The notes below the pieces were generated by a model. The model was not told the origin of the DNA and did not search any database. It saw only the letters and a program-made list of their open reading frames with translations. Positions 1 to 64,000 of a stretch of DNA of 64,000 bases are shown here, piece by piece. Location of the stretch: NCBI RefSeq assembly GCF_010500245.1, contig NZ_JAAGOX010000006.1:1-64000 (forward strand). The letters run 5' to 3'. Numbering within the stretch: the stretch's first letter is position 1; each line of letters starts with the position of its first letter. Both the position numbers and the translations under genes were made by a program. The DNA comes from Ruegeria sp. PrR005. Lineage in GTDB: Bacteria > Pseudomonadota > Alphaproteobacteria > Rhodobacterales > Rhodobacteraceae.

Positions 1-160
1 TGCATTGCCGGACTGAAGATGGGAAAGCGTTCCGCACGCTTAACATCATCGACGAATACAGCCGGGAATGCTTGGCCGGCCCCGGAAACCATCGTCCAGA
101 TGGACCAAAGGCCGGTCATGCACTAACAATCAAATTGGACCACTCAGGTGGGGCTGATCA
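1..160 (+). mobile_element. IS3-family element remnant, internally deleted
   Basis: Frame 3 from position 3 encodes part of an IS3-family OrfB rve domain, with a typical IIDEYSRECLA stretch ending near position 77. The reading then jumps directly to the extreme C-terminus of the same kind of protein (residues like ETIVQMDQRPVMH followed by TAA at 124-126). About 34 bases later comes a sequence that looks like the terminal inverted repeat, ending in GGGGCTGATCA. Most of the catalytic core is therefore deleted and the 5' part lies outside the window. It cannot transpose by itself. Confidence 0.75.
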
Positions 161-470
161 GCGGTTCCAACTGCCGGTCATCGCACCGGCCTGCACCTTG
201 CCGGGACAGAAGGTAATTTCGATCCGTCCAATCCCTGCATCGGGGCAAAGCCTGGCGATCTGAAGCGGATGGATCTGGCTGGTGCGCATAGCAAGAATTC
301 CTCTCAAAGCAGCTTGGCCGCGAAAGGCGGGGTGTCCCTCTCCCCCAACTCGCAGCAGCAAAGCAATGCTCCGAAATAAAACGTATGCAAGGGGTTAGTG
401 CTGTTTTGCAAAACTCCAAGGCAACCATAGTCGGTCCCTCGATTTCGAATCCCTTGCTGCCCGACCTCGG
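161..470. other. Non-coding stretch, no gene recognised
   Basis: Between the IS3 end and the stop of the receiver/EamA gene I find no ORF with recognisable protein character. The short ORFs on either strand look like chance frames. It could hold the terminator of the minus-strand phosphorelay operon, but I see no convincing hairpin followed by a T-run. Confidence 0.4.
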
Positions 471-1994
471 CTACCGCTCGTCCCGCATCCTTAGTGTGAT
501 CCGGAAATCATCCCCCGCGCGCTTTGGTTCGACCAGCCAGAAGCCCACAATCACTAGCAAGAGCGAGGCGATAGCCAGCGGTGACAAACTTTCGCCCAGC
601 AGCAGCATCCCCCAGGCGATCCCGGCCAGCGTTTGTGAATAGGCCATCTGGCTGGCGAAGACTGGCCCTGCTGTCGCCACGAGGTCAAGCGCCAGAACCA
701 ACGCGACTGCTGTCGACACGCCGAGCGTGAACGTGATCACCTCGCGTTGGCCGAAAGAGGCTGAGGGCAGAAACAATGCGTCTTGGGCCATGGCAAACGG
801 CAGCAGGAATAGCGCTGAAAGCGCCATCATCACCCCGACCGTCGCGCCAGCGTCTATGTGCCTCGGGCGCCAGGACATCAGAAGGGTGTGCAGCGAAAGA
901 AGAAAGGGAAGGGCCAACGCCGAGATCAGCCAGAGAAGCTCGCCTTCACCACCAGCGCCCTTCACCAGAAGAACGATGGCTATCCCGGCGAAGCCGAGCC
1001 CGAGACCGGAGAAACGCCGAAGGCTCGGACGTTCGAGCGCAAGAAGCGCGGCCAGAAGGAAAACCATGAACCCACGCGAACTTCCGATAAGCGCAATCAT
1101 CGTGGCCTCGACATGGGCCGAGATTACCACGGTTAGCAACTGGTAGAGTGAGCCGAGCAGCACTGCCCAAAGCGCGAGAAACCCGAAGTCCCGCAATTTC
1201 AAGCGCGGCAGCCCCCGGCGAACGACCGACACCGAAAGACAAAACACCGCGGCGACGACTGCCGACCAGAACACCAGTCCCAGCGGCGGCACATCACTGG
1301 CAGAGGCGAGACGGCCAAGAGCAGGTGCGATCCCAAAGATGCTGCCCGCCGCGAGAACCAGAAGAGTGCCGCGAAGGGTGCGCACCGTCAGGTCAGCGCG
1401 GCGTTCGCGGTCGTAGATTTCCTCGGCCAGGCTGCGAAAGACTTTGGCAAGCGCGCCCAAGGGATCGTTCCTCGCGGCCACGTCTACAATGTCGAGTTCC
1501 GCCGGACGAAAAGCTCCACCTTCGATGACCTGGGCGGCCCGGGTCAGCGTGTCAATATCGCGGAAATAGGCGAGTTCTCTATCGCGGAACCGTTTGCGGG
1601 CCAGAGAGGCGTTGATCCGCGCCTTAAGAATGGCCGGCTCGAAGTTTTTGGGCAGGAAGTCCTCCGCCCCAAGCTCGATGGCGCGGACGACGCTGTCGAT
1701 CTCTTCGTCTAGCGACGAGACCACGATCACCGGGATGTCGCGCAACGCGGCATCGGACTTCATGGCGTTCAACACTTGGTAGCCGTCCACCTCGGGCATG
1801 ACGATGTCCAAAAGCATGATGTCGAAGGGCGTCTCATGCAAGACGGCAAGCGCCTCGGCACCACCAGTGACACGTTTGGAATGGTGGCCGAGCGAGTTCA
1901 CAGCCTTTGCAAGCTTGCGACCACTGACCCGACTGTCGTCGACGATCAGGACCGATGCCTCCGCGATGGTCTCTGGGTCGTTCATGTTGATCAT
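471..1994 (-). CDS. Receiver domain fused to an EamA/DMT-type membrane transporter
   Basis: Residues 13-125 form a CheY-like receiver with the acidic pair (VLIVDD), phospho-acceptor Asp63 in IMLLDIVMPEVDG and conserved Lys116 in LPK. Residues 125-203 are a charged, probably helical linker. From about residue 206 to the end the protein is strongly hydrophobic with about ten predicted membrane helices arranged as two repeats, as in EamA/drug-metabolite transporters, ending in FWLVEPKRAG. Receivers normally end in DNA-binding or enzymatic outputs, so a fused transporter is unusual. The ATG overlaps the TGA of the Hpt gene (ATGA), implying translational coupling and one phosphorelay. Inference: phosphorylation gates or localises export. 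The transported substrate is unknown. Confidence 0.85.
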   Translation of the reverse strand: MINMNDPETIAEASVLIVDDSRVSGRKLAKAVNSLGHHSKRVTGGAEALAVLHETPFDIMLLDIVMPEVDGYQVLNAMKSDAALRDIPVIVVSSLDEEIDSVVRAIELGAEDFLPKNFEPAILKARINASLARKRFRDRELAYFRDIDTLTRAAQVIEGGAFRPAELDIVDVAARNDPLGALAKVFRSLAEEIYDRERRADLTVRTLRGTLLVLAAGSIFGIAPALGRLASASDVPPLGLVFWSAVVAAVFCLSVSVVRRGLPRLKLRDFGFLALWAVLLGSLYQLLTVVISAHVEATMIALIGSSRGFMVFLLAALLALERPSLRRFSGLGLGFAGIAIVLLVKGAGGEGELLWLISALALPFLLSLHTLLMSWRPRHIDAGATVGVMMALSALFLLPFAMAQDALFLPSASFGQREVITFTLGVSTAVALVLALDLVATAGPVFASQMAYSQTLAGIAWGMLLLGESLSPLAIASLLLVIVGFWLVEPKRAGDDFRITLRMRDER

Positions 1995-2371
1995 GTTCCG
2001 ATCCGTGGTCCTTGAAGATCGCCAAGGTTCAGGCCCGACAGTGCGCGCCGGGCGGCGTCCTCTTCGTCGCTGATACGCTGGGCAAGTCCGACGAATTCTT
2101 CAGAACCGCCTTCTCGGCAAGTCTTTTCCAGCTTGGCGCAAAGATCCGCCAGCCGCACTGCGCCGAAATCCCGAGCGTTTGATTTGAGCGTATGGGCGGC
2201 TATTTTGAGCGCGGTCTGGTCTCCTTTACCCGCAGCGTCAAGAATACGCTGGGCGAGATCGGGAGCGTCCTCAAGATAGTCGTCCCGGAGCTCCTCAAGC
2301 TCGTCGATATCCCCTCCCACAATGTCCAGCAGCCGTTTCAGCGCGGCCATGTCGATGTCACCACTCTCCAT
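1991..2371 (-). CDS. Free-standing Hpt phosphotransfer protein
   Basis: This 126-residue, mostly helical acidic protein carries the Hpt signature AAHTLKSNARDFG with the phosphorylatable His at residue 60. Hpt domains shuttle phosphate between a hybrid kinase receiver and a final response regulator. It starts 12 bp after the hybrid kinase, which lacks its own Hpt domain, and its stop overlaps the start of the receiver/transporter gene. That order fits a His-Asp-His-Asp relay encoded in one operon. It acts in the cytoplasm. Confidence 0.9.
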   Translation of the reverse strand: MESGDIDMAALKRLLDIVGGDIDELEELRDDYLEDAPDLAQRILDAAGKGDQTALKIAAHTLKSNARDFGAVRLADLCAKLEKTCREGGSEEFVGLAQRISDEEDAARRALSGLNLGDLQGPRIGT

Positions 2372-2383
2372 CGGCTCTCCAGT

Positions 2384-5300
2384 TTAGTTTCCACTTCCTT
2401 CGCCTTCCTCTCGCTGCGCCTGCCGGAAAGCTGCGCCGCGCTTCAGGCTAGCAACCATTGCCGCTTCGTCCACCGGTTTGCTCAGGTAGTCGTCCATTCC
2501 CGAGTTTAGATAGGCGTCCCGGGCTGAGGCCTGCGCGTTCGCTGTCAGCGCCACAACATAGGGCCGGTGCCGCCCCTCGAAGGCATGCCTGATTTTGGCT
2601 GCGGCTTCGACACCATCCATCTCAGGCATCTCTATGTCCATCAGGATGACATCGTAGCTCCCGCCGGTAGCTAGCCCGATCGCCTCGGCACCGCCGCTGG
2701 CGAGATCGGAGTTGTAACCGTTCTTTGCGAGCATCTTCTGCCCGACCTTTCGGTTGATCCGGTTGTCGTCGACGAGAAGGATCGACAGTGCCTCAGCTCG
2801 AACCTCTGGCACCTCGGTCTCTGGCGCCACGCAACGTTCTTGCCCGCCGATCGCAGAGGCTAGGGCTTGCAGGAGCTGTGCAGACTTCGCTGGCTTCGCT
2901 ATCACAGATGCAAAGCCGACATTTCGGATTTCGGCCCAGAAATCCGGCTCGGCGGGCGTAAGCGAGGTGAAAAGAATCATCGGCGGCGCGGCCTCTCCAA
3001 GCGTGGTGTTGACCCGCTGAGCAAGTTCGAGCCCGCTCATTTCGGGCATCTTGTAATCAATGATCACCACGTCGGGAGTGGGTTCGCCTCTGAGCCGCTC
3101 AAGCGCCTCGTTTGGGGCGCTCAAGACCTCGGGCAACATGCCCCAAGCGCGGAGTCTTTCGTCGATGATCCGCCGGTTGGTCTGGTTGTCGTCCACCACA
3201 AGCGCGGTCTTGCCTCGCAACACCTCGATCCGTGCCCGGCGGTTGTTGCGGTCTGGCAAGGCGCATCCCCGCAGTCGCAAAGCGAAGGAAAAGGTGGAGC
3301 CGCACCCCAGTTCGCTCTCGACCACGATCTCGCCGCCCATCTTTTTGACCAGGCGCTGACTGATGGCCAGACCCAGCCCAGTACCGCCGTAGCGCCGTGT
3401 CGTAGTGGCGTCGACCTGGCTGAATGAGCGAAAGAGCCGGTCCATACGATCTGCAGGAATGCCGATGCCCGTATCACGAACCGAGAAGGCGACATGCGCA
3501 GTATCGGCGGCTTCATGCACGTGCCCAACAAGGCTGACCGTCAACAGGACTTCGCCCTGTTCAGTGAACTTCACGGCGTTGTTCAGCAGGTTTAGCAACA
3601 CCTGCTTGAGCCGGGTCGGGTCGCCTACCAGACCACGTGGGACCTCGGGCGCGATCCGGCAGGCCAGTTCAACGCCCTTTTCGTCGGCCTTAGGCATCAC
3701 CAGTTCCACTGCCGATTCGACAGTCTCGGCGAGGTCGATCTCAAGCTCTTCGAGTTCAAGCGCTCCTGCTTCGACTTTTGAGAAGTCAAGGATGTCGTTG
3801 ATGATTGTCAAAAGCGTGTCGGCCGCGTCGCCGATTGTAGCGGCAAAGTCTCGCTGTTCGGCATCGAGCTTCGTCGAGGCCAGCAGGTTACTCATCCCCA
3901 TGATACCGTTCAACGGCGTTCGGATCTCGTGGCTCATCGTAGCCAGAAACGAGCTTTTCGCCTCGTTGGCGGCTTCTGCCTGCTCCTTGGCTTGTGTTAT
4001 TTCGGCCTCGCGCTGCTTGAGCTCGCTAATGTCCGAATATACCACTACCGAGCCGCCGTCGGTCGTTCGCCGTTTGTCGATCTGGACCCAGCGTCCGTCC
4101 TGCAACTGTCGGACGTTCGATGCACGCGGCGTTCGACCGTCAAGGTCAGCCTCGAGCCGCAGGCCTGAGCCTTTCGGCGCGTCTTGGGCAATTTCTTCTG
4201 CCGAACGCCCAGGTTGGACGAAATCTCCGGTTGGGTCGTTCAGGAAATCCCGGTATCGGGTATTGTATAGAACAAGCCGGTTGTCCGCGTCGTAAAAGGC
4301 AAAACCCTCCGAGATGCTCTCAATGGCGTCGATCAATCGCTGCCGGGTCTCGGCGATCTCACGCAGGTTGCTCTGCTCCATCTCAACGGCTGTGTCCTGG
4401 AAGACGGTAAGCGCTCGCATCAGGCGCGAAACCTCGTCGCGTCCAGTGGGTTTTGGCAGGGAAACGTGCAAGTCGCCCTCGGCAAGGGACAAGGCGGCAT
4501 TGCTGAACGCGCTGAGCCGCGAGCCAAGGCTGCGGTTCACATAAGCGATAGCGCCGATAATTACTGCGAGAGAGGCCAGAAGCACGGTTGCTAGGGTCAG
4601 CCGGCTTGCTTCGAGCGACGAAAGCACTGCAGCGGCCGAGGCGTCGGTGGCCTGACGGGTTTCGGAAACAATTTTCGCGGCAATATCGCTCATCCTCTCG
4701 GTGAGTTCGTTGTTTCTGAGAAGTAGCCCCTCGGTCTGCTTCAGCGCGCCAAGCTCACTCGCACGCAGATCGAAGACTGTCTCGTTTCCGCTTCCGAAGC
4801 CGATCAAGCGCTCCGCTAGCTCGGCGGTATCCGAGATGTCTGTGCGAGAGTCGAGGCGGGCGATTAGTTCCGAGGTTTCGGCCGCAACCGCCCCAAGGTC
4901 CGCCTGCAACCCATTCAGCGCGGTCCGGTCTTCCGAGAATGGAGCGAGGGAGAGGATGCCGACGGTCCGGTTGCCAAGCGTTTCCAGCGCGAGAAGTGTA
5001 CCGTAGCCGACGACGCTGGCGTCATTGATGGCGTCGAGGCTCGCTGCGACTTCGCTGTTGAGGTTGGCGCTCACGGTGACGGTCTGACCCCGGATGAGGA
5101 TGATCGAACGGCGCAGTACGATATCAAGCTGTAGGAAGGTCTGGCGAAGGTCGCGTTCGATTTCTTCCGAATCGAAGGTCGTTGCGGGGTCGGCCAGCGC
5201 CGCTCTGCGGAGTTCGAAGATGCTGTCTGCGCCGGCACCGTAGGCGATGATGCGGTCAATGATCTCCGACAACTCGTTGACGTCGACCACCTGCCGGACC

Positions 5301-6091
5301 GGACCGTTTCCTTTCAGTTCATCGACGTTGCGTGCAGCGATCGAACTCGAAGTGACAAAGTCGCTCCAAGTATCACGGACGGCTTCGTCCGTTGGTGCGG
5401 TCAGCGCACCGATCATTGACTGCTCGATAGTCCCAAGCTGAACTTGCATAGTCAAAAGCGGGATCAACCCCCGTACCCCGAGGTCGTTCAGAAAGGTGAC
5501 CGAAGCCTCGGTGCTGGCGTTCACGCGGTCGATTTCGGCACTGAGGACGTCTAGCTGCTCGGCGATTAGGGGCTCGATGGAGTGGTTGAACGCTGCGTGG
5601 GTCCGGGCAAGGCTCCGGATCCGGCTGCCAAGTTTCCCGCCTAGCTCTATCCTTTGTGCGACGATGGTGGCTAGTGTCTCTGATAGTTCGCCGACGTCGC
5701 GGATCGAGGCCTCAAGGCTAAGGACCGTCTCAGCTCCGCTACCGTGTGTTTCCAACTCGTTGATGACTGATCGGATGCGATCGAGATGCCCCTCGAGAGT
5801 CGACATCCGGGCTTCAAGCTGATCGGCGTTTTCGGAACTGGCGACCGAGGCGGCGGCGTTGCGGATGTTCGTTGTATCCTCAGCAACCCGGTGCGCGATG
5901 ACGAGGGCCGGAATGCTCTCGTTTGATATAGAGGTGAGTTGCTCTTGGATCACGAGGTTGGTGCGGTGCGCGATCAGCGCGCTGATAGCTGCCGACAGGA
6001 AGATGATTATGACGACCAGAAGGAGCTTTCCTCGGATCGTGTAGGGAAGCAAGGCCGAAAGGCCGGACCTTCCTTCGTCTGCCGTTGCCAT
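2384..6091 (-). CDS. TorS-like hybrid sensor histidine kinase with two receivers
   Basis: The 1235-residue protein has a membrane helix near residues 20-44, a very long helical periplasmic region (about 45-495), a second helix (about 497-517) and HAMP. A PAS domain (about 585-690), HisKA with SHEIRTPLNG (His near 721) and an HATPase with N, G1 (DTGIGIP) and G2 (GGTGLGLA) boxes follow. Two receivers, starting near 965 (LVVDDNQTN) and 1105 (LLVDDNRIN), each keep the acceptor Asp. The large helical sensor resembles TorS, whose partner TorT is a periplasmic binding protein. The gene directly upstream is also a periplasmic binding protein, so I infer it presents the ligand. No internal Hpt domain is present; the next gene supplies it. 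Confidence 0.9.
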   Translation of the reverse strand: MATADEGRSGLSALLPYTIRGKLLLVVIIIFLSAAISALIAHRTNLVIQEQLTSISNESIPALVIAHRVAEDTTNIRNAAASVASSENADQLEARMSTLEGHLDRIRSVINELETHGSGAETVLSLEASIRDVGELSETLATIVAQRIELGGKLGSRIRSLARTHAAFNHSIEPLIAEQLDVLSAEIDRVNASTEASVTFLNDLGVRGLIPLLTMQVQLGTIEQSMIGALTAPTDEAVRDTWSDFVTSSSIAARNVDELKGNGPVRQVVDVNELSEIIDRIIAYGAGADSIFELRRAALADPATTFDSEEIERDLRQTFLQLDIVLRRSIILIRGQTVTVSANLNSEVAASLDAINDASVVGYGTLLALETLGNRTVGILSLAPFSEDRTALNGLQADLGAVAAETSELIARLDSRTDISDTAELAERLIGFGSGNETVFDLRASELGALKQTEGLLLRNNELTERMSDIAAKIVSETRQATDASAAAVLSSLEASRLTLATVLLASLAVIIGAIAYVNRSLGSRLSAFSNAALSLAEGDLHVSLPKPTGRDEVSRLMRALTVFQDTAVEMEQSNLREIAETRQRLIDAIESISEGFAFYDADNRLVLYNTRYRDFLNDPTGDFVQPGRSAEEIAQDAPKGSGLRLEADLDGRTPRASNVRQLQDGRWVQIDKRRTTDGGSVVVYSDISELKQREAEITQAKEQAEAANEAKSSFLATMSHEIRTPLNGIMGMSNLLASTKLDAEQRDFAATIGDAADTLLTIINDILDFSKVEAGALELEELEIDLAETVESAVELVMPKADEKGVELACRIAPEVPRGLVGDPTRLKQVLLNLLNNAVKFTEQGEVLLTVSLVGHVHEAADTAHVAFSVRDTGIGIPADRMDRLFRSFSQVDATTTRRYGGTGLGLAISQRLVKKMGGEIVVESELGCGSTFSFALRLRGCALPDRNNRRARIEVLRGKTALVVDDNQTNRRIIDERLRAWGMLPEVLSAPNEALERLRGEPTPDVVIIDYKMPEMSGLELAQRVNTTLGEAAPPMILFTSLTPAEPDFWAEIRNVGFASVIAKPAKSAQLLQALASAIGGQERCVAPETEVPEVRAEALSILLVDDNRINRKVGQKMLAKNGYNSDLASGGAEAIGLATGGSYDVILMDIEMPEMDGVEAAAKIRHAFEGRHRPYVVALTANAQASARDAYLNSGMDDYLSKPVDEAAMVASLKRGAAFRQAQREEGEGSGN

Positions 6092-6149
6092 TGCGCGCCT
6101 TTCCTATCCCTTCTCGCCAGTGCGTTTACCCGGCCAGGTCACCTACGCA

Positions 6150-7298
6150 TCAGAGCTTCAGCTCGAAATCCTTGATATCTTCGGGATTGATGTAAGCCAC
6201 TGCCGGGTTAAGCATCACGTCGAGGTGCAGCTTGAATACCCGTGCAGAGTCGGTGTCCCGGTTCGCCCATTCGAACCAGAGGGGCAGGGCAATCTTGCGG
6301 AACCGCCCCACGTCGTCCTCGGACAGCCGTGTGACCTCGACGCCGGCCTCAGCGAACTTCGTCCAGGCAGCAACATTGGCCTCTTGGTGGGCTGTGAAGT
6401 GTTTGATCGAGAAGGCGCGTACAAGCTCCGTCAGCAGTTCCTGTGTCGCTGCGGGGAAACTATTCCAGACGTTTTGGTTGAAGACGACGATTGTCAGGTC
6501 TACCGGCTGATGCAGGCAGGGCGTCGAGGTCGGACCCATGACGATGTATTTGCTGACTTCGGCGAAACCGAGGTCGTAATTCATCGCTGGTCCGGTGAAG
6601 TCTGCCGCGTCGATCGCGCCGGAGGCCAGCGCCGGTTGCACCTCGGACCCCGCGAGCGCGATGGTTCGCGCCCCAATGGCCTCGAAGCAGTCAGCTACGA
6701 TCCCTCCGGGCATCCGAAGGTTCAACCCCCGGAAATCGTCAAGCGAGCGGATCGGCTTGTTGGAGTGAATGAGGTTCATGTCGTGGTGTACGTGGCCGAC
6801 ATAGTGCAAGCCATGGCGGGCGTATAGTTCGCGGGCCAGCTCGGTGCCGCCGTAGCTATCGAACAACATGTCCCATTGGTGCGGATGGGGCAGCCCCATC
6901 GGAAAGGACGTCAGTAGAGCTCCCGCGGGCATCGCTCCGGTGATTGCTGCATAATGTGGGACCCAGTGCATGCCATCGAGTACACCCGCTGAAGTAGCAG
7001 TCATCATGTCGAAGATTTCAGAAACCGTTCCGCCCGCGAAAGGGACGAACTCGATTTCGCCTGCGGTCAGTTCGACGATGCTCTTGCACCAGGTTTCAAA
7101 TGTCCGGTAGCCGATCGTGTTCTCTGTCCAGAGTGATTGGATCTTCAGCTTCCTTCCAACAGAAACCTGAGCGTTGCCCACAAACGGAGCCGCCACGGCC
7201 CCTGCGCTCGCGGCAGCTGCCACGAAAAGCGCGTTGCGTCTTGTCGTGTTCGGCGTGACGACGGCCGACTCCCGCCGGGATTGTCCCCGGTGTGTCAT
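6150..7298 (-). CDS. TRAP-type (DctP-like) periplasmic binding protein, Tat-exported, probable co-sensor
   Basis: The N-terminus has a twin-arginine signal (TTRRNALFVAAAAS) followed by a mature DctP-like protein of about 340 residues, with family stretches such as RSLDDFRGLNLRMPGG and LASGAIDAADFTGP. A strong Shine-Dalgarno (GGGAGGTGAG) supports this ATG. DctP proteins bind organic acids in the periplasm for TRAP permeases, but no DctQ or DctM gene is nearby; the next gene, 58 bp on, is a hybrid kinase. I infer it acts as the ligand-binding partner of that kinase. It could still serve a permease encoded elsewhere. Confidence 0.85.
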   Translation of the reverse strand: MTHRGQSRRESAVVTPNTTRRNALFVAAAASAGAVAAPFVGNAQVSVGRKLKIQSLWTENTIGYRTFETWCKSIVELTAGEIEFVPFAGGTVSEIFDMMTATSAGVLDGMHWVPHYAAITGAMPAGALLTSFPMGLPHPHQWDMLFDSYGGTELARELYARHGLHYVGHVHHDMNLIHSNKPIRSLDDFRGLNLRMPGGIVADCFEAIGARTIALAGSEVQPALASGAIDAADFTGPAMNYDLGFAEVSKYIVMGPTSTPCLHQPVDLTIVVFNQNVWNSFPAATQELLTELVRAFSIKHFTAHQEANVAAWTKFAEAGVEVTRLSEDDVGRFRKIALPLWFEWANRDTDSARVFKLHLDVMLNPAVAYINPEDIKDFELKL

Positions 7299-7434
7299 TG
7301 TTGCTCACCTCCCACATTTCTTTCGCGGAGCCCGTGCCCGGAACGGACGTCGGATCACCGGAGCGGTAATACAACTATTAACCCCGTCGTTTGGGATAGC
7401 TACAAAAAATAGGTTGCTTGACACAATGAGGCGG

Positions 7435-7767
7435 TGTCAGAAGGAATCCGGTTGAGGCGGGCAGGGCGGCCTCGTAGCCTCTCAGCATGTCGAAACGCGA
7501 TCCGTTCACGTACTTCCACAGCACGCGCAACTGCCATTCCGACGACGAAAACGGGCGATGCTGCGCTTCATTCGGATGCGAAGTTTGCAGAAATTGGCTT
7601 CCGTCCACGCCTCGGTCTTCAACCATTTCAACTCGGAGCGCAGCCTCACCAGCCGACGGAATTTCAAGTTGAACCGCGCTGCGGCTCTGGCCGAGTTGCG
7701 TAGGCTTGGCGCTGCCTGAGTTCCTGCGGTTCGTAGGAAACCGAGACTGGCTGGAATTTGTCTGACA
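7435..7767 (+). mobile_element. IS6-like remnant A, internally deleted
   Basis: Both ends match the fuller copy at 25109-25913: it begins TGTCAGAAGG and ends in TTTGTCTGACA, and the transposase start (ATGTCGAAACGCGATCC) is preserved. After about 85 bases the sequence jumps to the C-terminal coding part (NHFNSERSLTS region), removing roughly 470 bp including the catalytic core. It is non-functional and separates the phosphorelay operon from the YcaO gene. Confidence 0.75.
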
Positions 7768-7787
7768 GGTCGGTGGTTTGGACAGTA

Positions 7788-8978
7788 TCACAGTCGAAGT
7801 ATCACACTGTTAGGCGCGGCGGCTGCCGGTTCAAGGTCAGCCTCGTCTGGCGCCAGCAGGCGCGCCCTGCCAAATCTTGGTTTCCAGTGGCACAGATCAG
7901 GCGAGATCGCGCGCCAGACCGACACACCGACGAAGTTGTGCGTCATGTTGTGGAATGCCAGTCGGACACCGTGCTGCTGTAGTGCGGGCAGCAACTCGTC
8001 CGGCATGACCGCCGGACGCAGTGGCGCTGCGGTTGCCAGCGCACCGAGCGGCGACGTTTTCGGCGACACCTCGGCCAACCAGCGCCGCAATCCGGGACGC
8101 ATCTGTCCGGTCTGCAATCCGGCCTCGACCAGCAGTGCCATTTGGCCCATCTCGCTGGTGGCCTTCTGCGCAGCGACCGGATGCGATAGCCCGGCGGCGA
8201 ACCCCATAGACACGCTACCGGTTTCCGGATCGTCGGTGACAGCGGCCACCACCGGTACTCCAAGGTCGGTGGTGATATCGAACAACCGAAGGTTTCGGCC
8301 TCGATCGCCAAACCAGCCGAGAAGTTCGTCGAATTCTGGGCCCAGGTTTGCGGTGTCGAGCACCGCGCGCGCGCGGTTACCATACCACCAGCGACCGGTG
8401 GCGTCGCGCTCGATCAGTTCCAGAACTGCCGCCTGCCGCGCTGCGGCGTCGGTTTCACCGGCGGCGCATCCCGATGTGTCAGCGTAGGAAGACGCGCTAG
8501 TGCCCAGGAACACGGCATCGGTCGGCACCCGGACCGGATCGCCACCGAACGCATCCTCGGCCATGATCCAACCTGTGGCTTGCGCCCCTGCCGGGGGGAT
8601 CCAGTCTGTTCCGTCCAGCCGTTCGTTCCAGCTGCTGCGGGCATCCGACTGTTCGGGCGAGAACCCCAGCAACTCCGTCAACCGCCAGCACTTACCCTCG
8701 CCCAGCGGCGCATCGGGCGGCATGACGGCCTCGTCGCCCCATGTTATCGTGCTGGCCAGTTCAGCGGCTTCGCCGAGTGCGCTGGTCTCTGCCGCGTCGA
8801 AGGACAGGCCCCGTCCGCCCGCCACCCGACCGTTTTCAAGGCGCAGACCGGGCGGCAACGCCCCCCAAGCCGCCGCCGCAGCCTGGGTCGGCAGAGCCAG
8901 ACAACAGCGAACCGGCCAATCCGGCGGCGCAATATCAACAACGTCGAAATAGTCACGCAACTTGTCTAAGGTTGACAC
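7788..8978 (-). CDS. YcaO-domain protein
   Basis: The central part carries the YcaO ATP-binding signature: SGCAAGETDAAARQAAVLEL followed by IERDA. The C-terminal stretch VSVWRAISPDLCHWKPRFGRARL matches the usual end of the fold. YcaO enzymes use ATP to activate peptide amides (azoline, thioamide or amidine formation) or assist RimO-type modification. The proline-rich C-terminus typical of azoline cyclodehydratases is missing, and no E1-like or TfuA partner is adjacent. I chose the GTG at 8978 because AAGAGGT lies 6 bases upstream; a TTG at 9020 would overlap the divergent gene. Its substrate is unknown; the heme peroxidase operon and cyclase regulator are neighbours. Confidence 0.85.
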   Translation of the reverse strand: MSTLDKLRDYFDVVDIAPPDWPVRCCLALPTQAAAAAWGALPPGLRLENGRVAGGRGLSFDAAETSALGEAAELASTITWGDEAVMPPDAPLGEGKCWRLTELLGFSPEQSDARSSWNERLDGTDWIPPAGAQATGWIMAEDAFGGDPVRVPTDAVFLGTSASSYADTSGCAAGETDAAARQAAVLELIERDATGRWWYGNRARAVLDTANLGPEFDELLGWFGDRGRNLRLFDITTDLGVPVVAAVTDDPETGSVSMGFAAGLSHPVAAQKATSEMGQMALLVEAGLQTGQMRPGLRRWLAEVSPKTSPLGALATAAPLRPAVMPDELLPALQQHGVRLAFHNMTHNFVGVSVWRAISPDLCHWKPRFGRARLLAPDEADLEPAAAAPNSVILRL

Positions 8979-9007
8979 AGTGGACCTCTTTCTCAGGTGG
9001 CGACAGA

Positions 9008-11530
9008 ATGGCGTCGACAAGTCCGGAAGCGCAACCCTTGGTCTCGGGTGCAGAGGAGAGCGGCGGTGTCCGCACCATCCTCTTTGTCGACATGGTGGGT
9101 TACAGTCGCCGGGTGGAAGTGGACGAACTGAGCGCCCTCGATTTCATGTCGGGCTGTTTCGACACGCTGCGGGTTCTTGCCCACCGCCATGGCGGCGCCG
9201 TCGTGAAGACTATGGGAGACGGCGCACTCCTTGTCTTCCCGGATTCGGTTTCCGCGGTGCGGCTGGGTATCGAATTCCACCGTATCGTCCAGAAAATACA
9301 GACAGGGGTGCGCGATCCGAACCTGTTCCGGATCGGGATCCATGCCGGTCCCATCATCGAAAGGAACGGCGATGTGCTGGGCAACGCTGTGAACGTGGCG
9401 GCCCGACTGCAAGAACAGGCGCAGCCAGGCACCTGCCTGGTATCCGAAGTGATCCGCGACGGCCTGAGCGCCGAGCACGGCATACGGTTCGAGGCCGCCG
9501 GCACCCAGCGGCTGAAGAACCTGAGCCAGTGGATCGAGGCGTTCCGTGTCATCGACGCGCCCTCCTCTTCGACGGGCCCGCCAGAGTCCGAGAACGCAGT
9601 TATCGCGGTGCTTGGGCAGACCGGGCTCATTGGCGCAGACGGCAGGCGCAGGATGCCGGGCTCTCGGCATGCCCGGTCCCTGCTTGGCTATCTCGCCTTG
9701 TGTCCGGGGCATTGCGAAGCGCCCGACAGGCTTGCCGCGCTGATGTGGCCCGAGGCACGGAACGGAACGGTACTGGGCCCGCTTGACGACACCGTGGACG
9801 AGTTGAACCACCTGCTCCCCGAGAGGATGCGCCGGTTGCTGCTCAGAGACGAGCGCTTTGTCATGCTCGACGCAATGGCGTTCCAGACTGACCTGGACAG
9901 TTTCGAACACGCCCTGCGCCGAGGCAGCGTTCCCGAAACGCTGAGCAGTGACGGGCGCTGGCCGGACCGGATTCTCATCGATGCCGATGGGCTGAGCCCG
10001 GAATTCGACGGCTGGCTTCGCATCCTGCGCGCCTCGTGGAAGCGGCGGTTGATGCAGGGGCTTGAACGAGTGCTGGAACAGACGGCCGGTAGTGCCGATT
10101 CCCATCGGGCCGCTGCCGAGGCGATACTGCGGCAAGAACCGGGTAACGAGGTCGCCTCGTTGGCCTTGATCCGGCATTTCGTGGTGCGGGGTAGCATGGC
10201 ACCGGCTCTCGAAGAGTTCACGCGATTACAGGACTACCTCACGCGGACGCATGGTGCCCAGTCCGGGCCCGAAATCCTGCAAACCGTGCGCAGGGCACTT
10301 GACGGCAAAAGCCGCAAGACGCCGCGGGCAGATGCCCTGGAGGCCGCGCCCAGACCGCGGCGGATGCTGCGCCTTCTGGTCGACCGCTTTACCGCGCCCG
10401 GCGCCGACGAGCACCTGGCCCGGACTTTCCGCGCCGATCTGATGGCGAATCTTGCGCGGTTCCGCGAATGGTCGGTAATCGACGGCGACCGCAATGCCGG
10501 TTCCGACGAGCGCGCCGATTACGGGGTGGCCGGCGAACTGCACGACGATCCGGTTCGCGCGATTACCATCCGGCTGACGGAAAAGCCCACCCATCGGATG
10601 ATCTGGAGCGAAACATACGATGTTGAAACCGGCGGCTGGCACGCGGCGCAGCTCAGTATCGTGCGTCAGGTCGCCGCCGCGATCGAGCGCTACGTCTCGG
10701 CTGACAGGCTGGCCGCCACGTTGAGCATGCCGGGCGCGCGCGCCACCAGTCATGACACCTGGCTGCGCGGCGACCGAGCCATGATGCGTTGGACGCCAGA
10801 AGGCGCTGAAGAAGCGCGTGCGATCTTCTCCAGTCTTTTGGAGGAGGATCCGGACTATGCACCAGCGATGACCAGCCTTGCCAGCATGACGAACATCAGC
10901 CATGTCGTCTGGCCCGGACTGACCCGCAATGTGGCGGACACACAGCGGGCCGATGCCCTGGCCGCGCGGGCGGCCGAGATCGATCCCATGGATTCGCGCA
11001 ACCAACGGGCGGTGGCGTGGTCGGCGGCACTCAACGGCTCCTTTGCCCGTGCGTCGATGCATCTTGACCTCGCTTTGAAACTCAACCCGGTAAGCCCGAC
11101 AACGCTTGCCTCATGCGCCATGGGTTTCGCCTGGTTCGGAGAGCGCGAAAAGGCAGACGCCACCGTCACGCGCCTCTTCGCGGTGTCCGAGGTGTTTCCT
11201 GAATGGATCTGGGGCTATCTGGCCTCGACCTTGTTCCTGCTCGACCGGTTCGACAAGGCCGTTGAGGCGGCGGAAATCGCGGGCGACAGCATCGTCGACA
11301 TCCAGGGCTGGCTTGCCGCGGCGCTCCAAAGTCAAGGACATGGCAAGCGGGCGAGAGCCGCCGCCGAGCGCTTCGTGAGCCGTGTGTCCGACGTCTGGGC
11401 GGGCAGCGAGCCCGCTACACCGCACAGCGTGCGCGACTGGTTCGTGACCGCCTTCCCGATCCGCAGGGAGGAAGACCGCCTGAAACTCGCGGCCGCCCTC
11501 GATGCTGCGATGGGTCTTTCCGGTCAGTGA
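9008..11530 (+). CDS. Class III adenylate cyclase fused to BTAD-like, FlgO-like and TPR regions
   Basis: Residues about 22-180 form a class III nucleotidyl cyclase domain with metal aspartates in FVDMVGYS and GDG, the adenine-type Lys in VVKTMGDG and the GNAVNVAARL motif, so ATP cyclisation is plausible. Next come a winged-helix/BTAD-like stretch (LLGYLALCPGH onward), a FlgO/TolB-like region (about 455-555) and C-terminal TPR-like helices. No membrane segment is seen, so it is probably cytosolic. ATG 9008 has an upstream AGGTGG; earlier in-frame starts would lie inside YcaO. Its 3' end overlaps the convergent unknown gene by 7 bp. A second, differently built cyclase regulator also sits beside peroxidase genes at 40.5-43.7 kb. 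Confidence 0.85.
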   Translation: MASTSPEAQPLVSGAEESGGVRTILFVDMVGYSRRVEVDELSALDFMSGCFDTLRVLAHRHGGAVVKTMGDGALLVFPDSVSAVRLGIEFHRIVQKIQTGVRDPNLFRIGIHAGPIIERNGDVLGNAVNVAARLQEQAQPGTCLVSEVIRDGLSAEHGIRFEAAGTQRLKNLSQWIEAFRVIDAPSSSTGPPESENAVIAVLGQTGLIGADGRRRMPGSRHARSLLGYLALCPGHCEAPDRLAALMWPEARNGTVLGPLDDTVDELNHLLPERMRRLLLRDERFVMLDAMAFQTDLDSFEHALRRGSVPETLSSDGRWPDRILIDADGLSPEFDGWLRILRASWKRRLMQGLERVLEQTAGSADSHRAAAEAILRQEPGNEVASLALIRHFVVRGSMAPALEEFTRLQDYLTRTHGAQSGPEILQTVRRALDGKSRKTPRADALEAAPRPRRMLRLLVDRFTAPGADEHLARTFRADLMANLARFREWSVIDGDRNAGSDERADYGVAGELHDDPVRAITIRLTEKPTHRMIWSETYDVETGGWHAAQLSIVRQVAAAIERYVSADRLAATLSMPGARATSHDTWLRGDRAMMRWTPEGAEEARAIFSSLLEEDPDYAPAMTSLASMTNISHVVWPGLTRNVADTQRADALAARAAEIDPMDSRNQRAVAWSAALNGSFARASMHLDLALKLNPVSPTTLASCAMGFAWFGEREKADATVTRLFAVSEVFPEWIWGYLASTLFLLDRFDKAVEAAEIAGDSIVDIQGWLAAALQSQGHGKRARAAAERFVSRVSDVWAGSEPATPHSVRDWFVTAFPIRREEDRLKLAAALDAAMGLSGQ

Positions 11531-12021
11531 CAGCGCGTCAGAAAGATCGAGGCCAGCAGGTAGTTGCGCAGCTGGAGTTCGACATCTGCCGAACCGGATT
11601 GAGCGATTTCCATGACATCGGTCACATAGTTTTCGAGATAATCAATGGTGTCTGCTCCGACGACTTCGGGCACCGCGATTGTCATCGGCTTGTTCTGGCC
11701 ACTCTTGTTGTCTTTTTCCCCATGGATGATGAGCTTGTCAGTGGTGCCATCAATTTCGAATTGATTGGCTATGACCCCGCCGGAGCCATTGGCGACAGGT
11801 AGAAGTTTGAAGGTATTCTGCTCATCGTCGACAAGAAAAAAGTTAACGTTCAGGGCGGAAACCGAATTGTAGAGGTCGTCGAAGATGTCCTTCGACTTGG
11901 CATTGGAGTTGTTGCTGTGGTTCGTCAACCAGGTCGCAAGCCCTTGGCCCGCAATTTTCATGCCGGCTTGTCGGTTCGCATTGTTCACCGGCTCGCTCAC
12001 GTTCGCTACGATATTGGTCAT
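11524..12021 (-). CDS. Unknown 165-residue protein, partner of the heme peroxidase
   Basis: I do not recognise the family. The protein is acidic, Asn-rich near the N-terminus (VNNANRQAG, NHSNNSNAKS), has no signal peptide or membrane helix, and contains one Cys, in its last residues (FLTRCH). The ATG at 12021 is preferred over 12027 because AGAGGA lies about 7 bases upstream of it and only one base from the other. It starts 33 bp after the peroxidase stop on the same strand, so they probably form an operon. Possible roles are a structural or substrate partner of the peroxidase, or a target of the nearby YcaO protein; neither is shown. Confidence 0.7.
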   Translation of the reverse strand: MTNIVANVSEPVNNANRQAGMKIAGQGLATWLTNHSNNSNAKSKDIFDDLYNSVSALNVNFFLVDDEQNTFKLLPVANGSGGVIANQFEIDGTTDKLIIHGEKDNKSGQNKPMTIAVPEVVGADTIDYLENYVTDVMEIAQSGSADVELQLRNYLLASIFLTRCH

Positions 12022-12053
12022 TTTCATTTCCTCTGTCTTCAGATTCCCATGAC

Positions 12054-13733
12054 TTATTGATCCGGCATAGCGGCCACCGCGATCAGGTCGGCCATGCTGA
12101 ATTCATTTTGCGGCCCCTGCTGGGTGTTGAGCTCCCTTGAAAACAGGATCCTTGCACCGGTAGGCGCCGGGTTCAGAATGCTATCTCCGCTCCGTTGGAT
12201 CGCGGCATGGAATGTTTCCATCACCACGCGGCCCGCGACCTCGCCCAGGCAGGGGCTCGGCTCAAGCTCGGCTTCGATCAGGCTGTAAAGCCAAAGCGGT
12301 GTTTGGGTACAAAGGGTTGTGTCGGTGTAAAGGGCGCCGAACCGCGACTGACGGTCGAACAGGAACGTGCGAACATCTGCCTTGATCCGCGCCATTGCGA
12401 TACCCGCTCCGGCAATGTGATCGTAGAGAGTCTGTCCGGACGGCAGGCCAAGCTTCACCCCAAGTTCGAGCGTGCGGCGTGCCAGGTTCAGCGAGTTCGG
12501 CAGGTTCTCGTTGGCCCGGGGTTCGAAAAACCGCCGGGGCACGTAACTCAGATCGTTCGCGATCCACGTATCGATACAAGCCGCGGCAACAGCTTCGCCG
12601 GCGGGTGTTTGCGGATCGCCGGCCATATGACGCCAAACCTGTACGTAGTTTCTGGGTAGGTGGCCGCCTGCCAGCTTCCCGCCGTCCTTCGTGAAATCCA
12701 AAAGGTCCTCGAAAGAGACATCTCGCTTCATGAAGCCGGGAAGAACGTCGTCGGGAAGCCAGGGAACATAATCGCTGCGCACCATGCTGTGGCCGATCCG
12801 GAAGCAGGCAGCAGCAAATTCGATGGGGATCTCGAATGGCGCCGCGGCGTCGGTGGCGACGATCTTGCGTCCGTGGTCGAGAACATCGTTATAGACGTGG
12901 TCGGGTATCAGACGCTTGAGGTAATCGGTCAACACGACCGCCTGAACATGCCGCCGGGTCAGCGACTTGGCTTGATCTGTCGAGGTGACTGAAAGCCCGG
13001 CTTGGGTCGCTGCGCGCTGGTGAAACCGCATCAGTAATACGGTCATCTGGGCCAGGCCCAGGTTGCTGTCGCTCCGCCGGTCAGTGCATACGGCGGTGCC
13101 ATCCGCACCGCTGCGCGGCAGATCAGCGGCGCGGCTACCCGAGTCGAGCCCGATCCAGGTGTCGTGCCCCGCATGCGCCACGCTGTTCAGGGCAGTCTCT
13201 GCAACGCGCAGTCCGAACAGCGAACCGAGATCGAAGGCGTGCAGGTTCTGGGCGTTCTCCCATCCATTGATCGTGGCGTTCCATGTCATGTGGCTCAGGT
13301 CATGGGCGAGGAACTGACCGAAATACGTGTAGGCTGCCGGTAGCACCGGCTTGCCCGATACGAGGTCCCCGGGCCGCGCAGATCTTGTGAGCCTGTCGGC
13401 AACCCTCCGTAGAACTCCCGGTGTAGGACCCGGCGGGGCAATCGCCGGCATGATTTGCTGATAAAACATCACTTGGTCGACATCAGGAGCGCCCTCTGCA
13501 TCTCGCGGCAGCGCCTGGGCGCCTGGCGAGCTCAGGTCAAGCAGCAATGCCGGGCCGTCAGCTTCTCGGGCGCGCCACGCGGCATCGCTTTCCAGTTGCA
13601 GCTTGAGCTGCGCCGGGAAAATTCCGTCTCCGGGTTCGGCAGCATTGAAAATCCGCTGGCCTTTCTGAACGTACGGGATTTTCACATCTTCTGAAATGTA
13701 ACGGACACCACCGCCATGCAAGCCGGGCATTCT
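12054..13733 (-). CDS. Animal-type heme peroxidase (peroxinectin/myeloperoxidase superfamily)
   Basis: The protein of about 559 residues has the superfamily motifs: distal His in FGQFLAHDLSH, catalytic Arg region in DRRSDSNLGLAQ followed by RFHQRAA, and proximal heme His in CFRIGHSMVRSDY. These enzymes oxidise halides or organic substrates with H2O2. No signal peptide is evident, unusual for secreted relatives. I chose ATG 13733, directly preceded by GGGGGAAGA; the longer start at 13805 has no ribosome site and adds an unlikely N-terminus. It is first in an operon with the unknown 165-residue protein and convergent with the cyclase regulator. Confidence 0.88.
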   Translation of the reverse strand, partial: RMPGLHGGGVRYISEDVKIPYVQKGQRIFNAAEPGDGIFPAQLKLQLESDAAWRAREADGPALLLDLSSPGAQALPRDAEGAPDVDQVMFYQQIMPAIAPPGPTPGVLRRVADRLTRSARPGDLVSGKPVLPAAYTYFGQFLAHDLSHMTWNATINGWENAQNLHAFDLGSLFGLRVAETALNSVAHAGHDTWIGLDSGSRAADLPRSGADGTAVCTDRRSDSNLGLAQMTVLLMRFHQRAATQAGLSVTSTDQAKSLTRRHVQAVVLTDYLKRLIPDHVYNDVLDHGRKIVATDAAAPFEIPIEFAAACFRIGHSMVRSDYVPWLPDDVLPGFMKRDVSFEDLLDFTKDGGKLAGGHLPRNYVQVWRHMAGDPQTPAGEAVAAACIDTWIANDLSYVPRRFFEPRANENLPNSLNLARRTLELGVKLGLPSGQTLYDHIAGAGIAMARIKADVRTFLFDRQSRFGALYTDTTLCTQTPLWLYSLIEAELEPSPCLGEVAGRVVMETFHAAIQRSGDSILNPAPTGARILFSRELNTQQGPQNEFSMADLIAVAAMPDQ

Positions 13734-13925
13734 TCCCCCAGTCGGTCGATTTTCACAGAGCGCGCCGCAAATGGCCGCATCAATCAGGCACTTGATCCAT
13801 AACATGAAATCCGGCTTTTTTCTAGGGAATCGTACCAGCCGGTGTGGCGAGGACCGGTAAAGCCAGAGATTTCAGAGGACTTGGTTGGCCGGCAACCTGT
13901 GTTGTGAAAGCAAACTGGCTGGTGG

Positions 13926-14108
13926 TGTCAGAAGGCATCCGGTCGAGACTGGCACGGCGGCCTCGTAACCTCTCAGATTGCTGAAACGTGATCCGTTCAA
14001 CTACTTCACAACGGCCCGGAGATCATTCGTCTGGCCGTGACGCTGTACGACACAATTCTGCGGTCATTGCGCAATGTCGAGGATCTGGTTCACGAACGCG
14101 GCATAAAT
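13926..14108 (+). mobile_element. IS6-like remnant C, 5' end only
   Basis: It starts TGTCAGAAGGCATCCGG like the other copies and can be followed through the transposase N-terminus (PFNYF, then LRNVEDLVHERG) before similarity ends near 14108. Several frame disruptions are visible. The remaining two thirds of the element is gone. It lies between the peroxidase operon and the glycosyltransferase/ABC cluster. Confidence 0.7.
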
Positions 14109-14130
14109 GCGAGGCACGTAACCGTGCGGT

Positions 14131-15432
14131 TCAGCCTACCGGTACTGCGTCCTGATTGCGAGCGAGCATCGACATGATGGCGTCCGCGGATTTGACAGGT
14201 CCGGGCGCGGACTGCATCTTGGTGGATATGGATGCAAGGCGCGCTTTCATGTCCTTGCTCGCAAGCATGCTCTCGACGATTCCTTTCAACTTGGCCTCGC
14301 TCCAGTTGTTTCGGTCCAGCCAACGTCCGGTTCCGGTGGCCTCTGCGCGTTGCGCGTTGTCAAAACCATCCCAACAATAGGGCAGCAAAAGGCTGGGAAC
14401 GCCGAAATAGAGCGCCTCGCAAAAACTGTTGTTGCCGCCGTGATGAATGAACAGATCGCATTCCGCGACAACGGACGGTTGCGGGAACCAACTGCCTAGC
14501 AAAACATTGTCCGGCACATTGCCATAGGATTCCAGAAAACCACCCACATTCACCAGGAACTGCGCCTGAATACTTGAAAAAACATTCAGCATCCGGGTGA
14601 TGATGCCCGTGTCTATCGCGCCAAGACTGCCGAAGCTCATGTAGACGAGGGGGGTATCAGATCGTTTCAGATGAGGAAAATCGAACTTGGTTTCATTCCT
14701 CACACATCCTTCAAGGTACACGAACTGTGGTTCGCAAAGGGGTATTTTCCGATGGTATCTGACGGCTGAAGGCGCAAGCAGAAGATTCAGGTCCGGGGAG
14801 GGTTCCAGAAAGATCGCCGGAGCCAACGGGTCGAGCCCGCGCTTTTTCCGGAAGCGATTGTAGCGCTTGTGGGCGCTGCGAACAGCCCTTTCGTAGGTCC
14901 GTTCGAAGCGTTTCCGGTCGACAGTGCTTTCGGGCTTCAGCCCCGACAGGTAGGGCGGAACATTTGCGTCGGGAAGCTCCGTTTCCGCGCAGGATACCAC
15001 CCGCACCCAGGGACAGTTCGCGCGGGCAACCGCCGGGAACATGATCACGTTGTCCAGAAGAATGGCATCCGGTTGGATCATCGACAGCAGATCGGACAAG
15101 GCATCTTCCACCTTCTCGACGGTATTCACGATCGCATCCCAGGTTGGGGCCACGTAAGTGTCGAGTTGCTCCCAGGCATCCTTGCGGAAATTGGGCAGGT
15201 GCGTCTGGATGAATCTCTGCCAGTAATCGTCGGCATTTTCGCGGGACTGGTCCCCGACGGGCAGATGATACTCCTGAAATCCATATTCGGCGAAAACACC
15301 GGTGAAGCCTGGATGGCAGATGAAAACCGGCCGTCCGCCCCTCTCCCGCAAGGCTTGCGCGATCCCGACGCAGTTGAGTGCCGCGCCAAAACTGGCCTCG
15401 GGGAACAACGCAATGATTGGCTCCGCGCTCAA
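14131..15432 (-). CDS. GT1-type (MGT-like) glycosyltransferase, copy 1
   Basis: The 433-residue protein has a GT-B fold pattern: an N-terminal glycine-poor Rossmann start (FPEASFGAALNCVGIAQALR) and a C-terminal nucleotide-sugar motif HHGGNNSFCEALYFGVPSLL with WDGFDNAQRAEATG. This matches macrolide/UDP-glycosyltransferase relatives. It is clearly paralogous along its length to the glycosyltransferase at 20451. Its ATG overlaps the stop of the GntR gene (ATGA), so regulator and enzyme are co-transcribed away from the ABC operon. Sugar donor and acceptor are unknown. Confidence 0.85.
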   Translation of the reverse strand: MSAEPIIALFPEASFGAALNCVGIAQALRERGGRPVFICHPGFTGVFAEYGFQEYHLPVGDQSRENADDYWQRFIQTHLPNFRKDAWEQLDTYVAPTWDAIVNTVEKVEDALSDLLSMIQPDAILLDNVIMFPAVARANCPWVRVVSCAETELPDANVPPYLSGLKPESTVDRKRFERTYERAVRSAHKRYNRFRKKRGLDPLAPAIFLEPSPDLNLLLAPSAVRYHRKIPLCEPQFVYLEGCVRNETKFDFPHLKRSDTPLVYMSFGSLGAIDTGIITRMLNVFSSIQAQFLVNVGGFLESYGNVPDNVLLGSWFPQPSVVAECDLFIHHGGNNSFCEALYFGVPSLLLPYCWDGFDNAQRAEATGTGRWLDRNNWSEAKLKGIVESMLASKDMKARLASISTKMQSAPGPVKSADAIMSMLARNQDAVPVG

Positions 15433-16361
15433 GCCCGGACTCCACGGACCATCGGAGGCGCGCCACGGTTGACGGTTTCCGGCCGGACCGTGCGCGACCG
15501 CCTGAGATGAACCAACATCAGGTCAGCCGCCAGTTCGAACTGGCCGGTCTGCAGGCTTTCGAGAATCTCGATGTGTTCTTTCAGTGCCTGCCGCAACCTG
15601 AAATCGGGTATGGAAATCGCCCTTTGTGTAGCCCGGCGAAGCCGGTGGTGCGCAATGATCGCATTTCGTGCGAACTGGTTTCCCGAACACTCGCCGACAA
15701 AGCTGTGAAAGTCCGTGTCAAGCGCAAGGAAGGTTGTCGAACCGATGCCGCCTTCGCGTGCCTGCAACATGTCCTGCATCCGCAGCCGCAGCACGCCCGC
15801 CTTCTTCGGATCAAGCCGGAAATTAGGTTCCAGAATGGCCTGAGGTTCGATCACCATACGGAAATTCAGGCTTTGTTCCTGAGCGCGGGGAGAATCGAGA
15901 AGCGGTTGGAATGACCAGGAACGGCCGGGAAGTTGCGTGACAATTCCATCTTGAGACAGTACTTTTAATGCATTTTGTACCATATGCCGGGATGCGCCGT
16001 ATTTTCGCATCAGCGCATTGACCGACTCTACTTCCCCGATGCGGCGAAGTGAGCGGTCCGTGAGAATTGTTTGCGCCAGGGATTGTTCAAATTCTTCCAA
16101 CCGGCGCTGCGCCTGTAGCAGGCTTTCGGCATCATCCAGTTCCAGGAAGTATCCCTCTTCTTCCCGCCATGTCAGAAAATCATTTTCAAACAATATTTTA
16201 AATGCAGAACGGATCGGTGTTCGCGACACGCCGCACAATTCCGAAAGCAGTTGTTCGGGCAGATGGTCGCCGCGTCTCATCCCGCGCTCATGCGCGATCG
16301 CGAGAACCTTTCGCGCCAGATCAATATGGCCAAGTCGCGTACTTTGGCGGGGGGTGGGCAT
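15429..16361 (-). CDS. GntR/FCD regulator with two apparent winged-helix segments
   Basis: Residues 35-70 form a GntR winged helix (LPEQLLSELCGVSRTPIRSA). A second helix-turn-helix-like segment at 112-150 (NALMRKYGASRHMVQNALKV then LSQDGIV and a wing with LPGRSW) follows. The C-terminal FCD-like domain carries DTDFHSF, EHIEILESL and HLRRS, the usual metal/ligand positions. Most FadR-subfamily proteins have one winged helix, so the duplication is notable. It is transcribed divergently from the ABC/glycosyltransferase/ALDH operon, with about 200 bp between starts, and overlaps glycosyltransferase 1. I infer it controls both directions in response to the imported compound. Confidence 0.85.
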   Translation of the reverse strand: MPTPRQSTRLGHIDLARKVLAIAHERGMRRGDHLPEQLLSELCGVSRTPIRSAFKILFENDFLTWREEEGYFLELDDAESLLQAQRRLEEFEQSLAQTILTDRSLRRIGEVESVNALMRKYGASRHMVQNALKVLSQDGIVTQLPGRSWSFQPLLDSPRAQEQSLNFRMVIEPQAILEPNFRLDPKKAGVLRLRMQDMLQAREGGIGSTTFLALDTDFHSFVGECSGNQFARNAIIAHHRLRRATQRAISIPDFRLRQALKEHIEILESLQTGQFELAADLMLVHLRRSRTVRPETVNRGAPPMVRGVRA

Positions 16362-16442
16362 CGAACTTCCTTATTCTGGCTCTGGATTTCACCCGTTCTC
16401 GTGGTCCGATACCGCTGTGTTCAAAAGAACAGAGAATACAAT

Positions 16443-16472
16443 TTGACGTACATGTTAGATCATTAGTACAGA
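16443..16472 (+). promoter_or_regulatory. Candidate sigma-70-type promoter for the ABC operon
   Basis: In the GntR/ABC intergenic region TTGACG (16443-16448) is followed 18 bases later by TACAGA (16467-16472), a weak -10. GTAC occurs twice (16448 and 16466 areas), flanking TTAGATCATTA, which could be an operator half-site pair. The evidence is sequence resemblance only. Confidence 0.3.
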
Positions 16473-16558
16473 TTCTGATGATGGCTTTCAATAGCTGCTG
16501 TCGACCAATCGGATGCCTTGAAGGCGGAAAATCCGCCCCACAACAGTTGAGGAACGGA

Positions 16559-17608
16559 ATGACCCGACATACCAATCGACTGATCGCAAGCGCGTGCGCA
16601 GCGATATCATTGACCGCAACGAACGTTATGGCGAGCGACCTGGTCGTGTCGAACTGGGACGGTTACATGGCGCCGGACGCCATCGACACGTTCAACGCGG
16701 CCACCAGCAATGAAGCCGAACTGGTGCTGCACGCCACGAACGAAGAGATCATGGGCAAGCTGATCGCGTCCGGCGGACGCGGCTATGACGTTGTGTTCGT
16801 GTCCTCGCCGTTCGCCGAGGTGCTGCACAATCTTGGTCTGGCAGAAACGCTGGATCATTCGAAGCTTCCCAACGCCACCAATCTCTATGAGGCTGCGACG
16901 CAGCTGTCGCACGATCCCGGAAACACGTTCTCGATGCCTTATGCCTGGGGCACCACGGGGCTCTGCTATCGTGCCGATCTGGTCGCTGAGACCCCCGACA
17001 GCTGGATGGACCTTCTGGCCCCGTCCGACGACGTGAGCGGCAAGACCACCATGCTCGCCACCGATCGCTGGCTGCTGGCTGCCGGGCAACTGGCCAAGGG
17101 GTATTCCGTAAACGAGACCGACGAGGCCAAAATGGCCGAAGTCCGCGATCTTCTGATCCAGGCCAAGGGCACGCTTCTGGCCTATGACGACACCACGTTC
17201 TACGCCAAGCTGGTGTCCGGAGAGGCGAGCCTGGTGCATGCCTGGGACGGCTGGTGCAACTACGGCATCGCCGAGAACGATCAGATCAAGTACGTGATCC
17301 CGCAAGAAGGCAGCGATCTATGGGTCGATACGATGGTCATTCTCAAAGCGTCCGAAAACAAGGATGCGGCCTATGAGTTCGTCAATTACATACTCGGGGC
17401 GGACACCCATCGCTGGGCGGCCGAGAACATTCTCTACAAGGTTCCGAACAAGGCCGCGATGGAAGCTCTTGATCCCAGCCTGATCGATGCCTTCCCGAAC
17501 ATGGGTTACTCGCCCGAAGACATGCTGGCCTACGAACAGCTTAGGGATGTGGGCGAGGCACAGCGCGCATACGCCCGGATCGTTTCGGAGATCAAAGCCG
17601 CGAACTGA
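16559..17608 (+). CDS. Polyamine-type ABC transporter substrate-binding protein (PotD-like)
   Basis: ATG 16559 has GAGGAACGG just upstream and opens a Sec signal peptide ending near NVMAS. The mature part begins LVVSNWDGYMAP, and ATNEEIMGKL, GYDVVFVSS and LDHSKLPN match spermidine/putrescine binding proteins of family 1. Total length is 349 residues, normal for the family. It leads a nine-gene plus-strand run with two permeases, an ATPase, a glycosyltransferase, two cupins, a kinase and an aldehyde dehydrogenase. Ligand is probably an amine or aminated compound, by family resemblance only. Confidence 0.88.
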   Translation: MTRHTNRLIASACAAISLTATNVMASDLVVSNWDGYMAPDAIDTFNAATSNEAELVLHATNEEIMGKLIASGGRGYDVVFVSSPFAEVLHNLGLAETLDHSKLPNATNLYEAATQLSHDPGNTFSMPYAWGTTGLCYRADLVAETPDSWMDLLAPSDDVSGKTTMLATDRWLLAAGQLAKGYSVNETDEAKMAEVRDLLIQAKGTLLAYDDTTFYAKLVSGEASLVHAWDGWCNYGIAENDQIKYVIPQEGSDLWVDTMVILKASENKDAAYEFVNYILGADTHRWAAENILYKVPNKAAMEALDPSLIDAFPNMGYSPEDMLAYEQLRDVGEAQRAYARIVSEIKAAN

Positions 17609-17703
17609 GGGTGCGGCCATTCTCTGGTCCGGCCGATAGGTTCGGCCGGACCATCTTGGCTGTCCAACAGATTTCATCGGGAAAACCCTCGGATATTCGG
17701 ATC

Positions 17704-18564
17704 ATGACCACCATCGAAAGAAGACCCGAGTTTCTGATAGCTCCGGCGCTGGCCTGGCTGACGGTGTTCATGGTCATCCCCTGCCTGTTGATCCTTGCTC
17801 TGGCCTTCTTCCGGCGCGGAACCTACGGCGGGGTCGAATACACCTTCACTCTGGAAAATCTAGCGCTGGTGTTCGATCCGCTTTATGCGGGGATCTTCCT
17901 GAAATCGGCCACGATCGCCGGAACTTCGGCGATGATTGCGGCCGTGATAGGCTACATGGCTGCCTATGCAATCGTCTCGATGCCAAAGCGTACGCAGCCG
18001 GCGCTTCTGTTTTTCGCGGTGCTGCCGTTCTGGTCGAACTATCTGGTCCGCACCTACGCCTGGATCGTGCTGCTCAACCGCGAAGGGCTGATCACCGGCA
18101 TTGCCCGGTGGATGGGTTATGAAGGCGAGTTGCCGCGACTGCTCTATACCGAAGGAGCCGTCGTTATCGGACTGGTCTACAATTACCTACCCTTCGTGAT
18201 CCTGGCCTGCTATGCGCCCCTTTCGCGCCTGAACCCGGAAATCTCGGAAGCCTCGCGCGATCTTGGTGCTACTGGCTGGACCACGTTCCGACGTGTCATT
18301 CTGCCGATGACCGTAACCGGTATCGCCACCGGTTTCGTCTTCGTCTTCGTCCTGTCGATCGGAAATTTTGTCACGCCTGCCCTGTTGGGAGGTGGTCAGT
18401 TCCAGATGATCGGAAACCTGGTTTATGCGCAGTTCCTGACCGCGAACGACTGGCCGTTCGGTGCCGCGTTGTCGATGATCCTGATCGCGATCATGATGGG
18501 GCTGCTGACCATTCAGACCTTTGCGACCGAGCGGGCCTCGGGCGCACGGCATGGCACGGACTGA
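17704..18564 (+). CDS. ABC transporter permease (PotB-like)
   Basis: The 286-residue inner-membrane protein has about six hydrophobic helices and the permease EAA loop (EASRDLGATGWTTFRRVILP). ATG 17704 (MTTIERRPEF) gives the usual N-terminus; a GTG at 17611 adds a non-hydrophobic, unlikely extension. It follows the binding protein by about 95 bp and precedes a second permease by 3 bp. It forms the translocation channel with that partner. Confidence 0.88.
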   Translation: MTTIERRPEFLIAPALAWLTVFMVIPCLLILALAFFRRGTYGGVEYTFTLENLALVFDPLYAGIFLKSATIAGTSAMIAAVIGYMAAYAIVSMPKRTQPALLFFAVLPFWSNYLVRTYAWIVLLNREGLITGIARWMGYEGELPRLLYTEGAVVIGLVYNYLPFVILACYAPLSRLNPEISEASRDLGATGWTTFRRVILPMTVTGIATGFVFVFVLSIGNFVTPALLGGGQFQMIGNLVYAQFLTANDWPFGAALSMILIAIMMGLLTIQTFATERASGARHGTD

Positions 18565-18567
18565 CCA

Positions 18568-19359
18568 ATGGACCACCGCAAATCCACAAGGTTTATGCTG
18601 CTGGTCTTGTCGGGGGTGTTCGCGTTTCTTTACATCCCGATATCGGTGCTCTTGGCCCTGTCGTTCAACGAGGGCGGACTGCCGACGGCCTGGACGGGTT
18701 TTTCCGTCAAGTGGTATGGTGCCCTGTTCTCGAACCAGGACATCCTGGGCGCTGCGCTCAACACACTGATTGTCGCGGTGGTGTCGACGCTCATGGCAAC
18801 GGCGCTGGGAACCCTGCTTGCCATCGGGGTGGAAATCCGTCGCCGCAAGGGACGTTTCCTGGAAACGATCATCTTCGCGCCGATGATCATTCCCGACATC
18901 GTTCTGGCCATCGCTCTACTGAGCTTTTTCTCGATGCTGAACGTGACCATGGGGCTGCACACGATTATCTTCAGCCATGTGGTGTTCAATCTGGCTTTTG
19001 TCTGCGCGGTTGTCCGGGCGCGCCTGAAGAACTTCGACTGGTCCATTGTGGAGGCATCGACCGATCTGGGTGCAAGCATCCTAACCACGCTCCGCCGCAT
19101 CGTTCTGCCGGTACTGATGCCGGCCATCGTGGCAGGGGCGCTGCTGGCATTCACGCTGTCGGTGGATGAATTCATCATTGCTTTCTTCACTGCCGGCGCG
19201 GGGCGCGATTCCATCACCTTGCCGATGCAGATCTTCGCAATGATCCGTTTTGGCGTGACACCTGAGATCAACGCGCTTTCGACGATCGTGATGTCCGTTT
19301 CTCTGGTCGCTCTGGCTTTGTCGCAAAGGCTGAACCGTGGAGGTCTTCCGGGACAATGA
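18568..19359 (+). CDS. ABC transporter permease (PotC-like)
   Basis: The 263-residue permease has six predicted helices and an EAA loop (EASTDLGASILTTLRRIVLP), and the typical PotC ending around FTLSVDEFIIAFFTAG. It starts 3 bp after the first permease and its stop overlaps the ATPase start (ATGA), so the transporter subunits are translationally coupled. Confidence 0.88.
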   Translation: MDHRKSTRFMLLVLSGVFAFLYIPISVLLALSFNEGGLPTAWTGFSVKWYGALFSNQDILGAALNTLIVAVVSTLMATALGTLLAIGVEIRRRKGRFLETIIFAPMIIPDIVLAIALLSFFSMLNVTMGLHTIIFSHVVFNLAFVCAVVRARLKNFDWSIVEASTDLGASILTTLRRIVLPVLMPAIVAGALLAFTLSVDEFIIAFFTAGAGRDSITLPMQIFAMIRFGVTPEINALSTIVMSVSLVALALSQRLNRGGLPGQ

Positions 19360-20420
19360 GCAAACCACTTCTTTCCCTGCAAAACGTTGAAAAACAATTC
19401 GGCACCTTCAAGGCTGTCGATCAGGTTTCGATCGATATCAATGAAAACGAGTTCTTTGCTCTCCTAGGTGCGTCAGGAAGCGGAAAAACGACCTTGCTGC
19501 GGATGATAGCCGGGTTTGAGGACCTTACCAGCGGCGCCCTTCTGCTGGATGGAGATGACATTTCGGCGGTTCCCGCGCACCGTCGGCCGGTCAACCTCAT
19601 GTTCCAGTCCTATGCACTGTTCCCCCACCTGACCGTAGCCCGGAACATTGCCTACGGGCTTGAGATGGAGAGGCTGCCGCGCAAGGAAATCACAGCACGC
19701 GTCGACGAGATATTGGAGACAATTCAGTTGTCACATGTCGCCGCCCGGAAACCCGATCAGCTGTCTGGCGGGCAGCGACAGCGTGTTGCTTTGGCCCGTG
19801 CATTGGTAAAGCGGCCGAGGATCCTGCTGCTGGACGAACCGCTGGGGGCGCTGGACAAGAAGCTGCGGGGCGAGATGCAGCTCGAGCTCAAACGTATTCA
19901 GGACGAATTCAAAATAACCTTCATCGTCGTTACCCACGACCAGGAAGAGGCTCTGGTCATGGCCGACCGGATCGCGATCCTTAAGGACGGGAAACTTCTG
20001 CAGATCGGTTCTCCCAGCGAAGTCTACGAGCATCCGAACAGCCGGTTCTCGGCAGAGTTCATCGGGGTGATGAACTTTCTTCCGGTGGTACGCAGCGGTG
20101 ACGGGTACCAGGATCGGAACGGGGCGGCCATAACTGCGACGGATAGGGGCGTCCTGGGCCATGGTGCAACGCTCGTCGCGGCGGTTCGTCCAGAGCGGAT
20201 GCTGCTGAACCCTGAACCCCATCTGAACCAGCTCACTGGCCGGATATCGGCGTTGGCTTATCACGGGCTGGATTTGCAGGTGCATCTGGAAACCCCGTCG
20301 TCACCGCAGCCGGTCATGGTGCGGCTGACAGCTGACGCCGCCGAAGGGCTGAACCTGTCCATCGGCGATACGCTCGCGGTTGGATGGTCGGCCAAGGACA
20401 CCAGAATCTTCGATGCTTGA
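19356..20420 (+). CDS. ABC transporter ATP-binding protein (PotA-like)
   Basis: All ATPase motifs are present: Walker A GASGSGKTT, Q-loop NLMFQSYALFPHL, signature LSGGQRQRVALARAL, Walker B ILLLDEPLGALD and switch His in VVTHDQEEAL. A C-terminal TOBE-like domain follows, as in PotA/MalK ATPases. Length (354) is normal. It energises the two preceding permeases at the inner membrane. Confidence 0.9.
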   Translation: MSKPLLSLQNVEKQFGTFKAVDQVSIDINENEFFALLGASGSGKTTLLRMIAGFEDLTSGALLLDGDDISAVPAHRRPVNLMFQSYALFPHLTVARNIAYGLEMERLPRKEITARVDEILETIQLSHVAARKPDQLSGGQRQRVALARALVKRPRILLLDEPLGALDKKLRGEMQLELKRIQDEFKITFIVVTHDQEEALVMADRIAILKDGKLLQIGSPSEVYEHPNSRFSAEFIGVMNFLPVVRSGDGYQDRNGAAITATDRGVLGHGATLVAAVRPERMLLNPEPHLNQLTGRISALAYHGLDLQVHLETPSSPQPVMVRLTADAAEGLNLSIGDTLAVGWSAKDTRIFDA

Positions 20421-20450
20421 AGCGCTGACAAACAGAAAAGAGGATACGAC

Positions 20451-21737
20451 ATGAGCCAGAAAACATTCGCGTTTTTCCCCGAAGCGGCCTTTGGGCCCGC
20501 ACTCAATTCCGTAGGTATCGCTCAGGCGGTCGAACGTCTGGGCCACAAGGCGGTCTTCCTGTCCGATCCGGGCTTCGTTGGGGTTTACGAGGGCTATGGC
20601 TTCGAAGCACATCCCGTGAACCTGTCCGAGCCGATGCCGCCGGAACAGATGGCGAAATTCTGGGAGGATTTCATCAACGGGCACATTCCCAATTTCCGCA
20701 AGGCGCCAATCGATCAGATAGACAACTACGTAAAGGAATGCTGGGAGGCGATCGTCGACAGCGCGAAGTGGGCGCAAAAAGATTTGCCCGGAATCCTGGC
20801 CAGGATCCAACCGGACGTGATTGCGGTCGACAATGTCATCCTATTCCCGGCGATCAAGCAATTCGGGGTGCCTTGGGTCCGAATCATCTCGTGCAGCGAG
20901 AACGAGATCGAAGACGATGCAATCCCGCCGCATCTTTCTGGTATGTCGGTCGACGACAAGGAAGGCCACGCGGCGTTCCGCAAGAAGTTCAATGAGGTCA
21001 TCAAGCCAATTCACGAAGACTTCAATGCGTTTCTTGCAACCACAGGCGAGGATCCCTATCCGCTTGGGCAGTTCTTTGAGGCGTCGCCCTATCTGAACCT
21101 GCTGCTGTACCCGGAGCCCGTAACCTACGATCGTGCAGAACCGCTTGATCCGGGCCGGTTCCAGTACCTCGAAGGCTGCGTACGGCAGGATGACCCCTAC
21201 GAAATTCCTGCGTTCAAGAAGAATAGTGACGGGCCGCTTCTGTACATTTCCTTCGGTTCGCTCGGGGCAGGGGATACCGAACTGTTGAAGCGCCTGATCA
21301 GTCTTATCGGAAAGAGCCGTTACCGCGCCTTGGTGAATGTGGGCGATTACATGGACGCCTACGAGGACCTGCCCGACAATGTGATCATTCAAAGCTGGTA
21401 TCCGCAGCCTTCCGTGATCCCGCAAGTCGATGCCGTTATCCATCACGGTGGCAACAATTCCTTCACTGAGTGCCTCTACTTCGGCAAGCCGGCGATTGTC
21501 ATGGCTTATGTCTGGGACGGCCACGACAACGCGATGCGGGTGCAGGAAACCGGGCACGGGTTCCGATCAGACCGGTACGACTGGACCGACGAGGAAATGA
21601 TCGAAAAGATCGAAGCCTGCCTGACAGACGAGACCATGGCCGCGCGCCTGAGAAAGACCTCGGCTCATATGCAGGCGGCCAACGGCCAGGAGAAGGCGGC
21701 ACGTTTGCTGACCGGACTGGTGGAGAACAAGGCATGA
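20451..21737 (+). CDS. GT1-type (MGT-like) glycosyltransferase, copy 2
   Basis: The 428-residue protein is paralogous to the one at 14131: FPEAAFGPALNSVGIAQAVE at the start and HHGGNNSFTECLYFGKPAIV with WDGHDNAMRVQETGHG near the end. GAGGATACGAC precedes the ATG. It lies directly between a transporter ATPase and cupin genes, so glycosylation is probably part of handling the imported compound. Two diverged copies in one cluster suggest two sugars, two acceptors or a heteromeric enzyme. Confidence 0.86.
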   Translation: MSQKTFAFFPEAAFGPALNSVGIAQAVERLGHKAVFLSDPGFVGVYEGYGFEAHPVNLSEPMPPEQMAKFWEDFINGHIPNFRKAPIDQIDNYVKECWEAIVDSAKWAQKDLPGILARIQPDVIAVDNVILFPAIKQFGVPWVRIISCSENEIEDDAIPPHLSGMSVDDKEGHAAFRKKFNEVIKPIHEDFNAFLATTGEDPYPLGQFFEASPYLNLLLYPEPVTYDRAEPLDPGRFQYLEGCVRQDDPYEIPAFKKNSDGPLLYISFGSLGAGDTELLKRLISLIGKSRYRALVNVGDYMDAYEDLPDNVIIQSWYPQPSVIPQVDAVIHHGGNNSFTECLYFGKPAIVMAYVWDGHDNAMRVQETGHGFRSDRYDWTDEEMIEKIEACLTDETMAARLRKTSAHMQAANGQEKAARLLTGLVENKA

Positions 21738-22093
21738 GCAACCTGAAATCGAGCGCCCCTCACATCCACGGGGCCACGGCATTCGCCGATGTCCTGGACT
21801 GGGGCCAGCAACCGGACATGGTGGAAGGAGTATCGCGTTCTTCCGGACGGCTTCTGTTCAAGGGGTCGGGGAACAGTCCCGAAGCCGGGGTGTGGGAATG
21901 TACGCCGGGCCGTTGGCGGCTTTCCATTCCGCGCGACGAGTTCTGTCATTTCGTGAAGGGACGCGCCGTTTATCGGTCAGATGAAGGCGAAACGATCGAA
22001 GTGCGGGCCGGGACCTGTGTCCTTTTCCCTGCCGGCTGGTCCGGCGAGGCCGATGTCACCGAAACCATTCGCAACATCTACATGCTGGTCTGA
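21734..22093 (+). CDS. Small cupin protein, copy 1
   Basis: This 119-residue single-domain protein resembles DUF861/EutQ-type cupins: WECTPGRWRLSIPRDEFCHF, then a turn and CVLFPAGWSG. The ATG overlaps the glycosyltransferase stop (ATGA), showing coupling. The classic cupin His pair is reduced: the first motif keeps E..H (DEFCHF), the second lacks His, so metal binding is uncertain. It is paralogous to the next gene. Confidence 0.82.
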   Translation: MSNLKSSAPHIHGATAFADVLDWGQQPDMVEGVSRSSGRLLFKGSGNSPEAGVWECTPGRWRLSIPRDEFCHFVKGRAVYRSDEGETIEVRAGTCVLFPAGWSGEADVTETIRNIYMLV

Positions 22094-22105
22094 AGGGACA
22101 ACCAA

Positions 22106-22450
22106 ATGACGACACCCGTAATGCGTCAGCCGCTGGACATCACCGATACGGTCGATTGGGGGCCGATCACCACTATGGTCAAGGGCCAGTCCCGAACCTC
22201 GGGCAAGCTGCTCCACAAAGGGCCCGACGGACAGTCGGAATGCGGATTGTGGATCTGTACACCCGGCGAGTGGGAATGCCACGTCACCCGTGACGAGCTT
22301 TGCCATTTTCTTGAAGGGCGCTGCACTTATGTTCACGAGTCGGGTGATGTGATCGAGATCACGCCGGATACAGCTGCCTTCTTCCCGAAGGACTGGAAGG
22401 GAGTCTGCACCGTCCATGAGACCGTCAAGAAGGTCTACATGATCAGATGA
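22106..22450 (+). CDS. Small cupin protein, copy 2
   Basis: This 114-residue cupin aligns with its upstream neighbour throughout (WICTPGEWECHVTRDELCHF; FFPKDWKGVCTVHETVKKVY). It starts 12 bp after copy 1 and its stop overlaps the kinase ATG. Tandem diverged copies suggest a heterodimer or sequential steps on related intermediates. Confidence 0.82.
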   Translation: MTTPVMRQPLDITDTVDWGPITTMVKGQSRTSGKLLHKGPDGQSECGLWICTPGEWECHVTRDELCHFLEGRCTYVHESGDVIEITPDTAAFFPKDWKGVCTVHETVKKVYMIR

Positions 22451-23505
22451 ATGGCGGCCCGGGCATCTTTACGCTGATTGCGAACACGACAGATGCACGG
22501 GCGCCGACCGCTGTGTTTCTGGCCCGCCACGGTTTAGCGGGGGCGCGGGTTGTTCTGCTGTCCTCCCACGCTTCGGCCCGCCGGTTCTTCCTTCTGCCGG
22601 ACCACCGCTTGCTGTTGTTGGACGACTGGACAAATCCGGCAGGGGTTGCTGCATGCGCGCAGGTTTCTCGGCATCTGAACCGGCTCGGGCTGTCTGCGTC
22701 GAAGGTGCGAGGCGTTGATGTGGCGACAGGCTTGGCGTTGGTCGAAGATTTCGGACAAGCGACCTATTCCGAGATCACCGGCCGTGGTGCCGATGAAACC
22801 AGGCTCTACGAACTTGCCATCCACGCGCTTGTGCATCTGCACCACAGACCCGGCGCGACCAGCATTTTGTGTTGTCTTTACGACCGGCGCGCGGTGCTCG
22901 TCGAGACTGACGTGACTTCAAGCTGGTTTGCGCCCCAACTAGGAACAGTGGGAGCCGTGGAGGACTTCGCCGAAGTGTTCCGCGATTTGTGGTCGCAAGC
23001 CTTCGCTTCGAACGGGGACTGGCCGCAAACCCTGGATTTTCAGGACTTCCACGGCGATAACCTGATGCTGTTGGAGCAACGCACCGGGGTTGCGCGCTGC
23101 GGACTGCTGGAGTTTCAGGACGCTGTTGTCGGACCGCTGGAATACGATTTGGTATCCGTTCTGCAAGGCGCGCGCCGCGACTTGGGGCCCGGTCTGGAAG
23201 ACCGGATGCTCGACCGATATCTGAAAAGAGCCCCGGCCACGGCTAAAACTCGCGGCGATATTGTGTGGCACAATCTCTGGCTGGGCGCTCAGCAACATGC
23301 GCGGATTGCTGGTGTGGTCGCTCGCCTATGGTTCCCGGGATACCTGCGGTTTTTGCCACGAGCTCTGGGCCATCTTGAGACCGCGCTGAAACGATCGGGC
23401 CTGATCCGTATTGAAGCGGTCATGAATCGCTTTCTGCCTGATTGGCGTGTACGTGGCAGTTCTTTTGCTGCCGAAGACTTGGAAATACAGGGAGTTCCCG
23501 CATGA
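22447..23505 (+). CDS. APH-fold kinase resembling anomeric sugar kinase AmgK
   Basis: The C-terminal half carries AmgK-like landmarks: FQDFHGDNLMLLEQ, LLEFQDAVVGPLEYDLVS and RFLPRALGHLETAL. AmgK phosphorylates the anomeric carbon of MurNAc/GlcNAc. Two catalytic positions differ from the usual pattern: the first His of the HxDxHxxN loop is Phe, and the metal-binding Asp of the LLDFQDA motif is Glu. Activity or metal preference may therefore be changed. It is coupled by ATGA overlaps to the cupin upstream and the aldehyde dehydrogenase downstream. An aminoglycoside resistance role is unlikely in this context. Confidence 0.78.
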   Translation: MNGGPGIFTLIANTTDARAPTAVFLARHGLAGARVVLLSSHASARRFFLLPDHRLLLLDDWTNPAGVAACAQVSRHLNRLGLSASKVRGVDVATGLALVEDFGQATYSEITGRGADETRLYELAIHALVHLHHRPGATSILCCLYDRRAVLVETDVTSSWFAPQLGTVGAVEDFAEVFRDLWSQAFASNGDWPQTLDFQDFHGDNLMLLEQRTGVARCGLLEFQDAVVGPLEYDLVSVLQGARRDLGPGLEDRMLDRYLKRAPATAKTRGDIVWHNLWLGAQQHARIAGVVARLWFPGYLRFLPRALGHLETALKRSGLIRIEAVMNRFLPDWRVRGSSFAAEDLEIQGVPA

Positions 23506-25007
23506 ACGAGACGTTGTCTGCAAGATACTATTTGGCGCCGGACTTCGTTTGTTACGATGCGGTGACACAGCCCGTCTCGGACCCGGCGACAGAGGAAGCC
23601 TTTGCTGAACGGGCCGTCATGCAGCCGCGCGATATCGAAGCCATCGTGGCCGAGGTCGGCGTCGCTCAGGCCGGCTGGTGCCGTCTCGACGCCAAGAGCC
23701 GGGCAGCGTATCTTCATCGGCTGGCAAGCCGCATCGAGGAAACGGACATGACCGAGTGCGCCGTTCTAATGAGCCGCGAAATGGGAAAGCCCTACCCGGA
23801 GGCAATTGGCGAGGTCGCCAATTGCGCCCCGATATTCCGCTACTACGCCGAGATGGCCCGGGATGACGCGGGCAAGGTGGCGGGTTCGACCCAGGCCGGA
23901 TCATTGCAGTTTTCGCGGTATGAACCCTACGGGGTCTCGGTTCACATCATGCCATTCAATTTCCCGATCTTGCTGGCATGCTGGACCGTTGCCGCATCGC
24001 TGGCGGCAGGGAACGGATGCATCATCAAACCGGCGGAAGCCACCACGCTCTCGACGCTGAAGTTCATGAGCGTATTCGATGTCTTGCCGAAAGGTCTTGT
24101 CGCCTGCCTTCCTGGCGATGCCGCGACGGGCGCCGTTTTGGTCGAATGCGAGAACACGCACGCGGTCGCGTTCACCGGGTCGGTTGCCGCTGGCCGCAAG
24201 GTCGCAGCGGCGGCGGCCGGGCGTATGAAGCCCTCAGTGATCGAGGCAGGCGGTTCCGACCCGATGATCATTTCGGCCAGTGCCCCGATCGAGGTCGCTG
24301 CTGCGGGGGCGGTCACGGGTGCGTTTCACCTGTCGGGACAAGTCTGCACGTCGACGGAAAGAATCTATGTCGTCGACGAGGTTCATGACCGTTTCGTCCG
24401 GGCATTTGCCGATGCAACGTCCCGGCTGAGGATCGGAAGCGGGCTGGAAAAATCAGAGATCGGGCCCCTCGTGTCGCAGGCGGCGCGCCAGAAGGTCGAA
24501 CGCCTTGTCGCCGACGCGATTGCGCGCGGGGCCGAATGTGTCTGCGGTGGCCGGGTGCCCGCGGGTCGGACCCGCGGATGGTTTTTTGAACCCACCATCC
24601 TGACCGGCTGCATGCCCGACATGGATATCATGAAGGAAGAGGTATTCGGCCCGGTTGCGGCCATTGTCAGGGTGCCCGACTTTGAAACCGCCGTCGCGAT
24701 GGCCAACGATTCACCTTTCGGTCTTGGGGCGTCAATATTTACCACCGACTTGGCCGAGGCGCACGAAGCCGCCGAGCGTCTTCAGGCGGGAATGGTCTGG
24801 ATCAACAACCCGATGATCGACAACGACGCCCTGCCATTCGGTGGGTGGAAGTCATCGGGCCTCGGCCGCGAACTCGGTCGCCAAGGTCTAGATGCATTCC
24901 GACGCTCGAAGATGGTCATTCTCGATCACAAGCCTGTTGTGCAGGACTGGTGGTATCCCTATCCGGACGACTGGTTTCTCGAGACCGGTGGACGCAAGCA
25001 CGTGTGA
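23502..25007 (+). CDS. NAD(P)-dependent aldehyde dehydrogenase
   Basis: The 501-residue protein has the ALDH catalytic Cys in HLSGQVCTS, the general-base Glu in VIEAGGSDP, and the motifs MPFNFPILLACW and KEEVFGPVAAI. It oxidises an aldehyde to a carboxylate in the cytosol. ATG 23502 overlaps the kinase stop. As the last gene of the operon it probably oxidises an aldehyde released from the imported amine or sugar derivative; succinate-semialdehyde-type activity is one option. Confidence 0.88.
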   Translation: MNETLSARYYLAPDFVCYDAVTQPVSDPATEEAFAERAVMQPRDIEAIVAEVGVAQAGWCRLDAKSRAAYLHRLASRIEETDMTECAVLMSREMGKPYPEAIGEVANCAPIFRYYAEMARDDAGKVAGSTQAGSLQFSRYEPYGVSVHIMPFNFPILLACWTVAASLAAGNGCIIKPAEATTLSTLKFMSVFDVLPKGLVACLPGDAATGAVLVECENTHAVAFTGSVAAGRKVAAAAAGRMKPSVIEAGGSDPMIISASAPIEVAAAGAVTGAFHLSGQVCTSTERIYVVDEVHDRFVRAFADATSRLRIGSGLEKSEIGPLVSQAARQKVERLVADAIARGAECVCGGRVPAGRTRGWFFEPTILTGCMPDMDIMKEEVFGPVAAIVRVPDFETAVAMANDSPFGLGASIFTTDLAEAHEAAERLQAGMVWINNPMIDNDALPFGGWKSSGLGRELGRQGLDAFRRSKMVILDHKPVVQDWWYPYPDDWFLETGGRKHV

Positions 25008-25108
25008 AAGTGGATGCGATGAAACAGGAACATGGCTTCGCCCATCCGGACGACATCCGAGAGGTCATGCCAAAGGAAATCAGGGTGGCGAGGTAATAGG
25101 CCGGGCGT

Positions 25109-25913
25109 TGTCAGAAGGCATCCGATTTAGGCGGGCAGGGCGCTCGTAGCTTCTCAGCATGTCGAAACGCGATCCGTTCAGTTACTTCCACAGCAGCCCA
25201 GCAATCATTCGTCTCGCGGTGATGTAGTACGTCAGATTTCCCCTGTCACTGCGCAATGTCGAGGATCTGCTTCACGAGCGCGGTGTCGATGTCAGCCACG
25301 AAACGATCCGGTTCTGGTGGCAAATGTTCGGTCCGATGTTTGCGTCCGAGATCTGCAAGAAACGCGCCGATCGGCTTCGGTCCTGGCCGCAGTGGCGTTT
25401 GCACCTGGATGAGATGTTCGGGAAGATAAATGGAGAACGGCACTACCTTTGGCGGGCCGTCGATCACGCAGGTGAGGTTCTCGAAAGCATTGTCACGAAG
25501 ACGCGGGACAAGAAGCCGCATTGAAACTCCTCAGAAAATCAATGAAACGCCACGGTCGACCCCATGTTCTGGTAACCGACCAGTCGAGATCCTATGGCGC
25601 GGCGATGAAAGACATCGGCAATGCCCACAGGCAGGAAACGGGTCGCTGGCTGAACAACAGGGCGGAGAACTCGCACCTGCCATTTCGGCGAAGAGAGCGG
25701 GCAATGCAACGCTTTCGGCGCATGCGAAGTCTACAGAAATTTGCTTCCGTCCACGCCTCGGTCTTCAACCATTTCAACTCGGAGCGCAGCCTCACCAACC
25801 GACAGAAATTCAAGCTTAACCGCGCCGCCGCTCTCGCCGAGTGGCGTCAACTTGGCGCTGCCTGAGTTCCTGCGGTTCGTGGGAAACCGAGACTGGCTGG
25901 AATTTGTCTGACA
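25109..25913 (+). mobile_element. IS6-like element B, nearly full length (805 bp)
   Basis: The element runs from TGTCAGAAGG to TTTGTCTGACA, giving short imperfect terminal inverted repeats (TGTCAGA/TCTGACA) and a length typical for IS6-family elements. It contains a single broken DDE transposase gene. It is the reference for the six shorter relatives in this window. No clear target duplication is seen at its ends. Confidence 0.8.
25159..25865 (+). pseudogene. IS6-family transposase, inactivated
   Basis: From ATGTCGAAACGCGAT the frame reads a typical IS6 N-terminus, hits an in-frame TAG where a hydrophobic codon precedes YVRFPLSLRNVEDL, continues through the first catalytic Asp (HLDEMFGKINGE), then loses a base near 25519 (after KTRDKK). 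The rest continues in another frame: LLRKSMKRHGRPHVL, second Asp VTDQSRSYG, and Glu in NRAENSHLPFRRRE. One nonsense and one frameshift make it inactive. Confidence 0.8.
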
Positions 25914-26039
25914 CTTCCTGTTTGGAATCTGTTTGACAAGACCCTTGTTCGACAGCGCACCCAACTCTGGTACTATGCAGCCATGCTTGGTGGCGGCATG
26001 CTCAGGGCGCAGCCGCATCGCATCACAGGGGACCGATTT

Positions 26040-27458
26040 ATGCCCACATCATATCCAGATCTTGTTATCCGCGGCGGCAAAATCGTCACGCCCGAAGGCG
26101 TCGTCCAAGGGGATGTTGCCATCGCCGACGGCAAGTTCGTGTCGGTAGGGCCTTCTGTCTCCGGCGCCGTTGTCGAGGTCGCGGCCAATGGGAAATGGGT
26201 CATGCCCGGAGGTGTCGACTCTCATGCGCATATCGAACAGATGTCCGGCATGGGCCAATGGAACGCCGACACTTTCGAAACCGCCACAAAATCGGCGGCG
26301 ATGGGCGGTACGACAAGTGTGATATCCTTTGCCGCGCAAGCCAAGGGCCAGCGCCTCAACGACACTCTGTCGGATTACGCGGCCCGGGCCGCGCGCGGCG
26401 CAATGATCGACCACGCCTTTCACCTGACTGTCACAGATCTGTCGGTGCCTGATTTCGAGACCGATCTGGCCGCCCTGATCCGCGCAGGTCACCGCTCGCT
26501 CAAAGTGTTCACGACCTACAACATCCAGCTTCAGGATGCAGACCTGCTTCGCATCTTTCGGCTTGCCAGACAGCACGGCGCGTTGGTCTGCGTCCATGCC
26601 GAGAATGACGCTATCATCGCCGAGGCTCGCGAAATGCTGGTCGCCGCCGGGCGGACGGCCCCAAAAGATCACGCCATATCCCGGCCCCGGGTGGCCGAAA
26701 TCGAAGCTGTCGAACGTATCTGCCGTTTTGCCGAATATATCGATCAGCCGACGATGCTGTTTCACATTTCCACGCTCGAGGCCGCAGAAGCGGTCCGGGC
26801 GGCGCGGGACAGGGGAGCGCCTGTTTGGGCCGAGACTTGCCCGCACTATCTCTTGATGACTGAAGGGGTGCTGGACAGACCTGGACTCGAAGGCGCGAAA
26901 TGGATGTGCTCTCCACCGCAACGTACCGGGCGGGATCAGCAGGCCCTCTGGCAGGCGTTGTTGTCGGGGGCACTGGATCTGGTGTCGTCCGATCACGCGC
27001 CTTACCGCTTTGACGAGACCGGCAAACTCGCCGCGGGTCCGGATGCCGGATTTCACCAGATTGCTAACGGCCTGCCTGGGCTTGAGACCCGACTGCCTCT
27101 CATGTTTGACGCGATGGTGACTGGCGGCAAGGGTGGGCCCGAGGCCTTTGCCGAACTCACCGCACATGCCCCAGCTCGGCTATATGGGCTTCGCGGCAAG
27201 GGTGGTATTGCCGAGGGGATGGACGCAGACGCAGTGATCTGGGATCCCCATAGGACCGTGATCTATGGATCCGACGATCTGCACGACAACGTTGGCTACA
27301 ATCCTTGGGAGGGGTTCTGCGTGACGGGCTGGCCCGAGCATGTCATTCTGCGTGGGCAGAGCCTTGTGAAAGACGGAGTCTTTCTGGGTAAACCGGGCGG
27401 CGGTCACTGGATCGACCGCCCCACGCTCGCTACCAGACCGGTTGGGCCGGTTCATTGA
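26040..27458 (+). CDS. Dihydropyrimidinase/hydantoinase (cyclic amidohydrolase)
   Basis: ATG 26040 is preceded by CAGGGGA. The 472-residue protein keeps the metal ligands of D-hydantoinase/dihydropyrimidinase: HxH in VDSHAHIE, carboxylated Lys in RSLKVFTTYN, His in CVHAEND, His in LFHISTLEA, and Asp in SSDHAPY. It hydrolyses a cyclic ureide to an N-carbamoyl amino acid in the cytosol. It leads a four-gene operon with VOC, hydantoin racemase and DapA-like genes; no N-carbamoylase is in the window. Confidence 0.9.
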   Translation: MPTSYPDLVIRGGKIVTPEGVVQGDVAIADGKFVSVGPSVSGAVVEVAANGKWVMPGGVDSHAHIEQMSGMGQWNADTFETATKSAAMGGTTSVISFAAQAKGQRLNDTLSDYAARAARGAMIDHAFHLTVTDLSVPDFETDLAALIRAGHRSLKVFTTYNIQLQDADLLRIFRLARQHGALVCVHAENDAIIAEAREMLVAAGRTAPKDHAISRPRVAEIEAVERICRFAEYIDQPTMLFHISTLEAAEAVRAARDRGAPVWAETCPHYLLMTEGVLDRPGLEGAKWMCSPPQRTGRDQQALWQALLSGALDLVSSDHAPYRFDETGKLAAGPDAGFHQIANGLPGLETRLPLMFDAMVTGGKGGPEAFAELTAHAPARLYGLRGKGGIAEGMDADAVIWDPHRTVIYGSDDLHDNVGYNPWEGFCVTGWPEHVILRGQSLVKDGVFLGKPGGGHWIDRPTLATRPVGPVH

Positions 27459-27470
27459 TCCGAGGACGAA

Positions 27471-27860
27471 ATGCAGCGACCCAAGTTGGATCCGGAATTG
27501 GCGATCACCTTTCTCTACTATCGTGATCTGCCGCAAGCGATGCATTTTTACGAAGAAGTTCTGGGACTGGCGCTCGCCATCGACCAGGGCTGGTGCAAGA
27601 TCTACCGCATTTGCTCTGGCGCCTGTGTGGGGCTCGTAGATGAGAAACGTGGCATGAACAAATGGACCAAGGAAAAACCGGTGCAACTTTGCATCCGGGT
27701 TGCGGATGTAGATGGGTGGTATGCTTATGCCAGGGAAAAGAGGCTGGACTCCCTGTCGGACCTATTTGACAACGAACGCCTTGGCATTCGTGCCTTCGTC
27801 TTCCACGACCCCGAAGGCTATCAGATCGAAATTCAATCGGCGACGCGGCCCGGCGCATGA
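27471..27860 (+). CDS. VOC-superfamily (glyoxalase/dioxygenase-like) protein
   Basis: The 129-residue protein starts after GAGGACGAA and shows the single VOC module: ITFLYYRDLPQAMHFYEEVL and a C-terminal AFVFHDPEGYQIEIQ containing the usual metal-ligand Glu. It may act as an isomerase, lyase or binding protein on a ureide-derived intermediate. Its stop overlaps the racemase ATG. Confidence 0.82.
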   Translation: MQRPKLDPELAITFLYYRDLPQAMHFYEEVLGLALAIDQGWCKIYRICSGACVGLVDEKRGMNKWTKEKPVQLCIRVADVDGWYAYAREKRLDSLSDLFDNERLGIRAFVFHDPEGYQIEIQSATRPGA

Positions 27861-28537
27861 AAAACCTGATCGTCATCAATCCGAATTCCTCGCAAACGGT
27901 CACAAAAGGCATCGATGCAGCCATCGACCCGTTGCGCAGCTTTGGCATTCCTATCCGCTGCCTGACCCTTCCGGAGGGGCCGGAAGGCATCGAAAGCCAG
28001 CGCCAGGCGGACCTGACCATCGCCCCCTTGCTGGCGCTCGCCGAGGCGCAGGAAGACGCGGCGGGATATGTGATCGCCTGCTTCGGTGATCCTGGGCTGC
28101 ACGCCCTGCGTGACCAGACCAGACTACCTGTTGTTGGTATTCAGGAGGCCGCCGTCATGACCGCGCTGACCCTTGGTCAGCGGTTCGGCGTGATCGCGAT
28201 CCTTCCGGCCTCGATCCCGCGCCATTTGAGGGCATTCGGCGCCATGGGTGTGCTGGGCCGGCTGGCCGGTGATCGGGCGCTTGGCCTCGGCGTTGCCGAT
28301 CTGGCGGAACCGGACAAGACCTTGGATGCCATGATCGTCACGAGTCGCCGGCTGCGTGACGAGGACGGTGCGAATGTACTGATCATGGGTTGCGCGGGTA
28401 TGGCCCGGTATCGCTCCACACTTGAAGAAGCCACCGGTTTACCGGTGGTCGAACCCACTCAATGCGCGGTTAGCATGGCGTTGGGCCAAATTCGACTGAA
28501 CCTGTCACACGCATCGCAGAGATCCGAACATGCTTGA
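27857..28537 (+). CDS. Asp/Glu/hydantoin racemase (HyuE-like)
   Basis: The 226-residue protein begins LIVINPNSSQTVTKGI, typical of HyuE-type racemases, and keeps both catalytic cysteines, in IACFGDPGL and LIMGCAGMARY. It interconverts enantiomers of a 5-substituted hydantoin or amino acid so that a stereospecific hydantoinase can consume both. It overlaps its neighbours on both sides (4 bp and 8 bp). Confidence 0.87.
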   Translation: MKNLIVINPNSSQTVTKGIDAAIDPLRSFGIPIRCLTLPEGPEGIESQRQADLTIAPLLALAEAQEDAAGYVIACFGDPGLHALRDQTRLPVVGIQEAAVMTALTLGQRFGVIAILPASIPRHLRAFGAMGVLGRLAGDRALGLGVADLAEPDKTLDAMIVTSRRLRDEDGANVLIMGCAGMARYRSTLEEATGLPVVEPTQCAVSMALGQIRLNLSHASQRSEHA

Positions 28538-29453
28538 CGAAACAACCAAGGGCGTCTTCACCATTGCTGTCACCCCGTTCCTGCCCGATGGCGCGTTGGA
28601 TTTCGACAGCATTGACCGGATGGTAGATGCCTACATCGAGCGAGGCGCAAACGGCCTGACGGTTCTTGGTATGATGGGCGAGGCGGGAAAACTGACGGCC
28701 GAGGAATCCGTCGCTGTTGTCCGGCGTGCAACCGCGCGCAGTTCTGTGCCGGTGGTGGTCGGTGTCTCGGCGCCGGGTCTTGCCGCGATCTCTGCGCTGA
28801 GCAAAGAAGCGATGGATGCGGGTGCCGCCGGTGTGATGGTTGCTCCTCCCATGACCCTCAGAACGGATGCGCAGATCCTCAACTACTTTCAAGATATCGC
28901 TGAAACCTTGGGTGAAACGCCCTTTGTACTGCAAGATTTCCCGCTTGCGACGGGTGTCCAGATTTCGACCTCTTTGATCTTGCAGGTGGTCGAGACCTGC
29001 CCGACTTGCGTGATGCTGAAACACGAAGACTGGCCGGGTCTGGAAAAGATAACCGCACTGCGGGCCGCATCGGACGCAGGGACACGCCGTATCTCGATCC
29101 TTTGCGGGAATGGCGGTATGTACCTGCTCGAGGAAATGATGCGCGGCGCGGATGGCGCGATGACCGGTTTCGGTTACCCCGAGATGATGCGCCGTGTCGT
29201 CGACGCGGTCAACGCGGGCGACATCGACCATGCGCGCGATGTGTTTGATGCCTACATGCCGATGATCCGCTATGAGGCCCAGCCAGGTTTGGGATTGGCG
29301 ATCCGGAAATTCTCTCTCGCCCGGCAAGGTGTCATTGCCCATCCCACCCTGCGGAAACCTAGCGCCGCCCTGACATCGACAACCACAGCCGAGATCGAGG
29401 CGCTGGCCGCGCGTCAGCGGATCAGGATGACTCAATTGGGCTTGGTGGACTAA
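28530..29453 (+). CDS. DapA-family aldolase/synthase
   Basis: The 307-residue TIM-barrel protein opens GVFTIAVTPFLPDGALDF with GLTVLGMMGEAGKL, and has the Schiff-base Lys in CVMLKHEDW. The usual YNxP tyrosine motif reads LQDFPLAT, as in class I lyases that are not dihydrodipicolinate synthases. It probably cleaves or condenses a keto acid at the end of the hydantoin pathway. Exact substrate not predictable. Confidence 0.85.
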   Translation: MLDETTKGVFTIAVTPFLPDGALDFDSIDRMVDAYIERGANGLTVLGMMGEAGKLTAEESVAVVRRATARSSVPVVVGVSAPGLAAISALSKEAMDAGAAGVMVAPPMTLRTDAQILNYFQDIAETLGETPFVLQDFPLATGVQISTSLILQVVETCPTCVMLKHEDWPGLEKITALRAASDAGTRRISILCGNGGMYLLEEMMRGADGAMTGFGYPEMMRRVVDAVNAGDIDHARDVFDAYMPMIRYEAQPGLGLAIRKFSLARQGVIAHPTLRKPSAALTSTTTAEIEALAARQRIRMTQLGLVD

Positions 29454-29488
29454 GCGCTGGTTGAGAAAAGAGGCTTGTCGGAGGTTGC

Positions 29489-29790
29489 TGTCAAAGGAAA
29501 CCAGCTTGAGACGGGCAGGGCGATCTCATGACCTTGCACGAGTACCCCCAAGCCCCCCTCGTTGTTTCTAGACCAGCCCTGAAATTGTTTGCTTGGCGAT
29601 GATGTTGTGAGACAGATTTCCGCTTTCGGTGCAGGACGTAGAAAGTCTTCTGTGTGTACGCGGGGCCGGTGTGAAGCAAGGGCGGGTGCTGTTCCGGTAG
29701 CGCCGGTTCTGAGCCATGTTCATCGCTGAAATCCAAAAGCGCCGGATTGAAGGGGGAATTCCAGAGGTTGGCGGTGGCATCTCGGCGAAT
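29489..29790 (+). mobile_element. IS6-like remnant D, heavily decayed
   Basis: The start TGTCAAAGGAAACCAGCTTGAG followed by ACGGGCAGGGC matches the 5' end of the other copies, and scattered N-terminal transposase similarity (DFRFRCRT, then a KVF region) follows with many stops. The 3' boundary is approximate. It lies between the hydantoinase operon and the serine recombinase. Confidence 0.5.
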
Positions 29791-29854
29791 GGGATGCTCG
29801 TTGCCTGGCTTTTAAGGCCGTCATCTTGGCGTTGCCGAGGCGAGTTCGCATTGG

Positions 29855-31456
29855 TCAGCCAGCACCTCTGCACGACATAAGGGGCAGTGAGACTGTGTAA
29901 GTATAGGGTTCGAATTCGTCTGACCGTACCAAAGCGTTTTCTGTCATTGACAGAAAGCGTAACGCTTTGAATGGAATGGTGGTTTCCGGGGTTCGAACAC
30001 CCTCAGTTCGACTGAAGTATAGAGGCTTAGCGAACACAAGCCTGAGGACAGTCCTTTTGAGGGAGATGCTCCCTTTTTTCCATATTTCGTAAGGGTTTGA
30101 CAGAAAGCGCATGGAGAGTTCGAACATTTCGTCATAGTCTAATGCAGGAGTCGCCAACTTATCAATTTCAGCATCGATTTTTGCTTGTTCTCTGCGCAGT
30201 TCCGAGATGCGGTTTTCGTACGCTTCCACTGTTTCATCATCTTCTGCACGCACAGCTCTTTCGAGATATTTCTTGATCCTTTTTTCCGTTTCCCTTGACT
30301 GTGCTCTTAAGCTGGCAAGTTCTGCCTGAGTGGTTTGGCGGCGGTTTTCCCAAGCGTCCCGGAACATTTGCTGTGCGACCTTGAATGTCGATCGGTCTGG
30401 AACGACGTTTTGCAAAATGGCCTCAAAGCCTTCTTCGACCGATGCCCTTGGAGTTGACTTTCCCTTCTCCACACATTTTCTTTGATAACAAAAATAGTAT
30501 GGGTACTTGCGTCCAGTGTGACTCTGCGACCAACAAGATGTTAGTCTCCGTCCGCAAGACTCGCATACCAAGAAACCTCTGAGTGGAAAGTCTTTGTCGA
30601 TATCCTTGCGAGCTGGGGCTACGCCTCGGTTCTTTAGACGATCTTGGATAATCAGGTACGTGTCGTAGGAGATGAGTGAAGGATGTTTTGCTTTGGCAAG
30701 CGGGATGTTCCAGTTTTTGTATTCCAAGTAACCAGCGTAAAGAACGTTTCGAAGGGCTTTTGTCACACTGTCTATTCTGACGCTTCGCGCCTTAATGCCT
30801 GCAAAATACTGAGGTTTCTGCTCTAGGAAGCGTAAAACTTCCGTCGGATTCTGAAAGCGGCCGTCTGCAAAGCCTTGTAGTGCTTCAGACAGAATGGAGG
30901 CTACTGGTTCCTTCCGAACAAGTATTTTCCCTCCGTATGGAGACTTTTCGTACTCATAGCCGTTTGGAGCTTGGAAAATCCAGAAACCGGCTTTGAGTCG
31001 CTCGACGCTGCTATTATGCGCGCGCTCGACTATGTTCTCTCTTTCAAAACCAGAGACGACGGCGACGACGTTTTCCTGAAGCCTGTCTGCTGCCTTATCC
31101 CCAAAGTTCTGTCTTGGGCTTTCGACGGCTGCACCAAGCGAGTCTATTTTTGCCCGCAACCAAGTGTGTACAGCAATTCCTCTGGCCAAGCGACTACCGT
31201 CGTAAATGAGTACCACGTACTGACGACAGTCCACGGATTCTAACAAGTCGAGGAGACGTTGTAGACCGGGTCGGGCATGTGCTTTTCCTGACATGACGTC
31301 TTGAAATACTTCGACGACTTCATATCCCTTTTGCTTGGCGAAGTCGCGACAGGTAGATTCTTGGGCTGACAATCCCGACCCATCGCTTTCCTGCTTGCGT
31401 GAGGAAACACGGCAATAGATTACCGCTTTTGTTCGGTCGTTGATTTTCTCACTCAT
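29855..31456 (-). CDS. Large serine recombinase (phage/element integrase type)
   Basis: The 533-residue protein has the resolvase catalytic domain with nucleophile Ser in VIYCRVSSRKQ and the arginine motif YDGSRLARG, a recombinase domain, a zinc ribbon (CESCGRRL then CYQRKC) and a long charged coiled coil (about 360-450). This layout is typical of integrases that move phages or islands between att sites. Base composition is visibly more AT-rich than the neighbours, suggesting recent transfer. The last residues (after VSLPL) may come from flanking DNA. It follows a small unknown gene on the same strand. Confidence 0.88.
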   Translation of the reverse strand: MSEKINDRTKAVIYCRVSSRKQESDGSGLSAQESTCRDFAKQKGYEVVEVFQDVMSGKAHARPGLQRLLDLLESVDCRQYVVLIYDGSRLARGIAVHTWLRAKIDSLGAAVESPRQNFGDKAADRLQENVVAVVSGFERENIVERAHNSSVERLKAGFWIFQAPNGYEYEKSPYGGKILVRKEPVASILSEALQGFADGRFQNPTEVLRFLEQKPQYFAGIKARSVRIDSVTKALRNVLYAGYLEYKNWNIPLAKAKHPSLISYDTYLIIQDRLKNRGVAPARKDIDKDFPLRGFLVCESCGRRLTSCWSQSHTGRKYPYYFCYQRKCVEKGKSTPRASVEEGFEAILQNVVPDRSTFKVAQQMFRDAWENRRQTTQAELASLRAQSRETEKRIKKYLERAVRAEDDETVEAYENRISELRREQAKIDAEIDKLATPALDYDEMFELSMRFLSNPYEIWKKGSISLKRTVLRLVFAKPLYFSRTEGVRTPETTIPFKALRFLSMTENALVRSDEFEPYTYTVSLPLMSCRGAG

Positions 31457-31482
31457 GATTAATCTCCCACGTTATTGAGGCT

Positions 31483-31824
31483 CTAGAGGTGTTCCGAAAG
31501 GAGGAAACTTTTGGCTAGGGAGTGCATTTCAGCATTTGCGGTATCATCTGCGCCCGCACGCTGAGCAGGATGTACGCCATAACTTAGGTCAATGAATGCA
31601 ACGATGATGGACCAGAGAGCGGCAAGTAACTCAGATTTTTGCTTGTCTGTAAGGTCAGAAGAGTTGAGGGCGTTCAAGTAGAGTTCAGTGTCAAGGCCAC
31701 AAGTTGTCGGCGGGCTCGTAGATGTGTGCCAAGAGATCCCAAGACGTTCTGTCGGAAGTTCTTTAGATGTGCGTGTCAAGTTCGAACCTCCTGTGCTAGT
31801 TGCTGCTGCGAAGGTCATTCGCAT
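31483..31824 (-). CDS. Unknown 113-residue protein upstream of the recombinase
   Basis: No family is recognised. The C-terminal two thirds look helical (ELYLNALNSSDLTDKQKSEL, then LLAALWSIIVAFIDLSYGV). It shares the AT-rich composition and strand of the recombinase, 26 bp upstream of it, so it is likely part of the same element, perhaps as a regulator or directionality factor. The start is not certain; a later ATG is possible. Confidence 0.5.
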   Translation of the reverse strand: MRMTFAAATSTGGSNLTRTSKELPTERLGISWHTSTSPPTTCGLDTELYLNALNSSDLTDKQKSELLAALWSIIVAFIDLSYGVHPAQRAGADDTANAEMHSLAKSFLLSEHL

Positions 31825-31879
31825 CGGAGATGTTCAAGCATTGACGCTCGAAAAGTTTAATGCAAATCATTGTTTTAAC

Positions 31880-31894
31880 GTGATTTTAAATCAC
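31880..31894. promoter_or_regulatory. Perfect palindrome upstream of the recombinase operon
   Basis: GTGATTTTAAATCAC is a perfect 7-1-7 inverted repeat, located 56 bp upstream of the small gene that precedes the recombinase. It sits in AT-rich DNA and could be an operator. A second palindrome, TACGTACGTA, is at 32016-32025, nearer the truncated IS5 element, and could mark an att region. Function is inferred only from symmetry and position. Confidence 0.4.
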
Positions 31895-32114
31895 AATGGT
31901 GCTTGCGGGCGCGCGCGATGTTTAGAGCTGAAATTATTTCAAAATTTGGGCTAGTTCGCCTTTTGTGTCATTCAGAGTAACCAAAAATTAGTTCGAGTTT
32001 TGGGGGAACAACCGATACGTACGTAGGAATCCGGTCCCAAATTTGTAGCGAATCGGTATGGAACATTCTCAAACTTCCAGTCAGTATCCCTATGCAGGCG
32101 CGTGCCAAATCAGG

Positions 32115-32564
32115 TCAGTTTTCGACACGATGGCGTTTGCGATTCAGCTTGGCGTCGTGGTCGGCAGGATTCCTTCGTCCCCGGCGCGCTGGAATGCACG
32201 CATCGATACCGCGTACGGTCAGCGCCTCCCGGAACCAGCCTGCATCATACCCCTTGTCCCCTAAAAGCACCTTGGCCGGTGGCAAGCTGCCCAGCAAACC
32301 CAACGCACCTTTGGCGTCACTCATCTGCCCGGCTGACAGGAAGAACGTCAGCGGTCTTCCGCGGCCGTCGCAGACCGTGTGCAACTTGCTGTTCAGGCCG
32401 CCTTTGGTTCGACCGATGGCCCTCGGGCGAGTCCCCCTTTTGAGAGGCTTGCCGCCGTTCGGTGCGCTTTCAGGTGGGTGCTGTCGATCATGATGGTTTC
32501 GCCGTCCGGTCCCGGTTGCGCCAGTCCCCGGAAGATACGAGCGAAGACACCAAGGCGGGACCAC
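32115..32564 (-). pseudogene. IS5-family transposase OrfB, C-terminally truncated
   Basis: The frame carries RTKGGLNSKLHTVCDGRGRP, the second catalytic Asp in LLGDKGYDAGWF and the final Glu motif RHRVEN, then ends. The missing tail is normally required for folding. It overlaps OrfA in the -1 relative frame. Confidence 0.65.
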
Positions 32565-32767
32565 CTGACAAACCGATTGTAAAGTGTCTTGTGCGGCCCA
32601 TACTCAGCCGGTGCATCTCGCCAGCGCAGGCCGTTACGAATGACGTGGATAATACCGCTGAGAACCTTGCGGTCGTCGGAACGCGCCACCCCGCGCGGTT
32701 TGGGGAACAGGTGCTGGATGCGTTTCAGGTGCTGTAGGTCGAGCCAGAACAAGTGCGACATGGACAA
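32393..32767 (-). CDS. IS5-family transposase OrfA
   Basis: The 124-residue product has the IS5 N-terminal region (SDDRKVLSGIIHVIRNGLRW followed by RDAPAEYGPHKTLYNRF) and the first catalytic Asp in ETIMIDSTH. It normally joins OrfB by frameshift within their overlap (32393-32564). Because OrfB is truncated, an active fusion is unlikely. Confidence 0.75.
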   Translation of the reverse strand: MSMSHLFWLDLQHLKRIQHLFPKPRGVARSDDRKVLSGIIHVIRNGLRWRDAPAEYGPHKTLYNRFVRWSRLGVFARIFRGLAQPGPDGETIMIDSTHLKAHRTAASLSKGGLARGPSVEPKAA

Positions 32768-32975
32768 TCCTCCTGCCGCCCTTGAATCACGACGGCTTTG
32801 CCGATGGAATCGGCCAATGCTATGGCCGCTCAGAGCGGCGAACCGGTCATCCGACGAAAAGCCTCAGATGACGGCAGTGAGCCCATACCGGAAGTGCTCC
32901 AGGGCAGACGCTTGTTCGTTCCCATATCACGCTGCGATCGGGCACGTTGGTGGATCCTTCAGCATCCGAAGTCTG

Positions 32976-34022
32976 CTAGCGTGACCCCGTCACCGGCCCC
33001 GGATAGGCCTGATAGCGGGGGAGATCACCCCGGAAATCTGACGGCGTCTTACCGGTCCATCGCCGGAATGCCCGGTCTAGGGCGGCAGAGCTGGAGAGAC
33101 CCACCTCGAGAGCGATTTGCGCGATGGGTAGGGTCGTGTTCGACAAGAGGTCTTCGGTGATGCTCTTGCGCTCGTCGTCCTTCATCTGACTGTAGGAGGT
33201 GCCCTGTGCCCACAGGATGCGCTGGATGCGACGTGGATGCATGCGGCAGATCGAGGCAAAGTCATTCAGTGTCAGATCCTGATAAGCGATGTTGTCCCTC
33301 AGCATTCCGCGAAGATAGGAAAGGGTCGCTTCGCTGGCGCCATCTGTGGCAAACTCCCCTCGTGACGCCTTCACTAAGTCCCAGTCCAGCGAGAATGGTG
33401 CCCAAAGCCAGTGCGGCGGAAATGAAATCCGTAAACCGTCGATCTGGGATGTGATGAGCGCTTGTTTCGGAAGAAAACCCGGCGGAAGCCCCTGGGTGGT
33501 CGGTGCAGTGATCAGGATGTCTTTGGGGTCGAAGGTTTCTCCGATCCCTTTCTTTATCAGAGTCACATAGAGTGCGATGCCGACTGCATCCAACTGTGTT
33601 GACGGCCTAGTCACCTTGACGGTGCGGCGAATGTCGAAGCTTACAATGTCGGGTGTGATGGAAACGGAGTACCGCACGTTATCAACCTGTTTTGAGACTT
33701 CCACCACCACCCGGGACAGAAAATCACCCAAGTTGAGAGCATGGGTCGCCGAATCCCGAAACGCTGGCGTTCCCTTCTTCGCTGTTTCGATTGCCACCTT
33801 TGCGCCAAAATACGGATCACCGAGAGTTTCCGCCATATCCTCCATCGCGGAATAACAGGCGGACGCGTCAAACAGCATCGCAGGATCGGTCAGCGCGTCG
33901 ACGGGAATACCGTTTCGGACCAGGAGCGCTTCAATATCGCCGCCCCGCGAGGTGAAGGCCCTTGCGAAGGGGGACAAAAGCAACATCCCGCGCGTGAATC
34001 TCGGGCCAGATTTCTTGCTCAT
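32976..34022 (-). CDS. AraC-family transcriptional regulator
   Basis: The 348-residue protein has an N-terminal Arabinose_bd/OruR-like sensing domain and a C-terminal double helix-turn-helix: LTLNDFASICRMHPRRIQRI and PIAQIALEVGLSSSAALDRA followed by FRRWTGKTPSDFR. It is divergent from the beta-lactamase-like pair, with a 175 bp intergenic region, and probably controls it. The effector is unknown. Confidence 0.88.
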   Translation of the reverse strand: MSKKSGPRFTRGMLLLSPFARAFTSRGGDIEALLVRNGIPVDALTDPAMLFDASACYSAMEDMAETLGDPYFGAKVAIETAKKGTPAFRDSATHALNLGDFLSRVVVEVSKQVDNVRYSVSITPDIVSFDIRRTVKVTRPSTQLDAVGIALYVTLIKKGIGETFDPKDILITAPTTQGLPPGFLPKQALITSQIDGLRISFPPHWLWAPFSLDWDLVKASRGEFATDGASEATLSYLRGMLRDNIAYQDLTLNDFASICRMHPRRIQRILWAQGTSYSQMKDDERKSITEDLLSNTTLPIAQIALEVGLSSSAALDRAFRRWTGKTPSDFRGDLPRYQAYPGPVTGSR

Positions 34023-34197
34023 TCTTGCTGCTCCCTCAACGCCCTGAGGTTAACCTTGTGGGACAAGTTTATGACACAGGCGGCATGAGCCGCAAACAGG
34101 TTGGGCTTCGTGCATGTTAATCAACAAGCCCTAAACGATGAGACCCGGGCGATGGCCACGCGGCCCTGGCGATCTCGGAAAGAGTTGGAGCCATCAA

Positions 34198-35475
34198 ATG
34201 TCGAAGGAAAACACCGCAAAAGCCAGAAAATCCCTTTTGACCGAAACACTTATTGCCGTGCTGATGACTGTTTCGGCGGCCACCTTCGGCCCGGCATACA
34301 GCCAGACAACAGAAGGCCAGTACGTTGGGGCCGCGATCGAGCGGGTCGCTACGGGGCTTGCCGGGCGCATCGGCTTTGCGGCGCAGGAAATCGGCGGCGT
34401 CGACGTCATCGCGTTCAATGGCGATGAAACCTTCGCCATGGCCAGCACCTATAAGGTTGCGATCGCCGTTGCGATAATGGACCGCGTGGACAGGCGGGAA
34501 CTCAGCCTCGACCAGATGGTCGAAATCACACCCGACATGATGATGATCGGCGACGCTGCGCTGAGCGACACCTTCGTGCACCCCGGGCTTCAGCTTTCGG
34601 TGGCGAACCTGATGGAGATCATGATCACGGAGAGCGACAACACGGCGACCGACACCTTGATCGGGCTGGCTGGCGGCGCCGCGGCCGTGACCGAAAACCT
34701 GCGCAGGCTCGGGATCGCCGATTTCAGGGTCGATCGGACGACTGGCGAGATCATCGGCGAATTCTATGGTCTGCCGGGACCGGCCACGATGAAGGTCGCC
34801 ATAGAGGCCTTCAAGACCAACCCGGAGCTTGCAACGATCGTCAGTGACCGCAATCTGGACTTCGAGGCGGATCCCCGCGACCATGCAACGCCGCTTGCGA
34901 TGCTGCAACTCCTGCTTGCCATCGACAGTGGCACGGCGATGAGCGCCGAGAGCCGCGACTTCCTGATTGATGTCATGTCACGCACGCGCACCGGCGCTGG
35001 CCGGCTAAAGGGGCTGCTGCCGAGAGGAACGCCCGTGGCGCACAAGACCGGGACCATCGGGGGCGTGGCCAATGACGTCGGCTATATCACGCTCCCCGAC
35101 GGTCGTCGGTTCGCAATCGCCGTGTTCACCAAGAGCAGCGAGACATCCGAGGCGGACAGGGATCGGGCAATTGCAGAGGTCGCCCGGTCGCTGTTCGACT
35201 ACTTCTACCTCGGGCAGATGGCGAAGCAGCAAAAGGGGAAACTTCGCCGTGCACGCTCTGCCTGTGCGATCCTGCACTGCGAAGACAGAACCTTCCGGGA
35301 AGAGCCATCGTTATCCCGCCAGGGGAAATCTGGCGAAGACTCCAATGCAAAGGAAAAACCCAGTGAAGAACCGAATGAAACCAATACCTGCCCTGCTTGT
35401 TTCGTCGCTACTGTGCGTCACACCGGCACTCGCACAGCAGGCCATGACACAGGAAGAGGGCCAGGCGACCTTTGA
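34198..35475 (+). CDS. Class A beta-lactamase-like serine hydrolase with altered omega loop
   Basis: A signal peptide (to about residue 36) precedes a class A fold with S83-T-Y-K86, S146-D-N and K283-T-G. The omega loop, normally R-x-E-x-x-x-N with the deacylating Glu166, here reads RTTGEII after DFRVD, so the Glu and Asn are not in place. Hydrolysis may be slow, or the protein may be a penicillin-binding or other hydrolase. ATG 34198 follows GTTGGAG. The family end is around FDYFYL (residue 338); a further ~85 unrelated residues overlap the next gene by 100-130 bp, suggesting loss of the original stop by a frameshift. Confidence 0.8.
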   Translation: MSKENTAKARKSLLTETLIAVLMTVSAATFGPAYSQTTEGQYVGAAIERVATGLAGRIGFAAQEIGGVDVIAFNGDETFAMASTYKVAIAVAIMDRVDRRELSLDQMVEITPDMMMIGDAALSDTFVHPGLQLSVANLMEIMITESDNTATDTLIGLAGGAAAVTENLRRLGIADFRVDRTTGEIIGEFYGLPGPATMKVAIEAFKTNPELATIVSDRNLDFEADPRDHATPLAMLQLLLAIDSGTAMSAESRDFLIDVMSRTRTGAGRLKGLLPRGTPVAHKTGTIGGVANDVGYITLPDGRRFAIAVFTKSSETSEADRDRAIAEVARSLFDYFYLGQMAKQQKGKLRRARSACAILHCEDRTFREEPSLSRQGKSGEDSNAKEKPSEEPNETNTCPACFVATVRHTGTRTAGHDTGRGPGDL

Positions 35476-36862
35476 TGCGGTCCTCGCCGAAGCCTCTGAA
35501 CTGATCAAGGAACTGAAAATCCCGGGACTTGGTATCGGGGTCATCCATGGGCCCAACGCCTACGGCGCCGGACTCGGTGTCACGAACGTAACTACCGGAG
35601 AGCCCGTTACCACTGATACGCAATTTCAAATTGGCTCTGTGACAAAAACCTTCCTTTCGACTCTGGCCATGCAGCTGTCCGAACGGGGCATTCTGGATTT
35701 GGACGCGCGTGTCGTCGACATCCTGCCGTGGTGGAGGGTCGCGGATCCCGATGCAACGTCGAAAGCGCGGGTCGTCGACCTGTTCCACCATCACGCTGGC
35801 TGGTATGGCGACCATGGGTTCCTTACTGTGCCTCCGGGTGGGTCGATCAGCGAGAAGGTCATGCTCCAGGCGGCTTACGTCGAGCAGATCTATCCGTTCG
35901 GTCAAACCTGGATGTACAACAACACCAGTATCACCTTCGCGACCCATGTGGTGTCGCATGTCGGCGGAAAGCCGATCGAGACCCTGATCGAAGAGAACCT
36001 GTTGACTCCGCTCGGCATGGATTCGACATCGTTCAACTACGACGCCACCCCGCCGGCCAAAGATTACGCGTGGGGTCATCCGCCGATCTACGGGGAAGGC
36101 AGCGTCAGTGATCTAAAGCCGTACTACATTCCGTTGATAAGAGAGTCCGCTGCCTCCGGCGGAATCCGGTCTACGGTTACCGACATGCTGAAATACGCCC
36201 GCTTTCAGCTGGACGGCAAGGACGCCACCGGGAACCAGCTGTTGTCCATGGAATCGCTGGACTATGCCCATGCGCCGGCAGTCGATGCTGCGGCCGGCGA
36301 GTTTACCGGACTGACATGGTTCGTCCATGACTACGACGGCGTCACCAGCCCCTTCCACGGGGGGAATTGGCCCGGCACGCGGTCTTTTCTGAAGCTGATA
36401 CCGGAACACGACTTTGCGGTGGTGATCATGGTCCACAGCGATCGCGGAGTCGAAGCCTACAGTAAAATTTCGGACGCAATGGTCAAAGCCTTCACGGGAA
36501 TCGAGGCCGACTCTCCGGTCGCAGCGGGCGTTGATCCGTCTGTGCTCGATCCCTTCGTCGGCGTCTTCAAGGGGAATTCCCAAAACATCGAGATCCGCAA
36601 AGAGGGCGACAAATATGTGTTTGTCCAGTTCTCCGCATTGACCAGCGGAGCAGATCCCGCGCCTGCCAATGTGGCCAACACGGCCGAGGGTTATTTCATC
36701 ATCACAGAAGGCCCGAACGAGGGCGCTCTCGGCGAATTGCTCGAAGATCCGTCTGGCGAACTCAACTTCGTGCGATTCAACCACCGGATCTTCATTCGGG
36801 GCGACGGGGCGGTCGACGAATTCTCGCTCTCTGGAACTGCATTCGACAAACCGGCTGAGTAA
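35345..36862 (+). CDS. Class C beta-lactamase-like serine hydrolase (S12 family)
   Basis: The secreted protein of about 505 residues has a signal peptide (MKPIPALLVSSLLCVTPALA), the nucleophile motif S-V-T-K in IGSVTKTFL, the Tyr motif YNNTS and a C-terminal HGG (FHGGNWPG) replacing KTG. These are hallmarks of AmpC/esterase EstB-type S12 hydrolases. A C-terminal domain of about 120 residues follows, as in several peptidase-like members. ATG 35345 and 35375 both have GAAG-type ribosome sites; the shorter also keeps the signal peptide. It is co-directional with and overlaps the class A-like gene, so both are probably co-regulated by the divergent AraC protein. Confidence 0.85.
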   Translation: MQRKNPVKNRMKPIPALLVSSLLCVTPALAQQAMTQEEGQATFDAVLAEASELIKELKIPGLGIGVIHGPNAYGAGLGVTNVTTGEPVTTDTQFQIGSVTKTFLSTLAMQLSERGILDLDARVVDILPWWRVADPDATSKARVVDLFHHHAGWYGDHGFLTVPPGGSISEKVMLQAAYVEQIYPFGQTWMYNNTSITFATHVVSHVGGKPIETLIEENLLTPLGMDSTSFNYDATPPAKDYAWGHPPIYGEGSVSDLKPYYIPLIRESAASGGIRSTVTDMLKYARFQLDGKDATGNQLLSMESLDYAHAPAVDAAAGEFTGLTWFVHDYDGVTSPFHGGNWPGTRSFLKLIPEHDFAVVIMVHSDRGVEAYSKISDAMVKAFTGIEADSPVAAGVDPSVLDPFVGVFKGNSQNIEIRKEGDKYVFVQFSALTSGADPAPANVANTAEGYFIITEGPNEGALGELLEDPSGELNFVRFNHRIFIRGDGAVDEFSLSGTAFDKPAE

Positions 36863-36867
36863 GAGCC

Positions 36868-36926
36868 ACGGGTTCGGTGGAGGGGCGATCCTGCACAGCG
36901 CAGATTGAACTCTCCACCGAACCCGT
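36868..36926. terminator. 15-bp inverted repeat after the S12 hydrolase gene
   Basis: ACGGGTTCGGTGGAG (36868-36882) is perfectly complementary to CTCCACCGAACCCGT (36912-36926), with a 29-base loop, beginning 5 bp after the stop codon. There is no T-run, so it is not a classical intrinsic terminator; it may block 3' exonucleases or serve as a binding site. Confidence 0.45.
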
Positions 36927-36950
36927 TGCATCGGCAACAGGAGAAGTCCA

Positions 36951-37022
36951 ATGCGAAAACTAAACCCAAAGACCTTGACCGCGGCGCTTGTCTGCACAGC
37001 GGTCATTCAGCTAGCAAGCTAG
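36951..37022 (+). pseudogene. Vestigial secreted-protein start (23 codons)
   Basis: After a good ribosome site (AGGAGAAGTCC) an ATG opens a signal-peptide-like stretch, MRKLNPKTLTAALVCTAVIQ then LAS, and stops at TAG. The ribosome site and signal character suggest the leftover 5' end of an exported protein gene in the beta-lactamase operon, cut off by deletion or nonsense mutation. A real micropeptide cannot be excluded. Confidence 0.4.
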
Positions 37023-37352
37023 TGGCGCTCTGCGGCGAACAGCGGCTAAGTCCGCACTGTGGTCCTTGCCCCATTTTCAGCCAAGGTCCGCTGTCTGGAG
37101 AAGCGGTCGCTCGTTTATAGGTCCTGACCCTAGACTTCGGAGTTCACCTTCCCAACGCTCAAATTCTTTAAAAATTTGGTTCGAAGTCTCTACCTTCATG
37201 TGTACCCATCCGACCTTCAGGGCTGCGCCGCGAATACCGTATGTCCACAAATGGCAACTCCCGAAAAGAGTCTTCAGACGATGGGTTTTGCTATAAGGTG
37301 GATAATAGACTGAACCGGGCAACCGTTCGTTTCGTCAACGTGGAGGAAATCG
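37023..37352. other. Intergenic region before the catalase operon
   Basis: No convincing gene. A minus-strand frame ending in INERPLLQTADLG reads through it but has no recognised homology and no strong ribosome site. The AT-rich part (TTCTTTAAAAATTTGG near 37160-37175) and the CGTGGAGGAAATCG just before 37353 are probably the promoter and ribosome-site region of the catalase-like gene. Confidence 0.4.
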
Positions 37353-38387
37353 ATGGCCGACCCGAAGCTTGTCCAAGAGATCGTTGAGGCGCTCGATATT
37401 CCAGGCGGGAGTACGGAAAAGCGGCCGGTTCATACCGTTGGCGTTGGGGTGACAGGACACTTCATGCCATCCCCAGTAGCAAAAGATTTTTGCATTGCCG
37501 AGCATTTCCAACCGCCTGCCAATCCAGAAGGCGTCCCTGTAGACGTGCGGTTTTCCAACGGAATGGGTGTTGTGGACGAACATGATGGATGGTCAGACGT
37601 CCGTGGAATGGCGGTGCGTTTTCACCTCAAGGACGGCAAGTCCACCGACTTGGTTGCCATGACGCTGCCAGTGTTTTTCGCTCCCACGCCCGAGAAGTTC
37701 CTCAAGTTCGCCCGTGCAGCGCGACCCGAACGCTGTCAACGTGAAACACCCTGGCAGAAGATCAAGGATTATCTACGTTTGGAATTGCCGATGCCGGATC
37801 CCTATCCGGGTCAGACAGAACGGCCGAACGAGAAAGCGATCGCCTTTGCGAATGAACATGTCTGGGCACAACCTGCGGTCATCGATGCCTCTTCGATCGG
37901 TGCGCCGGTAAGCTACGTGCGCGCCGCCTATCATGCGGTGCATACCTTCGTGGCGACCGGCAAGGAGGAGGAGACACGCTGGGTTCGGTTTACATGGGCT
38001 CCGATCGCAGGTGTCTTGAACACCAATCCGTTGGAGCCGCCAAAAGACAATTACCTGAAACAAGACATGATAGACCGCCTTGCGGATGATCGCACCGAGC
38101 GGTTTTCGCTGGTCATGCATATCGGCGAAGAAGGCGACGATTTCAACGATTCCACCCGGCAATGGCCGCCGCACCGCAAGCGGGTCATGATGGGGACCTT
38201 GACCCTGAAGCATGTGCCAGAAGATCAGGAGGCGCATTCCGAGAAGCTGAGTTTCAATCCCTGGCATCTCACTCCGGGGATCGAACCGTCGGGGGATCCG
38301 ATCCTGGAGATCCGCAGGGATGTGTACGAATATTCCAGCAACCGGCGGGGCGGTATTCCCTGCCCCTTCAGTGGCGCGAAAGGGTAA
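37353..38387 (+). CDS. Catalase-family heme peroxidase (small catalase-like)
   Basis: The 344-residue protein is shorter than true catalases (about 480+) and matches the catalase-related peroxidase group: distal His in RPVHTVGVG, VRFSNGMG and WSDVRGMAVRF, and proximal heme Tyr region RRDVYEYSSNRRG. It decomposes H2O2 or uses it to oxidise organics. GTGGAGG lies upstream. No signal peptide. It is first of a three-gene operon with an unknown 238-residue protein (3 bp gap) and a Dyp peroxidase. Confidence 0.86.
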   Translation: MADPKLVQEIVEALDIPGGSTEKRPVHTVGVGVTGHFMPSPVAKDFCIAEHFQPPANPEGVPVDVRFSNGMGVVDEHDGWSDVRGMAVRFHLKDGKSTDLVAMTLPVFFAPTPEKFLKFARAARPERCQRETPWQKIKDYLRLELPMPDPYPGQTERPNEKAIAFANEHVWAQPAVIDASSIGAPVSYVRAAYHAVHTFVATGKEEETRWVRFTWAPIAGVLNTNPLEPPKDNYLKQDMIDRLADDRTERFSLVMHIGEEGDDFNDSTRQWPPHRKRVMMGTLTLKHVPEDQEAHSEKLSFNPWHLTPGIEPSGDPILEIRRDVYEYSSNRRGGIPCPFSGAKG

Positions 38388-38390
38388 AGC

Positions 38391-39107
38391 ATGAACGATG
38401 ACGGCGGATGGCTGAACCGGTATATCAACAGCTTGCCGGAACGCGGCTGGTTTCAGTTCCTTTCCAAATATGTGGTCGTTCCCTATTGGGTCTGGCGAGA
38501 AGGCAGACCCAAACTGCCAGGCGGACCGCGCCCCTCGCCACAACCCAGCGACAGCACACAGCGGATGATGAACCTGCTGATGCCGCTCAGGGACACGTCG
38601 CCGATCGGGCGGGCAAAGGCGGTCATGGCTCTGGCTCAGAATGTGGACGAGATTTTTTCCGGTCTCGACAATGTGGGCACCGTGCATTCCGCCCGGTTCC
38701 TTCTGGTCGAGGACTACATCTGTATGATCTCCGTTTATGACGGGGATTTCAGCAATTACATCCGCGATTTCATTGCCACGATCGGAAGCGTTTTCGACGC
38801 CCTGATGAAAGAGGTAGAGGGCGGCGACAAGCTTTATCCTTGCGAGGAGAATGTCGAAGCTTTCATTGATTGGGTGCGGGCGCACGACCTGTTTCAGGCA
38901 CCTGATTATCCGTTTGACCTGTTCGCCCTCCAGGATGTGCAGGCCGGCCGGAAACCGAACGATCCGCCGCACGAACTACAATCGCTCCCGCGCTCGCTGA
39001 TCCTCCAACTGCATTCGAACCGCAATATCTCGCTTGGTGGCGGTTATCGCGGTTATCCCGGCTACTCGGCGGCACAGATCAGAAACAAACTCGGGGTGGG
39101 ATGGTGA
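38391..39107 (+). CDS. Unknown 238-residue protein linking catalase-like and Dyp genes
   Basis: I do not recognise a named family. The middle has TVHSARFLLVEDYICMISVY followed by DGDFSNYIRDFIATIG, which looks like one ferredoxin-like alpha/beta unit of the sort seen in Dyp-type peroxidases and small peroxidase-associated proteins. The C-terminus is Gly/Tyr-rich (SLGGGYRGYPGYS). It is tightly packed between two heme enzymes (3 bp gap, then TGATG overlap), so it is probably an accessory or complex partner. No signal peptide or membrane helix. Confidence 0.75.
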   Translation: MNDDGGWLNRYINSLPERGWFQFLSKYVVVPYWVWREGRPKLPGGPRPSPQPSDSTQRMMNLLMPLRDTSPIGRAKAVMALAQNVDEIFSGLDNVGTVHSARFLLVEDYICMISVYDGDFSNYIRDFIATIGSVFDALMKEVEGGDKLYPCEENVEAFIDWVRAHDLFQAPDYPFDLFALQDVQAGRKPNDPPHELQSLPRSLILQLHSNRNISLGGGYRGYPGYSAAQIRNKLGVGW

Positions 39108-40504
39108 TGTCCAACATTAATCCTGAAGACGATTTTGATGCCGAAAAGGTCCAGGGCAATATCCTGAGGGGCTACAAACACAACAACGTCCGCCACCTCA
39201 TGTTGGAAGTCACTAACAGGGATGCAGCAAGGCGGTTCCTGGCCGCTTCGGCCGATGGCACAGACAAGACGGTCCCGCGCATAACACGCTCGGCCAATTG
39301 GGCGCCCCCCGCCCCCGAGGTCTGTTTCAACATAGGAATTACGTTCGAAGGGTTGCGCGCCCTGGGTCTGCCAGCAAGCGAGCTTGCAACCTTTCCCACT
39401 GAATATGCCGAGGGAATGGCAAAGCGCGCGGTCAAGCTGGGCGATTTCGGCGACAGCGCGCCTGAGAACTGGCCGAGCCCGTTCGACCAGCCCGATCGTA
39501 TCCATATTGTTGCGTCGGTCTATTCCAACGATGTTGATAATTTCGACCCGGTCGAAAAGCAGGTGGCGAAGGCGTTCACCGTTCTGGGCGTTCGCGAGGG
39601 CCGCAACCTGCCCGATGACAAGGTCTTCTTTGGCTATCGAGACAGCATTTCCCAACCGCGTTTCAGACATATCTTCGACCCTGCCATGGTCAACGTTGAC
39701 GAACCCAAGGATCCTCTGGGCACCGCGCTACTGGGCTATCCCACACATTTCGAGGGTGTCGAATTCGCAATCCCAGAGCCCAAGGAGGTGTTTCACGACT
39801 GTTCCTTTAATGCGTTCCGGGTGTTGCAGCAGAAAACCGATGCCTTCGAGACTTACCTGAGCGAAGCCGCGACCAAGCTGGAGAAACACCCCAAGCAGTT
39901 CGAACTTTTACCCGAGGGGGCCGAGGCGAGTATCTGCGGCGGCATGAGCCGTCACGACGCCCTGCGCGAGGTGGTTGCCGCGCAGATGTGCGGGCGTTGG
40001 CGCAATGGAACACCCTATGAGTTGTCGCCGAATTCAGATGAGAGGGGAGATTTGTCGTTGACGAACTACGACTATACCCTCACATCGCGATGCCCTGCCG
40101 GATCCCACATGCGACGGGCCAATCCGCGTGGTGGACCTATCGTGCAGCGGGTCTCGAACTATTCGCGCCGCATTGTCAGACGTGGGATGTCCTATGGGCC
40201 GGACCCGGAAACCGGCGAACACGGTCTGCTTGGCAATTTCATCGGCGCCAATTACGGAGCGCAGTTTGAGGCGGTCATGTGCGACTGGATCAACTTTGGG
40301 CTGCAAGACCCCAGAATTACCGGAACAAATGATCCGCTGCTGGGCGCAAACGTGCCTGAAACAAGCGCCTTTGAATTGACCTTGCGCGACGGCGGCCATA
40401 TCAGGCTCAGCGGTTTTCCCAGGTTCGTGATCACGCGGGGTGGCGCTTACACCATGTTGCCCAGTCTGCCTGCTATTCGTTACCTGGCCCAGCTTTCCGG
40501 CTAG
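39107..40504 (+). CDS. Dyp-type (dye-decolourising) heme peroxidase
   Basis: The protein of about 465 residues has the catalytic Asp in FFGYRDSISQPRF (usual GxxDG, second Gly replaced by Ser), the proximal heme His in CPAGSHMRRANPR and the conserved Arg in RRIVRRGMSYG. N-terminal KVQGNILRGYKHNNVRHLM is typical of the class. ATG 39107 is preferred over 39101 because the GGGGTGGG ribosome site is then properly spaced. The stop codon shares CTAG (40501-40504) with the stop of the convergent cyclase gene. It lacks a Tat or Sec signal, so it acts in the cytosol or via the partner proteins. Confidence 0.88.
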   Translation: MSNINPEDDFDAEKVQGNILRGYKHNNVRHLMLEVTNRDAARRFLAASADGTDKTVPRITRSANWAPPAPEVCFNIGITFEGLRALGLPASELATFPTEYAEGMAKRAVKLGDFGDSAPENWPSPFDQPDRIHIVASVYSNDVDNFDPVEKQVAKAFTVLGVREGRNLPDDKVFFGYRDSISQPRFRHIFDPAMVNVDEPKDPLGTALLGYPTHFEGVEFAIPEPKEVFHDCSFNAFRVLQQKTDAFETYLSEAATKLEKHPKQFELLPEGAEASICGGMSRHDALREVVAAQMCGRWRNGTPYELSPNSDERGDLSLTNYDYTLTSRCPAGSHMRRANPRGGPIVQRVSNYSRRIVRRGMSYGPDPETGEHGLLGNFIGANYGAQFEAVMCDWINFGLQDPRITGTNDPLLGANVPETSAFELTLRDGGHIRLSGFPRFVITRGGAYTMLPSLPAIRYLAQLSG

Positions 40505-43500
40505 GCCGCCAGTTCCGCCAGTGCCTCCTCGATCCTGGCCAGCATAGGCGAGGCACCGGTTGGCGCGATCAGGCGGTGCGCTGTCTCAAGATGGTGGATC
40601 GCGTTCTGGCTACGTTTCTTGGCCTTGCACAACAGGCCAAGTATCATCTCGCCTCGGGCATAATAGTGGCCGTCCGTATCGAATTGCGGGTTCTCCCGTG
40701 CCTTGCCGATCAGCTCCTTGATTTGTTTTTCTCCCGTAATCATTACGCCTGCCAATGTTCGGAAGTTTCGCAGCAGCACGCCTAGCGAGGCACCACCTTC
40801 ACCAGACAGGATTTGCATATAGACTTCGCTCAGCAAAAGCCTGTTCCAGTCGGCCCCGATCTGCATTCCTTCTGCTTCGCGCATGGCTATCGTATTCTTG
40901 ATTTGTTGCAGCCCCTCGGCAATCTGACCTTGGAATGCGAGCCCTACGCCCAGCATTGTTTGCGGTACACCGCTGAACAGCGTACAGCCGTCGGCGGCAC
41001 TTCTTTCGACATATTCCTGGACCGCCTCAAGCGCGCCGGGGCGCTCCAACGCGACCAGCGCGGCCACGCGCGAAGACTCGGCGATGGCAGTTTCGAACTC
41101 CGCTCGGGATAGACTCAAGGCCTCCTCGGACAGTTTCAACGCTGCGTCGTGATCATCGGTCACCACTGCGACCAATGCCTTCATCGCGGTGCCATAGCCC
41201 AAGGCGCGAGGGTCATTGTGCCGCTTGCCGAACTCGATCATGAGCTCGGCAGTCTCGCGGGCACCGACAACACGCCCGCGCGTCAATTCGTTCCAACCGA
41301 CCGTGGCCAAAAAGAAATTCTGAAGATAGGCATCATCGAAACTGGCTAAGGCCGTCTCGATATCCTTCTTCTTGGCCTCGAATTCAGCGTTTGAAATGGG
41401 CGCACTATAGATGGCTACGGAAAGCTCGTTTACCATGGCATAGGCGCGCGACTTGGGGTCGCCAAGGCGCTCTGCCATTTCAGTCAGTTCTCGCTGGACA
41501 CGCAATGCCTCGTGAAACTGACTGTTGCAGACCAAACAGGAAACATAGTGGTGCAGGAACAGGACGTGGTCGCCATTGTCTCCAATCCTGTTCAGAACTG
41601 GTTCAATCCTTTTGGCCAGGTTGATCGTCGTCATGATATCAAGAGAGATATTCGAACAAAGCGCGTAATTGCCCAGAAACTCCGCAAAAGCAGCATCGCT
41701 GGCACAGTCAGGATCCTGTTCATAGAGCTGCAAGGCCGTTGCAAAGTAGCGATTGGCCTGATCGTGCGAGTAAGTTCCAAGACTCTTTGCCCCGGCAAGC
41801 GCCGTGTACCGAAAGGCCAGATCTGTCCGATCTGTTTGCAAATAATGATGGGCCAATGTCTCTGCCGTTTCCGGCAGCCGGTTGGCATTGCGCCTTTCCA
41901 AGGCCTCGGCAATGGTTAGATGTAATTCGGCCCTGTGGTCCGACAACAGACTTTCATACACCGTGTCGCGAAGCAGCACGTGTTTGAACATGTAGTCCGA
42001 TGAGTTTTCCCTGCGGTGTACGAGATCAAGGGCCTGAAGCCGTTCAAGCGTCGCGCCGGTTTGATTTGCATCCGGGACAACCATGGACAACAGGCCGGGA
42101 TCGAAATGCCGCCCGATCGTGGCGGCCGCTTGCAAGATCGCGCGGTCTTCGGGGCGAAGCTGTTCGATCCGCGCTGAAAGAAGGGCTTGCATGCTGGATG
42201 GCAAGACGCCAATACCAGAGTCGGGATCGTATTCCACGTGCCCGTCGACGATTTTCAATGCGCCCTGTTCGCCCAGATAAATAAGGATTTCTTCGCCAAA
42301 GAGAGGGTTTCCGCCTGAGCGCTCGACAACCGCGTGGATCAGGTCCCCAGGCAGCGTTTCGACCTGCAACCGGCTTTGCAACAAGTTCCGAATATCCTCG
42401 TGCGAAAGCGGTTTGAGCGCAACGGTCTGCACAACCTCATTCTTGAACCAGTCCGGCATGTATTCCGGTCGCCGGGTGGTCAGGATCAACAGGTTGACGA
42501 ACTCTTCTCCGCCAATCAACTTTCGCAGCATGTCTTCGGACGCGCTGTCGATCCAATGAATGTCCTCGACCAGCAGGATTACGGGACCCATATCACATTG
42601 CGCCTTGAGCAGTGCAGGCAACAGGTCGCGTGTACGCAACCCCACGAGAACTCCATCAAGGCCTTCAAGCGACCCCTCCGGGGGCACCAGCCCAAGAAGA
42701 TTCATCAAGAGACCAAGATTCTCTTCCGTATACAGCCGCCTGCGCTCAAGGCCCGCACGCAATTTGCCGGCGATTTCCTCTGGTTCATCTTCGTCCTGGA
42801 TCCGGAATGAATTACGTACGACTTCGATGAACGGCAGAAACGGAACCTGCTGCCCGTCCGAGGTACAATGGCCGGTGAAAATCCTGGCCGGTTTTGATTT
42901 CTCGCTGCGCAGGAACTCGAAAATCAGACGTGTCTTGCCCAAACCTGGCTCAGCTACGAAATCGACTGCCCGCAACCCTGTCGCGCTCGCATCGAAAGCG
43001 TCGGCCACGGTGGAAAGCTCGGCTTCGCGCCCGATATACCGGGTCAAACCCCGCCCTACCGAGACATCAAATCGGGTGGTTCCCTCTCGCATGGACCGCA
43101 GTCGCCAAAGCTTTTGTTGCCGCGTCACGCCTTTGATCGTGTATTCGCCTTCAAAGCTCAGATCGGCGCGCCACTCGACCAGTCGCCGGGTGTTGTCGCA
43201 AATCAGGCAGCCGCCCTCTGGCGCCAGAGACTGGATGCGAGATGCCAGGTTGACCGTGTTTCCGACCGCCGTCAGTTCGCCTGCTTCTCCTTCGACCGCT
43301 GCGACCACCACGGATCCTGAGCAGACTCCAACGCGCATGATCGGACGCACGCCAAATCGCGCTTCGATGTTGTCGCCAGCTTCTGCAAAAGCTTCATGCA
43401 ATGCCACAGCGGCCCTGCATGCCTTCAGGCCGGCCTCTTCAAGAGCAACCGGAACCCCAAAAATCGCCATGATACTGTCGCCGGCAAAACCTCTTACCGC

Positions 43501-43689
43501 GCCGCCGTTCTCTTGAACAACGGTGGTGAGCATTTCATAGAGCATCCGTGCAAAATGAACGGACTTCTCTTCGCCCAGCTTTTCGATTGTCGCGGTGTAG
43601 CCGACCATGTCGGTAAACAGTACCGACACAAGCCGCCGCTCAGGTGGGCGCTTTGACTCGTTTGTGTCGTTTGCGGCTGCGTTAACCAT
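40501..43689 (-). CDS. Class III cyclase-like domain fused to STAND ATPase and TPR repeats
   Basis: An N-terminal cyclase domain (LVSVLFTDMVGYT; FAGDSIMAIFG; VGNTVNLASR) is followed by an AAA/STAND ATPase with P-loop AEPGLGKTRL and Walker-B-like VILLVEDIHW, then a long TPR region to the C-terminus. The position normally held by the adenine-selecting Lys before GDG appears to be Gly (RGFAGDS), so cyclase activity is doubtful. I chose ATG 43689; upstream starts to 43752 are possible. It ends tail to tail with the Dyp gene. Family members act as cytosolic signal-transduction hubs; sensing redox state is inference. Confidence 0.83.
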   Translation of the reverse strand: MVNAAANDTNESKRPPERRLVSVLFTDMVGYTATIEKLGEEKSVHFARMLYEMLTTVVQENGGAVRGFAGDSIMAIFGVPVALEEAGLKACRAAVALHEAFAEAGDNIEARFGVRPIMRVGVCSGSVVVAAVEGEAGELTAVGNTVNLASRIQSLAPEGGCLICDNTRRLVEWRADLSFEGEYTIKGVTRQQKLWRLRSMREGTTRFDVSVGRGLTRYIGREAELSTVADAFDASATGLRAVDFVAEPGLGKTRLIFEFLRSEKSKPARIFTGHCTSDGQQVPFLPFIEVVRNSFRIQDEDEPEEIAGKLRAGLERRRLYTEENLGLLMNLLGLVPPEGSLEGLDGVLVGLRTRDLLPALLKAQCDMGPVILLVEDIHWIDSASEDMLRKLIGGEEFVNLLILTTRRPEYMPDWFKNEVVQTVALKPLSHEDIRNLLQSRLQVETLPGDLIHAVVERSGGNPLFGEEILIYLGEQGALKIVDGHVEYDPDSGIGVLPSSMQALLSARIEQLRPEDRAILQAAATIGRHFDPGLLSMVVPDANQTGATLERLQALDLVHRRENSSDYMFKHVLLRDTVYESLLSDHRAELHLTIAEALERRNANRLPETAETLAHHYLQTDRTDLAFRYTALAGAKSLGTYSHDQANRYFATALQLYEQDPDCASDAAFAEFLGNYALCSNISLDIMTTINLAKRIEPVLNRIGDNGDHVLFLHHYVSCLVCNSQFHEALRVQRELTEMAERLGDPKSRAYAMVNELSVAIYSAPISNAEFEAKKKDIETALASFDDAYLQNFFLATVGWNELTRGRVVGARETAELMIEFGKRHNDPRALGYGTAMKALVAVVTDDHDAALKLSEEALSLSRAEFETAIAESSRVAALVALERPGALEAVQEYVERSAADGCTLFSGVPQTMLGVGLAFQGQIAEGLQQIKNTIAMREAEGMQIGADWNRLLLSEVYMQILSGEGGASLGVLLRNFRTLAGVMITGEKQIKELIGKARENPQFDTDGHYYARGEMILGLLCKAKKRSQNAIHHLETAHRLIAPTGASPMLARIEEALAELAA

Positions 43690-43705
43690 GTTAACGAAGG
43701 TTAAC
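43681..43705. promoter_or_regulatory. Three GTTAAC palindromes over the cyclase start
   Basis: GTTAAC occurs at 43681-43686, 43690-43695 and 43700-43705, spaced 9 and 10 bp, roughly one helical turn apart, and overlapping the chosen start codon. Repeats on the same helical face are typical of cooperative operators. The regulator is unknown. Confidence 0.35.
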
Positions 43706-43822
43706 ACGACAGGCGGTCTTCTTGCTACTCTCCATAAGGATAACGGCCCCATAACCAGAGCGGCACGGTCAAGACTGGCCGCGGGGCAGCGACACTCTTT
43801 TTCTCCTGACTTTGCCAGCAGG

Positions 43823-44809
43823 TCAGGCGGTAAAGGCCAGCTTGAGGCCCGGACGCGGCCAGCGTGTCTTGTAGATTTTTCCGGTGCTCGAAGCGGTTAT
43901 CCAGACATCACACATGTCCTCTCCGCCAAAGCAGAGATTGGTCGTGAAAATGTCATCGACCGGCAGATGCTGCGTCGTCCCATCGAGTGAGAATATGGTG
44001 ATGCCGCCGTTAAAGATCGTTCCGACACAAACGCGTCCGTCAGCCTCGACCTTGAGACTATCGAGCCACTGATAGCCTGGTAGGGTCTGAACAACTTTGC
44101 CGGGCATCGGTGGCACGGGGTTTGGTTTTTTCAACTCGCCGCAGCCGACGATTTCCATGGACCAGAGGCGCCCGAAAACCGTGTCAGAGACGTAGAGCTT
44201 GTCGCCTTCGGGTGAAATGCCGATACCGTTTGCCGTGGGCACTAAGGCCACTTGGTTCAGCATCGTGCCGTCGGTCTTGGCATAGTAAACCGCCCCTGAC
44301 TCGGTTGTCGTTCCCTCTTGCATACCGGTGTCCGTGAACCAGAAACCACCATCACTGTCGAAAACGATATCGTCGGGCGCGATCAGGCATTTCCCTTTGT
44401 ATTTGCAGTAAAGCGTCTTGACCTCTCCGGTGTCCAGATCGACCCGTTGGATTGATCCGCCTTCGTAGTTTGGGCGCTCTGGCCAGGGTACGGTGATTTC
44501 CCGCTCCGGATTGGGGGTCTTGCCAGAACCCGTAGGAGCCAAGGGATCGATTTTCACAAAAGTGTAGACCCCGCCGTTATTGCAGACATAGGCCGCGCCA
44601 TCGGGGCCAATGGCTACCCCGTTCGGTCCACCGGGTAGCTTGGCAACATTCACGATCTTGTTTTCTGGGGTGAGCCGTCTGAGCAACTGGTCCTTGATGT
44701 CCACAAAAAGCACTGACCCGTCGTTCATCGCGACTGGACCTTCTGGAAAGCCCAAGCCTTCGGCGACCGGCTCCAGATAGCCGTCTTCGATTGTCCTTTG
44801 ATCTGACAT
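43823..44809 (-). CDS. SMP-30/gluconolactonase-family protein
   Basis: The 328-residue beta-propeller protein has GLGFPEGPVAMNDGSVLFVD, NGVAIGPDGAAYVCNNGG, ANGIGISPEGDKLYVSDT and DGRVCVGTIFNGGI, the metal Glu/Asn/Asp positions of SMP-30 lactonases. It probably hydrolyses a sugar or other lactone. ATG 44809 follows GTAGGGAGCG; an ATG 33 bp further upstream is less well placed. No signal peptide. Confidence 0.85.
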   Translation of the reverse strand: MSDQRTIEDGYLEPVAEGLGFPEGPVAMNDGSVLFVDIKDQLLRRLTPENKIVNVAKLPGGPNGVAIGPDGAAYVCNNGGVYTFVKIDPLAPTGSGKTPNPEREITVPWPERPNYEGGSIQRVDLDTGEVKTLYCKYKGKCLIAPDDIVFDSDGGFWFTDTGMQEGTTTESGAVYYAKTDGTMLNQVALVPTANGIGISPEGDKLYVSDTVFGRLWSMEIVGCGELKKPNPVPPMPGKVVQTLPGYQWLDSLKVEADGRVCVGTIFNGGITIFSLDGTTQHLPVDDIFTTNLCFGGEDMCDVWITASSTGKIYKTRWPRPGLKLAFTA

Positions 44810-45029
44810 GAAAGCGCTCCCTACTGACTGCGTTCTCGACATGCTGACACGGCATCTTTGGTCGTCAGCTGCCGCATACAGTGGTCACGAATATTCAGTT
44901 ATTAACGGATGTCGGTCTACTCTATCCATGAACCAAGTCGTTCACAACTAAAGTTTCGAGGGCTTTGTCGGGTTGTTCTTCGTCCAGGGATTGTCGGAGG
45001 AGTTGTACGGGCAATGTCACTTTGACTGG

Positions 45030-45446
45030 ATAGCGATCACGAAAGCCCGGCGTAAACAACCCGCATGCGCGGCCTTTCGTATGCTCGGCGCTGAAATCCG
45101 TAAGCGTTGGGTCGAAGGGATAAAATCCAGCCGCTGACGGCGGTATCTCACTGAGATGTTTGGGAAGATCAAAGGCGAACGCCATTGCCTTTGGCGGGCT
45201 GTCGAATTCGAAGGCAAAGTCCTCAAGAGCTTCGTCTCGAAGAAATAGGGCAAGAAGGCCACGCTGAAATTCCTTGAAAAAGCAATGCGTAAGCACGGCC
45301 GCCGTGATAGGCCCGAGGTCGACCTCGTACCAACAAACAAACCGGGCCACTCGGGCAAAGGTGATCACAGCCTCACTTCCCGAATGGCCTTCAAGCTGAA
45401 CCATGCCGCCGCTCTCGGCGAGAGACCGGGTCTTTGCCAGGGATAG
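45030..45446 (+). mobile_element. IS6-like remnant E, 5' third missing
   Basis: On the + strand the sequence matches copy B from the middle of the transposase onward: EMFGKIKGERHCLWRAVEFE then GKVLKSFVSKK, a stop, then KKATLKFLEKAMRKHGRR in another frame, and a C-terminal LTSRMAFKLNHAAALGER. The 5' end and the beginning of the transposase gene are absent. It sits between the SMP-30 gene and the amidohydrolase. Confidence 0.7.
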
Positions 45447-45549
45447 CAAGCGGCTTGCCTATGCTCGCGTAAACTGGTTCGGACGAGCCTGCCAGCACCG
45501 GACGGACACTACCTCAAGTCCGAGGAGAAAGCGGGTCTCAGGTCAATTT

Positions 45550-47289
45550 TCACAGTCCGTCACGATGGCGGAATTGGCCATCCATGATCGTTGCTTGAAC
45601 CTTGGTGGTCAGGAGGTCTTCTGGACTATCCAAATCCAGAATGTTCCGGTCCAGGATCACGATATCGGCCAGTTTTCCAACTTCCAGAGAGCCGATCTTG
45701 TCTTCCATTCTAAGTTGCCAAGCAGGGTTGATTGTTACGGCTTCGATTGCCTGCATCAGGTCCAGCGGTTCAGCTCCATTTGGGAATTTCCTGGAGTTCT
45801 CGGGATCAAGGGGGTTCTTGAACGTAACCGCTGTGTAGATCTGATAGAGCATACTGTTGGTCGACATCGGCGCGGATGGGTAATCTCCTGCAAGGCTGAC
45901 GCTGACCCCGGCATCGGCCAGTGACCTGTATTGAGAAACACGCTCGTTCGTCCGCGTGTCACCCAACATGCTGAGAAAGTCCTGATCCTGCCCAGCCCAA
46001 TCCACCGAAAAAATCGGGGTGATGTTTACCGGAATGCTGTTGTCAATCATGCGTTGCTGGTCATCAGGATGTACGATCTGATAGTGATGCAGCGCATTGC
46101 GCTCGTCCGCGTTGCCGGAGTCGCGCGACGCAAGGATCGCATCAATCATTCCACGCACAGTGCCCGACCCTTCAACATGGGCAAAAACATCTAGACCTTG
46201 GTCGTTTGCGGCCTTGACGACCTCTTTCATCTGATCCGGTTTTACCGCCGAAATGCCGATATTGTCCGTTCCTTCGAACGGCTCCAGCATCAGAACCGCG
46301 CCGGCACTCCATGTCCCTTCCGGGTGTAACTTGATGCCATGTACGCGAAACAAGTCACCGTTGTACTTGTCGGCCATTGCACGTGCCCGTGCCGCAAATT
46401 CAACCGGATCGGCGGTCGCGTCCTTGTAGGCCGGCTGAACAAATGTTCGCACTGGCAAATCACCGTCGGCGAGCGCTTTTTCAAGCACCTTCATGGAAAC
46501 TTCCAGATCATCGAACATGCCGGGTGCGTTTGTAAAATTCGGCGTGACCACTCCAGGGATCAGCGCTGTTGTTGTGCCGCCTACGACGACTTGTGGTTGA
46601 AGTTTTTCGCGGCTTTCCTCGATCATTCGCTCGGGTTCCCAAGCGACTTTCGTATAGACAGGGAACCACGATCCTTCCTTGCCGACGCCCAACGGGTTTC
46701 CGTCGTCATCCCTGATCCAATAAGTTACCCCTGGCACCGGGTCCGGCGTATCTTTGGTGATGTTTCCTGCTTCGAGCGCCTTGGTGTTCAGCCAGGCATC
46801 GTGAATGGTGAAGTCGATGATAATCGCGATCTTGTCGGGGATGATTTCATCCAGTTCAGCGGCAGTGGGCGCGCCGCCCATAAGGGTAGCATTGTATCCC
46901 TGGCCGACAACGATCGGCAAATCGGGGTTCTCCGCCACGTAATCCCGCAGCATCTGAAGAGTTTCTTCTTTGTCTTTTGCCGCGTTCAGATCGACGCCAA
47001 GTGTCGACCACGCGGACCCAAGAACATGGTCGTGGGCGCTGACATAGCCGGGGAGCACCATCTTGCCGGTCAGGTCAAGGACTTCGGTGTTTTCGCCGGT
47101 CAGGCTTTCCACACCGCCCACGTCCCCAACATACACGATCTGACTGCCTCGTACTGCAACGGCTTGTGCCTCGGGATTTTCCTTGTCCATTGTCAGGACA
47201 AAAGCATTTTTCAAAACCAGGTCTGCGGCATCCTGGGCATGAGCAAGGCTGGCACAAAGCGCAAGAACGCTGGCTGTAATCATCTTCAT
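45550..47289 (-). CDS. Secreted amidohydrolase (YtcJ-like, amidohydrolase 3 family)
   Basis: A Sec signal peptide (ITASVLALCASLAHA) precedes a 560-residue metal-dependent hydrolase with LPGYVSAHDHVLGSA (HxH ligands), VFAHVEGSGTVR and a C-terminal GKLADIVILDRNI typical of the family. Export to the periplasm is unusual but known for the group. The substrate is unknown. Divergent from the outer-membrane barrel gene, with about 260 bp between starts, so the two may act on the same imported compound. Confidence 0.85.
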   Translation of the reverse strand: MKMITASVLALCASLAHAQDAADLVLKNAFVLTMDKENPEAQAVAVRGSQIVYVGDVGGVESLTGENTEVLDLTGKMVLPGYVSAHDHVLGSAWSTLGVDLNAAKDKEETLQMLRDYVAENPDLPIVVGQGYNATLMGGAPTAAELDEIIPDKIAIIIDFTIHDAWLNTKALEAGNITKDTPDPVPGVTYWIRDDDGNPLGVGKEGSWFPVYTKVAWEPERMIEESREKLQPQVVVGGTTTALIPGVVTPNFTNAPGMFDDLEVSMKVLEKALADGDLPVRTFVQPAYKDATADPVEFAARARAMADKYNGDLFRVHGIKLHPEGTWSAGAVLMLEPFEGTDNIGISAVKPDQMKEVVKAANDQGLDVFAHVEGSGTVRGMIDAILASRDSGNADERNALHHYQIVHPDDQQRMIDNSIPVNITPIFSVDWAGQDQDFLSMLGDTRTNERVSQYRSLADAGVSVSLAGDYPSAPMSTNSMLYQIYTAVTFKNPLDPENSRKFPNGAEPLDLMQAIEAVTINPAWQLRMEDKIGSLEVGKLADIVILDRNILDLDSPEDLLTTKVQATIMDGQFRHRDGL

Positions 47290-47548
47290 CTCGTGTCTCC
47301 CCTATTATTCATTTCATCATATGTAAGAGATTCCAAAATGCCATCATAGATTCAAGGTACCAGCAAATTTGAGTAAAAAGTTTCAATGTTAACAAATATC
47401 TACAGCCCGGATTGGCAAATACATTGTTGCTTTTGAAACCAACCAGGAGTCACTTCATCGGGAGCTCAATCGAACGGGTACTGTTCCCTTGACAGAGCAG
47501 TTTCGGCCCGCGAGTCTGATCAGGGAAAGTGGCAAGGGATCAAAAACA

Positions 47549-48487
47549 ATGTGGTCAAACAAACGCTGCCTGGCAGATCGAACCCGGAGTTTGATCCAAC
47601 CTCTGTTGCTCCTTGCTCTGGTTTTGGTCGAACCCGGCACAGCCAAGGCCCAAGTTCCCATCTCTGGAAACTACGGGCTTGGAGGAGGATTGGGGCAGAC
47701 ATCGGCAATCATGCCTCCACAAGGAACGCGCATCGTGGAGAATGGTTGGATATCTTACAGCATCGATCGTTTTGTGGATGGAAACGGCAATGACCTCGGT
47801 GTTGGCGGCACGTCGGTCCATGCGATGCGACTTGCCTTCAAATCCGTTGTTCCCGATGTGCAGATCCTTGGAGGGGACTATTCATACGGGCTTGTTTTGA
47901 CCTATCGCGACCAAGTGCTGCGTCCAGCACCCGGCGCAAGGACCGCTTATCAAATCGGTGACACTGTCATCAGCCCCCTTGGGTTGGGATGGCACAATGG
48001 AGCCTGGCACACACAAGTGTCCTATACATTCTGGGCGCCTACAGGGAGATTTCAGGCTGGAGGGGCCCAAAATACCGGCAAGGGCTTGTGGAGCCACATG
48101 TTCTATGCGGGCACGACATGGAGACAGCAAACCGAGCTTCCCTGGTCGGCAACGCTTCAGGCGCGCTTTGAAACTTTTGGGCGTCAGGAAACGACAAACA
48201 TCCGCCCCGGTGACGTGCTTTCAATTGAAGCCGCCTTCGGCAAGGAAGTCGCCAAGGGCGTATCTCTCGGTTTGGCTGCGGCCACTTCATTCCAGGTATC
48301 GCGACAATCCGGAACACCTGGTGGAGACCCTGGCAAGTATCGGATCAACATCATCGGTGCCGAGGTCGTCTGGAAACCCAAAGCTTTGCCAGGCTTCCAG
48401 ATCGCTTCGCGCGTCGGCAAGGACTTTGACAACAGGAATTCGACCGAAGGCGTGACAGCTCTTCTGTCTCTGGCCTACGCGTTCTGA
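47549..48487 (+). CDS. Outer-membrane beta-barrel (phenol degradation 'meta' family)
   Basis: The protein of about 312 residues has a signal peptide (LLLLALVLVEPGTAKAQ) and alternating amphipathic strands ending in LLSLAYAF with a terminal Phe, typical of outer-membrane barrels. The stretches FWAPTGRF and NTGKGLWSHMFYAGTTW match the MetA-pathway OM family found with aromatic/hydrophobic catabolic genes. ATG 47549 follows AAGGGATC; an upstream TTG (47489) is less likely. It is inferred to import a hydrophobic substrate. Confidence 0.8.
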   Translation: MWSNKRCLADRTRSLIQPLLLLALVLVEPGTAKAQVPISGNYGLGGGLGQTSAIMPPQGTRIVENGWISYSIDRFVDGNGNDLGVGGTSVHAMRLAFKSVVPDVQILGGDYSYGLVLTYRDQVLRPAPGARTAYQIGDTVISPLGLGWHNGAWHTQVSYTFWAPTGRFQAGGAQNTGKGLWSHMFYAGTTWRQQTELPWSATLQARFETFGRQETTNIRPGDVLSIEAAFGKEVAKGVSLGLAAATSFQVSRQSGTPGGDPGKYRINIIGAEVVWKPKALPGFQIASRVGKDFDNRNSTEGVTALLSLAYAF

Positions 48488-48502
48488 AACCCTGCGTGGA
48501 CG

Positions 48503-49453
48503 TCAGGTTCTTGGCAAAACGCGACCGTGTTTGCTTACGACCACATGTACCTCGACGTGTACAAATTCCCTTTCTATGTCGCGTTGAAGCTCATGGGTCA
48601 GCTTGTCGATCTGTTCAGCGGTCGTGGTCCCCTGTGGATCTAAGTACGCGACAACGGTGTGCAGACGTCCGAGTTTCGACACAGACAGATCGACAAGCAA
48701 ACCATTGTGAAGCTTGATTGTTTGGCGAATTGCACGACGAACCTTTGCGACGGCTTGCGGCCGGGCGGTAACTCCTGCCAGTTCACCCAACCCCACCGTA
48801 AAGTCCTTATAATATTGCACAATCACCGTTGAACACAGGGCCAGAACGATCAAGGAGTCCCCGACAGGGGCGATGGGAGCCAATACTCCGTCGCGGAAAT
48901 AGTGGACTGCAAACAACCCGACGGCCGCAGCCAGTGTGATTATTCCGTCAAAGGCGGCTGCCGTTCCCTCAAGTCTCAGAATTTCACTTGTCTTCCGGGT
49001 CCGCCTCCAAGCCCGCTGGTGCGAGAACCAAAGGCCGAAGCTGGTTGATCCAACGACAAGAAAGTAGACAGCCATTGGCGCAAACAGAAGCTCTGTTGGA
49101 GGGGCGCCATTTGCATAGGACACGATGTTCATCGCGGCGCTGACCATTGCAAACAACACAAGCCCCAACAGCGACATCGCTCGGAAGGTGGAAAACAGTG
49201 CTTCGTCCCCGGCATAACCAAAAGGGCGATATTTGTCAGGCTGTCGTTGCGCATTGCGTGACACGCGCGTCCCGATCAAAGCTGCAAAAAAACCAACAAG
49301 CGAAAAAAGCCCGTCTACCAGAATGGCTTGTGAATTCGAGAGGTAGGCGGCCAGAACTCCGGCCGCCCCCATGAACAAATTCCCCGCCATGCCCGCTCGC
49401 AGAGCCCGGCTTTCCAGGGATTGAGTTGGATCAGATGGGTGGCTCATTTGCAT
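48503..49453 (-). CDS. Cation-diffusion-facilitator-like transporter with atypical metal sites
   Basis: About 316 residues with six predicted helices and a C-terminal ferredoxin-like cytoplasmic domain (EFVHVEVHVVVSK) give the CDF layout. The two metal-binding helices normally carry HxxxD or DxxxD pairs; here TM2 reads AILVDGLFSLVG and TM5 EGTAAAFDGII, leaving only one acidic residue in each. Function may be changed, perhaps non-zinc or non-transporting. Start codons 49447, 49453 and 49492 are all possible; GGTG near 49456 favours the first two. It runs convergent to the barrel gene. Confidence 0.8.
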   Translation of the reverse strand: MQMSHPSDPTQSLESRALRAGMAGNLFMGAAGVLAAYLSNSQAILVDGLFSLVGFFAALIGTRVSRNAQRQPDKYRPFGYAGDEALFSTFRAMSLLGLVLFAMVSAAMNIVSYANGAPPTELLFAPMAVYFLVVGSTSFGLWFSHQRAWRRTRKTSEILRLEGTAAAFDGIITLAAAVGLFAVHYFRDGVLAPIAPVGDSLIVLALCSTVIVQYYKDFTVGLGELAGVTARPQAVAKVRRAIRQTIKLHNGLLVDLSVSKLGRLHTVVAYLDPQGTTTAEQIDKLTHELQRDIEREFVHVEVHVVVSKHGRVLPRT

Positions 49454-49546
49454 CACCGATATGGTAGCGGATCGAAGTGGAGGGGTTCGCATCGAGAAAG
49501 GATCGTTTCCAACTATCAGAAACGACCCTTTCCCATTGCAACTTTC

Positions 49547-50662
49547 TTAGGATGCGGCGCCGTTGCAAGAACCCCATGTAACGGTTGCTTTCCCGCTGTC
49601 CGCCTGCTGGATCAAATCGGCACAGACAGGACCGCCATACGCTTTGGTATCTTCAAGAGTGAACGTGATCTCCTTTGCCGTTTCCAGGCTGCGGGTCGTG
49701 ATTTCACCATTGTCCAGATTGTAGCGGAACGAGATCCAGGTTGCGTAGGTGGCCGAGGAGCCGTTGTCGGCCGGATCTTCGATTCCGTGCGGAACCAGAA
49801 CCGCGTTGTCAAAAGCCATCTGGATCTGCCCCATCGTCTGATCATAGGATTTGCCGCTGTAGTCCTGATACTGGCTCGACCAGAGCAGTCGCAGATTGCG
49901 GTCAAGCGAACCGATGGTCGAAGGCAAGTCGGCGCCCAGACGATTGTTCGAAAGATCGAATTGCTCAACGTATTCCCGGTGATCCTGCTGAAGAGGGCTG
50001 TTTGTCATCACCCGCAAATCAGAGGCCGCGTCACCAATGTGAACAACTTCGGTACCGCCTTCGTTCAACTGGAACAGGGCGATGTCGCCGCTTTTGTCGA
50101 CGACAGAGAAGTGAACACCGTGAAAAGTGTCGCTGCCACGCATTTTCGATCCCCAAGCGATCTGGAACTCCCCTTTTTCATGAGCTTCCAGAACTTCGGC
50201 GACGGTTGCATAGTTTTCCGCCACAAATGCGGTGAAGTCGCTCAGCGATACTGCTGGGAAACCTTTGTCGCTGTGCAGTTCATTGAACGGTTTCGAGTTG
50301 TTTTGATAGAGGCCCATCGCACTCAGGCCCTGGTCATTGATGGCCTCAACCGACGCGCCATGAAACAACTCGTGCTCTTCCATGGCGACCGTGTGGTACT
50401 TGACGCTCCATTCTGCCGCTTTGCCGTACTGGTCTACATCGGAAGTACGCCGGGCTTCACCGACCGGGTGAACATGGCCGACTGCACCAAGCTTTTCACC
50501 CCAGTCCACTGAGCGCATGACAATGGCACCGTGATCGGTTTGAGCGATGTAGCGTGTGCAAGCGACGGCAGACATGGCCGTTGAGGACATGACAAGTGCC
50601 ATGATTGCGGTTGCAGCGGTTGATTTCAAAGAGCGGCGGGAGGAGCGGGTCCATTTAAACAT
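49547..50662 (-). CDS. Exported Ntn-hydrolase (choloylglycine hydrolase/penicillin V acylase family)
   Basis: A signal peptide ends SAVA just before Cys35, so cleavage exposes Cys as the N-terminal nucleophile (CTRYIA). Downstream MRSVDWG supplies the conserved Arg/Asp, and VMTNSPLQQDH the substrate-site Asn. The family hydrolyses amide bonds of bile salts, penicillin V or acyl-homoserine lactones. In a marine bacterium an AHL or N-acyl amide substrate is plausible but not shown. Length (371) is normal. It is a single gene divergent from the regulator at 51107. Confidence 0.87.
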   Translation of the reverse strand: MFKWTRSSRRSLKSTAATAIMALVMSSTAMSAVACTRYIAQTDHGAIVMRSVDWGEKLGAVGHVHPVGEARRTSDVDQYGKAAEWSVKYHTVAMEEHELFHGASVEAINDQGLSAMGLYQNNSKPFNELHSDKGFPAVSLSDFTAFVAENYATVAEVLEAHEKGEFQIAWGSKMRGSDTFHGVHFSVVDKSGDIALFQLNEGGTEVVHIGDAASDLRVMTNSPLQQDHREYVEQFDLSNNRLGADLPSTIGSLDRNLRLLWSSQYQDYSGKSYDQTMGQIQMAFDNAVLVPHGIEDPADNGSSATYATWISFRYNLDNGEITTRSLETAKEITFTLEDTKAYGGPVCADLIQQADSGKATVTWGSCNGAAS

Positions 50663-51106
50663 TGGTTTTTTCCTTTGGCTTGAAGAGTTGCTGTTCGTGT
50701 TGTTGATGAGCCAGAGATAGACGCCCTCAGCCGCGCCCGAAATGTATGCAACAGTAAGGATACGGTTGCCGATGCAAGTTCAGTCGTGGGGACGAATTAG
50801 GGTCCGCGACTAGGGCGGAGCGCCGAACTTTGTGTCGTCAGTCGGCATGGAAGCGTGACGAAGTATCGGGGGCCAAGAGTACCGCCCAGGTGTTGAACTG
50901 GCCCGGCGCTGCGGAGGCTTTATGCAACGCAGCAGCTGACCAGTGAGTTTACGGTTGCTCGCCATGCTCGGAAAAGCTTTGGGGGTTGGAGGTGCAGGTC
51001 CAAACCCCGCTGGTCGGTTGTTTCGGCTTTCTGGCGCCTACCTGCCATTGAACAGCCCTCTCGACCGCGTTGCCGGGCGCCGATACTATCCGTCTGGACA
51101 AGCAGA
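50663..51106. other. Divergent intergenic region, no gene
   Basis: 444 bp between the acylase-like gene and the FlgO/TPR regulator. I see no ORF with coding character and no strong promoter hexamers, repeats or RNA fold. It presumably holds both promoters. Confidence 0.4.
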
Positions 51107-52681
51107 ATGCAGGTTTGCCGAAGGGATCGAATTGTTTTGTCCGATATTCAGCTAGACAGGGACGCGGTCGCCGAGCAGCTGGACCGCATCGTCTCCTCCA
51201 CGGATTTCACGGCGGGGCCACGGGCGCGGAAGTTTCTGGCTCATCTCGTTGCGGAAGAGTTGGAGGGTCGTGGCGAGCTGTTGAAGGGAACGGCCTTGGC
51301 AATGGATGTCTTCGGCCGCGATGCCAGTTTCGACCCCAACAGCGACCCGATCGTCCGGATCGAGGCCGTCAAGCTGCGCAAGGCGCTCGAACATTATTAC
51401 CTGACTTCGGGTGCCGGCGATGAAATCATCATTTCGGTTCCCAAAGGGCATTATCGCCCGAAGTTCGAGTATCGGCCGCTTGTGCAAACCGGTCCGCAGC
51501 GGGCTCCGCGCTCCGGACTGCCAAGATTGGCGATCCTTAGCTTTACCGGAGATGACCGGGAAAGGGCGCGCCTGTACCGGGAGGGGCTGCCAGAGGAAAT
51601 TGCGCTTGAACTGGCGCGTTTTGGACAGCTCAGCGTTATATCTGGATGGCACGAGGACGCGATTTCCGCTAACCGAAGCGCCGTGGACCTTGCAGCACGC
51701 ACCGACTATGTCCTGCGCGGCAATGTCCGTGAAGCCGGCGGAAGCCTTCGTGTTTCGGTACAGCTGAGCCGATTGCCGGACGAGGCGCTCATCTGGTCGG
51801 ATCGGCTTCGCATCGACGCCGATCATGCGGACGTTTTTGGGCTGCAAGAGGAGATCGCGCGCCAATGCGCGACGCGCCTGGCTGATGCCTATGGGATTGT
51901 AGCCGAGGATCTGAGCGCCCAATACTCAGGCCGGAAGGGGACGGATGCAGGGGTTTACGAGGCGCTTCTGGCTTTTCACGCCCACATGCGCACGGCACGC
52001 CTCAGCAGCCTGAACGAATTCCAGGAGCTTGCGCAGAGTGCCCTCCAAGATAATCCGTCGAGCGGGCTCGCTCATGCATTGGTTGCCATTGCGCTGATTG
52101 AGGCAGCGACGCTCGGCAGTGCGAGTGTGGAAGACGTTGTTGAGAAGGGGCGGATCCACGCAGAGAAGGCCATCGCACTGGCGCCGAATTGCCAGGAAGC
52201 TCTGTTTGCCGCTGCCGCTTTTGCCCAAGCCCGTGGCGACGCAGCACGTTACCGCAACCTGATTTCGCGGGCGATCGATGCAAATCCCAACGCAACGCTC
52301 ATGATGGCCCTGGTCGGTGGTTGGCTCGCAAAATCGGGAGATGTTGATAGCGGTCTGGAACTCGTACGGGCGGCGCGGGAGCGCAACCCGCTTCTGCCGA
52401 TCTGGCTGTCCATATCGCTGGCAGTGCAGCCGTTGATCGCGGGGGACTTTCGTACCGCCTCCGATCTCGTCCGTGACATCGACGCACGCGACAGCATCTA
52501 CGACTGGTTGCTGATTGCGGTGGCGCATGCGTTGGCCGGGGAGCAGGACCTCGCCCATGCCGCAATCGCTCCGTTCAATGAACGTGGCATCGAGCCTGAG
52601 GACTATGTTTCAACAATCAGGATGGACGCTCGGTTACGAGAGCGCATCACCGCTGGGCTGGAACGGATCGCGGCCATCTGA
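51107..52681 (+). CDS. FlgO/TPR regulator with 'adenylate cyclase-like' N-terminal domain
   Basis: Residues 20-115 contain the N-terminal module often found in front of FlgO/TPR regulators (STDFTAGPRARKFLAHLV; GTALAMDVFGRDASFDPNSD; VRIEAVKLRKALEHYYL; VPKGHYRPKF). A FlgO/TolB-like domain (PRLAILSFTGDDRERARLYR onward) and TPR-like helices follow. No cyclase catalytic motifs and no signal peptide are present. The start could also be a TTG at 51137. It shares its FlgO-TPR half with the cyclase at 9008. Such proteins are probably signalling scaffolds; target unknown. Confidence 0.75.
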   Translation: MQVCRRDRIVLSDIQLDRDAVAEQLDRIVSSTDFTAGPRARKFLAHLVAEELEGRGELLKGTALAMDVFGRDASFDPNSDPIVRIEAVKLRKALEHYYLTSGAGDEIIISVPKGHYRPKFEYRPLVQTGPQRAPRSGLPRLAILSFTGDDRERARLYREGLPEEIALELARFGQLSVISGWHEDAISANRSAVDLAARTDYVLRGNVREAGGSLRVSVQLSRLPDEALIWSDRLRIDADHADVFGLQEEIARQCATRLADAYGIVAEDLSAQYSGRKGTDAGVYEALLAFHAHMRTARLSSLNEFQELAQSALQDNPSSGLAHALVAIALIEAATLGSASVEDVVEKGRIHAEKAIALAPNCQEALFAAAAFAQARGDAARYRNLISRAIDANPNATLMMALVGGWLAKSGDVDSGLELVRAARERNPLLPIWLSISLAVQPLIAGDFRTASDLVRDIDARDSIYDWLLIAVAHALAGEQDLAHAAIAPFNERGIEPEDYVSTIRMDARLRERITAGLERIAAI

Positions 52682-52692
52682 CCGCAACAGCG

Positions 52693-52883
52693 GGTGCGGT
52701 CGAATGAAAACAGCTTGAAACGGGCAGGGCGGTCTTGTCGCTTTGCGCCATGACCAAAAGTTCCCTGTTTCGCTGTTTCAAAACCAGCCCGGAGGTCATC
52801 CGCCTGGCGTTCCTGCTGTATGTTCGGCCCCGTCCATCACTGCTGAACGTGGAAGATTTGTTCCTTGAGCACGGTATCGATGT
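52693..52883 (+). mobile_element. IS6-like remnant F, 5' end only
   Basis: ACGGGCAGGGCGGTC followed by a transposase N-terminus (MTKSSLFRCFKTSPEVIRLA then FLLYVRPRPSLLNVEDLFLE) matches copy B in order. The rest of the element is missing; the 285 bp between 52884 and the IS110 gene shows nothing recognisable. It sits directly after the regulator at 51107. Confidence 0.7.
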
Positions 52884-53168
52884 GCTCCCTTGCACGAATT
52901 ATGCAACATGTGTAACCGCCCCTTGCGCAAGAGGGTATTTTCGAAGCTGACTTTGGCGCGTCATCGGGTGCTGACATGTGTCCGGCCTCTGATGCGGCCA
53001 TCGTCATGCCGCGGACCCGTATGGTGTTCGAAGGTCGGGTCCAGATCAAAGCCGCGTGCTCGAAGGCACTCTGTTGCACACTGGTTCTCCCGATCCCGTC
53101 TCACGACTGTTGCGCCAAACTGCTCCTGGCCCTCTTCCGCTCCGACATCCTCGCGACCGACAGACGGC

Positions 53169-54196
53169 TTACGCCGCCGCGAAGGGAGACTGGTAGACGC
53201 CGCCCTTGGCCATCAGGGCCCAGACGATCCGCGCCATCTTGTTCGCCAGTGCCACCCGCACCAGCATCGGCGGCTTGCGGGTCAGCATCCCGCCCAGCCA
53301 GGTGCCAGGCCGGGCTGCGGCATGGACATGCCGCTTTATGATGACGCTGTTGGCTCCGATGATCAGCAGCCGTCGCAATGAGCGCTCGCCCATCTTCGTC
53401 GTGGCCCCAAGACGCTGCTTGCCCCCGGTGGAATGCTGCCGCGGTGTCAGACCGAGCCAGGCCGCGAAGTCACGCGCCTTCCGGAACGTCTCGGGCGGCG
53501 GCGCCAGGACCGCGATGGCCGTGGCGATCAACGGCCCGATCCCCGGAACGGTCATCAGGCGCCGGGCCACCTCGTTCTCCTTGGCGCGTCGGGCGATCTC
53601 GGCGTCAAGCTTGTCGATCTCCGTCTCCAGATGGGTTAGGGCCCCGACCAGCACCTTCAACGTGGCAATCGCATCGGCGGGCAGTCCGCTGTCCGGGTCC
53701 TCGACGATAGCGATCAGGCGCGCGGCGTTCGCGGCACCCTGCGGGACGATCTGGCCGAACTCCGCAAGATGGCCGCGCAGCGCATTGATCGCTTGCGTCC
53801 GCTGCCGGATCAGCAACTCGCGGATCCGGAAGACCATCGCCGCTCCCTGGGTCTCTTCGCTCTTCACGGCCACGAAGCGCATCGTCGGACGCTGGACTGC
53901 CTCGCAAATCGCCTCTGCATCGGCGGCATCGTTCTACTGCCGCTTCACGAAGGGTTTGACGTAGGCGGGCGGGATCAGGCGGACCTCGTGGCCCAACTTC
54001 CCAATCTCGCGGCCCCAGAAGTGCGCGCCGCCGCAGGCTTCCATCGCCACGACGCACGGCTGTAGCTGCCCGAAGAAGGCTAGCACCTGATCCCGTCTCA
54101 GCTTCTTGCGCAGAACCGCCTTCCCCGAGGCGTCAGCACCGTGCGCCTGAAACACATTCTTCGCCAGATCGAGCCGACCGTGATAATCTCCGACAT
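53169..54196 (-). pseudogene. IS110-family transposase, inactivated by a frameshift and an amber stop
   Basis: Reading from ATG 54196 after AGGAGGACGG the protein opens SEIITVG, then needs a one-base correction at about 54174 to continue DLAKNVFQAHGADASGK. After KPFVKRQ an in-frame TAG (53934-53936) replaces an AAG codon; the frame then continues NDAADAEAI, MRFVAVKSEE and the C-terminal Transposase_20 region (MTVPGIGPLIATAIAVL, WLGLTPRQHSTGGKQR). Two lesions make it inactive. IS110 elements lack terminal inverted repeats, so its ends cannot be set. Confidence 0.85.
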
Positions 54197-54543
54197 GACC
54201 GTCCTCCTCTGTGGATCCTCGCAGACCCACCTTGGCACATCGATGCCGTCGGGGGGCGGTCACATCATCAGAGCCGGGTTGGGGGCATTCGCAGGGCCCG
54301 CCTGCATGACGACAGTTGCGGGGATTGAAGACGTATTCATGAAAATCAACGGCGTGCTATTACATGGGCGATGGCTGGATGATCCCCGCACAGAAACCGC
54401 GAATGGTGGTGCACGTTCTACGACCAAGCCCCGTTGAAGTGGGGGAGACACGATTATGCCCCTCTAGAGGTCGGCTGTCGTCGGTCTGATACCAACAAGA
54501 ATTGTCTATTCACACGGCCATTCTTCAGACCAGCAAGCCAACA
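54197..54543. other. Flank of the IS110 element, no gene
   Basis: Upstream of the IS110 start and beyond the 3' end of the TauE gene there is no recognisable coding sequence. Part of it is probably the IS110 left end. No terminator hairpin with T-run is evident. Confidence 0.35.
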
Positions 54544-55290
54544 TTATCTTGCAACGAGCAGTATCACGCTTATGACCAGGAAGAACACTGTCAGCCATTT
54601 GAACGCTTGCTCGTTGATCGAACGAGAAAGAAATACGCCCGACAGGGTTCCCAGGATCGTGGGAACCGCCAATGCGGAAACCGTTGGCAGTAGGCTTTCC
54701 GACACACCGACGAATAGCGCCTGGAAGGCCAGTGCAATAGGGTATGACAAAAGGAACGTAACCAGTGTCGTCGCCCGAACGACTTTTCCATCACCCTTGA
54801 TCGCGGTGACATAGGCCGCAACCGGAGGGCCGGGCATCGCGAGCGCCGCGTTGAGCACCCCACAGACCATGCCGACTGCGCCGCGCCTGCTGGCGGTGTC
54901 GGACTGTGCAATCGGAAACTTGGCCAGAATTCCGGTTGCAATGACAGTCATTGCTCCGACGACAATTGCCGCGCACAGTTTGAGGGTTTCAAGCGATAGG
55001 GACAGATACGCCCAGGCACCCACCGGCGTGCCGAGGCAAACCCCAATGAACAGTGGACGCAAAAGCCGCCAATTGACTGCGGGCAGGGTCAATGGCGCGA
55101 GCAACAGCGCGATGAGGAAGCTCAGCACGATCGAAACCTGGATAGCGCCCGCGCTTGCCATCGTGACGAGAAGCACCGGCCCGGCGATCACGCCAAAGCC
55201 GATGCCGGTAACAGCCTGTAACAGGGACGCCGCGAACACAGCGGCGACCAGCAGGGGCGGCACGATGCCGGGGTCAAGAAATGACAGCAT
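54544..55290 (-). CDS. TauE/SafE-family anion exporter
   Basis: The 248-residue inner-membrane protein has about eight helices in two repeats with family stretches TGIGFGVIAGPVLLV and AALAMPGPPVAAYVTAIKGD. TauE/SafE proteins export sulfite, sulfoacetate or similar anions released in sulfonate catabolism, but some members carry other substrates. It is last in a minus-strand operon with an aldehyde dehydrogenase 12 bp upstream and is close to a TRAP transporter, which fits uptake and breakdown of an organosulfonate-like compound, by inference only. Confidence 0.85.
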   Translation of the reverse strand: MLSFLDPGIVPPLLVAAVFAASLLQAVTGIGFGVIAGPVLLVTMASAGAIQVSIVLSFLIALLLAPLTLPAVNWRLLRPLFIGVCLGTPVGAWAYLSLSLETLKLCAAIVVGAMTVIATGILAKFPIAQSDTASRRGAVGMVCGVLNAALAMPGPPVAAYVTAIKGDGKVVRATTLVTFLLSYPIALAFQALFVGVSESLLPTVSALAVPTILGTLSGVFLSRSINEQAFKWLTVFFLVISVILLVAR

Positions 55291-55302
55291 TGGTGCGAAC
55301 TG

Positions 55303-56718
55303 TCAGGAGAACACGACCTGGATGTCGGTGTATTCCTCCAACCCTTCCTGGCCGAATTCGACGCCGACACCAGACTGCTTTACCCCGCCGAATGGTGCAT
55401 TAGGTTGGATCATGCCGTGCTTGTTGATCCAGACCGACCCGCATTCCATCCGGCTGGCCACCTGGCGGGCAGTCGTAATGTTGCGGCTCCAGACCGACCC
55501 GCCCAGCCCGTTCGGGTTGTCGTTGGCCTTTTCGATCACTTCGTCGATGTCTCGAAACCGGATGATCGGCAGCGCCGGGCCGAATTGTTCTTCGTCGACA
55601 AGGCGGTCACCGTTGTCGAGGTCTGCGATAATGGTGAGCGGAAAGAAGTATCCCTGTTTCTTGCCGGTACGCGCGGGCGGGTCGCCGCCCAGCAGAACGC
55701 GGCCCTTTTTGCGGGCATCGGCAACAAGATCGCTGACAATCTCGAACTGGCGCAGGTTCTGCACTGGACCCAACATCGCGGTCTCGTCGGTGCCTTCGCC
55801 CATGGGCATCTTGCGGGCGAACTTGACCAGTTCCTCGCAGACATCCTCGTAGACATCGTCATGCACGTAAAGGCGTTTGAGTGCGGCGCAGGTCTGACCG
55901 GTGTTGATGAAGGCGCCCCAGAACAGCCCTTCGGCAATTTGCCTGGGATCGACGTCCGGCAGCACAATGCCCGCATCGTTGCCACCCAGTTCCAGGGTCA
56001 TGCGTTTCATGGTTTCGGCAGCATTGGCGTAGATTTTCTTGCCGGTGCCCGAGGAGCCGGTGAATACGATCTTGCCGATGTCGGGATGGCTGGTCATGGC
56101 CGGGCCAAGGTCGTCGTCGCCCGTGACGCAGTTCACGACACCGCGCGGCAGAACCTCATTCATTAGCTCGACCAACCTCAGCGTGGTGAGGGGCGTGTAG
56201 GGCGAGGGTTTTGCGACAACTGTATTGCCCGAGAGCACAGCCGGAATGATGTGCCAGATTGCGATCATGACCGGGAAATTCCACGGCAGGATCGAACCGA
56301 CCACGCCGATCGGCTTGCGGAACAGTTCCACCCGGCCTTCATTGTTGTCTTGTAGTACCTTGGGCGGCATCGACAGGCTGGCCGTATATTGTGTCCAGGC
56401 GATTGCGCCACCAATTTCCCAGCGCGATCCCAACCCGCCCATCGGTTTACCCTGTTCGGCGGTCAGAAGGGCGGCAAGCTCTTCGGCATGCGCCTCGATC
56501 CGCTCGGCGATGCGGCGGCAGGCAGTCTGCCGCTTGCGCTCGGTTTCCTTGGCCCATGATTTCTGTGCCACCTTGGCGGCGCGGATCGCGTCCTCAAGCT
56601 GTTCCCTGGTCGCCAGAGGCGCCAGCCCGGCGGCCTTTTCTGTGGCAGGATTCAGCACTTCGAAACATTGCTTTGTCGGGACTTTCTTGCCATCGATGAT
56701 CAGGCGAAACGGTTCCAT
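55303..56718 (-). CDS. NAD-dependent aldehyde dehydrogenase
   Basis: The 471-residue protein has IVLPDVD near the NTGQTCAALKRL catalytic Cys, general-base Glu in LELGGNDAG, and the PWNFPVMIAIWHIIPA cofactor motif. ATG 56718 follows AAGGACTGAC directly after the upstream stop. It probably oxidises an aldehyde formed from the TRAP-imported substrate. It is co-transcribed with TauE and the unknown 446-residue protein. Confidence 0.88.
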   Translation of the reverse strand: MEPFRLIIDGKKVPTKQCFEVLNPATEKAAGLAPLATREQLEDAIRAAKVAQKSWAKETERKRQTACRRIAERIEAHAEELAALLTAEQGKPMGGLGSRWEIGGAIAWTQYTASLSMPPKVLQDNNEGRVELFRKPIGVVGSILPWNFPVMIAIWHIIPAVLSGNTVVAKPSPYTPLTTLRLVELMNEVLPRGVVNCVTGDDDLGPAMTSHPDIGKIVFTGSSGTGKKIYANAAETMKRMTLELGGNDAGIVLPDVDPRQIAEGLFWGAFINTGQTCAALKRLYVHDDVYEDVCEELVKFARKMPMGEGTDETAMLGPVQNLRQFEIVSDLVADARKKGRVLLGGDPPARTGKKQGYFFPLTIIADLDNGDRLVDEEQFGPALPIIRFRDIDEVIEKANDNPNGLGGSVWSRNITTARQVASRMECGSVWINKHGMIQPNAPFGGVKQSGVGVEFGQEGLEEYTDIQVVFS

Positions 56719-56719
56719 G

Positions 56720-58060
56720 TCAGTCCTTCCCGGCCCGTTTGCGAGGGCCATCATTGCCGTGCCAGTCGCGGAAATGGTTCTTGTGAGTGTCGAGGTAAGC
56801 CCCCGATTTCATGTGCTTGTCATAGAAATCGAGGTCGAGGTGATGAGCTTGAATGAACAGCGTCATCTGGATCGGGTCCACCGTGGCGGGGAACTTGCCA
56901 TAGGTATCGTAGATGTACTGGCACATGTCCTTGACGCACTGAATGCCCTCGGGGCTGGCGGGAATTGTGGCGGCGTCGAACTCGGCGTTGGGCGCTGTGT
57001 GCGGTTTGACCATGCCCTTGGCTTCCCACTGGTCCATTGTCTGCAAGGCGCCTTCCAACGCAGCGTCGACCGCATCGGACATGTTGGCGAAATAAGGTGG
57101 GCAATAGGCTTGAAAAACTCCGTCTCGGCCAACCGGGATCGGGAACGGGTCGGACTTGGACTGGATGAAGCGGAAGCCGAGACCCCGGCAGGCGGGCGTT
57201 CCGCCCAGAACAACAGTCGAAGAGAACCCGCCATAGACCCAACCGCCCAGCCCTGTCGCCTGAAGTGTCAGTGCCATGAGTTGGCCCATGAAGGCGCCTT
57301 CGGCCAGCATCCCGTCCGACAGAAGTTTTTCCAGCCGGCTCAGGGTCATGACCTTGCGCTTGTTCAAAAGCCCGTTGTCGACCCATTTCTGGTTGCCGCA
57401 GGGGCGCATGCCGTTGCGATCATCGACGATGTAGTATCCCCCGGTGTTCTGGGCATATCGTCCGGCCTTGCCGTCACAAAGGTTGATCATCAGCTTGATG
57501 ATGTCCTTGGTGACGTCGATCACCGGCATGAAGATCGTGGTGCCCGGCATGTTGGTGACCCACTGGTTGTGAGGCCAGATGCCCGGTTCCGATGGCGGCA
57601 GGTCCATCCGTCCATCGTCGATCTTCTCGACAAAATTATCGTAGAACCCCAACATCTTGTCGCGGTCATCCGCGCTCTCGTACTCACGCATCTTGGTCAT
57701 CTTCGCCTTGTCGGCGTTGACCACAAATACGCCGTCGTCATTGGTGAAGAAGAGCCGCGACCGGTGCGAACCCATGGCAGAGGGATAGGGTTTGCCGATG
57801 GTCTTCACCATGGCCCCCGGCAAGTTGGTCTCGGCCAGGATCGGGCCCGTTGTTGCCGTGGCCGCAGCGACCAGCATCGCCGTTTCCAGATCACTCAGCG
57901 GATAGGGATCGTACTCGGATTTATGCTGGAACGGGCCAGAGGACATCTCCATGCCCAGGCCAAACCGGCGCGACCGGCGACCCATGATTGCGTCGAACAG
58001 GGGAAAATCCCAGGCGGCTTGCGCCTGCGGGGGCAGGCCATCGGGCTTTCGCGCGCTCAT
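56720..58060 (-). CDS. Conserved 446-residue protein, possibly nitroreductase-like
   Basis: No confident family. The N-terminal FDAIMGRRSRRFGLGMEM and DLETAMLVAAATATTGPI recall the FMN nitroreductase pattern (RRSxRxF, then a hydrophobic helix), but the FMN site cannot be confirmed. Trp/His/Pro-rich segments (GIWPHNQWVTNMPG, HHLDLDFYDKHMKSG) are distinctive. Its ATG overlaps the stop of the 78-residue gene (ATGA), so the two may form a complex. It leads into the ALDH gene with no gap. Confidence 0.7.
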   Translation of the reverse strand: MSARKPDGLPPQAQAAWDFPLFDAIMGRRSRRFGLGMEMSSGPFQHKSEYDPYPLSDLETAMLVAAATATTGPILAETNLPGAMVKTIGKPYPSAMGSHRSRLFFTNDDGVFVVNADKAKMTKMREYESADDRDKMLGFYDNFVEKIDDGRMDLPPSEPGIWPHNQWVTNMPGTTIFMPVIDVTKDIIKLMINLCDGKAGRYAQNTGGYYIVDDRNGMRPCGNQKWVDNGLLNKRKVMTLSRLEKLLSDGMLAEGAFMGQLMALTLQATGLGGWVYGGFSSTVVLGGTPACRGLGFRFIQSKSDPFPIPVGRDGVFQAYCPPYFANMSDAVDAALEGALQTMDQWEAKGMVKPHTAPNAEFDAATIPASPEGIQCVKDMCQYIYDTYGKFPATVDPIQMTLFIQAHHLDLDFYDKHMKSGAYLDTHKNHFRDWHGNDGPRKRAGKD

Positions 58061-58293
58061 TGCCGCGCCTCCCGGGCCACATCCCGACGCACGCTGAACA
58101 AGAGCCTGATCAGATAGCCCCAGGCTCCGGGCTTGCGCAGCACCATGCCGAGGATGCGCCGCAGATCGGCGTCGGTCATGGTTGTCTCGGCTTCCCAGAC
58201 CCCCATCTTGCCGGTCAGCACGATTCCATCATTGCGCAAATCCAGTTTTTCCAGGTCGAACGAAAATTCGCCTGCCGCCGAGTCAATTTTCAT
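58057..58293 (-). CDS. Unknown 78-residue protein coupled to the 446-residue protein
   Basis: ATG 58293 follows GGGAGGAAGAC, a strong ribosome site. The protein has a beta-rich half (FSFDLEKLDLRNDGIVLTG) and a basic helical half with a hydrophobic stretch (RKPGAWGYLIRLLFSVRRD). The family is not recognised. Overlap with the next start argues for a small partner subunit or a membrane-associating adaptor. Confidence 0.7.
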   Translation of the reverse strand: MKIDSAAGEFSFDLEKLDLRNDGIVLTGKMGVWEAETTMTDADLRRILGMVLRKPGAWGYLIRLLFSVRRDVAREARQ

Positions 58294-58314
58294 GTCTTCC
58301 TCCCATCCCACCTT

Positions 58315-59028
58315 TCAGGGGATCATTTTCCAGTAAGCATCCTTGAGGGTGATCAGCCCTTGGCCGATCTCGTAGTAATCGAAACCTTTGGATTGCCGCC
58401 AACGACCGTCGGGCCCCATGTATTCGACATCATAGGTTTGAAGGACGGTCTGGCCGCTGAACCGCCAAACCGAAGCCGAAAACCTTGGTCCATTGGGCAT
58501 TGCAAAGCGGCGTTCCATTTCCTCTAGTGCGTTGTCCCGGCCATAGACCACCTGCCCATTCGGCAGTTTCCAAGTAAACGCGGGGGAGAGGCACTTGCGT
58601 AAAGCCGCCATGTCGCGGGCGGTAAACGCCTCTTCGAATTTCGTGAAAAGCTTTTTGTACTCGATCTCGTCGCCTGCCGGCACCGTCAGGGGGGCTGATC
58701 TGATCCGTTCCTTACTTTGATACGCCCGGTTGTCGATGATCTTGAAGCCATTTGCGATGCGCGGCGCGTTGCTTGCCGGTGTTGACGGACGGATCTCCTC
58801 GACCTGCTGTTCTGCGGGGTTGCCGATGACTGCCGAACGGGTCTGGGTGACGCGTTCCGGCTCGGGTGATTCAATCCGCTCGATTTCAGTGGCGGTCATC
58901 GCGGCGGCATTGTCCACTATGTTCAGGCTCGTCGGCTCCGACCGGGTCGGAGACGCGCGCACGTGACCGTTCGAGGCGTTTTCTCTGTCGCGTCGTCCAG
59001 TTGTTGCTTTGTTGCCGACTTTGGACAT
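58315..59028 (-). CDS. NTF2/SnoaL-like protein with disordered N-terminus
   Basis: From about residue 120 the protein shows an NTF2-like fold: YKKLFTKFEEAFTARDMAAL, LSPAFTWKLPNGQ and YDVEYMGPDGRW. The first ~110 residues are polar and low complexity (NASNGHVRASPTRSEPTS). ATG 59028 after GGAAAACAG is preferred over an upstream TTG at 59097. SnoaL-like proteins act as isomerases, hydrolases or binding modules; the role here is unknown. It is first in the ALDH/TauE operon and divergent from the TRAP genes. Confidence 0.75.
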   Translation of the reverse strand: MSKVGNKATTGRRDRENASNGHVRASPTRSEPTSLNIVDNAAAMTATEIERIESPEPERVTQTRSAVIGNPAEQQVEEIRPSTPASNAPRIANGFKIIDNRAYQSKERIRSAPLTVPAGDEIEYKKLFTKFEEAFTARDMAALRKCLSPAFTWKLPNGQVVYGRDNALEEMERRFAMPNGPRFSASVWRFSGQTVLQTYDVEYMGPDGRWRQSKGFDYYEIGQGLITLKDAYWKMIP

Positions 59029-59217
59029 CTGTTTTCCGATCTTTTTCTTCAGGCCCCGGTGCGTGGTCGCCCTTTTGTCCGCCTCCGTGCCGACCAAGAT
59101 GAAATTACTGATTCTTCAGCTTGCTTGTCAAGAAAATGATTTTAGATTCACAAAAATTTCCAACCAAGAAACATTCTAAATCACTATAATTACAAGCGAA
59201 AAATAAATCTTATGAAT

Positions 59218-59259
59218 ATGAATTCATTTTAGTTGACAGAATCTAGGTCGCGATACTAG
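59218..59259 (+). promoter_or_regulatory. Palindrome and possible promoter before the TRAP genes
   Basis: The AT-rich gap between the divergent operons contains the perfect palindrome ATGAATTCAT (59218-59227), then TTGACA (59233-59238) and TACTAG (59254-59259), a -35/-10-like pair with a short 15-base spacer. The palindrome is a candidate operator for the TetR regulator at 62137. Resemblance only. Confidence 0.3.
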
Positions 59260-59304
59260 CATTTTCTCAGCTCGATATTGACGCGATACAGGGAGGACGC
59301 CGTC

Positions 59305-60288
59305 ATGAAACTATCAGCCATTGCAGCCGCTTTGGTGGCCGCCGGAAGCATAGCCGCCGAGGCCAAGGAACTACGGCTCAGCGCAGCGCCGCCGCCAAAT
59401 TCGCCTTGGGGCGCGGTAACCATGAAATTCGTGGACAAGGTCGCCGAACTGTCGGGCGGCGAACTGGTCATCGAGCCTTACCTTGGTTCGAAACTGGGAG
59501 GGGAGCAGGACGTCGTAAAACAGATCGCCCGCGGTCGGATCGACATGGGAGTGATGTCGAACACGGCGGTGTCACTTTTGGTGCCGGAATTCGGTCTTTT
59601 GGCTTCCCCATACGCCTTTGACGACGCCGCACAGTTTGATTGCGTGGCCGACAATCACCTGCTCAAGACCTTCGGTGCTGAATTCGACGCCGCCAAGGTA
59701 AAGACGCTAAGCTGGATGGAGGTCGGATATCAATCGATCTTCTCAAAGGATCCGCTTCGTGTGCCGGGCGACCTCAAGGGGGTAAAGATCCGCACAGCTC
59801 CTGCCGCGACCGACACTTTGTTCATCCAGGCGGCGGGTGGTACACCAGTGCCCCTGGCGCCCAGCGAGGCGGTTCCGGCGCTCAAGACCGGGCAGGTCGA
59901 TGCGGCGACCCAACTGTCGGTTTTCGGTATTGCCACCGGTTATGACAAGGTCGCTCCGCAGATCACTTTGACCCGCCACCAGCATCAGGTTGGCGCGATC
60001 ATCATGTCGTCCCGTACTTGGGAGGGGCTGACCGATCAGGAAAAGGCATGGATCGAAGAGGCCGCGCCGATTTTCCTTGAATTGCGCGCAGCGATCCGCG
60101 GTGCAGAGGGCGCGCTGCTGAAAAAGGCCGCATCCGAAGGCGCCACGGTTATCGAATTGGCCCCCGAGGAACTGGATCAGTGGAAAGCCCTGGTTCCGGC
60201 GGCGCAGGAAGCGATCCTGAACGAATTGGACGACACCGCAAAGGCGAAGTGGGACGAGATCCTTGCCGCCAAGCAAGCCTGTTCGTGA
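59305..60288 (+). CDS. dctP: TRAP transporter substrate-binding protein (DctP family)
   Basis: A signal peptide (AIAAALVAAGSIAAEA) is followed by the DctP fold: AAPPPNSPWGAVTMKFVDKV, GRIDMGVMSN, GVKIRTAPAA and LKTGQVDAAT. ATG 59305 has GGGAGGACG upstream. It binds a carboxylate- or sulfonate-type ligand in the periplasm and delivers it to the DctQM permease encoded next. Confidence 0.9.
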   Translation: MKLSAIAAALVAAGSIAAEAKELRLSAAPPPNSPWGAVTMKFVDKVAELSGGELVIEPYLGSKLGGEQDVVKQIARGRIDMGVMSNTAVSLLVPEFGLLASPYAFDDAAQFDCVADNHLLKTFGAEFDAAKVKTLSWMEVGYQSIFSKDPLRVPGDLKGVKIRTAPAATDTLFIQAAGGTPVPLAPSEAVPALKTGQVDAATQLSVFGIATGYDKVAPQITLTRHQHQVGAIIMSSRTWEGLTDQEKAWIEEAAPIFLELRAAIRGAEGALLKKAASEGATVIELAPEELDQWKALVPAAQEAILNELDDTAKAKWDEILAAKQACS

Positions 60289-60295
60289 GCGGAAC

Positions 60296-60787
60296 ATGTT
60301 GCGGTCCATTCTCAAAGGACTGACGCTGACCGAATCCATCGTGGCAACGGCGGCATACGCCCTCGTTGCCGCCCTTCTCATGGTGGATGTCATCGGACGT
60401 GAAGTCTTTTCCTCAGCGGTGTTGGGACTCCAGCAAATCGCAGTCTATGGCGCGATCATTGCCGGGTTCTTGGGGTTGACGCTGGCGACAACCGACAATT
60501 CTCACCTACGGCCCGAGTTCCTTGATTTTCTTGCTGGTCGACATGGTCACGAAGTTGCGCGGGTCGGCGATGTCCTGTCAGCGGTGTTCTTTTTCGCCGG
60601 GTCCTATGTTGCCTGGACCTTTGTGCAAACCTCTATGGACAGCGGTGACAAGGCGCCCGTGCTCTATTTTGCGTTATGGCCGCTGCAACTGATCATACCC
60701 TATGCCTTCGGGTCAGCTGGGGTGAAACATCTGATCTTCGCGATCCGTCCCGATCTCAAGATTTATTCAGACAAGCCGGCAGGGTGA
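60296..60787 (+). CDS. dctQ: TRAP transporter small permease subunit (DctQ)
   Basis: The 163-residue protein has four predicted helices and the DctQ features VDVIGREVF and AIIAGFLGLTLATTDN, plus the C-terminal FALWPLQLIIPY. It starts 5 bp after dctP and stops 4 bp before dctM. It forms the membrane complex with DctM and is driven by an ion gradient. Confidence 0.88.
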   Translation: MLRSILKGLTLTESIVATAAYALVAALLMVDVIGREVFSSAVLGLQQIAVYGAIIAGFLGLTLATTDNSHLRPEFLDFLAGRHGHEVARVGDVLSAVFFFAGSYVAWTFVQTSMDSGDKAPVLYFALWPLQLIIPYAFGSAGVKHLIFAIRPDLKIYSDKPAG

Positions 60788-60791
60788 CTCC

Positions 60792-62051
60792 ATGTATGCT
60801 GTACTCCTTCTCGTGATGGTGCTGACGCTGCTGGCGTTCAGACAGAACATCATCGTCATTCTTCTTGCTTCTGCGGCCTATGTACATCTGGTTTGGGGCG
60901 ACGGGCATCTGGAGTATCTAGCCGAGGATATCTGGATAAGCCTCGACAATGCGTTGCTTCTGGCCATCCCGATGTTCCTGCTGGCCGGTTCGATCATGAC
61001 CCGAGGCTCGATCGCGCGCCGCCTGATCGACCTTGCGGTCAGCGTCACCCGACCCATTCCGGGCGGTCTTGCAGTCGCGACGATCCTGAGTTGCGCCATC
61101 TTTGCGGCCATTTCCGGATCGTCTCCGGTCACGCTGCTGGCCGTCGGCACAATTCTGTATCCGGCTCTTTTGCAAAACGGCTACTCAAAGCGCTTTGCAC
61201 TCGGAGCCCTGACCTCGGGTGGGACACTGGGCATCATCATCCCGCCGTCCATCCCGCTTATCCTCTATGGGATCGTGAACGAAAAGAACATCGCCGACCT
61301 TTTCCTTGCGGGCATCATTCCGGGCCTGATGATCGCCGCGGTTCTGGCCGGGTACTCCTACTGGGTCAATCGGAAGATGCCGTCCCAGCCGTTCAACCTG
61401 GCGGAGTTCACCACCGCGTTGAAACGGGGCGGTTGGTCGGCGTTACTGCCGTTGATCCTGCTGGGCGGAATTTACTCCGGCTACTTTTCCGCGACCGAGG
61501 CCGCCGCAGTTGCGCTGGTCTACGCGATCTTTGTCGAGATATTCATTCACCGCGAATTGAAGCCGATAGATTTCTATCACACCTGTGTTGAAACGGCGAA
61601 ACTGTTGGGAATGCTCTTTCCGATCGTTGCCGTCGCATTGAGCCTCAAGACCATTCTCACGATCGAAGAGGTGCCCGACCAGTTGGCCATGTGGATCACT
61701 TCGGTCACCAACAACAAGATCGCCTTCCTTCTGGCCGTGAACCTGCTACTGCTTGTCGTGGGATGCCTTTTCGATGTGATTTCGGCCATCCTGATCCTCG
61801 GCCCGCTGCTGATGGTGCCCGCGATGGCCTATGGCATCGATCCGATCCACTTCGGCGTGATCATGGTGATCAACCTGGAAATCGGTTTTCTGACCCCGCC
61901 GATGGGCCTGAACCTGATCGTCGCGATGACGGCGTTTCGAGAGAATTTCCTTGAAATCTGCATGGCCGTCCTGCCGTTTATCGCGCTTATCATGGCGGTT
62001 CTATTGGTCGTCACCTTCGTGCCTCAAACCGCGCTCTTCTTTGTCCGATGA
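60792..62051 (+). CDS. dctM: TRAP transporter large permease subunit (DctM)
   Basis: The 419-residue protein has about twelve hydrophobic segments with family motifs AIPMFLLAGSIMTRG, AAISGSSPVTLLAVG, GTLGIIIPPSIPLILYG and NLEIGFLTPPMGLNLIV. Length is normal for a separate DctM. Last of the three TRAP genes. Confidence 0.9.
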   Translation: MYAVLLLVMVLTLLAFRQNIIVILLASAAYVHLVWGDGHLEYLAEDIWISLDNALLLAIPMFLLAGSIMTRGSIARRLIDLAVSVTRPIPGGLAVATILSCAIFAAISGSSPVTLLAVGTILYPALLQNGYSKRFALGALTSGGTLGIIIPPSIPLILYGIVNEKNIADLFLAGIIPGLMIAAVLAGYSYWVNRKMPSQPFNLAEFTTALKRGGWSALLPLILLGGIYSGYFSATEAAAVALVYAIFVEIFIHRELKPIDFYHTCVETAKLLGMLFPIVAVALSLKTILTIEEVPDQLAMWITSVTNNKIAFLLAVNLLLLVVGCLFDVISAILILGPLLMVPAMAYGIDPIHFGVIMVINLEIGFLTPPMGLNLIVAMTAFRENFLEICMAVLPFIALIMAVLLVVTFVPQTALFFVR

Positions 62052-62136
62052 GCGCGGGAGGACAAGGCGACGCTTTGACAAGGCCGCGCCAAGAACCTAA
62101 ATCGGGCATGGAACGGAAAGTGCGGAAAGGCATGGG

Positions 62137-62817
62137 ATGAATATCGATGCAATATCGGTAAACGAAGACATCCCCGGCGTCCTGCCGGCCCGACAGGCGC
62201 GCAGCCGCCGCATCAGGGACGCATATATCGAAGCTGGCATCAAACTTCTGAACTCAATGCGGTTCAATGATCTGAAGGTTTCGGATCTGGCGCAGGAGTG
62301 CGGGCAATCGGTCGGCAGTTTCTACACCCGGTTCGAGGACAAGGAAGCTTATTTCCGCGCGCTGCGTGCGGCAGCGATAGGCCTCTGCAACCTCGAGATT
62401 CATGGTCGCATCGGTGGCGACAAGCTGTACGAGATGGAACCCGAGGAGGCTCTGGACGAGCTCGTTGATCTGATGGCCGATCTTTTCACCGGTCCTGTGC
62501 GTGGTGTCTTGCGGGAGTCTCTGCTCCGTATCCTTGAGCCCGACGACCCTTGGGCGCCAATGCGCGATTCCGCGCGCGAGATCATGCGAAACTACCGCCG
62601 GGCCTGCGGCACGCAGTTCCCCGCATTTGACCCGGCAGAAACCCAGACGAGGTTGAGTTTCTGTTTTCAGCTGGTCGTCGGTGCGCTTCAGAACGACTTG
62701 GTCAATGACTACCACGTCTTTTCGACCAAAGACCAATCGCTGAGAAAGGGTCTCAAGGAGGTCGTTCGCAGTTACATGCGCGCTGGCCGTGAGCCAAGCG
62801 TCAATCCTGACGTCTAG
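62137..62817 (+). CDS. TetR-family transcriptional regulator
   Basis: The N-terminal helix-turn-helix matches TetR: AGIKLLNSMRFNDLKVSDLA then QECGQSVGSFYTRFEDKEAYF. The C-terminal 140 residues are helical and ligand-binding. It follows dctM by 85 bp and probably controls the TRAP and the divergent ALDH/TauE operons. Effector unknown. Confidence 0.88.
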   Translation: MNIDAISVNEDIPGVLPARQARSRRIRDAYIEAGIKLLNSMRFNDLKVSDLAQECGQSVGSFYTRFEDKEAYFRALRAAAIGLCNLEIHGRIGGDKLYEMEPEEALDELVDLMADLFTGPVRGVLRESLLRILEPDDPWAPMRDSAREIMRNYRRACGTQFPAFDPAETQTRLSFCFQLVVGALQNDLVNDYHVFSTKDQSLRKGLKEVVRSYMRAGREPSVNPDV

Positions 62818-62837
62818 GGGGTCGTTTCAAAGGGACT

Positions 62838-63055
62838 TGTCGGATGGAGCCCGGCGGAGGCGGTCTGGGCAGGCGCGTCGTCTCTGATCATGACGAACCC
62901 GAACCAGTTGCGCAACTTCTGTACCAGCGGCGAAATCGCCCGCTTGACCATTTTGCAATACGCCAAACGTACGCTGTTCTTGCGGAACATCGAAGGCTTG
63001 CCGCACCAACGCGCCCTCGACGTAAACCACTATGCCGTTCGGTTCTGGTAGCCCC
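62838..63055 (+). mobile_element. IS6-like remnant G, decayed
   Basis: After TTGTCGGATGGAGCCCGG the + strand reads MTNPNQLRNFCTSGEIARLT then LFLRNIEGLPHQRALDVNHY and AVRFW before a stop, lining up with the transposase N-terminus of copy B (PFSYF, SLRNVEDLLHERGVDVSHET, IRFWW). Similarity ends near 63055. The DNA between this and 63243 shows nothing else. Confidence 0.6.
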
Positions 63056-63243
63056 GGGTCCGAGTGTTTGATAAGAGCGATAGGGCGTGTTCGGTGATGT
63101 CTATTGGCAGTCCGCGAACCGGCACACGCGCACCGGAGGGACAATTTTGGAACGTGTGGCCCAGCAAGACCATCCGGTCGGTACCCGGGCAAGAGGTGTT
63201 GCAGTAAATCGCGCGGGCCCGATACCTGCGCGGGCGCAACTGA

Positions 63244-64000
63244 ATGGATAGGGGGGATGCCCCGCGTTGGGCGATCCCGGACTGGTTTCTGATCCTCGTT
63301 TCCGGGGCGATTATCGTCTACGGCTTATGGGTGGGCCGCGACTTCCTTATCCCGTTGGCCATCACGGCGCTGGTCTTCATCCTCACCGTAGCGATGGTCG
63401 ACTGGATCTCGGCCAGATCGATTGCAGGGCATTCACCGCCGAGATGGCTCGCCAATATGATTGCCGCGTCGCTGATCATCTTTGCGTTGTTTCTTCTCGG
63501 GGTCGTGTTTTCCCAGGCGGGCCACGAGATTGTCGCCTCCGGTCCGCAGTTGCGCTTGCGCGTGGCTGAAATGGCAGATCATCTGGAGAGTTTCCTGGGA
63601 CCCAAACTGGTGGATACGTTCCGAAACAGTGCTGCCGATCTGGATATTGGAGGCTGGCTTGCGGCTGCGATCGCGCAACTTGCGGGCAGCGTTTCGGCGC
63701 TTGCCCTGGTGTCGCTTTACTTGGTCTTCTTGATATCGGAACGCAGAGCGTGGATCGGCAAGCTGCCTCTGCTTGCTTCAGACCCCGTCAAGGCAAGGTT
63801 AGTTCTTGCGCGTATTGCGACCGGCGTGCAGCAATACATGCTGGTCAACGCTCTCACCAGTGCCCTGAGCTCGGGGGCTGCCTATCTGATTTTCCGCTCC
63901 ATCGGCCTGGATTTTGCCGCTCTTCTGGCGGTTATCGTGTTTATCGTTGGCTTTATTCCGAATATTGGCGCCTTCATCGGCCTTGCCTTGCCGTGTCTGA
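63244..64000 (+). CDS. AI-2E family permease (PerM-like), 3' end outside window
   Basis: An open frame runs from ATG 63244, right after an in-frame TGA, to the window edge (252 codons). It has two N-terminal membrane helices, a soluble amphipathic stretch (RVAEMADHLESFLG), and later helices ending in FIPNIGAFIGLALPC, the characteristic FIPxIG motif of AI-2E/PerM proteins. No ribosome site is obvious. Family members export AI-2 or cations; the substrate is not predictable. Confidence 0.8.
   Translation, partial: MDRGDAPRWAIPDWFLILVSGAIIVYGLWVGRDFLIPLAITALVFILTVAMVDWISARSIAGHSPPRWLANMIAASLIIFALFLLGVVFSQAGHEIVASGPQLRLRVAEMADHLESFLGPKLVDTFRNSAADLDIGGWLAAAIAQLAGSVSALALVSLYLVFLISERRAWIGKLPLLASDPVKARLVLARIATGVQQYMLVNALTSALSSGAAYLIFRSIGLDFAALLAVIVFIVGFIPNIGAFIGLALPCL

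Follow-up and report, generated by a model that had tools for sequence, protein, structure and literature searches.

The window, the whole 64,000-nucleotide stretch of Ruegeria sp. PrR005 DNA that we analysed, carries a cassette of four minus-strand open reading frames. Read along that strand, the genes and then the domains of the last gene product are:

6150..7298, minus strand: DctP-family (TRAP) periplasmic binding protein, orphan, 382 aa (Pfam DctP, 135 bits); proposed ligand sensor
2384..6091, minus strand: membrane hybrid histidine kinase, no Hpt domain, 1235 aa (Pfam)
1991..2371, minus strand: free-standing Hpt phosphotransfer protein, 126 aa (Pfam Hpt, 54 bits), with His60
471..1994, minus strand: receiver-HAMP-like-EamA fusion, intact, 507 aa (Pfam); proposed phospho-gated transporter
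1602..1958, minus strand: receiver domain of the fusion, residues 13-131 (Pfam receiver, 15-127), acceptor Asp63
1395..1577, minus strand: HAMP-like linker of the fusion, residues 140-200 (Pfam HAMP, sub-cut-off in the window protein, and AlphaFold)
510..1379, minus strand: EamA/DMT transporter domain of the fusion, residues 206-495 (Pfam, two EamA repeats)

The coordinates bear out the gene order, strand and spacing of the original prediction (58 bp, 12 bp and then a 4-bp overlap), and Pfam returned the expected hybrid kinase with two receivers and no Hpt beside a separate Hpt protein. A full His-Asp-His-Asp acceptor chain is present, made up of kinase His721, receiver residues Asp1012 and Asp1152, Hpt His60 (within AAHTLK) and Asp63 of the fusion; both Asp63 as acceptor and Lys116 had been correctly assigned. 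Besides the receiver-EamA protein, no other response regulator was found in the window cassette. These data support the presence of a complete set of phosphorelay parts, the likely terminal receiver being covalently part of a transporter-family protein. The contig begins 470 bp from the fusion gene, and DNA beyond that side of the cassette is not visible.

In the fusion, Asp19, Asp20, Asp63, Ser93 and Lys116 are identical in all 23 full-length copies aligned, a set that excludes the truncated copy of G272 and the third, broken one of Brevirhabdus. The membrane helices had been called EamA-type from the letters alone; Pfam finds two EamA stretches, and the AlphaFold model (mean pLDDT 85.5) has a many-helix membrane part with the DMT fold, matching the choline importer LicB (TMt 0.79) and the triose-phosphate translocator (TMt 0.73). 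Seven EamA residues (Glu321, Pro363, Gly443, Phe446, Gln449, Tyr452 and Glu468) are invariant in 18/18 aligned sequences. By the positive-inside rule, the loops place the N-terminus, and hence the receiver, on the cytoplasmic side. EamA/DMT transporters include YddG and RhtA. The window protein shares the two-repeat fold of this family (LicB by fold) and its N-terminus inside by the same rule, but adds an N-terminal receiver and a HAMP-like linker; we know of no characterised member with both.

The linker region contains AlphaFold helices at 120-158 and 178-220, the second continuous with TM1. Its assignment was evaluated over 16 linkers, these being the 18 aligned sequences minus the near-copies from R. 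marina, A. lutimaris and Rhizobiales bacterium Y, plus Mesorhizobium. Pfam HAMP matched 10 of the 16 at E<=0.05 and none of the other 6 at that threshold, with scores of 28.1 bits at best and 19.3 bits for the window against a cut-off of 25. A small HMM built from seven HAMPs of neighbouring kinases gave a best E of 0.018, its window hit (E 3.7) falling elsewhere, and hhalign returned a probability of 6.5%. We therefore describe the linker as HAMP-like.

The kinase carries a helical periplasmic domain of TorS type at about residues 42-497, followed by HAMP, PAS_7, HisKA, HATPase_c and the two receivers. Pfam scores the TorS sensor at 29.4 bits (cut-off 27), and the domain matches the TorS profile 3o1h with an E of 1.4e-8 over about 100 profile positions. 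Its fold compares with TorS at TMt 0.80 and rmsd 9.3, in a comparison that ranked McpZ first, and the kinase scores 490.9 bits against the full-length TorS model TIGR02956, under the cut-off of 676.5.

For the binding protein, the best PDB match was 2zzv, the calcium-lactate protein TTHA0766 (345 bits), with two TTHA0766 biosensor chains at 316 and 305 bits and the next protein other than TTHA0766 at 97 bits. Identity to TTHA0766 is 46.6% over the printed alignment. According to PMC8648760, Tyr80 of the eLACCO sensor contacts lactate and Asp444 is essential. By alignment, and by our own transfer of numbering, these correspond to DctP Tyr116 and Asp233, both invariant in 7/7 aligned orthologues. 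The window DctP is thus of the calcium-lactate (TTHA0766) type, with its ligand predicted from sequence. It differs from TTHA0766 in that its gene adjoins a kinase and has no DctM nearby. Its N-terminus contains TRRNALF, which by eye we take to be a twin-arginine-like motif.

A binding protein without permease had been proposed, and this holds for the visible DNA: the nearest DctM on the contig lies at 60810, one flank of the cassette falling beyond the contig end. We considered and set aside a TRAP uptake system whose permease is missing. Elsewhere in the genome, 16 further DctP matches reach no more than 32% identity within the region matched. Both sides of the cassette can be read in Ruegeria marina, and the five flanking genes scanned there (RTX repeats, aminotransferase, aldehyde dehydrogenase, acetate kinase and PTA) include no TRAP permease.

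We then surveyed the fusion across genomes. We count 21 genomes or plasmid lineages with the fusion, 20 of them with a full-length copy. It shares its cassette with a hybrid kinase and an Hpt in 19/21 lineages; the possibility raised at the outset, that fusion homologues never accompany these partners, is contradicted. In this count three Mesorhizobium plasmid records stand as one, the truncated G272 copy is included and an EamA-only match in G1326 is left out. Two close pairs (the two Aliiruegeria; Aestuariivirga and Rhizobiales bacterium Y) are counted separately, so independent origins number fewer than 21. The named scan returned 27 loci with 12 full-length fusions, the rest matching the receiver or EamA alone or partly, and some neighbouring genes (at L018, L029 and L021) were set by tblastn. 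The Hpt histidine is present in 18/18 Hpts read, comprising 16/16 listed (14 by motif, L031 and L023 read separately), one beside a Gemmobacter kinase fusion and that of the window. The other concern, that two genes had been joined by a sequencing or annotation artefact, can be dismissed because the fusion recurs in about 20 independent assemblies, with all 22 frames of the tree set and the Mesorhizobium frame uninterrupted.

At two loci relay parts are fused to one another. The second Gemmobacter copy reads receiver-EamA-PAS-PAS-HisKA-HATPase-receiver-receiver in a single open frame of 1,367 aa, with an Hpt gene adjoining, and in G334 the kinase itself carries the Hpt as a domain. These kinase fusions are Rosetta-stone evidence for the phosphorelay reading. 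Some loci depart from the common pattern: the cassette of G272 is interrupted, the third Brevirhabdus copy is broken, and a gammaproteobacterial MAG holds a shortened copy besides a full fusion for which no kinase or Hpt was found in the surrounding DNA seen.

The arrangement recalls several known systems. In TorT-TorS-TorR, TorS carries one receiver plus a built-in Hpt, TorR binds DNA, and TorT belongs to a binding-protein family other than DctP. The likeness originally drawn to TorT/TorS stands for the kinase, where profile and fold agree on a TorS-type sensor paired with a periplasmic binding protein, and needs refining for that protein, which is of the DctP family and calcium-lactate type rather than TorT. 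The window kinase differs further in having two receivers and its Hpt in a separate gene 12 bp downstream, and its output is a transporter-family protein, not a DNA-binding regulator. In BctC-BctDE, as described in PMC5812351, the binding protein of a secondary transporter (TTT) likewise acts as co-sensor to a two-component system, but there BctDE switches on expression of the transporter genes. Beyond general precedents we found nothing on the co-sensor role among open-licence papers. Ks-Amt5 and the CbrA/CrbS SLC5-STAC kinases also join a transporter domain covalently to two-component parts; in these the transporter is the kinase input, whereas the window transporter carries a receiver and so sits at the output end. 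We found no paper on a receiver-EamA fusion in the open-licence literature: passages of PMC12487129 name receiver and EamA domains separately, and those of PMC1183210 make no mention of the fusion.

These data allow us to propose a multistep phosphorelay that gates a DMT-fold transporter, the output being something other than a gene regulator, and we regard this as fairly probable. Periplasmic DctP would bind a lactate-like 2-hydroxy or 2-oxo acid, probably with Ca2+, and dock on the TorS-type domain of the kinase. His721 would then hand phosphate to one of the kinase receivers (Asp1152 or Asp1012), from which it would reach Hpt His60 and finally Asp63. Receiver phosphorylation may act through the HAMP-like linker in reverse order, from cytoplasmic switch to membrane, shifting TM1 and thereby opening, closing or biasing the transporter. 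Of the earlier suggestion that the signal directly controls a transporter, the anatomy and linkage stood, with the relay parts in place and the receiver joined to a transporter-family protein; control itself stays a proposal, as do export as the direction of transport and any link between the sensed ligand and the transported substrate.

Other roles for the membrane domain were weighed against phospho-gating. EamA might be a non-transporting anchor, with the receiver acting at the membrane either as a sink for phosphate or, by docking, as a modulator of the kinase or some other partner. The broken Brevirhabdus and shortened gammaproteobacterial copies would suit such a role, but the modelled DMT fold with its two EamA repeats and the seven invariant residues argue against it, and we consider it unlikely. 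Outside the DctP clade, identity to the window falls to 29-45% for EamA and 43-62% for the receiver, as a changing substrate would produce, although a relaxed anchor would too. It is less probable again that EamA is a sensor reporting substrate passage through HAMP and receiver to the kinase. The Gemmobacter chain, with receiver-HAMP-EamA ahead of a PAS-kinase, points that way, and an Amt domain fused to a kinase senses ammonium (PMC8534201, PMC5764959), the SLC5-kinase fusions being a further parallel. Set against this, in the window a TorS-type sensor already forms part of the kinase, next to which a binding protein is encoded; the partner of EamA in the fusion is a phospho-acceptor receiver, and an Hpt gene lies alongside; the linker is on the receiver side, between receiver and membrane; and in four lineages this output comes with GAF-type kinases.

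A branched relay, in which an unlinked DNA-binding regulator is the main target and receiver-EamA a side branch, would be compatible with phospho-gating. The relay may have other outputs, since the cassette of G561 includes a receiver-cyclase and Gemmobacter has a receiver-GNAT; G334 adds a free receiver, and the Ruegeria genome itself gave 26 matches to the query, mostly over the receiver part. The receiver-cyclase, the receiver-GNAT and the free receiver were each seen once, whereas receiver-EamA recurs and is the sole response regulator of the window cassette, and we consider the branched form unlikely.

Most known two-component outputs work by DNA binding, enzymatic activity or protein docking. 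In the phospho-gating model the switch that receives phosphate is built into the transporter, and an outside signal could alter membrane flux without gene expression having to change first. If true, a receiver within a secondary transporter would give a direct, fast post-translational path from external signal to membrane flux, and a HAMP-like module would work backwards, passing the state of a cytoplasmic switch on to a membrane domain. We give roughly an even chance to the wider reading, a new receiver-HAMP-EamA class of response regulator that gates a secondary transporter and controls metabolite flux by phosphate without transcription. Its cassette of binding protein, hybrid kinase, Hpt and fusion would be portable, the sensed compound being swapped through binding protein and kinase with the substrate changing along, and the window signal would be a lactate-like acid. 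Such modular sensors could be used to seek matched ligand/substrate pairs across genomes.

Among relatives the sensors differ and the Hpt and receiver-EamA output is constant. Two further observations favour the phosphorelay reading. The window-type kinase sensor occurs in 2/295 genomes of the family and 2/5 of the genus (own genome counted in both), and all three genomes that have it carry the fusion. Fused EamA domains cluster in the tree, with 2 label changes (0/500 shuffles as low), and one of nine unfused relatives nests among them. Against it, the divergent second copies Brevir_B and G283_B are placed with unfused EamAs, at a fork that lacks support. Sensor type and fusion clade can also disagree, as in the first Brevirhabdus copy, which clusters with fusions of the DctP type although the kinase at its locus is CHASE5-like.

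The four genes of the original prediction were found where it had placed them and with the domains that it had described, as Pfam matched a DctP domain, a hybrid kinase, an Hpt domain and a receiver followed by two EamA stretches. The cassette, with its phospho-acceptors, reads as follows.

6150-7298 (-): DctP-type binding protein
2384-6091 (-): hybrid kinase with TorS sensor, HAMP, PAS_7, HisKA, HATPase and two receivers (His721; Asp1012 and Asp1152)
1991-2371 (-): Hpt protein (His60)
471-1994 (-): receiver-EamA fusion of 507 aa (Asp63)

The window starts at the very beginning of its contig, in a genome of 5.07 Mb, and what by eye is part of an insertion-sequence integrase (3-263, +) lies at this contig edge, ~200 bp from the fusion gene. 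Elsewhere in the window, a YcaO-family gene (7788-9020, -) has a SagD-like model as its best NCBIfam match, under cut-off, and a long ORF (8741-11530, +; real start uncertain) has, close to the N-terminus, a part resembling class III cyclases and matches NCBIfam LipJ weakly, far under cut-off.

We modelled the fusion with AlphaFold2 using 18 homologues as input (mean pLDDT 85.5, pTM 0.64). In Foldseek searches the receiver part matched receivers with a TMt of up to 0.96 among the matches listed, and the EamA part matched the choline importer LicB (TMt 0.79), the triose-phosphate translocator (0.73) and SLC35B1 (0.69). These latter matches indicate that the modelled EamA part has the DMT fold. 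By the positive-inside rule, the receiver faces the cytoplasm: loops 2, 4 and 6 hold on average 3.5, 2.8 and 1.7 K+R and the C-terminus 4.2, as against 0.2, 0.3, 0.7, 1.1 and 0.1 for loops 1, 3, 5, 7 and 9; loop 8 is likewise low, at 0.1.

Between the two parts, residues 140-200 show the HAMP-like pattern LT.AA...E.G.F.P..L....A...DPLG.LA.VF. In the model the last receiver helix (120-158) is followed by a connector and by a helix (178-220) that runs on into TM1. Pfam HAMP matched 3 of a first set of 5 linkers, one of them over the cut-off, and 10/16 of a larger set at E<=0.05, where any other Pfam family that matched did so for one linker only. The window linker scored 19.3 bits, under the cut-off, and both hhalign and an HMM built from a small set of kinase HAMPs gave weak results. 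We call the linker HAMP-like rather than a proven HAMP domain.

Hybrid kinase and Hpt both accompany the fusion in 19 of 21 distinct genomes or lineages, a count that takes in a Roseovarius draft with its kinase over two frames and genome G334 with its Hpt within the kinase. One exception, genome G272, has a kinase in two frames and no Hpt in the cassette, ~1.5 kb of other sequence taking the place of the kinase end, the Hpt gene and the N-terminal half of the receiver. The other is a Granulosicoccaceae MAG, in which a full fusion stands alone within the DNA seen and a second family member, cut by the contig end, adjoins a hybrid kinase. In Gemmobacter straminiformis the second copy joins receiver-linker-EamA in frame with PAS-PAS-HisKA-HATPase-receiver-receiver:

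Locus L088, 5491-9591 (-): single open frame of 1,367 aa, Hpt gene immediately downstream

Together with the kinase-Hpt protein of G334, this gene fusion ties the receiver-EamA protein to kinase and Hpt as what would be one functional unit. The predicted four-gene set with its receiver-transporter fusion is confirmed, and the central reading, a transporter as the end point of the phosphorelay, has strong support in terms of anatomy and conservation. Transporter gating, transport direction and substrate identity are what we infer.

The inputs vary, and by eye the sensor class mostly tracks the fusion clade. Seven lineages combine DctP with a window-type kinase (the window, R. marina, Roseovarius autotrophicus, HLUCCO18, two Aliiruegeria and Limibaculum), and five a small secreted protein with a CHASE5-like kinase (Brevirhabdus, G283, G272, bin.49 and G561). 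By eye this small protein resembles a family-3 binding protein; scans of the Brevirhabdus, G272 and bin.49 examples gave no Pfam match at E<=0.01. Four lineages have a family-3 binding protein (G253, by Pfam; G334, 72% identical to G253; G502 and Gemmobacter, at ~24% only), and four a GAF kinase without binding protein (Aestuariivirga and Mesorhizobium, by Pfam; G582, by similarity; Rhizobiales bacterium Y, by like layout). The first Brevirhabdus copy falls in the DctP clade, yet has a CHASE5-like kinase at its locus. Some cassettes hold further outputs, a receiver-class III nucleotidyl cyclase (L066, 11865-12923, +) and a receiver-GNAT acetyltransferase (L034, 15432-16385, +), hinting at branched relays.

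The periplasmic domain of the window kinase was modelled as all-helical (pLDDT 84.3, pTM 0.53). It resembles TorS by profile (E 1.4e-8, covering ~100 of 536 positions) and by fold (TMt 0.80, rmsd 9.3), although its top fold match by E-value is the chemoreceptor McpZ. Since the kinase does not reach the cut-off of the full TorS model (490.9 against 676.5 bits), it is TorS-like rather than TorS.

The window DctP scores 345 bits (46.6% identity) against TTHA0766, the Thermus calcium-lactate protein; leaving aside TTHA0766 and sensors based on it, its best match reaches 97 bits. In a TTHA0766-based lactate biosensor, Tyr80Phe is reported to shift the apparent Kd from ~4.1 µM to 3.9 mM and Asp444Asn to abolish binding (PMC8648760). 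By our reckoning of that numbering, which allows for the matured chromophore, these residues align with Tyr116 and Asp233 of the window DctP, neither of which varies in 7/7 DctP orthologues. Our best guess for the ligand is a lactate-like 2-hydroxy or 2-oxo acid. On Mesorhizobium loti plasmid pML2037, a D-2-hydroxyacid dehydrogenase (L091, 13664-14689, +) lies directly downstream of kinase-Hpt-receiver-EamA, a faint hint that would be a second pointer to hydroxy acids.

We built a tree from EamA domains, 22 of them fused and 9 unfused; on it the fused/unfused label needs 2 changes (shuffled mean 8.0; 0/500 shuffles as low). An unfused Alloyangia copy nests inside the fused cluster beside the first Brevirhabdus copy and has likely lost its receiver; we found no kinase in its locus. 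The unfused rows were drawn from similarity scans, support for the fork adjoining the root is close to nil, and at that fork two divergent second copies group with the unfused domains; the tree is therefore consistent with a single origin of the fusion and does not prove it. Outside the DctP clade, with which the first Brevirhabdus copy is counted here, identity to the window is 43-62% for the receiver and 29-45% for EamA, as expected if control were kept while the substrate changes.

We found no description of a receiver-EamA fusion in the open literature. It is rare and patchy, most commonly sighted in the window's own family. With the window's own genome included in each count, relatives occur in 2/5 genus genomes, the other being Ruegeria marina, and 6/295 family genomes (E<=1e-40, including the shortened G272 copy), in 12/390 of the order (E<=1e-70, G272 included), in 1/385 of the class sample, its own genome alone, and in 3/398 of the phylum sample (E<=1e-60). 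A scan of named genomes adds Roseovarius, Aliiruegeria, Limibaculum, Aestuariivirga (1/199 genomes of its order, itself), Gemmobacter and further genomes, among them a gammaproteobacterial MAG. In the plasmid collection, three Mesorhizobium plasmids carry a fusion of 44.7% identity, annotated simply as 'response regulator'. A Brevirhabdus MAG has three receiver-EamA copies (L020, 6154-14384), the third, 3' of Hpt, broken by a frame change, and a gammaproteobacterial receiver-linker-one-helix protein that then meets a stop (L036, 9854-10657, +; G1306:C182) is a shortened or decayed family member.
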